From Ectocarpus siliculosus (Eukaryota; Sar; Phaeophyceae; Ectocarpales; Ectocarpaceae), in contig FN648406.1 in assembly GCA_000310025.1 (NCBI GenBank), positions 42,243 to 96,456 of the forward strand: a DNA stretch of 54,214 nt, given 5' to 3'. A model generated the notes under the pieces. It was given only the letters and a program-made list of their open reading frames with translations, did not search any database and was not told where the DNA came from. The translations under genes were made by a program, and so were the position numbers. How positions within the stretch are numbered: position 1 is the first letter of the stretch; each line of letters begins with the position of its first letter. Of the stretch, positions 1 through 54,214 are shown one piece after another.

Positions 1-932
1 GGCAGCCTGGCCGTTGTAGGGGGTTTTTTGTTGAGGTCGATCCCCCCCCATGTACCCTGGGATGGGGCAATCCCCCCCCCCCCCCCTCCCCTCGAGCCTA
101 GTCGGCGGAGCCCCGATACCCTCCCCCCCCTCCTCCCCTTGAGCCTAGTCGGCGGAACCCCGATGAAGTGTTTCTTTTCGGCGTTGTAGGAACGTCTATT
201 TTTTTTTGTCAAAGCTCTGCGGCATGCATTATTTGGGTCATGATTGGAGTATATCACACGCCGCCCTTGGATGGATTTTTTGGAGGGTGTGAATAGCTCC
301 ATGGGCAACAGGGAGGGGTGACGAGCTACAGACAATTCGTATCTCCGGTAAGACAGGCATCGCATCTCTCTCGACTATCGCTAGCTGTGCATTTCCGATG
401 CCGCCGTCTGGGTCTGCAGCTCACCTGCTGCTTCTTTGTGTTGATGGTTGGAAGGTCGGCCTGCGGGAGGGGAGGCGGCCACCCCCTGGTGCGCTTTGCC
501 GTTCGTACACGTGGAGGCAAAATAGGGTAGCATGGATGGCATCAGCTACTAAATCATGTGCTTGTCTGTCTCGTAGCAGCATGCATGCACTTGATGCGTC
601 TGGTGTAAGCCGATTCTTGTGTGTTTTGGGGTTTCCGGTTCGTAGCTTGAGCTAAGCGGGGCCTTCAAAACACCCAGTATTTAGATTTTTCGGTTATGTC
701 CTACCAAGAGCACATGGTTTGGGACTTACAAAGGGCACATGGTTGTGTCTTAACAAGGGCACGCGGTTGTGCCAGACGAAGGGCACATGGCTTTTGCCTT
801 ACAAAGAGCACACACCTGTGTCTTAAAGAGGGTACACGGCCCAGCAGCTCCTGGAAGGAGGATAAGACTCTCATCACGAATTGCGTTTGCATGTCGGTGT
901 GCCGAATTCGCACGCAATGTAACAATACACAG
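1..932. other. 5' flank or intron of the kinase gene, no exon recognised
   Basis: No kinase N-lobe motif is visible on the plus strand here. The segment holds a two-copy degenerate repeat at about 71-164 (shared core CCTAGTCGGCGGA) and a 24-bp tandem repeat at 706-843. It is probably intron sequence of the kinase, whose beginning would then lie left of the window. Confidence 0.4.
706..843. repeat. 24-bp degenerate tandem repeat, about 6 copies
   Basis: Units resemble AAGGGCACATGGTTGTGTCT, spaced 24-25 bp, at about 706, 731, 755, 780, 805 and 829. They lie just upstream of the first recognised kinase exon. Confidence 0.8.
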
Positions 933-3900
933 TTCCTGGAGCTAGGGACTCTGGCGGACAAGTTGGATGGGGACGCGGAAGAGGCGGCTAACGGGAGCGC
1001 TTTTGCCAGACGGCAGAAGAGGACGAAGAAGTACCTGGACTTCTACATGGTAAGGAGGGGGTCACTCATCTCTTCCATTTTGGTCTTGCAATGTTTTGTA
1101 ACGATCTGTTGTCTGTGTTGGTATATGTTGGTATTGCATGAGGAGGCGTTGTTCATATTCCACGCGCAGTTTTATTGTGTAACGGTCTGTTTTCTGTGTT
1201 GTGTATATGTTTTTCAGCGGTCTGCTTGGTATATGGATGTGCATGTGCAGTATATTTGTTGTAGTGCTTTGGTTGGTATGATAGCACTTTTGCCGAAGCA
1301 GCACGAGCGCGCTAAGGTTTGACGCTACACGCATCTGCGGTTTGAACTCGATGCCGTCGGCTGTAAAATCAGAGACGAGGTGTGGATGACACGGCTCGTT
1401 ACCGCGAGACTTCTTGTCCACCTACAGCAATATCTGGTTGTAGATATTGTTCGTTGTTGTTGTTTCTTTTACACTTCTATGGACGGCAAATAGCAGTGCC
1501 AAGACGCGCGTGCGTACCATACAATCGGAAACACTTTGTTTTGCGCTTCGGAACGCTCCTCAACAGCAACAAGAAGCATTCTGATTTGTCCTATTAATAG
1601 ACCCCTCTCTACTTTGTGGAAACGGATTCATGGTGTTCTATTAAGAAAAATCGAAGAATATATTCAAGACGGCACCCACGGTACACATTATATTGGTTGT
1701 TTGTTGTTGTTGATGTCGTTATCGACCTTTTTTGTTGTTGTTGTTGTTGTACAAAAGGTAACGATGCTGGAACGTTCGATGGAGCTTGCCTTGGCGCTGG
1801 AGCACCTGCACTACCACATGCCCGACATGTTTATCGTTCACCGAGATCTGAAGCCGGATAACGTCGGCTTCAAAGCTGACGGGACCCTCAAGCTGGTGAG
1901 CTAGCTGTCTTGTGCTATTGGTTGTTGTTGTTGTCGTTGTTTGTCGTTTGTTGTTGATGGTGGTTGTGTTGTTGTTTGTTGTTGCTGTTGCTGTTGTCAT
2001 TGTTGCTGTTGTCGTTGTTGCTGTTGGCGTTTGTTGTTGGTGGTGGTGGTGGTTGTTGTTGTTGTTGTTTATTGTTGTTGTTGCACTGGAAGAAATAGAG
2101 GGCACATACTTGTATGATAAATGTAGAGACAGCATTGCGGGCAACAGTACGGGTTCCAGAGCTGAAAAGGAGAACTGCTGCGAAAACTGACCTCCGGAAG
2201 TGTGTTTCTTGTCTAGACTACAGCTTGACGTGCGTCTCTTCTTCTTCCAACCCTAGATGGCCATTCATTTCTAATTTCATCATTTTCTCGTACCTGTCGC
2301 CCCCCCTCCCCCCCCCCGATGCCTCGATGCCCGTTTCTTCTGGTTCTGCTTGTCGTCATGTCCGTGCGAATGTCGTTCCCTCATGCTCGATGGCGTTCTT
2401 CGCGCGCTGGGACCGGGCGCGCGGGGGGGGGCGGGGGGGGAGCAGTTCGACTTTGGTCTTGCGCGAGTGGTGAAGCGGCGCAATCGTGTCAACGCGCGGT
2501 ATGAGATGACTGGCGAAACTGGTTCGATGCGCTACATGGCTCCGGAGGTGAGGCGTCTCTTGTTGCCATTGTCGTGGCGGTATCTTATCTTTCATTTGTT
2601 TGGCGCCATTCTTGTGTGGTATTCGCCGTTCGTCTCTCGCGCTATGATAGCTACTCCACCGGGAGAAATGATGGATTCGTGCGTCACTAGGTTTTTTTCA
2701 TTTCGTCACTCCTGTGTGTTGTATCGTACTGTAGCCGTACAACGTTAACGTTGCTCGGATTGCGATACCTTCGACGTCACTGCTGTATTGGACAGGTATT
2801 TTGCGGTATTTGTTCGCACGTCAAAGTCGTTCTAGATGCACGCGTGACCCTTGGGTCGGGTGCAGGCCGATTTACGCACGCTCGTGCACAGAGATGTTAG
2901 CAGGCAAGTGACACCCGAATGAGACGAGAAGAAAGGCGTCATTGCTGTCACATTCCGGAATAATAAGAATTACACCGACATTTGAATGACATGGGCTGGC
3001 CCTCTTCACAAGCACAACGCTGGTTTTCTCCCTTGGACCGTATGGTGGTGGTTTCCTTAAATGGCGCCTTGTTCTTATGGTAATGATATCCTTAAATGGC
3101 GCCTTGTTCTTATGGTAATGATATCCTTTGTTGACGCCTTGTCCGTAAGCATAGCTTGGGTTGCAGAAGCCCTCGATCGACCAATTGCAGACTTACCCTA
3201 TAGCAGGAGGAGCGGCGGGGGGGGGGGGGGGGAGGCGGAGAGAAAATATTCTTTCTCTTCGTGGCGGCTCTCGTGCGTCGCTGTGGTTAAAGAAGAGATG
3301 GGTTGTCAAAAGGCTGATTGACCACGCAAGGAGGAAACGACGGATTCGACAATAGTGGCTGCTGTGCTGGCATATTCGTACAGGGCGCAAGGCCCGGTTC
3401 TCTGCGCTGCTGTGACAGAGATGAACGTCCGGTCGACCTCTGCCGCTCCTTTCCATCCGATCAACCTCTTCGCATACAAACAAAAAGTACGGCCATGCCC
3501 ACTAGGTTTGCGGAGAAGTCCATACAAACACGGCCATCTCTACCACCACGGCTGTGACACCACATGGTCGCCGCCCGCTCGCTCGCTCCCCTCCTCACGC
3601 GACCTGTCATGTATGTTACCTTCCATTCCCCCCATCGGACCAACGAACGTCGTAGGTGGTGGAGTCGTTGCCTTACAACGAAAAGGTGGACGTGTACGCG
3701 TTCGGCCTGTTGCTGTGGGAGATGCTGGAGGACCGACGTGTATTCGACGGGATGGGGGTGACTGACTTCTATGAGAGGGTCGTGAACGCTGGCGCGAGGC
3801 CAAATCTCGACTCCGCTTGGCCACAGGTGGGTCTGAAAGAGACACGTTTAGGTAGAGAGGGGTAGACTGATGTGACTTGAGAGACACGTTCTAGAGGGGT

Positions 3901-6044
3901 AGACTGGTGTGATTTGAGAGAGAAACCTTCGAGAGGGGAAGACTGATGTGAATTAAGAGACGCGTTATAGATGAGCGAGGGGTAGACTGGTGGGGATTGA
4001 GAGATACGTTGTAGAGGGACAGACTGGTGTAAATTAAGAGGCACGTTAGAGAGGGGTGGACTGGTGGGACTAAGAGACAACAGACACGATGTAGAGAGGT
4101 AGACTGGGGTGAAAAAGAGACAACAGGCATGTTGCAGAGAGGTAGGCTGATGTGACTTGAGAGACAAGTTATAGAGAGGGATAGATGCGACTAAGAGACA
4201 CCAGACACGATGTAGAGAGGTAGACTGGAACGCAGACTGGTGCGTGCAGCAGTAGTGTGGCAGATGACACGCAGGAGAAGGGGATAGACTAGATAGAACG
4301 GAGTCTGTTAGACGAAGGCTGGTGTGTATGCCTTTGGAGACGCATGTCGTGCAGTTGTTGATTATTTCGTCGCGGGTTGTTTGCTGAGGCAGTGCATCGA
4401 GGCTCGACGCTGCTCTATTGTTGGTGGCCCGTGGTTTCCGGTTTTGTGTTGCAAGTACTCCGGAGTATGATTGATTGCAGATTCGGCTCGAGAAAGGCAA
4501 GGGCAGCACCACGAGTACGATCGCAAACTTGCACAAGTATAAGCATGATCCATCCATCCGTGTTTTTACCTTCTCCCCGGTCTATTCTTGCTCCACCCCG
4601 TAATTCTCGTCCTCTGGTTCTTCATGGTGATGATGGGCGGGCTGATTTTCTAGTGATGACCGATGCTGTAGGCAACAAGCAAGGGCCATCGATGTGAAGC
4701 TAAGAGTATTCCATAGGTTCGAGGCAATATCCGCCGAGCCCGTCTTTGACCCTTGCCATGTGAAGGAAGAACGGTAATAGTAGACACTACCACCTCTTTC
4801 TCTCTTCTAACGCCTCTTCCACTCTCACGCCCCCCCCCCCCCCCTCCCCCCGTCCGTCCGTCCGTCCGTCCGTCCGTCCTTTTCTTTTTGTAGGATCTCC
4901 GAAAGCTCATCTCCCAGTGCTGGCACGCGGACGTGGACCGACGACCTAACTTCAGAACGATCGCGGAACGTCTTCGCACGCTCTACAGCAACGCGAAGCA
5001 TTCGAGCAAATTCTGCATGAGCGCGATCAACCTCAACGAGGACCCGCATCAAAAGAACCGACGGGGTGCGTGCGTCGGTTGGTCGGTTGGGTTGGTTGCT
5101 GTTGTTGTTGGAAAAGGGGTAGCGGTAAGTGCGGTGCGTTGCTGCTGACGGCGTTGCTGCAGCTGTTGTCTTGTCTTGGCATGGAAACTGATCTTGCGGG
5201 TACTGCCCGCGCAGCTACGTCGCCAGCAGCAACGGGTACCGAGCCAGTGTTCCTTACGTTGCCGAACCTTCTGTGTGCGAACTTTATCCAACCGACCGCT
5301 CTTTTATCTAGAATGGTATCCTACATTGCCAGTTGAGCACGCTTGGAACCTTCGCCAAAAGAGGTCCCACCCCTATCTACGAGTCCGCCACACTATGTTC
5401 CGCCACTGGGGAAGTCCCCCCCCCCCCCCCTCCGTTTTTCTTGAACGTTTCCTCGGTGTTACCCATGTAGAAGTATGTCGGTACAAAAAAGTACAAATAT
5501 GGCATTAGTTGGCTTGAATGGGCCCCGTGGTAATGAAAGCGGTTCCGCAGATTGTTCGTTGCTGTTGGTGTGAAACAACGACCAAGCAAGGAGTGTTTTT
5601 CAGCTGCCGACAAACTCCATGCTTGTTGGGCCTTGTAACTCGCAAGCGTCACTTGTATTTTTCCGAACATGAACCATGGTGTGCGTGCGTTGTCGAATGC
5701 TTCGGAGAGAGCACCCTGGTTTACCATGCTTGACGACTGACCGGGGATCCGGAACATGTACAACGCGCAACCAGATCTCGTCCGATTCCGTCGCTTGAGT
5801 GGTCTGTCTTTCCTCAACTCTTGTCCAATGTGTTTGTCGTCCTTTGTTTCTTGGTCGCAATGGACCGATCTTGACAGGGGCCTCGGTTAACGTTGCTAGA
5901 AGTGCGACAACAACGAACGTGGTCAGCCCTCGTGGCAGGAGTGGCGGTGGCCCTAGCAGCAGGGTAAGAGCGCGTATTGTCTCTGTTGTTGCTGTTGTCG
6001 TCGTCGTACTTGTTGTGCTGTTGTTATCGTCATCGCTCTTGTTG

Positions 6045-6075
<31 letters not shown>

Positions 6076-6849
6076 TTAGTTGCTGCTGTTGTATTTTTTG
6101 TTGCTCGTGTTCCTGCTGTTGTCTCGGCATCAAGCGTTACATCTCTCTACTGTATCACTGTGTTCCATGTGGGGCCTTCTCCGTGGTCTAAGGCTTAAAC
6201 CAGCCAAACCTGTTTAACATTGCATTAAAGCTCCCGAGGGGGCTTGAACACAAGTCTTCCAAGTAAAAAAAGCACGTCCTTCTACCTGTGATGTGAAAAA
6301 ACCGACCGGTTTGTCAGGGCCCAGCTCCCTCCCGGCTGATGAAGAAAACACAGCAGCAAGCACACCTTACAGTTCGTTTGCCACGTCCCAACGTGTACAG
6401 TCTTAAACAGATTCAGCCATGCTTTGTGTTGCCCTTTTTCTTTCCGCTTTTTTGCTGGAAGCGTTCCTGTTTGTTTGTTGTATGTTGAAGGTCGCCTCTC
6501 ATTTTATATTTCCCGTTATTTTGCCATTCCCAACTGTTCCCCGTTATTTTTTGTGTTTCCCTTACCCAACGAACGCCGGAACATCAAAAAGACGGAGATC
6601 GGCGGGAAAAAGAACGGTGGCGGAGTGTTCCGAAGGTTGGGGAAGATGTTCAACTCCAGAAAAGGCGGGGCCAAGCCTACCCTCACGCACACCGCGCCAG
6701 AGGCGTACTCGCGGAACGGAGCGGGCGGGTTCGTCGAATGGGGGCGCCGCAAGAGGGGGCGGGGGGATGGGGGGTGGGGGGGGTTCCGGGGAGATTCTGT
6801 CGGAGGGAGGCCATGTACGGGAGAAGGGCAAGCTCGCACGAGATTATAG
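933..6849 (+). CDS. TKL/Raf-like protein kinase, C-terminal part (7 exons, 5' incomplete)
   Basis: Ser/Thr (or dual-specificity) kinase catalytic domain, probably transferring phosphate from ATP in cytosolic signalling. Exons read as 933-1049, 1758-1895, 2446-2547, 3656-3826, 4894-5065, 5878-5963 and 6592-6849, with GT/AG borders and matching phases (0,0,0,0,1,0), giving about 347 residues and a TAG stop. Exon 1 gives the hinge (FLELGTLADKL), exon 2 the catalytic loop (IVHRDLKPDNVGF), exon 3 the FDFGLAR activation segment and GSMRYMAPE, exon 4 helix F (VDVYAFGLLLWEML), and exon 5 the QCWHADVDRRPNF C-lobe end. After the kinase domain comes a basic, Gly-rich tail (FRRLGKMFNSRKGG) encoded by two exons. 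The HRD Asp, Lys, Asn and DFG are intact, so the C-lobe looks active. The glycine loop and VAIK lysine were not found in positions 1-932, so the N-lobe lies off-window or in unrecognised exons. Family placement rests on the TGETGSMRYMAPE style of activation loop. The last two exons are less certain than the first five. Confidence 0.85.
1914..2082. repeat. Intronic (TTG/CTG)n triplet tract
   Basis: Imperfect TTG with CTG and GTG interruptions over about 170 bp, inside the kinase intron between the HRD and DFG exons. Long stop-free readings through it (poly-Val/Leu) are artefacts of the repeat. Confidence 0.9.
3056..3125. repeat. 35-bp direct repeat, two perfect adjacent copies
   Basis: A unit containing CTTAAATGGCGCCTTGTTCT occurs twice in a row at 3056-3090 and 3091-3125, in a kinase intron. 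The identity of the copies suggests a recent duplication. Confidence 0.85.
3830..4240. repeat. Intronic minisatellite, about 40-50 bp unit, about 9-10 copies
   Basis: Repeated cores GAGGGGTAGACTGGTGTGA and TTGAGAGACACGTT alternate with small indels through the kinase intron after the exon ending at 3826. The array starts within a few bases of the splice donor, so the donor-proximal intron itself is repeat-derived. Confidence 0.85.
4849..4880. repeat. (TCCG)n microsatellite next to a splice acceptor
   Basis: About seven TCCG/GTCC units directly precede the polypyrimidine tract and AG (4892-4893) of the kinase exon at 4894. Length changes here would alter the acceptor context. Confidence 0.85.
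6046..6123. repeat. (CTG)n tract in the last kinase intron
   Basis: CTG/TTG triplets, including eight or more perfect CTG units near 6052-6076, lie between the exons ending at 5963 and starting at 6592. Confidence 0.85.
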
Positions 6850-9800
6850 CAAGCAGGGCGCAGTCCGACGGTATGATTTTGAAGAACGCTGCTGCCCGAC
6901 GATGAGCTGGCTTTTCTTGTTTTGTTTTTCGGGAGGCATCTATCTGGGAAGGAAGGAAGGAAGAAAAAAGCAGGCCAAAAACATCATTTCTGTATTTTAT
7001 GTATCGTTTTTCGGTCGAAGTTTTGTCGGAAGAGAATGTTTCTGCTTTCTTTTGGGGGGGGAGGGGGGGTTCTGGCATAGGGGAAGCCGGGAGATCGAAT
7101 ACATCGGTAGTAGATTTATGCCCGCGGGCAGGCGGGCGAGCCCCGTCTTTTTTGGGAAGGACGAGGTTCGTTCGGTGTTTGTAGTTTGTGGAGAGGCCGA
7201 GCAAGGTTGTTGCTCTGCTGTAGCGTCTCTTAACATCTCGTTTGCGAATGTACAAACAGGGCGCCGCGAGGGCGCCGCGCGCCGCCGTAGGGTGGGTGTG
7301 TTTGTCCCCGGTGGTCGCAATCCGACATGAACAGTCAAAGCGGGGGGACCCCCGGGCCCCCTTCTGTGCTTGCGCCCCCACGGATGACGGGGTATAACCC
7401 CCCCCCCCCACCTCCCCTTGACCGGCTTGTCTCGACGGACTGGTTCGCGGCAAGAGTGAAAGGGACGAGGGTGCGGTCTGGGTTTGAAGCATCTTGTCGA
7501 GATGGAGAGGCTCCGAAAGCGCGAGAACGTGACTGGTGGTTGTTGGTCTGCCGATCGTGTCAGTTGTCAATGATCGTGGCAATGGGGGGGGTGGTATTCT
7601 ACGTCATCTTCTTCGGCTCTCTTGCTGCGTTCGGCGGACTGCGGGTAGGATTGGACTAGTTAGAGAATACCCTCCTCGCTGTGCGAGACGGAGCGAGGCA
7701 AGGCGTGGGATAAGACAGGGTGTTGCCGTTTCGAAGGGAGACGCCCATCGCTAAGTGAGAACATGCTTTCAAAAGTAACGCATGTGATGGCGGTTGTGTG
7801 AGCCTGGCAGTAGACCAACCGGTGAAGAGGTGGGATAGCAGAGACGGGGAATAAATCGATGCCGGAGGTGCGCGTGATGGTGCGGGTCACACAAAAGTGT
7901 GTCATGATGGAGATTGAGGCGGAAGGAGTACGCGTATTTGTTTTCTAGAAGCAGCCGGGTTGAGGAGATTGAGATGGAGAGAGTAGGCGTGTTGTTGTCT
8001 AGAAACAGCCGGCGTGGAAGGCGACCGTGTATGACACCACCCCACTGCTGTACGTCCCGTGAGGGGAAATATGTTCGGTGTCTCGTCGTCTGCAGCGCCG
8101 CAGGTAATGTAGTGGGCGGGGTTTCGACAGTAGCATACATTCCTTTTTTTTTTTTGTCCGGGGCCACCAGCTGACAGCACCATTAGTTGGGAACACTTAA
8201 ATCAATCGGACGTCATGGCCATGTCGAGTCGGGCGAAGGAGGTAGTATAAAAAAGCGTGTGGTACATTGGATGCACGCGCGCGGGGGGTAGGGAGGGGTG
8301 TTTTTACACGGCCTGAAAGGGAAGAGGAGGGGTGAAAGGCGGAAGGTTTGGCGGTGGTTTTTTGTGTGTGATATTCGTGCGCTGGCAGACGGGGGGACCA
8401 GAGGCACCGAAGGAAGAGTGGCAGCTGGACAGCCGGGGGGGTGCGCCCGTGATGTGACTGGCAGCTTTTCCCGTGCAGTGTTTGCCGCTGCTGGTAGCTC
8501 TCTCTCTCCCTCTCTCCCTCTCTCTCTCGACTGCTACTGCTGTTTGTTTGGTTTGCTGTCACCGTTTGGGTGTCGCTGTGTCGGTGTTCGGTGTTGTTTC
8601 GCGGGGGTATTTTTTATGTGTCAATCCCATTCGTCGCCGGTATCTACAAGGCGAGGATAGTTGCAGTCGACGGCGGCGACGGAGACACACACACACCACA
8701 CAACGTTCGCTGTGGTTGCTGCTGTCGCTGATCGTTCGACCAGATATCGCTACCGCCTTTTGGAAGAGGCGAGACCTGGGGGAAGTGGTGGGTGGTGGGC
8801 ATAACGGAAATAGGGATAGGGGTTCGAGGAGGGGGGCAATCGCATGGGGAAAAAACAGAGCGCATGGGCGGGGAGGGGTGGGGGGGGGGAGAGGGGGGGC
8901 AGACGGGAGCGGGATTCCCCGTCGTGCGGCTGCGTGCGCCGGTTCTCTCGCCAGACCGCCGCCGCCTGCCGGGCTCGTGCGTTGAAAAATGTGCGTGCGT
9001 CCTGTCTACTGCTCCTGTGTCGTTCGTTGTACGATCTTATATTTTTCGTCACGATACCAATTTGCATGTGTTCTCTCCGTGGTATGCATATAGATCCAAA
9101 TCAACATCTTGCTGGCTCCACGGCGCGCGCCGTGGCGCGGTGCATACTCGTGCACGACGACAAGTTTTGGAGGGTCAGGCGCGCAGGCAGATCTTTTCCC
9201 GTCTCCAGCGATGGCGATGCCGATGAAAATAAGCTGCGGCTGCCTTGGCTATTTACGGTAGTAGATTGGGGAGGGGTCGGTCCGGGGGAGGGAGGGAAGG
9301 GGCATCGGAAACTAGGCTTGGAAGGGCGGCTGGAGCAGATTTTTCTCGAGGTTTTTAGCCTTTTGCCCGTGATTCCTCGTACCCCCCCTGGGGGTGGGCC
9401 TTACGCTGGCGGGGCTACGCTGTTTCATGTTTGAACTCTTCGCCTGTTCTGTTCCATCCTCGAGGTGGTGTCTTCACCCTGCGACAACCGTCATCAACCG
9501 GGGGTTTCCAAAGCGGCAGTGGCCACCCCGGGAATGCTCTTTTGCTTGCAGAAATATACATAGGAAAAAAAATGATGGTATTATCTTGTGTGTGTTTTGT
9601 GTTGTCGTTCGTGTCTTGTCCCCCCTCGCGTAGGGCTGCTTGTGTTTTCGGCCAGCAGTGTCACGCTTTTTTTGCTGTCGTGCGTCTTGCGCATCTTGCA
9701 TACATGATGGAGTGTGGAGGGGGTGTGCAGGCGGACTAAATGAAACAAGTAGTGCAGGTGATGGGGAACTTGATGGCGCGATAATGGAATTTGGGATACT

Positions 9801-11309
9801 GCTGTGTATCCTCTCCCATGTGTTTGGTCTCTACACACGGCTTCGATGGCAAATTTGTTTGTGCAAAATGAGGCCTGTAGTACTGCCATCTTGTGATCTT
9901 GTCCCCCCCCCGTGAGAAAGAAGCGCGCCGTGAGAAAGAAGCGCGCTGTGGCGTTTCTCATCGGCAAGGAGAAGAGGAGGCACACTCAAGCATCACACGC
10001 AGAGTAGGTAGGTGTTGCAGAGATTGATAGCTCGCCCCTTGTGCGCCGCTCCTCGCTTGCTAAGGATCGGTGATAAGGGGTCCCGGGGAACACGTTTTCT
10101 CTTCCTTCCGTGCATGCGCTCCTGATTCTTCCGCAAAAGCAGGGTTCAAGGCATCTTCATTCCATCGGCCAGCCAACGTGATATGCCTGATGTAGTGCTT
10201 GACGCTCACGAAACGGCGGGATTAGGAATGGACTGTAGCATTGCCACCGGCGATTCGAATCCACGACTGTTTGTTGTTGTTGTCACACCAAAAACTGTTT
10301 CGGTAGATACCGTGTCACCTCCGCACCGGTCGAACTGACGCGGACGCCTTGCGTGCCCCCAGGCCAACTACCCAAAAAAGTTAGCACTCTTACACGCAAG
10401 GAAAAGAAAATACTGCCTCGTCATCAACGCCCGGCAGTCGGTTCTTGGAAGAGTGTGTCTTGTTCCTGTGTGTTGTCGCACGTGTTCTTCGGATTTGATC
10501 ACGTGCACCGATTCCGCCGAGACTGGCCTCTTTCCATTTTGGTAGCAGGCCGGGAACAGCCCCGTTGGTGCATTCGCATGGGAGTGCTCCGCTGCCAACA
10601 TTCTCGGATAGATTTATATGTCGCCTTTACGATTCGATACTTCACGTTTCAAGGGACTAACGGTATATGCCCGACCACACAGCAGAACAAACTGAACGCT
10701 GTCCATTCAAGTCTGGCATTCGCAAATGACTATGCATCTAAACCTGTCTCCACAACGATCATCTGCCGTACGGCCAACGCCATCCACGAGCGCTCTCTTG
10801 AATAAAACACTCCACACAAACGAACGGTCAACTCAGTCAGAGCATAGGAGTATCACAAGAGCGTGAGCGTGTGTGCGTCGATAGACCGATATTTCTCGAC
10901 GCTGTCCACTTCTTCCTAGCGTGAATCTTGGAACCTGTAAAACAGACCGTACTCATCCTTGACTCTCCCCCCTCCCCTACCCAAGCCAGCACTGTGGACA
11001 CACCGGTTGGTCAAGACGTTCGTTCTAGAACTCCGACAACGATCAACGCATCAAAAAAACTGAGGCCCTCCCCACGAAATCAATTATATATGGGTGTCTT
11101 CCGGCAAGTACTGCCCTGCTGTCGTTTGGTGCTGCTGCGGCTGGGAGTGCTGCCGGTGTCGGCGGCACTTGGTCCAATACCTTTTCTGCGCCATGCGGCA
11201 GAGGAACTGCCCGTATGGGCATACCATGAAGTAGCGACCGCCCCCGTGGGGCTTTGAACACGTTTAGGTTTTTAGGCAAGAACCAGTATCGCTTGCACCT
11301 CGATATCGC
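6850..11309. other. 4.4-kb interval between convergent genes, no gene supported
   Basis: This lies between the kinase stop and the stop of the minus-strand TPR/zinc gene. It should include both 3' UTRs. It contains G-rich and CT-rich tracts (about 8501-8528), a 17-bp tandem pair GTGAGAAAGAAGCGCGC at 9912-9946, and long but low-complexity ORFs on both strands that show no recognisable domain or convincing splice structure. Confidence 0.5.
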
Positions 11310-13066
11310 TTACGTCTCCCCCTCCTCCTCCTCCTCCTCCTCCTCGTAAAATTCTTGTATGCAAGCCTCGCAGTACCACTTGCCGTCTGGTTCTATCGCC
11401 ACGGGCTGCGTCTTGTCGTCGCAACCTGCGCACGGGGTGTCGTCGCTTTTGGGGCCCTAGGGGAGGGGGGCATGGGGTTGCACGACGGCAGTAGTTGGGT
11501 GTCAGGAGGAAGGGAAGAGGTGTTGTCAGAAATATTTGTCTACAAGTTGGCGGTTGAAACGGCTGCTGGATTCCAATCAAGCCGGTATCTCACAGGTCAC
11601 AGCGGAATTTCGCTCGGAAATCTGGGGCTAGACGACAACAACGAGCAAATGTTTGTCGTCCAATCGGACACCAATGAATATGCTATTGATCACGAAATGT
11701 AACCTTCACCCTAACTATACACGGCGATGTCTGTTGTTCCAACACCTGTTTGTTCCTCGAGGAAGGCCTCCAACGGCTCACAGGATGACGTTGTGTGTCG
11801 CTCATCGCATGGATAGCGGAACAGACCAACCAAGCACGCCGCACTTTCGTGGCCTCTGGGCAATGACCAAGGCCGACCTTGATGCGATGATGGCCTCGGC
11901 ATGAGCCGCCCGAACACACACACTGCTACAGCTCTGCCGCAACCAATCAAAGGGTCCATGCAGGCTGACGAGCCGGCCCAACGTTGGAACATGTTAGATT
12001 TTGGTACCTGAGCCACGGCCTTGTCGTATGCGGCCGTGCAGTCTGGGCAGTACCCGCCGCCACGTCCGCCGTCCGTCTCCCTAGATGGTGGTGGCGGTAG
12101 TGGTGGTGCTGCTTCTCCACGCTTCGTCGATTTCCCACATCCGTCACACAACCCATCCATGTCAATCCTGGCTCCCTGGGGACTACCGCCGAGTTTGACC
12201 CCTCTTGTTGCCGGTGCCTCTCGTGCGTTCCCACCGCGACATGAACCTTCCATCTCTCCATCACAAGCACTTGAATCCTGTACCTCCCCAGCACAGACAC
12301 TCTCTAGCAGCCCCAGTTCCTCCAGGGAACGCAACACAGCCTCCGCATCGTCATCTCTGGCGCTGTTGCTACCGCCGTCGCCCCCGCCCCCCCGCCGCCG
12401 TTGTGACCCTTCGCCGAGAAGGCCTGCCAGTTGCAACCCCACCGCCCGAAAGTAAAAGCCTAGGGCCCCCAACGGTGGCACGAGGCGGTACCGCAACACA
12501 ATATCTCGGAGTGCCCATGCCGCCTCGAGGTGCTCCCGCGCTGATACGTGTACACTCGGGGCGCCTTCGTGCGGCGAGCAGCAGGAGACAGGGAGGGCAG
12601 GCAAGAGGCTCGGTTCAATAGATCGGGGCAAAGAATTACAACAGGACGTATGAATGTTCTATGCCAATATGCCATACGGGAAGCATAACGAATAGTCCCC
12701 ATGCACAGAGTACTCACCACAGCTGTTGTTGCTGCTCCGGCTGGCACCGCGACCCCTGTCCGCGGGGGAGAAGCAAAGCTGGGCGAGACGGAGATGACAC
12801 AGGAAGCACGCGGCCAGGTCAAACTGCTGCGAAGATTGCGCTTGGTGCAGGGCCAAGGTGTAGGCCCTCTGAGCGCCGGCACGGTCACGAGAAAGAAGGA
12901 GCTGCCGGGCCTTCAGTAGCTGTTGCCGTCCCACCGTCGGTGCCACGCTCTCCGAGGCCTGTTGCAGCTGCTGCTGCCGTGCTGGGGTAGAATCTCGAGG
13001 AAGCTTGTTACTACCACCCATGGAACGCGCTCCCCGAAGATGCGAATGACTCTCAACGGAGGCCAT
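11310..13066 (-). CDS. TPR-like protein with two C4 zinc-binding motifs (3 exons)
   Basis: Minus-strand exons 13066-12718, 12540-12008 and 11456-11310 join in phase (1, then 0) to about 342 residues ending in TAA. The N-terminal 45-160 region is helical and Ala/Leu-rich (ARQLLLSRDRAGAQRAYTLA, then HLEAAWALRDIVLRYRLVPP), resembling TPR repeats. Four CxxC pairs follow: C248/C251, C281/C284, C303/C306 and C323/C326. They form two C4 sites, the second split from the first by intron 2. The protein ends in eight Glu in a row. An in-frame ATG at 13021 is an alternative start, 15 codons downstream. The layout suggests a protein-binding scaffold, but no named family was recognised. It is divergent with the GT31 gene. 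Confidence 0.72.
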
Positions 13067-13295
13067 GTGCAGTCCGCACTTATATTCGGCGGCGGAGAGA
13101 GGGACACCAGCTACAGCAGTATGTACACAGCAGCCGGCATAGAGCCAGCAGTAGTGGGGCCATTGTTTGGGGCTTTGCGGCGCGAATTGAACTTTCCCGA
13201 ATCGGTACCTTTTGTTCCGCGCAAAACCTCTCGTCTGCGGGCTCCTGTACTCCCATCGATGCACATTACCCCCGGACGCCTTGCCCGCTTCAAGG
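13067..13295. promoter_or_regulatory. Candidate bidirectional promoter between divergent genes
   Basis: Only 229 bp separate the start codons of the minus-strand TPR/zinc gene (ATG at 13066) and the plus-strand GT31 gene (ATG at 13296). Both 5' UTRs and both core promoters must fit here unless an upstream start is used. No TATA box stands out. The plus-strand frame stays open upstream of 13296 to an ATG at 13212, which would further shorten the gap. Confidence 0.5.
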
Positions 13296-16200
13296 ATGGA
13301 CAAGCGGGTTCGATGGCTGTGGCTATCTGTAAGCCTATGTTGGATGCTGTATGTGCTTGTTGTGTTGTGCCAGCGATCAGCGTCTCCAGCGAGTGGTGGT
13401 CCCGCCGTCTCCGGAAAACGTACTAGAAGTAACAGCGGCGAGACTGCGCATCATCGGAACTATGACCATGGGAACACGCACCCCTCCTCAAGCCAGCGTG
13501 GGCATCGGCAAGACAAGACCGTGGTGGTGGTTATGCCCAGTCCGCCCATGGTGTCTGGCCCCTCGACCAGGATAGACCGCTTGCAGACAATCCGAGATAC
13601 CTGGGGGCAGGACCTAATGGATGCTGGCGAAAACAGGTAGGTGTGAGTCCCTTGGTTGTGCATGTACAATACAAGTAGTCTACAGCAGACAGTACTTAGT
13701 AGATTACAATACGCAGACTTCTTGTCGAGTCTAACATTCTTTGCTTTCATGTCTTGTCTTTCTTGCCATTTCTTGGCTTGTTCACAAGCACTCCTATGTT
13801 CAATATTCTGCCCTATGTCTCCTCTTGCGTTTGGCCTTTTGCTCTCCTTGTCTTCTGTGTTGCCTTGATTTGGCCTGTCCCAAGTTGGCTTGTCTTTCCT
13901 TGTCGTACCTGTATTATCGTATCATACGTCGCCATGAGTCTCTTCTTGCCTTGCTTCATTTTCTGCTGCTGCTCCCGCTGCCCCTCTGCTTGTTGCTGCT
14001 GCTGCTGCTGCTACCACGTCGCGCACTACTTGGTCGGGACAGCGTAGTGTTTGTCGTGGACGAAACCGATGCAGGGACGGTGGAGGAGGCTTTGGACACT
14101 TGGGGTGCTCTGGAAACATCCCCCTTTCCTTATCCTGCGGGAGGTATTTAGTTAGGGTTACGCTTCGGGTTAGGAGGTCGCAGCTAAGTCAGGATCAGAG
14201 AAAGAACTCAGTAGGTGCAAGGTCCCTGGCATGTACCCCAAGATATGTCGGTACACACCTACGGCATACTCGGCGGGCACAAGCACATTGATAGTGACGG
14301 GGCGTCCACCAATGGGGACGATCCTCGCCACTCTTGACGGGAGGTACAGTAGCGCTCGACCCTCTCTCTCCGCGACTGTCACAGCAGATAGGCTACGGGC
14401 TGTGAGGCTGGGTGCATCTGTCTCCGACACAGGGTTCCATGCCATACAGTACAAGACGCCCACGCTCGTTTTGTTATCTCTCTTCCATCCGTTGGTGTGT
14501 CTGTCTCCCTCAGAGTCACCCTCGCTCTAGCTCTCCCCTCGTAGATAGAAGCGGTGTGTATCCGAAAAAGAGGAGATGGGGGCGATGAGTGGATGCGGGA
14601 CGTGTTTTGTTTGTTTACCTGCGAACTGCTGTCTAGCGTGTACGGTGATCGAGAACTTGGTCATGAAACGCAACCCGAGGGTGGGTGTCGTCCGAAATGC
14701 AAGTGTGCTCCGTCTCGTAAAGGGAACAATGCGCGATCAATCGCCAAACGACTCGGAGGCGTTGGTGCCCATTGGAACAAACAAATGCATGATTCCACCG
14801 GCGCAGCTAGGCGTTCGCAGTCAACGAACCAGAACGCTCCCGTCCCCCCCCCCCCCCCGTTATCTACATCTGGTGTCCCCCCCCGAACACCACACCAGAG
14901 GACAACAACAGCAAGGGCCTTCCACCACGGCGTCATCGAACACTAGAGCAACAGCGAGAGCAAGATTCGGAGACTCCTCGGGTCCTTGTGGTCCCAGATG
15001 ACGTCACGCGGGGCGGCACCGACGGCGACGGGCGTCTTAGGTAGGGAACAATCTACGGAATCTACGACGACGAGGAGTGGGTTCGAGGTGTAATTCTATT
15101 GGTGTTATTTTGGGAGCCCCTACAGTCCTCGCCGGCCTTGCCTTGGCGTACGAATCTGCGAATTGGTCTACGAATCATTCTTGTATACGTTATGGCAGAA
15201 GTACCCAGCGAGTAGCCGACAACCAGAGAGTTAATCCACCCCCCCACCCCCCCACCCCCGCCGGATCGTGTGAGCCTACCTGTTTTCACGCACGCGCTTT
15301 CTGTACCACCATTTGGTGGAAAGGGCCAGTATTCGTTTTCCACAAGATCCTCGAAGAATCTTCCACCTGTCTCCCACACACACACCGCCACCTCTCCTCT
15401 CCTCTCCTGAGTCTCGCTTCTGACCGTGATGGTAGTCTCTACAATTGTCGCCGCCGTCGCCGGCGTTCTTTGTGGCTGCCTTTCTGGCTGTCCTGTCTCA
15501 GTTCAAACAACCCCCCCCCCCCCCCCCCCCCAAGGTACGTCTTAGCACGAATCTACGAAATCTACGACCCGGACTTCCTCTTCTACTGCAACGAGCACAC
15601 CTACGTTATCGCGGAGAATCTGCAGTGCTACACTAGGAGCCTGGATCCGTCCGACCCTGTGTATCTCGGGAATCGGTTCCGCAGGGAAGGCGAGAAAAAC
15701 CAGGTGTGTGTGTGTGTGTGTGTGCTTGTGGGAACGGTTTCTTCGTACCATGTCGTGTGCGTTCCGTGTGCTGGTGTCGAGAACAGTCACAGTACAGTGA
15801 GAAGGCGTACGCGTCATAATAACGGGAACGAAGACTGAAAAACAAATCGATGCCGCATGGGCGAAGGGGGGATTGTGTGTGAGTGTGCGTCTGGGAAAAA
15901 GTTGTGGATTTTTGGAGGTGCGGGTGCTTGTGTCTGTTTGTGTAGAAATTGCGGGTTTGGCGATATGGTCAAAGATGTGGATGTCTAAAGGTGCGGCTGG
16001 TGTTCGTGTTTGGGTAGATTTGGGCTGAAATTGCGCTTTTGGCGTTAAGGTCAGGGATGTGGCGCTGGGTTCCCAAAAAACCTCTTACAATTGTACTGCC
16101 TTTGTTGATGATTGTTTTTCAAGCATGTCGAATTCTCTTAACCGTGCCATGATTTTCCCACGCCGCGGCGGCGGTCTGTGTCGCACCCCCCGCCCCGCCT

Positions 16201-17147
16201 GCTGATTGGCTGACGCAAAGCGATTGAATCGTTTTTTTGTTTTTCCTTGCACCGCGCGAGCAGGGAAAAGCCCTTCTCAACTCCGGTGCGGCAGGCTTCG
16301 TTCTCAGCAGAGGATCGCTCTCGTTGCTACACCAGGCGTGGCGTGGCGGCGAGGGCGGAGGGCGAGCGGATAGTCTTGGGGGCTCCGTGGATCACAGCGG
16401 GGGGCACAGTGATGGGGAGGGAGAGGAGCGGGGGCCGCCGACTGAGTGCGTGGCCAAATCCAACTACGAGCGGGGAAACCCGGGTGGGTTGCACGGGTGG
16501 GAGCATCTCGATGCGATCGTGGGGGTGGATGTGACGGACGGTTAATTGCTCGCAGGTCCGTGTGCATCAAGCAACACTCTGCACTTTTCGTACACACGTG
16601 GCCAGCACTAACTTTAGTTGGATTGGACTTTTTCACCCGGAGCATCGCAGCGCATACGGCGCGGCAAAGACGTGTTCACACCACTTGATGGCATCGCCTA
16701 AACTCTACACTTGCTCGAAGCAAAGCCAGGGTTTCCTGTTCGCTTAACATAACACGATGCCAAGTGGTGTCCGAAACCTCCTGCAAGACAAGCGTGATGC
16801 TCGGATGCAAGCCAGTTCGGCACATGAGCAGATCGTGCGCTATCGTTGTCGCCAGGCCAGTCGGTATTGGCAGTCGCAGCACGCGGCACCACTTACTTCA
16901 ATAACCTTGGGGTCATGATCTTCAGCATTAAATAATCGATCAAAATTTAAGGAAGGATTTAGCCATGACAACAGGTTCGCGGTTGAACACCCAGGTATTG
17001 CTTCCGTGGCGTGTAGCACGTGCTCTCCTGATGCTCGCTGTACTCCTGCCACAATCACACGCCCGTCCCTCTCTTCCCTTTTTCCTTCATGCAAGAATCT
17101 GCGTGACTCTCTCTCTCTCCCTCTCTCTCCCTCCCTCTCTCCCGCTC

Positions 17148-17207
<60 letters not shown>

Positions 17208-17842
17208 TCTCTCTCCCTCTCTCGAACTCTTGCGGCGTAACTAACCAAGCCTCCTTGATTCACGGGTTTACCATGAAGTATCTAGGCTGATTCTTGTTCC
17301 GGGATTGGGTTGGTTGAGTGTTCACGGGTGCCACGTTCGTACGTGCCCGTCTCTAGATATGCGCCTCTGTTCCCTCTTGCTCCGGATACAGTCAGCAGAA
17401 TTGCCACCCTGGCTCTTACGCTTTTCACACACCGAGACAGGCGTATGTTTTTACTACTTATCCGCCATGACTTGCGATTGTGCTTGTTGGCTGCTTGTTT
17501 CGCCGCATTTTTCCTTGGTTTCTCGCGTGGGTGTGCAAGTGTGCATCACCCTGGCTCGGTGCTCGGAAGCGGAAGTTCTATTGTTTAATTGTGTTTGGTG
17601 CTCTGTTTGGTTTCCAGCTTAAGCGGACGATGGTTAACACGTCGTCTCCCGTTCATCCCATGCAGGCATCACCCTGGCTCGGTGCTTGGCACACCTAGGC
17701 GTTTACGCTAAGGACACGACGGGCAACCAAGTGGGTTTGTTGTGTTTGTTGTGTTTGTTGTTGTTTTGGTATAGGCTGGCTGCTTCATCGTCTTCATTGC
17801 TGCTGCTGCTGCCGCTAGCTGTTGTCGTTGCTGCTGTGGTTT

Positions 17843-17878
<36 letters not shown>

Positions 17879-19675
17879 GAAATACAATAGTATTGCGTGT
17901 ATGAGAGCGCCGCAGTCCCGCGACGTTGCCCGGCTTTGCTGTGCAATTGTTGTGATGGCTGGCGAACACTGCTGCATGTTGCGACGTTACGACACCGACC
18001 ATTCCATTGCCATCAGGGAGGGCAGCGGTTCAACGCGTACGGTCCAGTCCGTCTGGCGCAGGGGAAGATCGACCAGTGGTGGGTGCCTAACGTTGTCGTC
18101 CGTATTGCCGCTGTTGCTGTTGTTGTTGTTATTGCTGTTGTTGTTGTTGCTGCTGCTGCTTTGCTGCTGCGGTTGCTGCTGCTGCTGCTGCTGTTGCTGT
18201 TCTTTTTTGTTGGTTAAGACGACGATGTTCTTTGTTGTTGGTTAAGACGACGATGTTCTTTGTTGTTGTTGTTGTTGTTGTTGTTGTGCTGTCGGTGTTG
18301 GTGTTGGTGTTGCCTTCGTTGTTATTGTTGTTTTCTGCTTTGCTGCTGTGGCTGTTGTTGCTGTTGCTGCTGTTGATTGTTGCTGTTGCTGCTGGTTAAG
18401 GTGACTGTGTTGTTGTTGTTGGTGGTGGTGGTGGTGACTGCTCCTGCTGCTGCTGTTGTGGCTGCCGTTGCTGCTGCTTCTGCCGCTATTAGTTGTTTTT
18501 TGTGATGATGTTGTTGTTGTTGCTGCCGCTCTTGCTGCATCGCCTCAAACTTCTGTACTGTGGCCTTCCCCCCGCCAGACACGTTTAACCTCTGCGCTCA
18601 ATAAACGACTACCGACTCTCCTCTCATACAAACCATCATACCACAATCAGGTACAATGACGTTCACGCCTCGGATCCAGGGATGTGGCGAGCCGGCCCCG
18701 ACTGCTGTTCTTCGGACACGATCTCCTTCCACTACGTGGGACCAGCGGAAGCCAGAGCGATGCATCACATCCTACACCACAGAGAGACGTGAGCTAAAGG
18801 ATGAACCACATGCATATGTCTCTTTATTATGTGCATCGACCCGTTGGCAAATGAAGAGGCGTCAGTCTCAGTGCGGCTGGATGCGTCGTGTGTGTGGACG
18901 GGTGCGAACGGAAGAGATCAAGTAAAAACATGTGCGGAGGGGAGGCGGGGGTACCCTTTGTTTTCGGTCCAATCCTTACCAAGTCTGCGCTGCTTTGTGA
19001 TCTGGTACACGTTAGACAGGGATCGGTGTAGACTGGTGTGTTCTCGTGTTGTTAAGTTTTTTTTTTTTCTGTTTCTCCTTCGGCGCTCGGGCGTGCGTTT
19101 GTTTCTTCTCTGCCGCGGACACCCGTACTGCCGCCACACCAACACACCATCACCATCCTCTCTTTCCACCGCCACGCCAACAACCATAACAACAATTGAC
19201 GACGACAACAACAACGACGACATCGACGACGATACCAACTACGACGACTACACATGCGTTTGTTTCTTCTCTGCCGCGGACACCCGTACTGCCGCCACAC
19301 CAACACACTCATCACCATCCTCTTTCCACACACCAAGGCACAACAACGACGACAACAACGACGACAACAACGGCAACAACGACAACAACAACGACAACAA
19401 CGACAACGACAACAACAACAACGACGACAACGATGATGACGATAACAACAACGACAACAACGACGACAACGACAACGACAACAACAACAACAACCACGAC
19501 CACATGCACTTGCACACGCACGCACACCAGCTACCTGACGGAGGGATACGAGGAAGCTCTGAGCCTGTGGCCCGCTTCCGGAGAGTCCCTTGGCCCCTAC
19601 GCCGCCCGCCCGAAGGCAGGGGACGAAACCTTCGACCTGCTCTTGAAGAAAATACGAGTTTGTTCTGCGGCTTGA
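13296..19675 (+). CDS. GT31 glycosyltransferase, core-1 beta-galactosyltransferase/fringe-like (9 exons)
   Basis: Type II Golgi glycosyltransferase. Exons 13296-13636, 14043-14143, 14821-15040, 15535-15703, 16264-16540, 17666-17730, 18017-18078, 18651-18788 and 19531-19675 join in perfect phase to 505 residues. A single signal anchor (residues about 6-26) follows MDKRVRW. GT31 landmarks appear in order: RLQTIRDTWG (95-104), VVFVVDE, EIYDPDFLFYCNEHTYVIAE (about 229-248), DPSDPVYLGNRF, LNSGAAGFVLS, ITLARCLAHLGV with DTTGNQGGQRF, and DCCSSDTISFHYV (429-441). At the metal-binding position where relatives have Asp-Asp-Asp, this protein has Asn-Glu-His (240-242). The exon 5 donor (GTTAAT) is weak but the phase fits. 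The natural acceptor is unknown; glycoprotein or cell-wall glycan synthesis is an inference. Confidence 0.88.
17107..17224. repeat. (CT)n microsatellite
   Basis: Nearly pure CT dinucleotides with scattered CC interruptions, about 118 bp, in GT31 intron 5. A stop-free poly-Leu/Ser reading through it is spurious. Confidence 0.95.
17543..17563 (+). repeat. Intronic copy of the 5' end of GT31 exon 6
   Basis: A 21-bp stretch is identical to 17666-17686, the beginning of exon 6 (encoding ITLARC), but lies 123 bp upstream inside the intron. No AG directly precedes the upstream copy, so it looks like a decoy or remnant of a partial exon duplication. Confidence 0.8.
17740..18540. repeat. (TTG/CTG)n tracts in GT31 introns 6 and 7
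   Basis: Two blocks, about 17740-17880 and 18100-18540, flank the 62-bp exon 7 (18017-18078). The second includes a 34-bp direct repeat near 18212-18262 (core GGTTAAGACGACGATGTTCT). A 62-bp exon surrounded by triplet repeats is a candidate for skipping. Confidence 0.9.
18825..18885 (+). repeat. Diverged copy of a dispersed repeat (family A)
   Basis: TTATTATGTGCATCGACCC, GAGGCGTCAGTCTCAGTGCGG and flanking bases match the start of the repeats at 24526 and 45896 with scattered changes. It lies in GT31 intron 8. Confidence 0.6.
19093..19330. repeat. Direct repeat of about 75 bp, two copies
   Basis: Copies at about 19093-19168 and 19254-19329 share the core GTTTCTTCTCTGCCGCGGAC and a CACACCAACACAC stretch, with minor differences downstream. 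They bracket an AAC/GAC tract in GT31 intron 8. Confidence 0.85.
19165..19500. repeat. (AAC/GAC)n triplet tract in the last GT31 intron
   Basis: About 300 bp of CAA/CGA-type triplets, interrupted by the second copy of a 75-bp repeat. It is open in several frames (poly-Thr, poly-Asn/Asp on plus; poly-Val on minus), but the flanking exons splice around it. Its sense orientation is opposite to the other intronic triplet tracts in the window. Confidence 0.9.
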
Positions 19676-22424
19676 CAGAGAGAGAGAGAGAGAGCACCAA
19701 CGTGCTCTTTGCTTTGCCGCACACTGCTGTATATACACCAACAGAGGTGTACGCTGTGTCTGATGAAAGCGCTGTTTTTGTTCTGGTGTTTTTTATGTGT
19801 ATGTTTTTTCTTGGTGGTGTTGCTTGTTTCTCGAACCCGGCGAGAACTTGTTCGATATCTACCCGCGATGACACGACGCGCATGTAATCGACCAGCAACA
19901 ACTGAGCACGAGTTGCGCCCGGCGTACTTGTAGTGTGTGTGTCTTTTTCGTGGGTTGAACCCTGTACGACTTCTGTTCCACAAGTTTCGTTCGGATTGGC
20001 GGCAGCAGCATCAAACATTGCATGCGCGCCCCACGCGTGTATGCGCAGCGTTTTGGCTCTGGGTTTGCAGAAATCGTTCTTGTTGCCGCCTTCTATTTTT
20101 TGGCGTCATGGGTTGCGGTAGCGCCAACGCTAACGAAGCGCAGCATTTTTGTGTGCGAGAGTGCGAGCTGGACATCTTTCGGGGCTGATTTTCGAAGCCT
20201 CTGTAGTTGTGCGCGCGCTGCTGTAACAGCGTATGTTCTGTGTGTATGTGTGTGGGGGGGGTAACGATAAATGATACGTGCTGTAGTATGGGTAGACTCA
20301 CGCGAGTTGTTCACCTTGAGAGAAACGGACGAACAAACTGCATTCATCTGTTCATGTTGTTTGTGTTCGTGGCGGTGATGATCTCATTGAATTGCCGCCG
20401 GTGACACTTTGCCTGCCTCACCTCTTGCTGATGCTGCTTGTTGTTCTTGTTGCTGTTGCTGCCTTCTGTTGCATGGAGACGATTTTGTAAAAGTATTAGT
20501 GTTAATACGATGGGGGTAGGGTGTGCTTGTTGATGTCCTTTTCCTTGCCTGACTCGATGTGAGAGACGGCCTCTGTCTCGGATGTTATGCACAACTTTTT
20601 TTTAGTTTTTCCCCTCCTCGGTCTAGGAAGGAGTTAGTTTCTCATATGGTCGATAGGTATACCATTTGGCACCTGTTTCCCTCTTGCGCGTCTATTCTGA
20701 ACTTGGCATCGTCACCGCTACTATTATTAGTAACCGGCGGACCAGTGACAAGACGCCGGCCTTCGCCCGTGTGTGTGCATGCGCGTTCGCTCCTCCGCTA
20801 CGGATTTGACCCATGGTAAAGACCCATGGTAAGGACCCATTGTAAAAGTACGGTTTCTTCTGTTCTTCCCTTCGGGGCGTTTTTTCTTTTTCTTGTTTTC
20901 GTCTCACCATGCGTTGAGACGCGTTTTGCTCGAGGAGGAGAAAATATTTTTTTGGACTACGGGCAAGTCACCTTTGCTCTTTCCTGCCTGGTTTTCGTTC
21001 GGATTGTTGTCAGCATTTCGTTGTGGTGCCTGCTACTGCTGTGTGCTTCATTCTTCTCTCTGCACGAGTGTCGGGGTTTCAACACGAACTGCATGCCTTT
21101 CTCGGGGGGGGGGGGGGGTCTGCGTTGGTAGTCCTGTGTGCTTCTGGCAGATCCGAGCCTAAATTGACAGATCTGGCGTGCTGTAGACCACGCGGCAGGG
21201 GACAACGGCAAAAGAGACCGACCGATCGTGTCAAACCTATGTATCGTGTGACGACGCATGTAGGTGGGGACGAAATCCTCCGAGATACGCTAAATAGCGT
21301 GCGATAGGCTCGTTTTCTAACCAACCCGAGCGAGAAACGTATGCAACATTCAAAACAAAATCAGGGTGTGAACCTGTCTGTTCTTCTGTTCTCCTCTTAT
21401 CTAGTAACCGCGCATTGTGCCGCATCTTCGAGGCTACGTATCATAGACCAAGCCAAAAACACAACCATGTTGTACAATATACCCAATGCTGCAAAACAGT
21501 GTCGCCACCTTTTCTAACACCCTTGCCGGAACAAAAAAGAAGGGGAAGGGCGAGACATTCATCGACGCAATCGATCGCGTCTTTATAACAGTTTGCGGCA
21601 CCAACATGGACACTTTGAAGATCCCTTTTTGCCCCAAGGCCCCAATACCTCTCCTCCTCTCACCTAAATCCCACCCCCCCTCTCTCCTCTACCCTGCGTG
21701 CCCCCCCCACTCTCTCTCCTCGCTTCCCCCCCTTCCATACCTCCTCTCCACCGCCCCATTCGTAATCGCCAAGACACCGTCTACATCTTGGCCCCGTCCC
21801 TCCACCACATTGAGTTGGGCAAAGCAACAAATTAGCCCCCCTCCCCCGGCCCTCCCCTTGGGGGTACTTCAAGAATGGTTGTGCCGGCGACGTTATTGTT
21901 GCGCTTGGTTACTTGTAGCCGGGACTCCCAATCAACCCATGGCTTATCTGTCTTGGCACAGCAAACGCAACAATGATGACACTACCAGCTTCTGGCTCAT
22001 CCTTGTGAAACGTGCGGCCTGGGCCGGCGAAAACCCGGCATCTCTCCGTCCTGGCAATGTAGGTCTTACGACTTAGGCCTGCATTTGCGTGAGCATCCCC
22101 CCCCCCCCCCCGTGTGTGCCTCTTGTTTCTCGCCCGCAGCTTGTCGAAAACCTTTCACGAAACATACATTTCTCACCCTGTTGCCCTGGCCTGATCGACG
22201 AAACTGTCGACCAGTCTGGGCAAGGGTACGACGTCTGTACAGCATCAAGACTCCAATAAGATGGCATGCGCACGATGTACGCGACAAGCTCATACTATCT
22301 GTCTTGTGCCTGTCTGCTAGGCAGACACGTTATGGGACTGAGCAACCATGAAGACACGGGACATATCGGGTTACAATCGCCTGTCTGTCTGCTAGACAGA
22401 CACACTACGGAATAGAGCAAATCA
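19676..22424. other. 2.7-kb interval between convergent genes, no gene supported
   Basis: It lies between the stop codons of GT31 (plus) and the USP (minus) and should hold both 3' UTRs. A (GA)n run at 19677-19693 directly follows the GT31 stop. Several 60-190 codon ORFs exist on both strands, but none has a recognisable motif or splice context. Confidence 0.5.
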
Positions 22425-22455
22425 TCAGGACACGGGGCATATCGGTGTAATGACC
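22300..22455. repeat. 76-bp tandem repeat with hairpins, spanning the USP stop codon
   Basis: Two copies, about 22300-22376 and 22378-22455, share TGCCTGTCTGCTAG, GAGCAA and ACACGGGACATATCGG cores. Each has a small palindrome (TGTCTGCTAGGCAGACA in copy 1; GTCTGTCTGCTAGACAGAC in copy 2). The USP stop codon (TGA, 22427-22425 on minus) and its last residues are encoded by copy 2. Confidence 0.8.
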
Positions 22456-24192
22456 ACAGCGCCTCTCCCGCCGCCCCCGCCCTGCGACCAGCCCCCGTCA
22501 TCCGTGCGCGCGCGCTCCATAAGGTCGAGCTGCAGAGCTAGCTCGTAGTCACTCTGCGTCTCCATGAGAGCAAGCTTCTCCTTCATCTGTGACGGATAAT
22601 GCGTTCCAAGAACACGAGGGAGGGGGGGGGGAATGGCGTTGGGGGTATTCGGTTCAATGCCAGCGGAGCGGATGATCCATTCCAGAAAATCAGAATTGTC
22701 GGCGTGCGCGCCAAGTCTGGTGGAGAGTTGTAGTGATGCAGAAAACCCCAAGCATGCGGCGAAGAACCCGTCGAGTAACAACCTGACAAGGACGACAACG
22801 TTTTGGACAAACCACACGTCCCCAGTTGCCAAAGCAACCTTTACCACCATCACCACTACCGCCGCTGACAGCACAACAACAACAATAACCAACACCATGA
22901 AAAACAGCAGCAGCAGCAGCAGCAGCAAACAACACACATCCAACAGCAACAGCAGCACCGTGAATACCAACAACAACAACAACAACAATAACCAACACCA
23001 TGAAAAACAGCAGCAGCAGCTGCATCAAACATCTGGCGCACCTGAGCTTTCCCAGCATCGTCCAGGTTGAGTGGCACCAACTGTGTAATAGTGGATGTCG
23101 TTGTTTGTCGAACAACGCCAACGAGGGTAGAAGGATACACAAGCACGCATGAGTGGTCCGTTTAGTTGACGTCGGACCGCACACGACACGGCAACATTGC
23201 ATTGTTAGACTACAGATAGCACCAAACAACCAGTACATAGGAGGGTGGGATGAGGACAAACTACACAAAAATAATACTTCGGAGTATTGTTTTCTGGGTG
23301 TTTAAACGCAGATTATCACCGTACGCCCTAGCAAGCACGTGGCCGCTTTGTTGTTGGGGGGGGGCACCATACAACAGAAACGTCCGCTAGCATCTCAAGC
23401 GCACCTTTCTCTAAAGCCAGGGGTCGGGTACTGGGTTGGCGTTGGCTGATACTGCACGATGGGATACCAACAATATTATCCAGTACCAACGGCAACAAAA
23501 GCAACGGCTACAACCCAACAACCCAGCACAATCAGTGCAGAAAGAGACATGGTACTGATTGATTCCATCGCCTCGCGATGCCATACTGTACCTCATAGAA
23601 GAGCATGTAGCTGTGCAGTCCGAGGTCCTCGCTACCGAGCAGCGGCGGTTATTTTCGAGTATTAGTAGCGCACGGCCAACACCGCCGTCAAAAACAATAT
23701 GAAACAGACCGGACGAGAGCCGCAGTGAAGTCAGCACGACAGAAGGAGTGTGTGCACAGGAAGCATGAGCAGCACCACCGAAAACACAACGGAAACAAAG
23801 GCAAGGCTGGGGAAAAGTCGAGAGTCGTCCGGGGGGAGGGGGCACAGTAGTGAGTCTGACGTCACTGCAACGCCGTCGCAAGGGTAAAAAAATAAGGAAG
23901 ACCCTTGTGATTCCCAGGGCGCGTGTCGTTTTTTTTCAACACGTTCAGCAGTAGTCCGGCTAGGGGACGGGGTTGTGAAGAACTCTAGCCACACGCGCAT
24001 ACAACCAACAATTGACAGATATGGGCATGCGGTCAAAACAAAACGCGTGCCGGAGTCTGGAATGGGGGGATACTGCAACAGACGCTCTGTACATGCAGTA
24101 GGCCAGTTATAAAGTTTGCTCTTCACGTAGCAGCTCCAGAATGAGAAAGAGAGAGAAATAGACCACCAACACCACCATCACGACCACCACCC

Positions 24193-24232
<40 letters not shown>

Positions 24233-27200
24233 CGCCACACCAGCAACGCACCTGAAGAGACGGTTTGCCTCGTGAACGGTGTCCAACCTCTCCACGTAAC
24301 CCCGCCCCCCCGGCCCTTCATGAAGGTCGTCCAGACGCAGCCACGCCACGCTGTCTTGGCTGCTCTCACCGTCATCAGCCCCTATGCTCGACTTCCCTCC
24401 TCCTGATGCCCACCCCGTCGTCGACTTCGAAGCCCTGTTTGTTTGTTTTTTTACCCAGGGGGTTCCGCGGGCATGGTGGCTGTGAGGAAGTGGCTACAAC
24501 GTGTGTGTGTGTGTGTGTTTTTTTTTATTATTATTAGCATCGACCGCGCTAACCGGCTGACCAATGAAAAGACGTCAGTCTTAGTGCGGTTGAAAACACA
24601 AAACACTTCTATCTGCCATGAACTGGGACCCCGTGAGGGGGCAGCATAGGGGAGGCTAAACTATCCTTCGGATCAAAGTGTGTGTGTGTGTGTGCTCATA
24701 GTCGTGCATGCCGTAGTCGTTAGACACATTGACCTAGCATCCCTACAAAGCCGGGACGGAGCACGGCGGGTTCTCACCGGACTACCACAGGTTCTCACCG
24801 GACTACCACAGGTTCTCACCGGACTACCACCAATCGCCAAGCGGGGGGGGTATTTGCTAGGCGAGCAACACGCCAACGTCCCAGGGCAAAGCATCAAACC
24901 GCAACATAACCGTGTGAGCAATTAACGATTGAGCATTCAATCCTCCCACAGCACACAGCATACATTGCAATCGACACAGCCACGTAGGCTGACTGGCTCA
25001 CCATTCACCGGCTTTAGCAGCGTGGGCGACACCGGCTTCACCCTTCTTGTTCCCGCCGCCGTCGCCGGACGCGACTCTGTCGGCGGTGTAGGCGACGTAG
25101 TGGCCCTTGCTCACGCTCTCTCCCCCGAGGTGGCACACGGCAGAGCGGAGCACTAGCACGAAGCGTCCGGGCTCAGATTTGTCGGCACGACCCTGCGGGA
25201 TGAGTAGGTATTTCGTTCACGGCAGGCAGCGTCTTAAAAAGAGAAAATAAGAGCCCGCCCGGCGGGGCGAGATCGCACACGAAAAACGACTTTCCATTAT
25301 GATATCTTTACTACTGCTGTCTCTGTTGCTCTGCCGCACTCCCATGGACCCCCCCCTCCCCTCCCGGCAGGAGATAGTAGAGTAGGAAGTAGTTGCCTGC
25401 GTTGTAAGCATGTCTCCGCTGGGATCGGCGGTGCCAAGCCGCCTGGAAAGGGTCGGTCACTCAACGATCGAGCCAAAGATTTCAGGCGAGGAATGATGTG
25501 AGTACACCCCGCCTCCGTCACCAACAACCTTGGCACCCCTACATTCCCACGCTCAACTAACACGCTCGCACCCAACGGCGACTTTTAGAGGAGGATTTCT
25601 TAGCCGAGCGCCTGTTCTTACGGCCAACGCACTCTCTTAATTGCCTGTGCTCCTGAGCTTGAAGTTTCTCGACTCCGAGGTTCTCAACAGAGTAACACTG
25701 TAATGGTGCCGAAAATGGCTGCGTTGGAACCGTCTTGTCGAGAGCTTTCGGAAAACGTAACACCTCCTCTTCGTCGTGGAGTAATCGAGCTTTAAAAAGC
25801 AGTCCAACCGGAAGGGGGGTGTGGCATCTTACGCAGCCTCCGGCACCCCCTCACCTTAGCACTGTCATAGGGGGGGTCGTGTCTTACGCAACCTGCGGGA
25901 CTCCCGCACCATAGCACCGACATAGGGGGGGTGTGGTATCTTACGCAGCCTACGGCATCCCCGAACCTTAGCGCCGGCAGAGGGCGCCATGAAGTTGGAC
26001 ACGTCCAGGCGGTGCGGCACGATCACTCTGCGGCGGGACTTCGTCGCTTCTGGCACAGCAGCACCAGTACCAGAGGCTCGCGAAAAGGCGCCGGCGGCGG
26101 GAGTAGGCGCGACCGGCTGCTCGTACCTCTTGAGCACCATCGGCAGCATTATCCTTCGCGGGTGGGGTGGTTTTTGGGGAATGACGGGAAAACAAGCATG
26201 TTAGTCACCGTTGGTGAGCGGGAGATAGATATATATATCACTGCTGTCGGATCCCCTCTGGGTGCAAGTGAACTGAGCGAAGCAAGCTGTGTGCCTCGCG
26301 ATAGCGGCGAGAGAGCCTGTTCGTTGGGAGCAGCGAACGTGCAAAGCAGCACCAGCAGCAGCACCAGCGCTGTGTCTACCCCCTTGCGTGTTTAAGCCCT
26401 TGGACGTAGATACGAATGTAGCGGCATGTGTCTACAAAAATGTACAAAAACAGAAGCAACGGTTAAACGGATCAACAGCAGCGAGAACCACAGTTCCAGT
26501 TAAGTAGACAACACCAGCAACAACCGCAGCATCAATTCGGAAGTAGAGGATGCAAGGCTCCGGAAGTATTGAATGCGTGGGCGGGATGATTATCCCACTG
26601 CAAGGGCAACGAGAGGAAATGCGTGTTACAATACGCCGTGTTTCAGAGATATTTCGTTGATTTGGAACAGAATCAACAACAGCAATAACCACAGCATCAG
26701 AGCAAGTTACAGGAAGACATGAGTCTTTATGTAAAGCAATTCCCTTCTCTCTCTCTCTCCCTTCTCTCTCAANNNNNNNNNNNNNNNNNNNNNGGGAGGG
26801 GGGGGGGGGGGGGGGGGGCGTACGCATGGTTCGCATGGCTTGGGGTGTTAGGCATCCTCGAGAGGAGGAAAAGGAGGGGAAGGGGAAGATTGAACCGAGG
26901 GGGGGAAGCGAACTATAGCGAGGACCTTTAGGAGAGAGCGGGATGATCATGCTTTTTTGTCACTAACGGAAACATGGCGCAAGCGCCTCACGACTCAACC
27001 GTCTTTGAAGCGACAACGAAGACGAGAAAAAACGGGAAACGCAACCAAGAGTACCGAAGGAACAAACGGCGTAGCGTATGCGGAACAAAAAAATAACAAG
27101 ATGGGAGCACATTTGAGGACGTATGGATGCAAAATTTGACGCTGTTTTCGCGTTCCTCTCTGTTGTTGCACCCTACCAAACGGCTCCCGTGTCTTCACGA

Positions 27201-28339
27201 CACATCAAAACGACCATGTCAAACATACTTTGTTATTTTCATTGTTTCTGGACGGGGTATTGTATAACTATGCCGCGCGTTATGCATACCACAACATAAA
27301 TGGCTTGTAGGGCCATTGCTTCTACGCGAACCAAAGAACAGAAGAAAACGGCACATGGCCCACCGCCTGAACGTATGCAGAACCTTTGCACATCCTGTAC
27401 AAAACAAAAATAATCTCTACACAAAGGCTGCTGTTCCATGCATACAACAAAGGCTGAGTTCTTCCATGCACAGTCTTCGCACGTCCGCGAAACAAGAAAA
27501 AAAAAAGACACACGCAACACGCACAAACGCACATGTTTTCACCGGTCAGCCGTTTAGCGAGGTCGATTCTAACAACAACAAAACACACGCAAACGCGAAG
27601 AAAAGTGGATTATTTCGCACGAAGACGAGGACGACGCCCCACCTGGCTCCCCTTCTCCCCAGAGACGGAACGCCGAAGACCCTCCACACGGTTGTCGTGG
27701 AAGTTGTGCATCAGGATCTGCTCCAGCGTTACCGCCGCCCCGACCCCTCCGCTGTCCTTGCCCTTGCCCCTACGTGGAACTGACGGCGACCTTGCTGTGG
27801 CCTGCTGCTCCCCCTGTTGTTGCTGCGTGGCTGGTGAGGATGATGCTGCGGGATCCGCGTTGGAGTTGGTGGAGAGAGGAGGAGCGGCGTTTGCGTCCCG
27901 GGTGGGCGACAGGGACTTGGGTCTCTTCCGGTCCTCTTTTTTTTTTTTTTTGCCGTAAAGGGAGTTCCGTGGTGTCATGGCAGGGGGGTGTCGGCGAAGG
28001 AGAGCAAGCAACGAGAAGGAGGAGGGTGTCATGTACATGAGATCAGCGAACCTGGGGCTATGGGAGGTACCCCGGGCGGGCATCGAAGGTATACATGCAT
28101 GCGTGCATTGAAAGAACCCAAGACTTGATTGCATGTTAATAGCTGTCAGAAGGTGGAGATATGTATCTACTGCATTGGGGGTCGGAGCGAATACTGTCCT
28201 TCCAAAGGCCAACTTTACAACGACGACGACAAGATCGAAAACAACGCCAACGATGGCAATAGAAACGGCAAAAGCAGCACCACCACCACACAACGAAAGC
28301 CAACGACAACAGGAGCAACAACAACAACGGCAAGAACAC

Positions 28340-28378
<39 letters not shown>

Positions 28379-29218
28379 CGACCATAACACCAACAAAACT
28401 ACACACTCTACAGAGCCCCCCCCCTCACCGGTCTCCTTCTCGGCCTCCGGAAGCGCTAGGAACAGCGCCCGCTCCGTCGAAATCCTAGAATCCCCGGCGT
28501 CGACGTTACCCCCGTGGAAGAGGGCCTCGCTAAGGGGTAGCGCGGGGCACCGCAGAAGGCAGACCAGGAAGGTGAATAGCTCCGTCACGTCCTCCTGGGT
28601 GGAGGCTCCACCCTGCCACCCACTTTTTTTTTGTCGTTGTTCAGAGCAAGATGGCGAAGAGGGGTACAGGTTATGTCCGCGAAAATAATAGCGGTCAGAG
28701 AGAGGTCCTTTGCACGGGAGGTTGCTGTCGTTCGGAACAAGACGGTGAAAGGGAGGTACTGGTAGGTTAGGGTAAAAAGAGGTATTCTACTTGTAGGTTT
28801 ATGACCGTGAAAGCAACTAGCTCCCCCCTGCCGTTCACTGCTGTTTGTTTTCGTTCGTTCATTTGTTGGTCGTTCAGAACAAGATGGTAAAGGAGAGGGT
28901 ACGACCGCGAAAGCAATACCGGTCAGAAAAGACTACTTTACATGTGTTCTGTGCGTGTGTGGGGGACCCTTTTCTTCAGGACAGTGTATGGGGGACGTCT
29001 TGATGAAGTGCTGCGTTTTCGGAGAGTAGAGTACAAGTACATAAATGGCTTTCAACATACCGCTACTAGTTGTGCGCACACCCGTTTAGAAGTTTAGAAT
29101 GCACAACAAAGACGAAGCGCTGAACCAGCATCAACCACAGCACCACCTCCAACACCAGCGACAGCACGACCAACAAAATAGCAGCGACAGCAGCAGCAGC
29201 GGCAGCAGCAGCCACAAT

Positions 29219-29250
<32 letters not shown>

Positions 29251-32200
29251 CGACGACAGCATGCCATTTTGTCCGCGCTCACCATCTCCTGAGGTGAGTC
29301 CGTATGAGGTTAGAGTGTTCCCGCGGAATCGTCGCGCCTTCCCTCAGTTGGTTGACCAAGAACCGAAGGTGCTTCTGCAGCAGCTTCACCTGGCCGTTAC
29401 AAGTCCAAGGAACGAAATGCAAGCCAAGATGTGTCTCATTTTGAAACCGATTTCATTCGAATGGGGCAACAACTCAAAGGTGTCTCACGAAATTCAACTA
29501 CTAGGATTGTATGCACAGCTGCAGCTTGGATTTTCCGAATATATATATATATATATTGATCGACGTTAGCTCCTTGCATCTATTATCATGCTACACCGTT
29601 GAAGGGTCAGCTGCTGCGTAAAAAGCGTTCTCCGGTTTCAGCCGCCCTGAGACACTGAGACTGACGCCCACTCGTTGGCTCACGCGGTCGGTGGTCGACA
29701 AACACACACAATTAAGTACGACATCACTGTATGCTGCTTGGGGAATCGCAGAAACAGGGATAGCAACCCGCTACACGCTATGAATTCACTACCAATGTAT
29801 CCTGGACCCTTTTCTGTGGATATAGATGGATGTATTGTGTGATGGTAAGAAGAATAAAAAAAAATTAAAGACACACGTGCCTCGGGGGGATCGGTGGACG
29901 GCAGCGGCTTGAACAGCAGCCAATCGAACGCGTCCAAGGTGGCGAACATGGCGAACAGCAGGCTGAACAGGCAGGCAACCGTCAACACGACACCAAAGGG
30001 ACACGAGCAAGCGGAGGAATGGACCATCCATGCGTGTTGGTGGGCACGGGAGTCTCGTAGCAACGGCATTGTGACGGTTGGCTGTGTGCGAGCCTGCGTG
30101 TTGCGTGCCTGCCCTGTCTTCGACCAATTAATATATGCTGCGATGGGCTAACGTGAGAAACAATAACGTCGACATCACCAACAAGCTCTCCATCCACCGC
30201 AATAGATGGCCTAGCGGTAGCACTGACTATAATAGTGGCGACTGCAAAACCAATATGTTCCGCGTTTGGCGACAACAAGGACGGAGGAAGCTGTCCGGTA
30301 CCGATACCGCGGCTACTGCGGGACAGACAGTCAAGACACTACCCTACTCGATCAAATACCACGGTAAAAACCGCAGGGGCAACGTCACCTTCATCCAGGG
30401 GGGGCAATCTTCTCGACGAGACTACTAATGCCCACAATGACGCCCTCCCCCGAGAGCCCCCCCCCCCACCCACCACCACCACCACCACGTGGACCCCCTC
30501 TCCTCTCCATCAGTCCACGATGAACCCCCAAGGCCGCCTCCAATCGCGCATTCACGCCATACGCACGTCATGACAGCCTCCCCCTGCCAATCACATAAAC
30601 CCTTTCTCCTCCCCTTGACGACGAACGGTCAGGGCCGCCGCCGAATCGCATCACATTCACATGTCGCCATGCATGTACTGCTGTACCCGCACCACCTACC
30701 TGTCGATGTAGCAGGTGTTGCCGCCGTTCTGCATCCCTCGAACGGGCGCCCCCGGGTTGACCTTCTCCAGCAGGCCCTTCCCGGCGGCCACCAGGCTCTG
30801 GTACAGCGCCGTAGCCGCCTCCGGACCCCAATCCTTGTACCTTGTTTTTCATCGTTACCGCAGCTGTGGTTAATTGCGTGTGGTGAGGAGATACATATGT
30901 GGGTAGTTTATGGGTGTCCGTGTGCTTAGAAAATATCCCGGGTCTGGAAAGTCATGCTTCGAGCATGACTTGCCATCGGGGGTTTGGGCAGATTTTGTGT
31001 GTCCTTAGGTGAAGTATGTGCTTAGACAATATGCCGGGCCTGGAAATCGCGTTTCGATCGTGAGTTTGCCATCGGGGATGCGGGCTGTGGTCGTGTGTCC
31101 TCGACACGTCGTGCTTAGAAAACATACCGGATCTCGAAAAAATACAAGGGCAATGATAGGCATGGTACCCCGTATCCGAGAGCCTTGAGTCTTTCCTAGG
31201 AGCAAGCAGACACACAGACGGTACGGGGGGTTTCCCCCACTTGGGGCCCTACCCGCCTCCGGTACTCAACCGGGTACTCAACCCCTGTACCCCATCCATC
31301 GATCCGCCAACCCATACTATACCCGACTTGTCGACGAGCTTTCGGGTCTGCAGCCACTCCTTGTATCATAGTATAGGAAGAAACGAGTGCTTGCATGGGA
31401 GCAGAACACTTGCCATCACGTAGATAGACGACCGAACTGGGCAACAGATACTTAGTCCTACGTTGCCTTCACAGCCCGACCCAACCCCATCAAGAGCAAG
31501 AGCTCCCCCCTTAGGTATTATTCGCTTTCGCCTATCGCTGTCTGCACTACAACACCCGTTCTCTCGCCCACCGCCGTCTGGACTAAAACCGCGCGACCAA
31601 CAATCGACCGTTCCAGCTCGCTCCCCCGCTTGTTTCCCCTAACCTCGCCCCCAAGCCATGTACCGTACGACACCCCCGCCACGGACCACCCTCATCACAA
31701 ACCAACGCAACCCATAGCCTACATGTACCTCAGCAGGGTGAGGAGCATCTCGTACGGCAGGTCGACTCCGAAACTCATCAGCTCGGCCACCCGTACATCC
31801 CTCTCCTCGTCCGACAACGGGGACGACAGCACCCCGCCTTCGCCGCCCCCGCCACGTTCACCGCCCCCGGCGCTTCCTGTGCCGCCGAGGCCCTGTCTGC
31901 CAACCACCTTGGCGACCACCTGCGATGCATTGAATTAAAAAAATATACGAAATCAAGGGGAGGGGGGAGGGGCGTACTCTTATGTTTTGCATGCCTTTTC
32001 GGTTAGACCATTGACCACGCGTCTACGACCGGGCGGAGCGTTGTTCCCACGGGACCGATGGCCAATCGCTCCTTCCTACAAGGGGGGGGGGGGGTACTCA
32101 TGTTTTGGATGCCATAGGTGTTAGACCATTGACCACGCGTCCTCGAGAATACGGAGCACACGGGGGAGGGAGGAGGATACTCGATTACTGCTGTTTGCCA

Positions 32201-35200
32201 TGCATGCATGTAGTCGTTTGACCGTTGAATAACGAGTTCCGCTGGTCACGATATGTATATTTTTTTTTCTTCCGTGAGGGGCACCAATTCTAGTGCAGTA
32301 CCCGTGCACGCGGCGAACAAGTTTGTTCGTCGTCATGTGGTGGATCAAACGAGGAAACGCGGTGGCAACAAAAAGGTTGGTTTTGGGCGTTCATTGTTGT
32401 ATACAGGATGACTCTGCTTGTTGTTCTACTTGGAAAGAAGCGCCGTCAAATGTAGGAACGTCGTTGCAAGGCGACCCAGTAGCACCCCAGTGCGGGCGAG
32501 CCTTGTGCTACGGGGCCCGACCAGACCAACAAAATCTCACGGACGATTTCCCCCTGCAGAAAGCGTTCTCCATGGGACCACACACGACAGCATCAAGGCG
32601 TGTGCGTATCTTGGACGCACCCCATCCCTCCAACTAACCTCATGTAGGAAACCGTTTAAGAACTCCCACTGGATCAACCTCTCCTCTCGCTCCTCGTCTT
32701 CCTCCCCCTTCACCTCCGCCTCGCCAACACCCCCCCCTCCATCGCCGGAGCCCCCCCCGTCTACGTCCTCGTCCTGGCACGTCATCGTTTCGTCCTCACC
32801 ATCGGCATCGCAGTCAACTTCGCCCCCTCCGCCCCCGTCCGCACCGCCACCTCTCAGCTTGGCAACGGGAGCATAGGGTGACGTCGGGACAGCTGTGCTG
32901 GGCGGGGAAACTAGAGCGGTCGGCGACCGGGCCTTCGGCGACGGAACCGCCGGTAGTGGCGGGTCCGGAATAACCCCCGGCTCGCCGCCACTACCCCCTC
33001 CGCCGCGATTCTCGTCGCCCAAGCCGGTCGTTGCGACAGCCTCGGCAACCGCGGCAGGGTCAGCACCCCCGTGTGCCACGCCACCGTCGGCCCCCTGCCG
33101 CTGCTGCCGCCCAGCCCCCGGTGATGATCGGGGCTCCGTGTCATCATCCCCGCGAACGTGGGTGGTGTCTTCTGCCGTGCGGGTCCCCCTCCCGTCGTCG
33201 TCGTCGCTGTCATCGTCCGTCTCCGAGTCAGAACCAGACTCCGAGTCCGTGGGGTCTTCCGTGCCCGACCACCGGTCTTGCCCCTCCCCCCCTCCCGACT
33301 CCATTTCCACGGTGCGAACCCCCTCCCACGCGCGGGACCCCACCGACCGTTGCTCTTGTTGCCGGAAACGCGGCGGCTGGTGTTGCCGCGGGCTGCTGCT
33401 GTCGACGTGGTCGGACAACGGCTGTCCCGAGGCACCTGCCGTCCCCGCCGCTGCCGGCGACGAAAGCGGGAGGGACGCTTTTCGCCGGCCGTCGTTCTCG
33501 CTCCCTCCGCCACCGCTACCACTGCTGCAGCCCGTAGCGACTTCCGCCGCTGCTGCCGGAACATCGCTCCCCTCCTCCGCTCTTCCCTCCGCGGAAGCTA
33601 CCCCCATTGCAAGGGTCTTCGTAGCCGCAGCCTTAGATGACCGTAATCCCGGGGTAGTACCGCAAGGGCCGTCATCCCCGGCGACGGCGGCGTCATCGTC
33701 CTCGCCGCCTCTGGGGGCAACATCCGCCACCATCTTTTCCCGTCGGGCGTGAGCAGCGGCGTGGAAGGCGGGCGATGGTGGTATCGGCAGAACGGTCTCC
33801 GTGTGCATGACCTGTTGAAAATCCAGACGGGGTCATCCCGGCGGGGGAAGAGAGAGGGCCAGGCGTGTGTCCAGTTGTGATTGCCGAGCGGGGGGGGAGG
33901 GGGGGGGGGTGTCGGGTTGTTGCAACGAAAACAGCCACGCGCCGCCCTTGTACGCTATACGAGAGAGGAGCACTACAGTACGTATGTCCAACCCATCGAC
34001 CTTGAAGACCGGAACCCCCCAACATCAAAGAAAATAGGACGTAGGGTGGTATCCCCTCCCCTCCCCTCCCCTCCCCTCCCCTCCCCTCCCCTCCAGGCTT
34101 GGTCCTTAATCCAGTTCGGGGCTGTGGGGTTGTGGATCTTCTCTAGTGTACCCCTTGTGGTGTGCTACTGCTGTACGGTAGGCTGCTAGACTCACCCGCA
34201 CGTAGTCGCCGTTTTGGTCCTGCGCCAGCCGGTTGTTCTCCAGCAGGCCCAAGAAACTCGCCACTTTGTTGGGCAGCGGCCGCAGGTACACCTGGCAAAA
34301 AACGAAAACACAACAAGCAGAGGAGGTTAGCAAGCAGCAACTGTTCTTAAACCGATTCTAGTCAAAGGGTACGCCGCCGTGCAGGCATGGAAGCATAAAG
34401 AAGACATGGGGGAAAACGGGAAGTTGCCATACTCGCAAACACATACAGCAGTGGATTTCAGGGGGTGGGGGGTGATTTTCGGCGTCGCCTACGGTCTGCC
34501 TACCGCCTTTCATGCGTGTGCCCCGCGAGTTGGGAATCTCAACCTCCAAAAACAGCAGAACAACCGGCCGGCCCTTTTCAGAGAGAGGGCAACCGCAGAT
34601 TGTACCATGCCGGGTTATGCACTACCGAGTACCCGTGAAAAAAGCGCGAGATCTCCACTCCCTCACGACTGACTCACCAGCGCTTCGAGGAACGAGTGCA
34701 GCGCCTTCCGCCTCTCCTGCTTGAGGGAGAAAGACCTCCCGAGGGGAATCCTGCTCGGAAACTTGCACACGAACAGGATCGTCTCGATGCTCTCGATCAG
34801 CTCCGCTGAGCCCGGCGGCCTAGAACACGCGCTGCTACCGCCACCGCTGCTGCCGCCCCCGTCTCCTCCGGCTGCTGCAGCCGAAACGCCCCCTCCAACC
34901 CCTAAGGATGCCGTCCCCCGCTCCGGAGGTTTATTCGCGGGGTGGGGCTTTCCGCCGCGAGATGACGGTGCTGGCTTCTTTTGCCGGTAGTGTTGGCATG
35001 CTGTCTTGAGGTGCTGCCGGAGCGCTACGAATTCTCGGTAACGCCTGTGCACTACCCACACCTGGGGGGGGCGCCGTGGCGGACATGGGGGGGGGGGGGG
35101 TAGACAGGGACGAAATGACTCGGTACAGCTGTAGCTGGGGGCACCCAAAAAAATGTGCCGGTTGAGTATAGTATAGTGCTTGGGGGGGGTGCCGGTGATT

Positions 35201-36336
35201 CTGGCTATGCATGGCACATGGCGGCGCAACTGAGGGCCTCAAACGGCTGCCGAACTCCGAGTCGGGTGCATGCATGTGTCTCTGCCAAACAATGATTCGA
35301 TGAGGGCGCACAGCCTGCTGCTATGGAGAGGAGGATGCCGTGCGTTTCTTCACGAATCCACGGGCTGATCAGCAGACAGCGCTCTCGGAAGGAGTGATGC
35401 TGTAGATAGCTTCCGTCGCGTGTACAAGTGTGCACGCGCCTGTACAGGAATGGGGAAATGTGTCAACCACGACCTGGGGGTGAGGTGTGGTACCACCGCA
35501 AAACGCGCGCGGCGCGATCATCACCCGCAACGAGACGCGCGAAAGTGCCTCTTGAGCGTCAATCTTGAGGTCTTGAGGGCGGGTGCCGCCGGTGTTGGAC
35601 CGGGGCTGGGAGAGGTTCCAGGTCTACAGATGTCCCCTGACTCCTACATGTAGTGTCCGTGTGTATAAGGAAAAATAAAAACAAACACAGAAAGACTAGT
35701 CTACCCGTTCGAGAGAACCACAGTCGAAGGGGATGTGTCGGAGTCTTTGCAGTGAGTGGAGGGAAACCTGGGCTTACACTGATGATTCATACCAGTGATA
35801 CCAGCTGGTGCTAAGCACAAAATAATCTGTTCACGCAACCTACATTTACAATACGTCCCCTGTAGTTCTCTACTGGGTCAACGGCAAAAATATCGGAGAG
35901 AAGCGTGTATGTATACAGCAGGCAGGCGTGCGGACCATTCTACAGCTGCTGCAAACAGCAGTGGCACTTCGAGTCAAGCACCGCACCTTGCTGTCCAACT
36001 CCACCGCTGTTGTATAGGCGTAAATTGGTGCTACATTCAATAGAACGAAGTGCTTTTCGCCCTAATGCTGTATAAAAGTGCTATGCTACCAACGTTGCGC
36101 TCTAGACTACAAGTACAAGCTGCACTGCTGTTGTGCGCCCCAGACGCTACTCCTGTACACGCTGTACACTACACACAACTACGCACTTGACAATAATAAT
36201 AATTCTTTACCTGTCTCGTGTGTGGCAGTTCAACTCTGCACTCATACAGAGTGTGCCCCGCGGCGGGGTGCTTCAGGAAGCTCGAAACCTTGACCGTCAC
36301 CACCGGCATCCCTCCCTCGGTTGTTGTGGAAGGCAT
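22425..36336 (-). CDS. PX-UBA-USP(C19)-UIM deubiquitinase (16 recognised exons)
   Basis: Cysteine protease that should remove ubiquitin from proteins. Exons, 5' to 3' on minus: 36336-36211, 35061-34678, 34291-34196, 33811-32639, 31919-31729, 30840-30700, 29962-29875, 29389-29283, 28622-28429, 27935-27643, 26153-25967, 25192-25002, 24434-24252, 23631-23592, 23080-23042, 22586-22425. All phases match except 27643 to 26153 (0 to 2), where an exon seems lost. About 1198 residues are visible. An N-terminal PX domain (HTLYECRVELP, WVVHRRYREF, FPSRIPLGRSF) has a Gly/Ser insert. Then come an acidic linker (TDDDSDDDDG), a UBA-like helix set (AELMSFGVDLPYEMLLTLLR), the Cys box (MQNGGNTCYIDSLLFAMF, Cys about 700), QEDVTELFTFL, LPMVLKRY, the His box (GHYVAYT), LHSYMLFYELVPL and a UIM-like end (SDYELALQLDLMER). 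PX suggests phosphoinositide-membrane targeting (inference). The start has an in-frame TAG just upstream. Confidence 0.88.
22880..23030. repeat. (CAG)n/(AAC)n tracts in the last USP intron
   Basis: CAG repeats at about 22902-22927 and 23006-23020, AAC repeats at about 22968-22990. A 20-bp stretch, AATAACCAACACCATGAAAA, occurs twice (22884 and 22987), so the tract arose by local duplication. On the USP sense strand these read CTG and GTT. Confidence 0.85.
24185..24236. repeat. (CAA)n tract in a USP intron
   Basis: Near-perfect CAA/ACA triplets, about 45 bp, starting 15 bp downstream (minus sense) of the donor at 24251. On the sense strand it reads TTG/GTT. Confidence 0.9.
24526..24676 (+). 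repeat. Dispersed repeat family A, copy 1 (about 151 bp)
   Basis: This is nearly identical to 45896-46046 (three mismatches seen). It begins ATTATTATTAGCATCGACCG and ends TATCCTTCGGATCAAA. Read on the minus strand it ends in an A-rich (TAA)n tail, like a SINE. It lies in the USP intron between the His-box exon and the next exon. Confidence 0.85.
24766..24833. repeat. 21-bp tandem repeat, three copies
   Basis: GTTCTCACCGGACTACCAC plus CAG/CAG spacers is repeated three times in a USP intron. On the minus (sense) strand each unit carries CCGGTGAGAAC, which matches a good 5' splice site, though none is needed by the model. Confidence 0.9.
25823..25990. repeat. Three-copy, 55-60 bp tandem repeat carrying the splice donor of a USP exon
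   Basis: The 3' end of the LPMVLKRY exon (ending 25967 on minus) and its donor lie in copy 1 of a tandem repeat. The two downstream copies carry aligned donor-like sites. Sense-strand sites are GCTAAGGTTCGG (about 25970), GCTATGGTGCGG (about 25912) and GCTAAGGTGAGG (about 25860). The second is in frame with the exon; a TGA precedes the third. Confidence 0.8.
26773..26793. other. Assembly gap (21 N)
   Basis: A run of N between a CT-rich tract and a long poly-G run, inside the USP intron where codon phase and conserved sequence indicate a missing exon. The true gap size is unknown. Confidence 0.95.
27530..27590 (-). repeat. Diverged dispersed repeat (family A), reverse orientation
   Basis: The reverse complement reads TTGTTGTTAGAATCGACCTC then GCTAAACGGCTGACCGGTGA, matching the 5' part of the copies at 24526 and 45896 with several changes. 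It is flanked by a (TTG)n stretch in the same position where the other copies have (TTA)n. Confidence 0.6.
28255..28395. repeat. (ACC/CAA)n tract in a USP intron
   Basis: ACC, CAA and AAC triplets lie between the exons at 28429 and 27935. On the sense strand they read GGT/TTG. The tract starts about 35 bp after the donor. Confidence 0.85.
29105..29255. repeat. (CAGCAG/AAC)n tract in a USP intron
   Basis: CAG then AAC triplets lie between exons 29389-29283 and 28622-28429. A plus-strand ORF through it (poly-Asn/Gln-rich) is antisense to a USP exon and is not a gene. On the sense strand it reads GTT and CTG. Confidence 0.85.
30930..31145. repeat. Tandem repeat of about 85-95 bp, 2.5 copies
   Basis: Three starts, GTGCTTAGAAAATATCCCGG, GTGCTTAGACAATATGCCGG and GTGCTTAGAAAACATACCGG, are followed by similar sequence (TGCCATCGGGG and GTGTGTCCT) in the USP intron between the UBA exon and the Cys-box exon. 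Confidence 0.8.
31955..32230. repeat. Degenerate tandem repeat of about 120 bp, 2-3 copies
   Basis: GTACTCTTATGTTTTGCATGCC and GTACTCATGTTTTGGATGCC, each followed by GTTAGACCATTGACCACGCG, lie 120 bp apart, with a third weaker copy near 32180. They are in the USP intron upstream of the UBA exon. Confidence 0.75.
34052..34095. repeat. (CTCCC)n microsatellite
   Basis: Eight or nine perfect CTCCC units in the USP intron between exons 34291-34196 and 33811-32639. G-rich (GGGAG)n on the sense strand, so it could fold as a G-quadruplex in the transcript. Confidence 0.95.
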
Positions 36337-36720
36337 CCTCTATGTAGGTCCGAGGTGATGCGAACAACGGAGAGAGAGGGACGAAGAAGAACAGCGGAGA
36401 ATAATGTCGTACTTTCCTTCCGTCCGCAAAGAAGCGGCTCTCCTGGTTTTGGAAATAACGGCGGTTGGGCTGCGGTGATACCTGCGTCGCACGGCCTTGT
36501 GTGTCTTGCAGTGTTGGTAGATAGCGTGCACAAGAATGGCGGCTACACACGTTGTACACGTGCAACCCGCCCCGAAAATCGGTGCACGAGACTGTCAAGT
36601 AGCCTTGCCCCAACATTTTTCAAGTTGGCGTTCTTGTATGTCAAAGATGTCACCTCATGTCGTTGATCAACACTTCAGCAGCAGTACCGGCTATAGCTAC
36701 AGTGGACAGGAGGGAGACCA
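36337..36720. promoter_or_regulatory. Candidate bidirectional promoter between USP and plastid-protein genes
   Basis: 384 bp separate the start codons of the minus-strand USP (ATG 36336) and the plus-strand presequence gene (ATG 36721). No other gene fits here, so both transcripts probably start in this interval. No clear TATA element is seen. Confidence 0.5.
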
Positions 36721-39700
36721 ATGAGGCTCGTTGCGCTACTCGTCGCTCTGCACATCAGCGGCTCAGGCGTCTCGTCGTTCGGGCTGACCCCCGCGATGAG
36801 GACGACATCGCCACGACAATCGTCGTCGCTGCACCTCTTCTACCTATCTTCTTCGGCGCCCACAAGAACCGCCGATGTTGTTGCTGTTGCGCGTGGCCGC
36901 CGCCGCAGCAGGTTGGTGGGGGGAGAACGCCGGCAACGGCGGTGTGGGGCCCAAGCTGGTAGCTCGGGCGGCGAGGGAATCGGAGTGAGTCTTGTTGCTG
37001 AGCAGGGGGGACGACGTCGCTTCAGGCAGCGGGAAAAGGCCCTGGTTGGCTGCGTTGAACGTTTGACACAGCAGGGTTCGGTGTGTGCCTCTTGCCTCCC
37101 TCCGTCGTCGTCGATGTTCCCCGAGAAGAGCGAAAGCTCGCAGAGGCATGCCGTGGGCCGCTGCTAGTGATTATCAGTAGGGGGTGCTAACTAGCGAAGT
37201 TGCTGTGAGGTTACGCGAGTGTGTACTGGTGCGGTCACGGCCCTGTCCCTCGGTTAAATTCTGTGCGCTGATTTTCACGCTGTTGTTGCAGAGCGCATGG
37301 AAGACAGCTGTAGTCTAAACTGTACACAGCAGCGACCACCCGGAGGGGACGTAGCCAGCACAACACCCAGAGCGGATGGGCTACGTGTTGCACCTCGGGT
37401 GTAAGGACGGAGGTTTGAGCACACCAAAAGAGGAGATAGATGCCGCAGCAGCAGTTGTGCTGATGAACCCAGCGGGAACAAATCATGGCAAAACATATTA
37501 TTAGTCTAGACTAAGCCCGCCAAGATTGTCGAGACAAGACATGATAATGATGGGCGGCACGCGTCACATGTAGCAACGGCGGTGATTTGCCGTACGCTTC
37601 CCGCGGCACTTGTAGCAACCACAATCCGGTGATTGATTCGTGCGACGCCATGGGGACATCACCATGAGCTACTTAGAACGCTTTCTTTTCCGGGGACACT
37701 CCTTCCGTTGTGCTGCGAACATCCCGCCGCGCGCAGGCAGGACTTCGGCCACCTCAGGTCTGATGAGATTCCATACCGCCCCGGGACCGATTTTCAGAGC
37801 CCCATTATTCCATTGGATGCCACAATCGAACAGCTGCCTCAGGTGTCACAAGATATCATAGCCCCTGGACCGATTTTCAGAGACCCATTATTCCACGGCG
37901 AAGAGGATGCCACAAACAAATGATAACGATTTCGGGATGCACTCGACGGGATGGTGGTTCAAAAGCCACCGCCACATGCTGTTTTTTGCCTCTGAGTAAT
38001 CGAGCCTTGAAATCGGTCGAGGGGGGGTGGCATATATTACCTTATGCTACCTACCGTCAACGTACCCGGTAACAAACGAGCATCATGAGCAAACGTTGTG
38101 AAGGCCATGGTGTTCTCTCATTCACTCCCCCGACATACAACGAGACCACGGACAACAACACCAACACCACCTCCACCAACAAACAACGAAAACACTCCGA
38201 TTTTCTTGAAATACACCCAGGCGGACAACTCGGACGCACAGCCGAAGGCTGATGGCGGCAGCAGTAGCAGCGGCGATGGCGACGGGAAGCCGACTAGCCT
38301 GGTGGCAAGGCTGGGCACGGCAGGTGGAGTTAGGGAGGGCTCGTCCTTCAATACGTACTTGTCTGAAGCTGGTTTCACTTGATACGTGCGCGTGGACGCG
38401 GTTTTTCTCCGATGTGGCACCATTCGACTGATGCAGAGATGGCCTTTGCAGTCCCCTGTGGGGGTGAAACCTGGCGTATCGTGTGCGTGGTTTCAGCACA
38501 GCACTCACTCCTGACCAACCAAATATCGATATATCCACAGTAGGAAGAACGTCAACGATTAGGACGGCGTTGAAAGAAAGCCATTTCGTTTTTCGAGCGA
38601 GCGAGCGAGCGAACAAGAGAGACTTCTGTGAGGATGCGTTACCTACCGTTCGGTGTTGGTGCCTTGGTTGCTTTGTTCTACAGCAATCGACCAGTCCGAG
38701 GGGCAGAGTCGGCACAACGTCGAGGACATGGCAAACCCTCTCAAGCATGACAACCGCCTGGTATTTAGGCAGAGGGTGGTGTGCATGTCGCGTGTTGCGT
38801 GGGGTTTTGTTGCTCATCTGCGTGTCCTGGACGTCAGTTTTGTACACCTTTGGATGTGTTTGGACGCACCAGCCGGGTCAGCAAGCAGGAAGGCCACGCA
38901 AGAGGTTCCTACAGATTTCAGCGTCTTGGGGGTGGCTAGCGTTGTCTTTACTGGTGTATACTGACTGTCGAAACGGATACATCTACGTTGTCTGGACCAC
39001 GCATCTTCGGGCTTCAAGCAAGCACAAGCCCCGCCTCTTCGTCGTTCCTCTCTAAAAGAACCTTCTCTCTCGTCCGATACACCATACTTGCACAATAACC
39101 CGACGAACGGCCTCAGGGTTGGTATCGTATGGCATGCTGAACGGGCTGTGGTACTCCGGCGGCATCGCCTTCGTCATGCTTGGGCCCATGGGAGCGGTCC
39201 CGGCAGGGAGTGGGATCGAGGGAACGATCGCCGCGTCGGTGAAGCAACTCGGAAAGGTGCGTGAAACCGTGTCTACATGCAGTGTAGGTGTGCGTTCTTG
39301 GTTGTTAACTCTGTGTGCATTCATTGGTTGGCAACTGCACTTTGGCATTACGGATACCGCTGGAGTAAAAAAGAACTCGGTTTTAGACAAGAAAGCCTCC
39401 GTTGATTTTTTTTGCTCTGTTGCAAGGTGTGCCGGCCCGTTGCATCCGGACGCGGTATTTCCCCTAATAGCGGCCTGGTGAATCGAGTACCGCAGCATTT
39501 GCGCGCGGAGACCTGGAACACACTGACTGAAAACGGCCTCGCGAAGGCGAAAGCGACGTTCCTCTTGCACTGCTTGGTCGTCGCCTGTCCGCTGAACCAT
39601 GCTACCGTGCCTCGGACTGTGTCCGGTGCTGTGTTAGTTTCGCAAGCCACGAGTTTTGAAGCATGGAGGAAGTATCGTGGATCGTTGTCTGCATGATTGC

Positions 39701-40165
39701 CTGTGACTCGAAAACCTATGCATCTTAGCGGCGAACCTCGTGAGCAGGTACCACAATCTTCGCTACCCCTCGTGCCGCCAAAGCAGCCGACGGACCCTTT
39801 CGCGTCCACCCCAAACCGTAGCCACCACGTGCTCCGCGGTGCTTCCGTCCGCGTGTCAGGTGATCGGCCTGGTCTGGCTCGGCAGCCAGGCGACGAAGCC
39901 CGTGCGCCTCGCCCTCGCGGTCCTCACGGCGCCCGCGGCGGACAGGCTGATCGCGTCCACGCAGCGGCGGCTCGGCCTGAAGAAGAAGAACGCCGTCTCC
40001 CTCCTCGTCGCCGTGATCTTCGGGTCGACGGCCGCCTTCTGCCTCGCCGTCTTAGCCTACGGGGTCGCCCGAGCCGCCATGGTGTCGACGGTAGCATCCG
40101 CGGGGTCCCCGTCCTCCTCGGCGGCATTTTTGATCCGACGGAGGATGATGGAAGGTCAGCAGTAG
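36721..40165 (+). CDS. Predicted plastid-targeted integral membrane protein (4 exons)
   Basis: Exons 36721-36984, 38221-38323, 39117-39256 and 39860-40165 join in phase (0, 1, 0) to 270 residues. The first 20 residues form a signal peptide (MRLVALLVALHISGSGVSS) with a likely cut before FGLTPAM. A Phe at +1 followed by a Ser/Arg-rich stretch is the hallmark of heterokont bipartite plastid presequences. The mature part has hydrophobic segments: SYGMLNGLWYSGGIAFVML (exon 3), VIGLVWLGSQATKPVRLALA and AVSLLVAVIFGSTAAFCLAV (exon 4). The pattern (SYGxLN...W, then W-GSQ-TK) is reminiscent of an uncharacterised plant chloroplast membrane protein family. The last residues (MMEGQQ) and stop lie in the first unit of a tandem repeat. 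The function is unknown. Confidence 0.78.
37775..37920. repeat. Direct repeat of about 50 bp in intron 1 of the plastid-protein gene
   Basis: CCGATTTTCAGAGCCCCATT at about 37785 and CCGATTTTCAGAGACCCATT at about 37870 are each followed by ATTCCA and GATGCCACAA. A 96-codon ORF spans them but has no domain or splice support. Confidence 0.75.
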
Positions 40166-40301
40166 GGTTCAGTGTCGCCAGCGGTACAAATAGCGGGAAC
40201 GCTGGCGGAAGCGGTGATGCGCCGCCGTTATCTTGAAGGATGATGGAAGGTCAGCGTTAGGATTCGATGTCGCCAGCGGTTTAGGGGGAACGCTGGCAGC
40301 A

Positions 40302-40340
<39 letters not shown>

Positions 40341-40430
40341 ATGGGGGAAGGTCGGCAACAGGATTCGATGTTGCCAGCGGTAGAGGCATCGGCGGCGGCG
40401 TGATGCTCCGCCGCCATCTTGGAGGAGGCG
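40139..40430. repeat. Tandem repeat of about 95-100 bp with embedded (GGC)n
   Basis: Three units start at about 40143, 40239 and 40339. They share GATGGAAGGTCAGC, TTCGATGTCGCCAGCGG and GGGAACGCTGGC cores, with a (GGC)n run at about 40302-40336. Unit 1 contains the stop codon of the preceding gene. Confidence 0.85.
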
Positions 40431-42265
40431 GTTTCGCGGGCCTCAATGAAACAGGGTAGTTTTAGCAGCCCTCTTTTCTCCGCGAAAACGAAGGCGGTGC
40501 TTTGTTTGTCCGTCGCGATGGTGGACAGGCAGGCAGGCTGGCTGCGCTTGTCTGCGGAGAGCGCCACCGGTTTTTCTCGCAGCCGCAACAGCCGGTATCG
40601 CCGTCTGGCAGCAGCAGCGGCTTTTGTGGAACGCGCGGAGGGAGTTGTCGGTGAACGTTGAATCAAGTGGGTATTGTTGTGATGGCGATACTGACGTGTG
40701 GGGAGCTGTTTTTGTAGAGAGGGAGTTCGTAATGATGCAGCTGCGAATGTATGTATGTACAACGTACGCATGCCCGATAATACCGCTAATAGTCGATGTC
40801 AGCCAACAAGACAGAGTTTGAATGTTTTCACGTAGATTTGCTTGTTGTTTGTTAGTGTATGGTGTAGTTTGTCTTTGTCATCTTTTAGAATTCTCTCTGG
40901 CGTTTAGGGCGTCGACCGCGATCGGTTGCTCTTGGGGATTTGCATGCACTTGGGGCAGGCGGCAAAACCAGTGCGACGACGAGACCGGCATATTCAACCT
41001 GTTCTTTGAGGGTGTTTCGAGGGTTTCAAGTGGAGGGCGTTCTTTGTGTGTCTGTTGATCCAGTCCTCGTCGGATATCGCCCCGTTCCGTTGCCTAAACA
41101 CCGGCCGCCCTTGAGATTCCAGGTGTGGGCGTGGGAGAACCCGGTATCTATTTAGTGCATGCGTGGTATTGGCGCCCCAGCTGCCGTTTTTGATGTCAAT
41201 GGGATATGAGGTGGTATATAAGAGTTGGTCCCTTCTTGTCTCCTTTTCTACCGCTATAATTAGTGTCCGGTGGTTCGCCTGTGATGGTAGAGTGACTGAT
41301 CTGTTGATGTACATCTAGGTTAGTTTATGTGCCGCCTTGGGTACTGTGCCAGCCGGCTAACGTGTCCCGTATTAGTCAAGCCACAACAGGATAATAGAGA
41401 GTCTCGGGAAGAGTTCACGGGTCAACGTCGGGCAACAAATGAATTAGTCCGATATCTACCAATGTCTACATAGATGTTGCGGCTAGCGTACATCCTCCTT
41501 GTAAAGGAAAGACCCTTTAGGAAAACGTCGTGTTCGTACCCGCCGTGTGGACGTCTGTGGGGAGAATAAACAGTGTTCGGCACACGACGACCCAATCGTT
41601 TAGAGTTGCCCCCACGACAAAGACATCAAGTGCAGCTGCTTGCCGAAGGCTGGTGACCTCAAGCAAGCACAGCAACCGGTCAAAGGCGCTACCTCTTCAT
41701 ACCCAACTGCTGTGCTTGCACGCGCAGACGGGTCCCGTGTTGCCTGTTGCGCGAAGGGACTCAAGGTGCCGGTCCGATCTCATTTGTTTGAGGGAGTTGA
41801 CTCCTTTCGTGGGATGGAATCGTTCCCATTTTTGTTAAATCGTACCTCATCCTATTGTTCCCACCCAGCTACACCCTAACCCGAGGTTATATTCGGACCA
41901 TCTCGTATCTTATCTGCATAACATTGCGCGCCTTCCATACGTCGGTCCAAATAAAACAAGAAGCACAAACATGTGGTCCCCGCCCCCCCCCCCTCCCCTC
42001 CCCCCGAACTCCCTTTATTTCCCCATCCCCCCCCCCCACTCATCCAACAAAATACACTACACAGCAACAGATCGCACACCACCTTCCGCGCCTGCTGTAT
42101 GTACAATACTCATTCTCGCCAGTCCTCCGGTACGACAACAGCTGGGCGGAGTTAGCCCGGGCTTGTATCGCCATCGTGCATCCCCGCTCGTGGTGCGAAG
42201 GAGCGCAACATTCTCTGAAGAAGTATCTTGTGGGTACTGGAGTTCGGGTGCAGTGTGGCGCCGCA
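40166..42265. other. 2.1-kb interval between convergent genes, no gene supported
   Basis: It lies downstream of the plastid-protein gene and of the minus-strand unknown gene. Beyond the 100-bp tandem repeat and poly-C runs (about 41979-42037), only scattered ORFs without motifs are seen. Confidence 0.5.
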
Positions 42266-44385
42266 TTATAGTGCGAGTTCTTTTAGCTGGTCGACAGTTA
42301 AACGTCGCCAAGCATCCCTGCTGATCCGATTGAGCTCCGATTGGCGCCGTCTCTGCTCGGCGGTGTAGACCTTGGCCGACCTGGGCGTCTTTCCTTGTTT
42401 CGTGGTCGATCCCGGACCGCCAACGCCCGCCTTCGACTTGTCTCTTCGCGACTTCTCTTCCTTGCGGTCTTTCAAGAGCTTCTCCAAGCCCGCCAGTTCA
42501 CTCGTTTCAGCGAGTATGCGGTATTTGTGCCACTTCTGCAGCACCACAAAGTCGAACAGCTCGTCGCTTCGCTTCGTGCACCCCTTCCCCCCAGCGGGGC
42601 CGAGGCGAGGGTCCTCCACCAGACCTACACACCTTGCCCATGCCGCCTTCACCGGCCCAGCCGTGGACATCACGCTCCGTACGTCCGACGGCAAATCCCC
42701 TAGGTACGTCGCCACCAGGGCGGGGTTGACCATCGCAGACCTATACCCTACCTCAAGCGCCCTCGCGAAAAGAAAGAATTCAGCGTATGGGAAAACGAGA
42801 CCCTTGCCTTCCCACGGGAAGTTCTCCTCCTCGGCCACAAACTCCAATCCACTGAAATGCGGATAAGCCTCCCGGAAGTCCGCAGCGGATCCGACCTTGT
42901 GGCTGTTGATAAAGGGCAAGAGCGCCCGAGCATAAAAAACATGTCTGCCCACGTGCGAGATAGCGATGCTCAGAAGCCAACCCCCTATGTAGTACACAAG
43001 ACGCCGTTGATCAACGTCCCGGTCAACGTGGGCAGGATACGCCACTTCGATGAGATGGGCCTCGCCCAATTGTCGTATGAGGGCCTTGTCAACGACCTGT
43101 TCGGAATACGGGGGGGGGTGTATGTGGCGGGTTGATGATAACACTACTGCGTCACACTATCGACGCGACAACGACAAAGATACACAGAACAGACAGTCAC
43201 ATCCGCAAGATGCCCGCGCCCATGTTCCACTCTGGAACCCAGATGCCAACCATTCGAGGCAGACTCACATCGTCGATGGCCAGGAATACGGAAGTGAGAC
43301 AGTGAGCGACACGCCGTGCCTCCACTCCCAGCTCTTCAGCCTTGGCGACGATGGTCGGCTCGCTTCTGAACTCGTGTTGCTTCTCAAAGCGCTTGTTCCT
43401 CCACGTTTTCTCGTACTCCAGTGCGCGAGCCGACGGCGGCAAGTGTTGGGGGTATTTTCCAGCAGAGTCGCAACGAGAACCCCCCACCACTCCAGAATCG
43501 CGTCCTTCACTTCCTGCACCAAGAGCAATCCTCGGATGACACCTTTGTAGTGCTCCTTTCGCGCTAGCGAATGTTCTTGGAGATTCTTTCCAATGGAGTC
43601 AACCATCGCTTGACCTACCGGGAGCCTTCGGATGATGAGATCAGCCACGGCTGCAAAGGTCTGTCGTCTAAGCCCCCTTCGTCTTCGTCGTCTTGATCAA
43701 TACCCCTGATGTCCGAGTCCAATACCCAGGCTTGGCCGGGGGCGGGGTGCGGGGGGGCGACACGCGCGTTGAAGTAGTCAGTGAGCACATGGATTATGTT
43801 TCCAAAACTCGGAGATGGTGTGCGTGACCCGCGTGCGTGCCAACCGCACAGCCCGCCACCCTGATTCGGCGGTACCGGCGGAGGGTGGTTGCTTGTAAAA
43901 CTCGCGAGCTGGGGGGGCGCAGGGTTTTCACGGCGCAAAAACTCCCAGAGGTCCGTTAAAGTAACGGTGACGGCAGTAAACCTGTACAAATCCGTGGGCC
44001 TCACTAGGTTCCACATCGGGGAAGAACAGTTTCGAGCATGCTCAGGCCTCAGCCAATAAAAAGCAGCGCACGCTTAAGCGAGCTAGTGTTTGCCTTACCT
44101 CTACCCATGCTTCCGTCGAAATTGCCACATTCCTCGGGACTGCCTTGGCCTTTCTCCTCTTGTTCCCCTCCAGTGACTGCTTCCTGTGCGAAGGCATCAA
44201 TAGAGGGAACATTAACATTAGAATCAAGCGCTGCCACTATGACGCTACTTTACGCTGACGTTAAACACGAACACATCGCGCGCTACCAAAGTTTTCTAAT
44301 GCTACCCCTACCCTGTAAAATTGGCTTACCTCTTCCCAAGAAACATCACGAAGGCGATGCATGGGCGCAACAGGGTTATCGTCAT
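42266..44385 (-). CDS. Unknown protein, 4 exons, two apparent frameshifts
   Basis: Model on minus: 44385-44330, 44247-44099, 44003-43269 and 43096-42266. Phases agree (2, 1, 0) if the third exon lacks one base at each of two G runs (43673-43677 and 43480-43485). Each shift moves the reading frame by -1, and two added bases make the exon length fit. The corrected protein would be about 590 residues, but the gene start is uncertain. The last exon is a clean 276-codon ORF with YYIGGWLLSIAISHVGRHVF, FPYAEFFLFARALEVGYRS, and a Lys/Arg-rich C-terminus (LEKLLKDRKEEKSRRDKSK). The middle contains HVLTDYFNARVAPP and an acidic DQDDEDEGG. No family was recognised. A domesticated or decaying transposon gene is possible. 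The frameshifts may be base-calling errors in homopolymers. Confidence 0.6.
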
Positions 44386-45895
44386 ATTCGCCAGAATCAC
44401 CCCAGCGTGCCCCCCCCCGCCGCTCCGCGCAAGTCGTCCATCACTCCCGAGCGGGGTTATCCACCTGCTACAGGTTATATTTGTTTTTGGGTACGTCGGT
44501 GACGGGAGAGGTATGTATATGGCCCCGACCTTCCCGTGAGCCCGAAAACACAAAGGATATGAACATACTCTCGGGCGCACTGATAAAAAATGTACAGCAG
44601 ACGTAGAACTTAGCACCAAGATTGGGCATATAAGGTCGCGTCTGTCGATGGCAGGTGGTTCTGAAAGTCGTGATCTCGCCGTCAAAGTTGAAATCCGGAC
44701 AAAATTGCACATTCCCAAAACCGGCGGGCTAAACATGACAAAATAACCAAGTGACGGATCTCTCACTGCACCATTTTTCTTTGGAGTCCACTGCCCACCT
44801 GCTCTCCTCCCCCCCACCGGACTCTGCGTTGCGCCGGGTTTTTTTGGACGGGAATATCATGCTTGACACAAGATACCACACCCCCTGGACCAAAGCCAAA
44901 TGCCATCAGTGCGGGCAAACAAAAATTGAACAAATCCAACAAGTTTTTTCAGCAGTCCGCAGCGACATGATCGTCGTTTGCCGGGAAACTTTGTGGGATC
45001 AGAGCAAACGTAGTTGACTACTGACTAGTAGGATCCGTTGCGTACCGTGCGTTTTACTTGCCGAGAGCGGCGGCGAAGGGCCCAAGCACCTCGCTGCTGC
45101 AGACGCACAGGCGGCAAACTGTTTTTCAGTTTTTCTCTGCGCACCCGCTACGGATGGAGCCCGTTCGTCCTCCTGCCCAACGTCGCCAGGTGTATGTAGC
45201 CACATCCTCACACCTTAACGAGGAGCAACACTCTCCTCATGGGCTCCACCGCTCGTTTTCTGGGGCGGCGTGGGGCGTGGGGCCCTGCGAGTGGGTTTAG
45301 CATGTTTCCACGAAGCGTTTTTTTGGACGAATCAGGCGCGCATGGTGGTACAGGTGATTTGAAATATTTGAAATTTGAAATTTGAACAATTTGGGAGTGT
45401 CTTTTTGTGGCCAATAAACAAGCAGGAGGCGCTGCTTCAACCCAGCAATGCAGACCGAGGGACCTACGGATAGACATGGTAGAGGGGCGTTCGGCATCTT
45501 GCCTTCGACACTCTCTTTGCCAGCAGGCTTGAAGCACCTACCCTCTACTTGATGTGTTGCCAAAAAAAAGAATAAAGGGAGACAACCTTTTCACCTTCGC
45601 CGACTTCAGGCTATATATTCCCCCCGCCCTGCCGTATCATAGTACCGGCCCACCAGTTCTTGACGGCCGAAAAAACTGTTTTCACCACCATTCAGAGATT
45701 ATCCAGACCATCTCCCGCTGTACACGTGTTGCACGGAGCACACAATGCCTTCCCCAATCTGCTGTGAAGAATCGCATGAGTCTTGTCGGCCGAACCGACT
45801 TGTAGCGTTTCGCAACAACGTACGTCGCATAAATACACCGTTTCAGCTCACTTTGCTTCGTTCTCCAGAGGACCAATTTGCAACATGTGTGCGTC

Positions 45896-46046
45896 TTTAT
45901 TATTAGCATCGACCGCGCTAACCGGCTGGCCAATGAAAAGGCGTCAGTCTTAGTGCGGTTGAAAACACAAAACACTTCTATCTGCCATGAACTGGGACCC
46001 CGTGAGGGGGCAGCATGGGGGAGGCTAAACTATCCTTCGGATCAAA
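45896..46046 (+). repeat. Dispersed repeat family A, copy 2 (about 151 bp)
   Basis: This is nearly identical to 24526-24676, 21 kb away. It starts TTATTATTAGCATCGACCG and ends CTATCCTTCGGATCAAA. High identity between distant copies implies recent dispersal. Confidence 0.85.
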
Positions 46047-47539
46047 CGGTGGCAACAGAAGAAAACTGCACGCGTCTACAAAGGCTATTACCTTGTACTC
46101 GAGTTCGTTTAGGAGTACTTTCACCATTATCCCCTTTGTTGTCGCTACCTCTTTCTGGTCCTCATTTTGACAACAATCTCTTGCCAGTTCTTCCCTACCC
46201 CTGCGTTTTTTGTTTTGGGGAAGGTCATCTGGCTCAAACCCTTTGCTCTCTTCCACTCCTCCATGTATGTGTGCGTTCGTCCTTTCTTATTATGGCGACA
46301 CCATCTCTCGGTGATACTACATGCATGTTTGACGTACCATCCGGGGCCACACGAGAGGAAATGAATTGTCCACGTTTCGTTCTGCGTTGCTTGCCTTCAA
46401 TTTTGATCTCGAGCAGGGTTCAACACTCCGGTCCTTCTTCGATGCACAAGCGGGACGTCGTATCGTGGGAACCCCAAACACGGCGTCATGGTTGTATCCA
46501 TTCCTCCACAACAACACGTAGGCCAGACAGCAAGCTCCATGGCTTGCTCCGAGAAACTTGAAGAGGAAAACTGCGGGTACTTAATCTTTTTCTACATCTA
46601 TCTACAATCATTCCTCTTCAAAAATGTACTGTACACACCCACTGAGGCTGCTAGGTCGGGGGGAAAGGGGGGGGGTCTGGCCAATGCCAACACAAGTAAA
46701 CTGGCACCCCAACTAAGTGATACTCAGAAACAAGAAAAGCCGTTCGAAAAGTTTACCAGACAGGCACTGCAAGACCAAGAGCAAAGGCGGGGAAGCGGGG
46801 GCTTTTTCACTTCGTGCTTGCCTCAAAACGTCTGCTGGACACTAATCACGCCCCCATACGATATGCATACGGGGCATCGTTTCTACTTTTGATGATCTCC
46901 TAGAGGGGGGGGGGGGGGGTTCTACGGTGCAGGCATTTTCTTCCTACACCCGGAACACTTCAGGCTATCGGCAGGTGAGACACAAACGACCGGACGTTGT
47001 ACGCGAACCGCACACACCTATTCTTTGCGCCCCATCCCCCACCACCGAGTCGTGTGTGCGGTTCCAAATTCAAATGTTGAACGCGAAAAGCCCTCCTCCC
47101 TTCCGAGGACAAAAAAAAAAAACTGTCTACCCCTTCGCCCGCCCCCGGCGTTGCTGAAAAAATGGCAGGGTACGGATTCGCCTGCACACCAATTTGCAGG
47201 GAAACATTGTCACCCGTGTATGCCGGGAAAGTACCGCCGTTCTCTTTATACGTGTGATCGTTCATTCCATATCTAGGATCACTTCCGCTATTGTCGCTAA
47301 ATCTCAGAGCACCCCCCCCCCTGTTAACCGTCGCCGTGCGCGCCAACGGTCACGCGCGCAAATCCCCCAAGCGAAATCACCGCCTCGGTATGTATCGCTC
47401 CTTTCCCCCTTTCTCTATGGCGTACTCCTATTGTACGATATGCGAGTCTCACTCGTATTATGTGGGACGAGCTACGCATGACCGTTTCGCGAAGGAGCAG
47501 GAGGAGCCCTCGGCTGCGACCAGGCGGAGGAGCACACGC

Positions 47540-47775
47540 GAGAACAGCGACTCAATCGACGTTGTTCTACTCGACACGAGTGACTACCAAGTTACGGTGA
47601 ACCAATCGACATTTGTTCTTCTTCTTCACACCAGAGACTACTGAGGCACGGTTTATCAATCGACAGCGCTCTTTGAATACGAGAGACCCCCCAAAGATAC
47701 GGCGAACCAATCGACATTGTTCTTTTTCACACGAGAGGCTACCGAGCTACGGCGAATCAATCGACACTAATTACT
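47540..47775. repeat. Tandem repeat of about 55-65 bp, four copies, 60 bp past the DUF4281 stop
   Basis: AATCGACGTTGTTCT, AATCGACATTTGTTCT, AATCGACAGCGCTCTTT, AATCGACATTGTTCTTTT and AATCGACACTAATTAC recur, separated by ACGAGAGACTACC and TACGGCGAACC spacers. The array probably lies in the DUF4281 3' UTR or just beyond. Confidence 0.8.
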
Positions 47776-47834
47776 ACCGTTGTTTTCCCGTGTGTTGTCT
47801 CGCGTGGGACCGAAGTTCATCGAAACGGCGTTCT

Positions 47835-50800
47835 TCAGGAGGTCTTTTCGGGTCCCTTGGAGCAGCACTTTCCACTGATGCAGTCCGACGCCGCTCGCAG
47901 CACCACGTACAGCAGCATCCCCATCGGTCCGGCCATCATGTTGAGGAAGAGGCAGGGGGCCATGGCGAGCTTGGGCAGGCCGTTCGGGTCTCTGTTTTCG
48001 AAAGAAACGGTCATGACACGGGAAGGAAACAATCCGCGTCAGGTCCAAATAAAAAAACGAGTGAAAACATTCCCACGCACCAAACACTAAAATACGAAAC
48101 AAGCCACCAGAAAAGCGCAGAGGGGGGGTCGGGGTGGTTGTCGTGACAGAGCAGATGGAGTTGGTCTAGATGAAACACTAAAATTGATCCAGATGCTGTC
48201 GGGGGCACCCATCAGCATAGCTCAACACACACACACGCCCCGCCTACCGTATTATTTCTGCAACAACAAACTTGGCAACAACAAACTTGTCACTCTCCCG
48301 CGCAAAAGGAGAAACACTCTGTCGACCGCAAGTGCTTTTATCAGCACCGACAGAGGGAGGCACTGGATAGAAAGGTCGGAACCGTTACTGGTGTCAAGAC
48401 AACAACAACAACCACCACCACCACAACAACAACAGCAGCAACAACGCTACATGCCAGAGGCCGCGGAAAGGACACCAGAGATCACACAACGCCAACAGGA
48501 GCCCCACTCACTCCATGTTCTTCTGGACGAGGTAATGCCCCGCAACCAGGTCGAACGCCAGGTAGTGCACCCAGGCGGGCAATAGGATGCCGTCTCCCCT
48601 GAAGAGCTTGGCGATGCCGTCGAGCGTGCCCATGTCCATGTACATCGCCAGCACCCCCTCCTTGCTGTTGCGCATTTGCGACGCTAATGCAGCGATCCCA
48701 TGCGTGTTGGAGGGAGGAGTGGGAGATGAGGTTACGGAGACGCCCCGTCGAATCAGGTGTTGTATGGTTCGTCATCCACAGAGAACACAGGCGCAAGGTT
48801 TTGACAAGCAGGAACTCAAGGGAAAAGGGGGTACTGTGATTGTCGAGCCACGTCGGTAGTTGTCCAGATGGGATAGCAGAGAACGGTCGACTTGTTGCAT
48901 ACTACCGGCGTGTTCGTAGGCAGGGAACGTTCGCGGAAGGTTTGGAAAGAGCAGGAAGTTTTGTTGAGGCACACGAGATTTGGACCAACGAGGAGGCCAG
49001 ACAGGAGTAGCAATGCCACCCAGCGCCGCCATCGCAGCACTCTCTCTCTCTCCCTGTCGACCGACCCATGTCTCTTAGGCGACAGTTTGCTTCGGTTCTT
49101 TCGGATCTTGCTCCGTCGTTGTTTTTTTCCATAAAACATGCTCCTGTTTTCATCTATCGGCACCCCCTTTGAATGCGTCTGCTATGGGCTAATACTCCTT
49201 TCATCTCCCTACTGTATCCCCGTTGGAATGCGTCTGCCCTTGGGCTAAGAAGCGGCGGGTTATGCGCCGTTTCGTGCTTGAGGTACACACCGTGCGGTAA
49301 CGGTTAGGCCAGTACTCCGTATAGGCTATTGCCTTGTATTCTTGTCGTCTTTCTTGGTCAATATATTGAAAATGTACCTAGAAGAAATGTCAGTGCATCT
49401 GTAAATCACGAAAAAAATCGCCTACGGAGTGCAGGCCTAGTAACGGCACTGTTCTCCGTGCCAACTTAAATTGCTCAAAACACAACACAGCAGGCGTACG
49501 CACTGCGATTTTCGTCGTTTACGAGGGCAGGGAAGACAGGGGAGTGTTGGACAAAAGTCTCCAATCAGCGCGTGTTTGAGGGTGTTTTCGTCCCACCTAC
49601 CATTATTATTCTGGTGCCAGCCTACACCTTTCGGCACACGTGTGTGGTGCACCAGCCTGGGTGGTACAGGAGGGAACATAACTCAAGGAGTTTACTTTTT
49701 GTTTTCACGACCCCCCTGCGAAACCAGTGCCTCACCAAAGTATATGGTGTAGACGACGCACGACATCAGCACGACGGCCTTGGTGATGGGCGATGTCCAC
49801 TTCCACCTGTTTCGTCGGCGTAGTCGTGGTCGTCCGCAGTCGGAAGGGCGTACACAAGCAAGCGGTTGTTGAGGTGCACGGAAGAGTGTTGTGAAGGTTG
49901 AGGTTTCCCGCGGCGCTAGGGCCGTCGAAGGTCACAGAGCAGGACGGCACTACTGCTGCAGTGCGAAGGGGGTGCTGGATGTAAACGTTAGGGTGGGGGG
50001 GGGTATGTCACCCGCTAAGGAGGCTGCAAGCTCTTCCCGCGCGGACCACAGCCAAAGACCGCATCTATCTGGGGCACTGCTGTACGTTGCACATGGCGAC
50101 GACGAGCACTGCAGCAGAACCAGGAAAAAAACACCCAGCACCGGTCACCACACGATCAACATCAGCTTTTTCATGTACGCATTTGAACATTTTGGGCATC
50201 CACGTCTACGCATGTAGCTCAGCAATGTTTGTTCCGGAACGTCCGCAAGGAAACTTGTTGTTCCCACCAACGCTGAAAACGTATTGGTACGTTTTATAAC
50301 GCGGTTAACTGTGGATAGGAAACAAGCAGGTAATGATACGCCGTGCAATTCGAATGGTGCATCGCTGCGTGTAAGATACGGCACGCGGCAGCAGGATGGT
50401 CCCTTCCCACAGAGTCACCCAATCCCCATATGTACTTGTATGAAGCAGAACAAGACTCTTTGTATCATGATCTACGGAGATGCGGGCGCCGATGGAATCA
50501 TCAGTGAATGCGCCAGCAAGCTCTGCGCATGCCACTTGGAAAAGGAAGCAGGAACGCGCTAAGCGCGGATCAAGTGAGTCCACCACCACAAGGGGCAAAG
50601 CAACATGCTACTGCTGTTACATATTGTAGCGGAAATCATCTCTAGGGTCACTGGTGGCGAAAAGCTCGCCAAACACCAAAACATTTGATCAAGCACGAGA
50701 TCCATGGTATCACCACGCGTACGGGCACACGCCGCGCCTTGCGAGCGCTGCATATGCCGCACCAAAATGGTAGCGTTTCCATTTGATCAGCGGCGTACTT

Positions 50801-51641
50801 GTACTGATCGATCGGCGGCGGACTCGGCGGGCGTCGCCGACAAATTGATTTTCCCGCCATTCCCCCGCTACGGTGCTGCCGTCAACACCGACAGCGTGAT
50901 GTAAACTACGGTACAGCAGTAGTAGGCCTTCTTGTTGACCGAATATCATGCCTTTGGTTGCGCGCCCACGATGTCCACCACGCTGACATCCAAGCGTCCC
51001 AGCGAGCGTTAATCAACAAGCGTCACAAACACGGCAATAGAGGAGGTCCGAATTCTAAACCTAGGCATGGCGTGTTGGTGTGTTGGTTGTCTTGGGAACG
51101 AAAGCAGGCAGGTGTCTTCTGTTATTTTGGTTGAGAATTCCAAGAAAACTCGAAGACGGTGGACTGCATTCTTGAGTCCCTTGATATAACCAGCGACTCC
51201 ATAACGCGGTACTCCTTTTGCGAACTGCAGCAGCCAACGATCGTAGCGTGCCGCTTCAACCTACACCTCTGAGCCAAAACTTTTGAATTTAATTGCGCGC
51301 AAAGCGAAACAATGTAGTCTATGCACCACAACACAGGTGAATTGTTTCCCCGCGACGACAACGACAACGAGAGCTCAAGACCGTGCCCCCTGCCCCGGAG
51401 CCACAACAAACAAAAAACGACAACCAACCTCCCAGACAACCTGTTCAATGTCAACGTCTCATGCATCGCACTGCTGCTGAGGGATTTGGATTTCGGCAAC
51501 AGCTGCTCGCGGTATCCGCTGCCTCCAAACTGCAACCCACGACACCTCAACTCACTTGGGGGCGATCATGAGCGCGAGCCACGGGATGAACACCACGTTA
51601 GAGCAGAAGATAAACACCATATCATCCGTCGTCATCGTCAT
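47835..51641 (-). CDS. DUF4281 / ABA4-like membrane protein (4 exons)
   Basis: Minus-strand exons 51641-51556, 49806-49736, 48683-48512 and 47991-47835 join in phase (2, 1, 2) to about 161 residues. The order fits DUF4281: FIPWLALMIAPKWKWTSPIT, VVLMSCVVYTIYF (membrane), MGTLDGIAKLFRGDGILLP, WVHYLAFDLVAGHYLVQ, then LPKLAMAPCLFLNMMAGPMG and MLLYVVLR (membrane). In plants the family member ABA4 is needed for neoxanthin formation in chloroplasts. A carotenoid role here, such as in fucoxanthin-related xanthophylls, is an inference. No plastid presequence is visible from the chosen ATG. The frame stays open 75 bp upstream of it to a TAA, with no earlier ATG, and TTTGAAG just before the ATG could be an acceptor, so an upstream presequence exon may exist. 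Intron 1 is 1.75 kb. Confidence 0.82.
48395..48450. repeat. (CAA/CCA)n tract in the last DUF4281 intron
   Basis: CAA, CCA and CAG triplets, about 50 bp, lie between exons 48683-48512 and 47991-47835. On the sense strand they read TTG/TGG/CTG. Confidence 0.9.
49160..49250. repeat. Short direct repeat in DUF4281 intron 2
   Basis: GAATGCGTCTGCTATGGGCTAA and GAATGCGTCTGCCCTTGGGCTAA lie about 53 bp apart, each preceded by CCCC. Confidence 0.7.
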
Positions 51642-52904
51642 CTTCAAAGTGTAGGCGTCGTCAGAACCGAGTGCACAGCAGTAAACAACCGGAGAGGCAC
51701 AGCCAGAAAGTTAGCAACCTAGCCGACCAGCCAGCGGGGGGAGAGCGGGTGCGAGAGGGGCATCATGGAACGTACGGGGTAGGTAGGTTACTCTATGGTT
51801 GTCTCTTCTGTGATACCCCCTCGCAATGTCTTTGGTGCTTGTTGTTGCCATCTGGAAAGGTCTCGCGTTGGAAAAGGTTTTCGCTATGCTTCGTCGGTTG
51901 ACAGCGAAGGGTGTTGTAGAGGCGCTCGCGTCCACGCACCCTGGTTGGGCTTCGCGGCGCATTTTTTTTCCCGGCGGTGAGTCATGAACAATATCTACGC
52001 GAACAGCATGCGGTCCGTATTCATCCTTACTTGACCATTGAGCAAACAGACACCCATCTGCGAAGGTGGTCACTGCAGCTGTTGCTTGGCAGTGGGCGAG
52101 TGACTATTATAATAGCACCCATCGATTAGAATCCTATTGTATGTCACATCCGCGCCGACCATGACATCACTGCTGCTGTCAGCAGAACTCCGTGTTTGCA
52201 ACGCGTCTGCTTTTCACGAAGCAGTACTTACTTGCATGCTCCGCAAATCACGCCTACATACATGTCTACGGCAGTAGCTCCTTTGTGCAGAGTGTAGTGG
52301 TGATGAGATAGACCTTAAGTACGTGCGTGTGCACGGCTGCTGCAGATGTACCAACGGGCGAAGGTATTCCTGCGTGGAGCTGCTGCCATTTGGTGGGTGC
52401 AGACTCAACGTGCGGCATTCTCGACAACGATTAGTCAGCAATAAACTTCGAAGTACTTGGCTGCGTCTGAGATGCTACAGCAGCAGATCGCTGGATCGCT
52501 TCTGCTGGTCCACCTCGAGAATAGAGCCAGTATTGTCTGCAGGGGCCCAACACACAATGGAACAATACAACCTTCTGCCGGAAAAAAGACAGAACTACAA
52601 CTAAGAACGAGGAACCTCGAGCAAGAGAACAGTGATGCAGTGGTCGCTCGTTGCCCATGTGCTTTCATGCGTACATCCGCTCCTCCACATAGCGCTCACA
52701 TGTGAACATTTCGTCGCAGCTTGCACTTGTACAGCAATCAGTTGAACCCAGCTTCACGCCATTTGGAATCCCCGCCCCCCCACCCTTTCCTTGTTAAAAT
52801 CGAATTGCTTCAACTCGACAGCCATGAATGCCACTCAATGGCAGCGACAGCCGGAGCAGCAGCAGTGGATATCATCATCCACGAGGGGACTTAACAGCTC
52901 ATCC

Positions 52905-52940
<36 letters not shown>

Positions 52941-53310
52941 GCACCTTCAGGGGAGAAAATAAAGCAGGACTGGGCCCCCGGCACGCCGCCAGCGGGCAGG
53001 GGCCAAACCATCGGGGAGGCCTTCGCTGCTATGCAGTACCACGCGAGGGGGACAAGAAAGGTACTGTAACATACAGCTTATTTTCTTCAGTTTTCCCCTG
53101 CGAAAACACAACTAAAACATTTTAGTCTCTTGGCCCGATAAGAGTTGTGCTCGGCCTCCTCAAAAATGTTATACAGTAGTTGTACACATTCTGATCGCTC
53201 AGAACATATACAACTGTACAACACCAAAAAATGTCTCATCGGCGACGATGGTTTTTTGCAATCTGAAGAAGTGGACGCCGCGTATCCCCCCTGGCTAGCC
53301 GATCACGGGC
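51642..53310. other. Interval with one weak candidate exon
   Basis: It lies upstream of the DUF4281 gene and downstream of the minus-strand gene at the right end. It may hold the DUF4281 promoter and a missing 5' exon. The only coding hint is the plus-strand ORF at 52824. Confidence 0.4.
52824..53060 (+). CDS. Possible first exon or short ORF with poly-Ala tract (weak)
   Basis: An ATG at 52824 opens MNATQWQRQPEQQQWISSS, then a (GCA)n run at about 52904-52937 encoding ten Ala, then GEKIKQDWAPGTPPAGRGQ and a possible donor AAAG/GTACTG at 53060-53061. No downstream partner exon was found before the window ends, and a minus-strand gene lies in the way. It may be a real exon with a distant partner or a chance ORF. 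No function is proposed. Confidence 0.25.
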
Positions 53311-54094
53311 TTAGACGTTGAGGCTGCCGTCTCTGTTGAATTGTAGCTCTATCTTGGATTCGTTGCCCTCAGCGTCCTCCAGATCGATAGTGCACTTGCC
53401 CTGGTTGTCGAAATTCGCATTTGCCACCCTCCTGCCGCCCTTCTGTCCGCAAAGCGAAAGAGCGTAGAAGAAGAAGAACCGCGGGACCATCGCCGCGAAG
53501 GCAGCTCCAGGGCCGAAGTAGGCGTTGGCGTAGGTGGTACCTATGATCAGCAAAGCAGCACGCGCAAGGTGGAAGTATTGCTCGTAGGACAGCTTCCCAT
53601 GCTTAGTCCAGTGGTAGATGATAAGGTCGTGGCGAAGATAGTGACGAAAGCTGCAGCCGCTACTCCCGGGTGTAGCACAACCGACTTGGCGGCGGACTCG
53701 CTGAAGCCGAATATGGTCAAGGAGCCGAGGAAGGTGCCGGTGCACATTACCGCTCCGGCAGTCCCGAGCACATCGTTGACGGGTGGGGCGGCGGCCTTCA
53801 CAGTGTTCCAGACAGACTTCAGCTCCGCTCTTCGCGATTTTCGCGATGTTACTCTCCGCGCGATCCATGCGGCGTTTGAATTTGTTCAGCTCTCGCATCG
53901 TGGCAGGCGGCGGAGCGGCCTCGTCGAGTAGGGGTTCGATACTAGCATGCAGCGCCTGCATTTGTTGGGCTGCGAAATGCGCGACTTCATCTGCACCGGC
54001 TCCTTGCTCACCTGAGAAAGTACCTAGGCCCTTCTTCCATCCTTTTTTGGGCCGTTTCTAACTCTATTGCGAGTGCCTCTTTGGCCGTCGTCAT
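53311..54094 (-). CDS. Intronless predicted membrane protein, three apparent frameshifts
   Basis: On minus, ATG at 54094 (MTTAKEALAIELETAQ) to TAA at 53311, about 260 residues if three one-base shifts are bridged: one at an A6 run (54043-54048), one near 53817-53834 (after IAKIAK), and one near 53621-53628 (before IIYHWTKHGKLSYEQYF). Between the last two, the hydrophobic reading (GAVMCTGTFLGSLTIFG, GVAAAAFVTIFATT) is in another frame, while the original frame stays open but turns Arg-rich. The C-terminal part has membrane segments (AALLIIGTTYANAYFGPGAA, VPRFFFFYALSLC) and a soluble tail. The family was not recognised. Lack of introns contrasts with its neighbours, so transfer or retroposition is possible. 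Base-calling errors at the contig end are an equally good explanation. Confidence 0.55.
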
Positions 54095-54214
54095 GTTGCT
54101 GAAGACTGCTGTTGAGTTGGGTTGGAGAAAGTTGTGAACGATGTGTGGCGGTGCTGTCGTGAGGAAAAAATGCGGCGGGTTTGTTAGGGAGGTGATTTGA
54201 GGTGGGATATTTGT

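Follow-up and report, generated by a model that had tools for sequence, protein, structure and literature searches.

The window analysed here is a stretch of 54,214 nucleotides from contig FN648406.1 of Ectocarpus siliculosus (assembly GCA_000310025.1), and all positions below are counted from its first letter. On its minus strand, from 36336 down to 22425, a model of 16 exons can be drawn for a product of about 1,200 residues, the exons being placed by frame, splice signals and domain motifs. The model runs from a PX domain (exons 1-3) through a linker exon of 391 residues and a weak UBA-like segment into a USP core. Both outer limits proposed in the initial annotation are right, since the exon chain from the ATG at 36336 to the stop at 22425 connects the PX and USP motifs that it had quoted, all of which were found on the minus strand where it had placed them. 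For ten flanking open frames Pfam gave no match with an E value of 0.01 or lower, and no tRNA was found in the window. On the plus strand, an open frame at 36697-37167, also lacking a Pfam match, begins with MRLVALLVALHISGSGVSSFGLTP, a start that looks like a signal or plastid-targeting peptide. Some 385 bases separate its first ATG from the PX start, upstream of which it lies on the opposite strand; a divergent gene at this place would set the 5' limit of the PX-USP gene.

Exon structure and domains of the locus

Seventeen candidate exons were placed and one of them, a 47-nt candidate at 23451-23405, was dropped for breaking the frame, which leaves 16 exons and 15 junctions. Exon lengths give phase agreement at 14 of the 15 junctions, a count to be taken as support and not as independent proof because the boundaries were partly chosen for frame. 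The earlier description of in-phase exons linking PX to USP thus stands for every junction save that between exons 10 and 11, and the product reads as 931 residues up to that junction and 266 after it. GC content is 0.55-0.69 in the exons vs 0.44-0.60 in the introns, and in all 16 cases where a candidate exon is followed by an intron, the exon has the higher GC of the two. Exons 6, 9 and 10 have purine-rich acceptors. Long GTT/TTG triplet runs are found on the minus strand in introns of the gene (about 24195-24235, 28340-28380 and 29220-29260), and these may make both splice calling and assembly harder.

The PX domain starts in exon 1 (36211-36336, minus strand like all exons below; 126 nt, donor gtaaag), which holds the ATG and the first PX strands. 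Exon 2 (34678-35061) contains the core, with the RRYREF box, the FPSR loop and a helix matched by the Pfam PX profile, and exon 3 (34196-34291, acceptor tttgccag, donor gtgagt) completes the region. Between the first PX helix and the FPSR loop, exon 2 carries a Gly/Ser/Pro-rich insert of about 50 residues (around 34812-34975) that could be either an in-frame unspliced intron or a disordered insert. The assignment to PX holds with and without it: the uncut protein scores 28.8 bits against a cut-off of 21.6 (E 1.9e-6), covering profile positions 4-39 of 84 only, and removal of the 50 insert residues raises the score to 33.9 bits (E 4.6e-8) and extends the match to positions 4-80. By sequence, the nearest solved PX domain is that of sorting nexin-22 (E 0.031 for the uncut domain, improving to 0.0078 once the insert is removed), with the RRY.EF box and the FPS loop aligned; SGK3 and SNX16 come next in the insert-cut comparison with the PDB, at E values of 0.53-0.84 that on their own are at chance level. 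The PX domains of these three proteins are of the endosomal type. Most PDB matches of the uncut domain at E up to 1 (21 of 22) are unrelated by name, comprising 19 antibody fragments, LysB4 and a 'nuclease', and were set aside because such matches are expected from a Gly/Ser-rich stretch; sorting nexin-22 is still the best match. Both the RRY.EF box and the basic residue of the FPSR loop, which contact the phosphoinositide in PX domains, are kept here.

Exon 4 (32639-33811) encodes the linker, presumably disordered, with 19% Asp/Glu and 17% Gly. Its frame is open over 391 codons, an openness reached by 6 of 5000 sequences in a simulation based on its second-order composition, and its two other sense frames contain 8 and 13 stops. 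Exon 5 (31729-31919) carries the end of the linker and the first part of the UBA-like segment, the remainder of which lies in exon 6 (30700-30840). The initial annotation had assigned a UBA-like region here, and this label fares poorly: the cut-out segment matches PF09145 over 17 residues with 18.1 bits (E 0.0025) and the long protein with 13 bits (E 0.099), against a cut-off of 27, and its best PDB match, Swa2, is at chance level (E 1.3). A similar outcome awaits the UIM-like tail. The last exon (exon 16, 22425-22586, with the stop) contains SDYELALQLDLMER, which resembles a UIM motif, with Asp at the Ser place, and lacks Pfam support; no Pfam family matches the last 66 residues even at E 10, in a search where the HMMER filters drop most weak matches.

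The USP core extends from exon 6 to exon 14. Its boxes, named after the general USP motifs, follow one another in order. The Cys box MQNGGNTCYIDS is in exon 6 (Cys codon 30713-30711) and is followed by further core sequence in exons 7 (29875-29962) and 8 (29283-29389). The Gln box TQEDVTELF lies in exon 9 (28429-28622), whose acceptor sits within an A tract, making the boundary uncertain; the same holds for the A-tract acceptor of exon 10 (27643-27935), which encodes a low-complexity insert and the VTLEQIL...NFHDNRVE segment. LKRYE is found in exon 11 (25967-26153), the His box GHYVAYT in exon 12 (25002-25192, His codon 25102-25100), the W..LDD box in exon 13 (24252-24434, Asp codons 24331-24326) and the closing strand SYMLFYE, with its YMLFYE motif, in exon 14 (23592-23631). 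Exon 15 (23042-23080), so numbered after omission of the 47-nt candidate, leads to the last exon. The putative catalytic Cys, His and Asp and the oxyanion Asn are thus laid out in order in NGGNTC, GHYVAYT and W..LDD, which suggests a working enzyme. The Pfam UCH profile matches the second half of the core above its cut-off of 23.9 (24.8 bits, E 1.9e-5) and the first half just under it (22.3 bits, E 1.1e-4). No CxxC pair was seen in the exons read.

Among solved chains, the USP query matches 11 distinct PDB sequences at E up to 1, the best being CYLD (0.0073), three uncharacterised chains with similar alignments (0.015-0.021) and Ubp6 (0.029-0.054); at that threshold no PDB chain matches the second half on its own. 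As the top solved match, CYLD suggested a possible kinship, which was rejected: the E value of only 0.0073 is reached over 89 residues, the second half is left without a PDB match, and CYLD has Gly in the alignment at the first Asn of NGGNTC. Judged by its sequence, the core is a divergent one without placement in a named subfamily, and may resemble a family of fungal USPs. A comparison of the USP piece with PADLOC returned nothing.

A probable single gene and its interrupted core

Taken together, open frames, composition and splice signals make it quite likely that PX and USP belong to a single gene, and from them we infer one PX-linker-USP mRNA. In this sense the fusion proposed in the initial annotation is the best-supported reading of the locus, with its UBA and UIM labels weak or unsupported. 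The division that has to be weighed against it falls between exons 3 and 4. There, two neighbours on the same strand could be drawn instead, namely a short PX protein made of exons 1-3 plus 29 read-through codons and a linker-USP gene beginning at the ATG at 33808. Reading through past exon 3 does reach a stop after 29 codons, and that ATG is the second codon of exon 4, an exon preceded by an in-frame stop at a distance of 8 codons; the linker and USP could thus begin alone at this point. The long region between the domains (about 430 residues from the end of exon 3 to the UBA-like segment) points in the same direction, as long interdomain regions are described as a mark of false fusions in helminth annotations (PMC12964723). 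Against this division, intron 3 has good splice signals on both sides (gtgagt and ttcaacag) with matching phases, exon 4 being in phase 0 at both ends, toward PX and toward USP, and merely 384 bases separate exons 3 and 4 to accommodate the end of one transcript and the start of another. Two separate genes are rather unlikely. A USP gene starting further downstream, at exon 5, where an in-frame stop lies 6 codons upstream, would break the UBA-like segment because the first Met falls inside it.

The single-gene model is interrupted at one place. Exon 11 requires two bases from the exon before it, which exon 10, ending in phase 0, does not supply, so that the 'complete USP core' of the initial annotation does not hold for this assembly. 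The intron between them contains a gap of 21 N (26773-26793), a possible site of a missing exon. A search of this intron gave 81 open, phase-fitting stretches free of N, and of the 9 better-signalled ones that were read none was recognisable as USP. The likeliest origin of the phase break is an exon lost in the N gap, the alternatives being a wrong boundary or real damage. Damage would mean that the fusion is real and that its USP part is broken in this genome, leaving a PX scaffold without activity; the phase break itself and the failure to recognise a USP piece among those 9 stretches would agree with it. However, the N gap falls within the same intron and stretches containing N were left out of consideration, and the active-site boxes, like the frame downstream, are intact, all of which makes a damaged enzyme quite improbable.

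Genomic context

The E. siliculosus assembly comprises 189 Mb in 492 contigs. When the PX region is compared with it, the match pieces (5 with E up to 0.1) all fall at its own locus, and for the USP region the own locus accounts for 7 of 9 pieces, the other two having E values of 0.017 and 0.046. Neither domain of this gene has a close second copy in the genome. At the family level, UCH is represented by at least 59 match pieces (E up to 0.01) and PX by at least 5, spread over 4 places (E up to 0.001); these counts are lower bounds because the exon-by-exon family searches missed this very gene, and another split PX-USP gene could escape for the same reason. Three contigs (C2, C15 and C26) have both PX and UCH matches, with the nearest listed pieces about 200-310 kb apart. 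No USP or PX relative was confirmed among viral, bacterial and archaeal contig collections, which do not cover algae.

The genome also contains match pieces for Snf7 (7), UEV (2), MIT (2) and JAB (8), and those for Snf7 and UEV point to the presence of an ESCRT pathway. The USP8_dimer family (PF08969) gave no match, a result that does not establish its absence since none of 14 control genomes matched either. As a separate observation, 87 chlorophyll-binding-protein match pieces are found in the genome, as befits a photosynthetic eukaryote, and its size, composition and style of introns agree with a brown alga. On contigs C92, C232 and C488 many of these pieces have identical scores and close spacing, in what looks like recent tandem amplification.

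Proposed function and comparison with known systems

The reading preferred here, to which a probability of roughly one half is given, is that a single PX-linker-USP gene encodes a membrane-tethered deubiquitinase, recruited by phosphoinositides, probably to endosomes, and acting there on cargo or sorting factors. From its domains, recruitment of the protein to a membrane and action on endosomal cargo would be expected, with a PX that binds PI3P, an active enzyme and endosomal targets. The PX would hold the enzyme at a phosphoinositide membrane, most likely by binding PI3P, whether on endosomes or on the vacuole. The linker, long and acidic, would give the USP reach and let it sweep cargo, and the USP core would strip ubiquitin from membrane cargo or sorting factors at that membrane. 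With PX and USP on one chain, an adaptor would be unnecessary. The specificity of a PX is unreadable from sequence alone, and a real PX-USP protein might use its PX for another membrane or for a protein contact (other phosphoinositides, autophagy or plastid-bound vesicles) instead of endosomal PI3P. Such a role is unlikely given that the nearest solved PX is that of sorting nexin-22, at E 0.0078, followed by SGK3 and SNX16 with their chance-level values.

If the tethered deubiquitinase is real, a further step can be taken, tentatively and on the doubtful side. Known endosomal deubiquitinases reach endosomes through protein contacts, and USP8/UBPY and AMSH, whose task is deubiquitination at endosomes, are recruited via their USP8_dimer/MIT region. 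In this algal lineage, PX might have replaced the ESCRT-binding modules of USP8 and AMSH to give a cis-acting endosomal deubiquitinase, in which lipid identity alone would place the enzyme on ubiquitinated cargo. A lipid reader and an enzyme in one protein would suggest that both tasks belong together, and the PX-USP protein would offer a simple system for asking if positioning a USP at a membrane is enough to determine what it acts on. Another question on which it would shed light is the retrieval of ubiquitin before cargo enters vesicles in lineages distant from animals and fungi.

PX and USP are each well known, and it is their combination that appears new, as far as the literature matches listed and this genome go. 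Among those matches, no PX-USP protein is named in the text consulted. In a PX census, Nexin_C, Vps5 and PXA are the partners shared by every group, protists show 38 PX-associated domains, and UIM is among the domains found with both FYVE and PX; the words 'ubiquitin' and 'UCH' are absent from its main text (PMC2837644). Neither word occurs in a census of Kinetoplastea PX proteins (PMC10380299), and in an oomycete PX is paired with a myosin (PMC3942036).

Like other PX proteins and sorting nexins (PF00787), the protein described here has a PX above cut-off, with sorting nexin-22 as its nearest solved relative, and it differs from them by the Gly/Ser-rich insert before the FPSR loop and by having a USP as partner. 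From the side of the USPs (C19, UCH PF00443), it shares the Cys, Gln, His and Asp boxes in order and UCH matches in both halves, but it has an N-terminal PX, low-complexity inserts and one segment missing in the assembly. The likeness to USP8/UBPY and AMSH is in the proposed task, deubiquitination at endosomes, and the difference is in their USP8_dimer/MIT region, which Pfam does not find in the PX-USP protein. In animals, a PX protein also places a USP when SNX17 recruits USP9X; this involves two proteins at centriolar satellites and not at membranes, in contrast to the one chain proposed here (PMC6912348). PX proteins meet deubiquitinases in two further cases: SNX3 is deubiquitinated and stabilised by USP10, and OTULIN has a non-catalytic action on SNX27 (PMC7823608). 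In the former the PX protein is itself the substrate, and neither case recruits an enzyme to cargo, unlike the PX-USP protein, in which the PX itself would bring the deubiquitinase to its targets.
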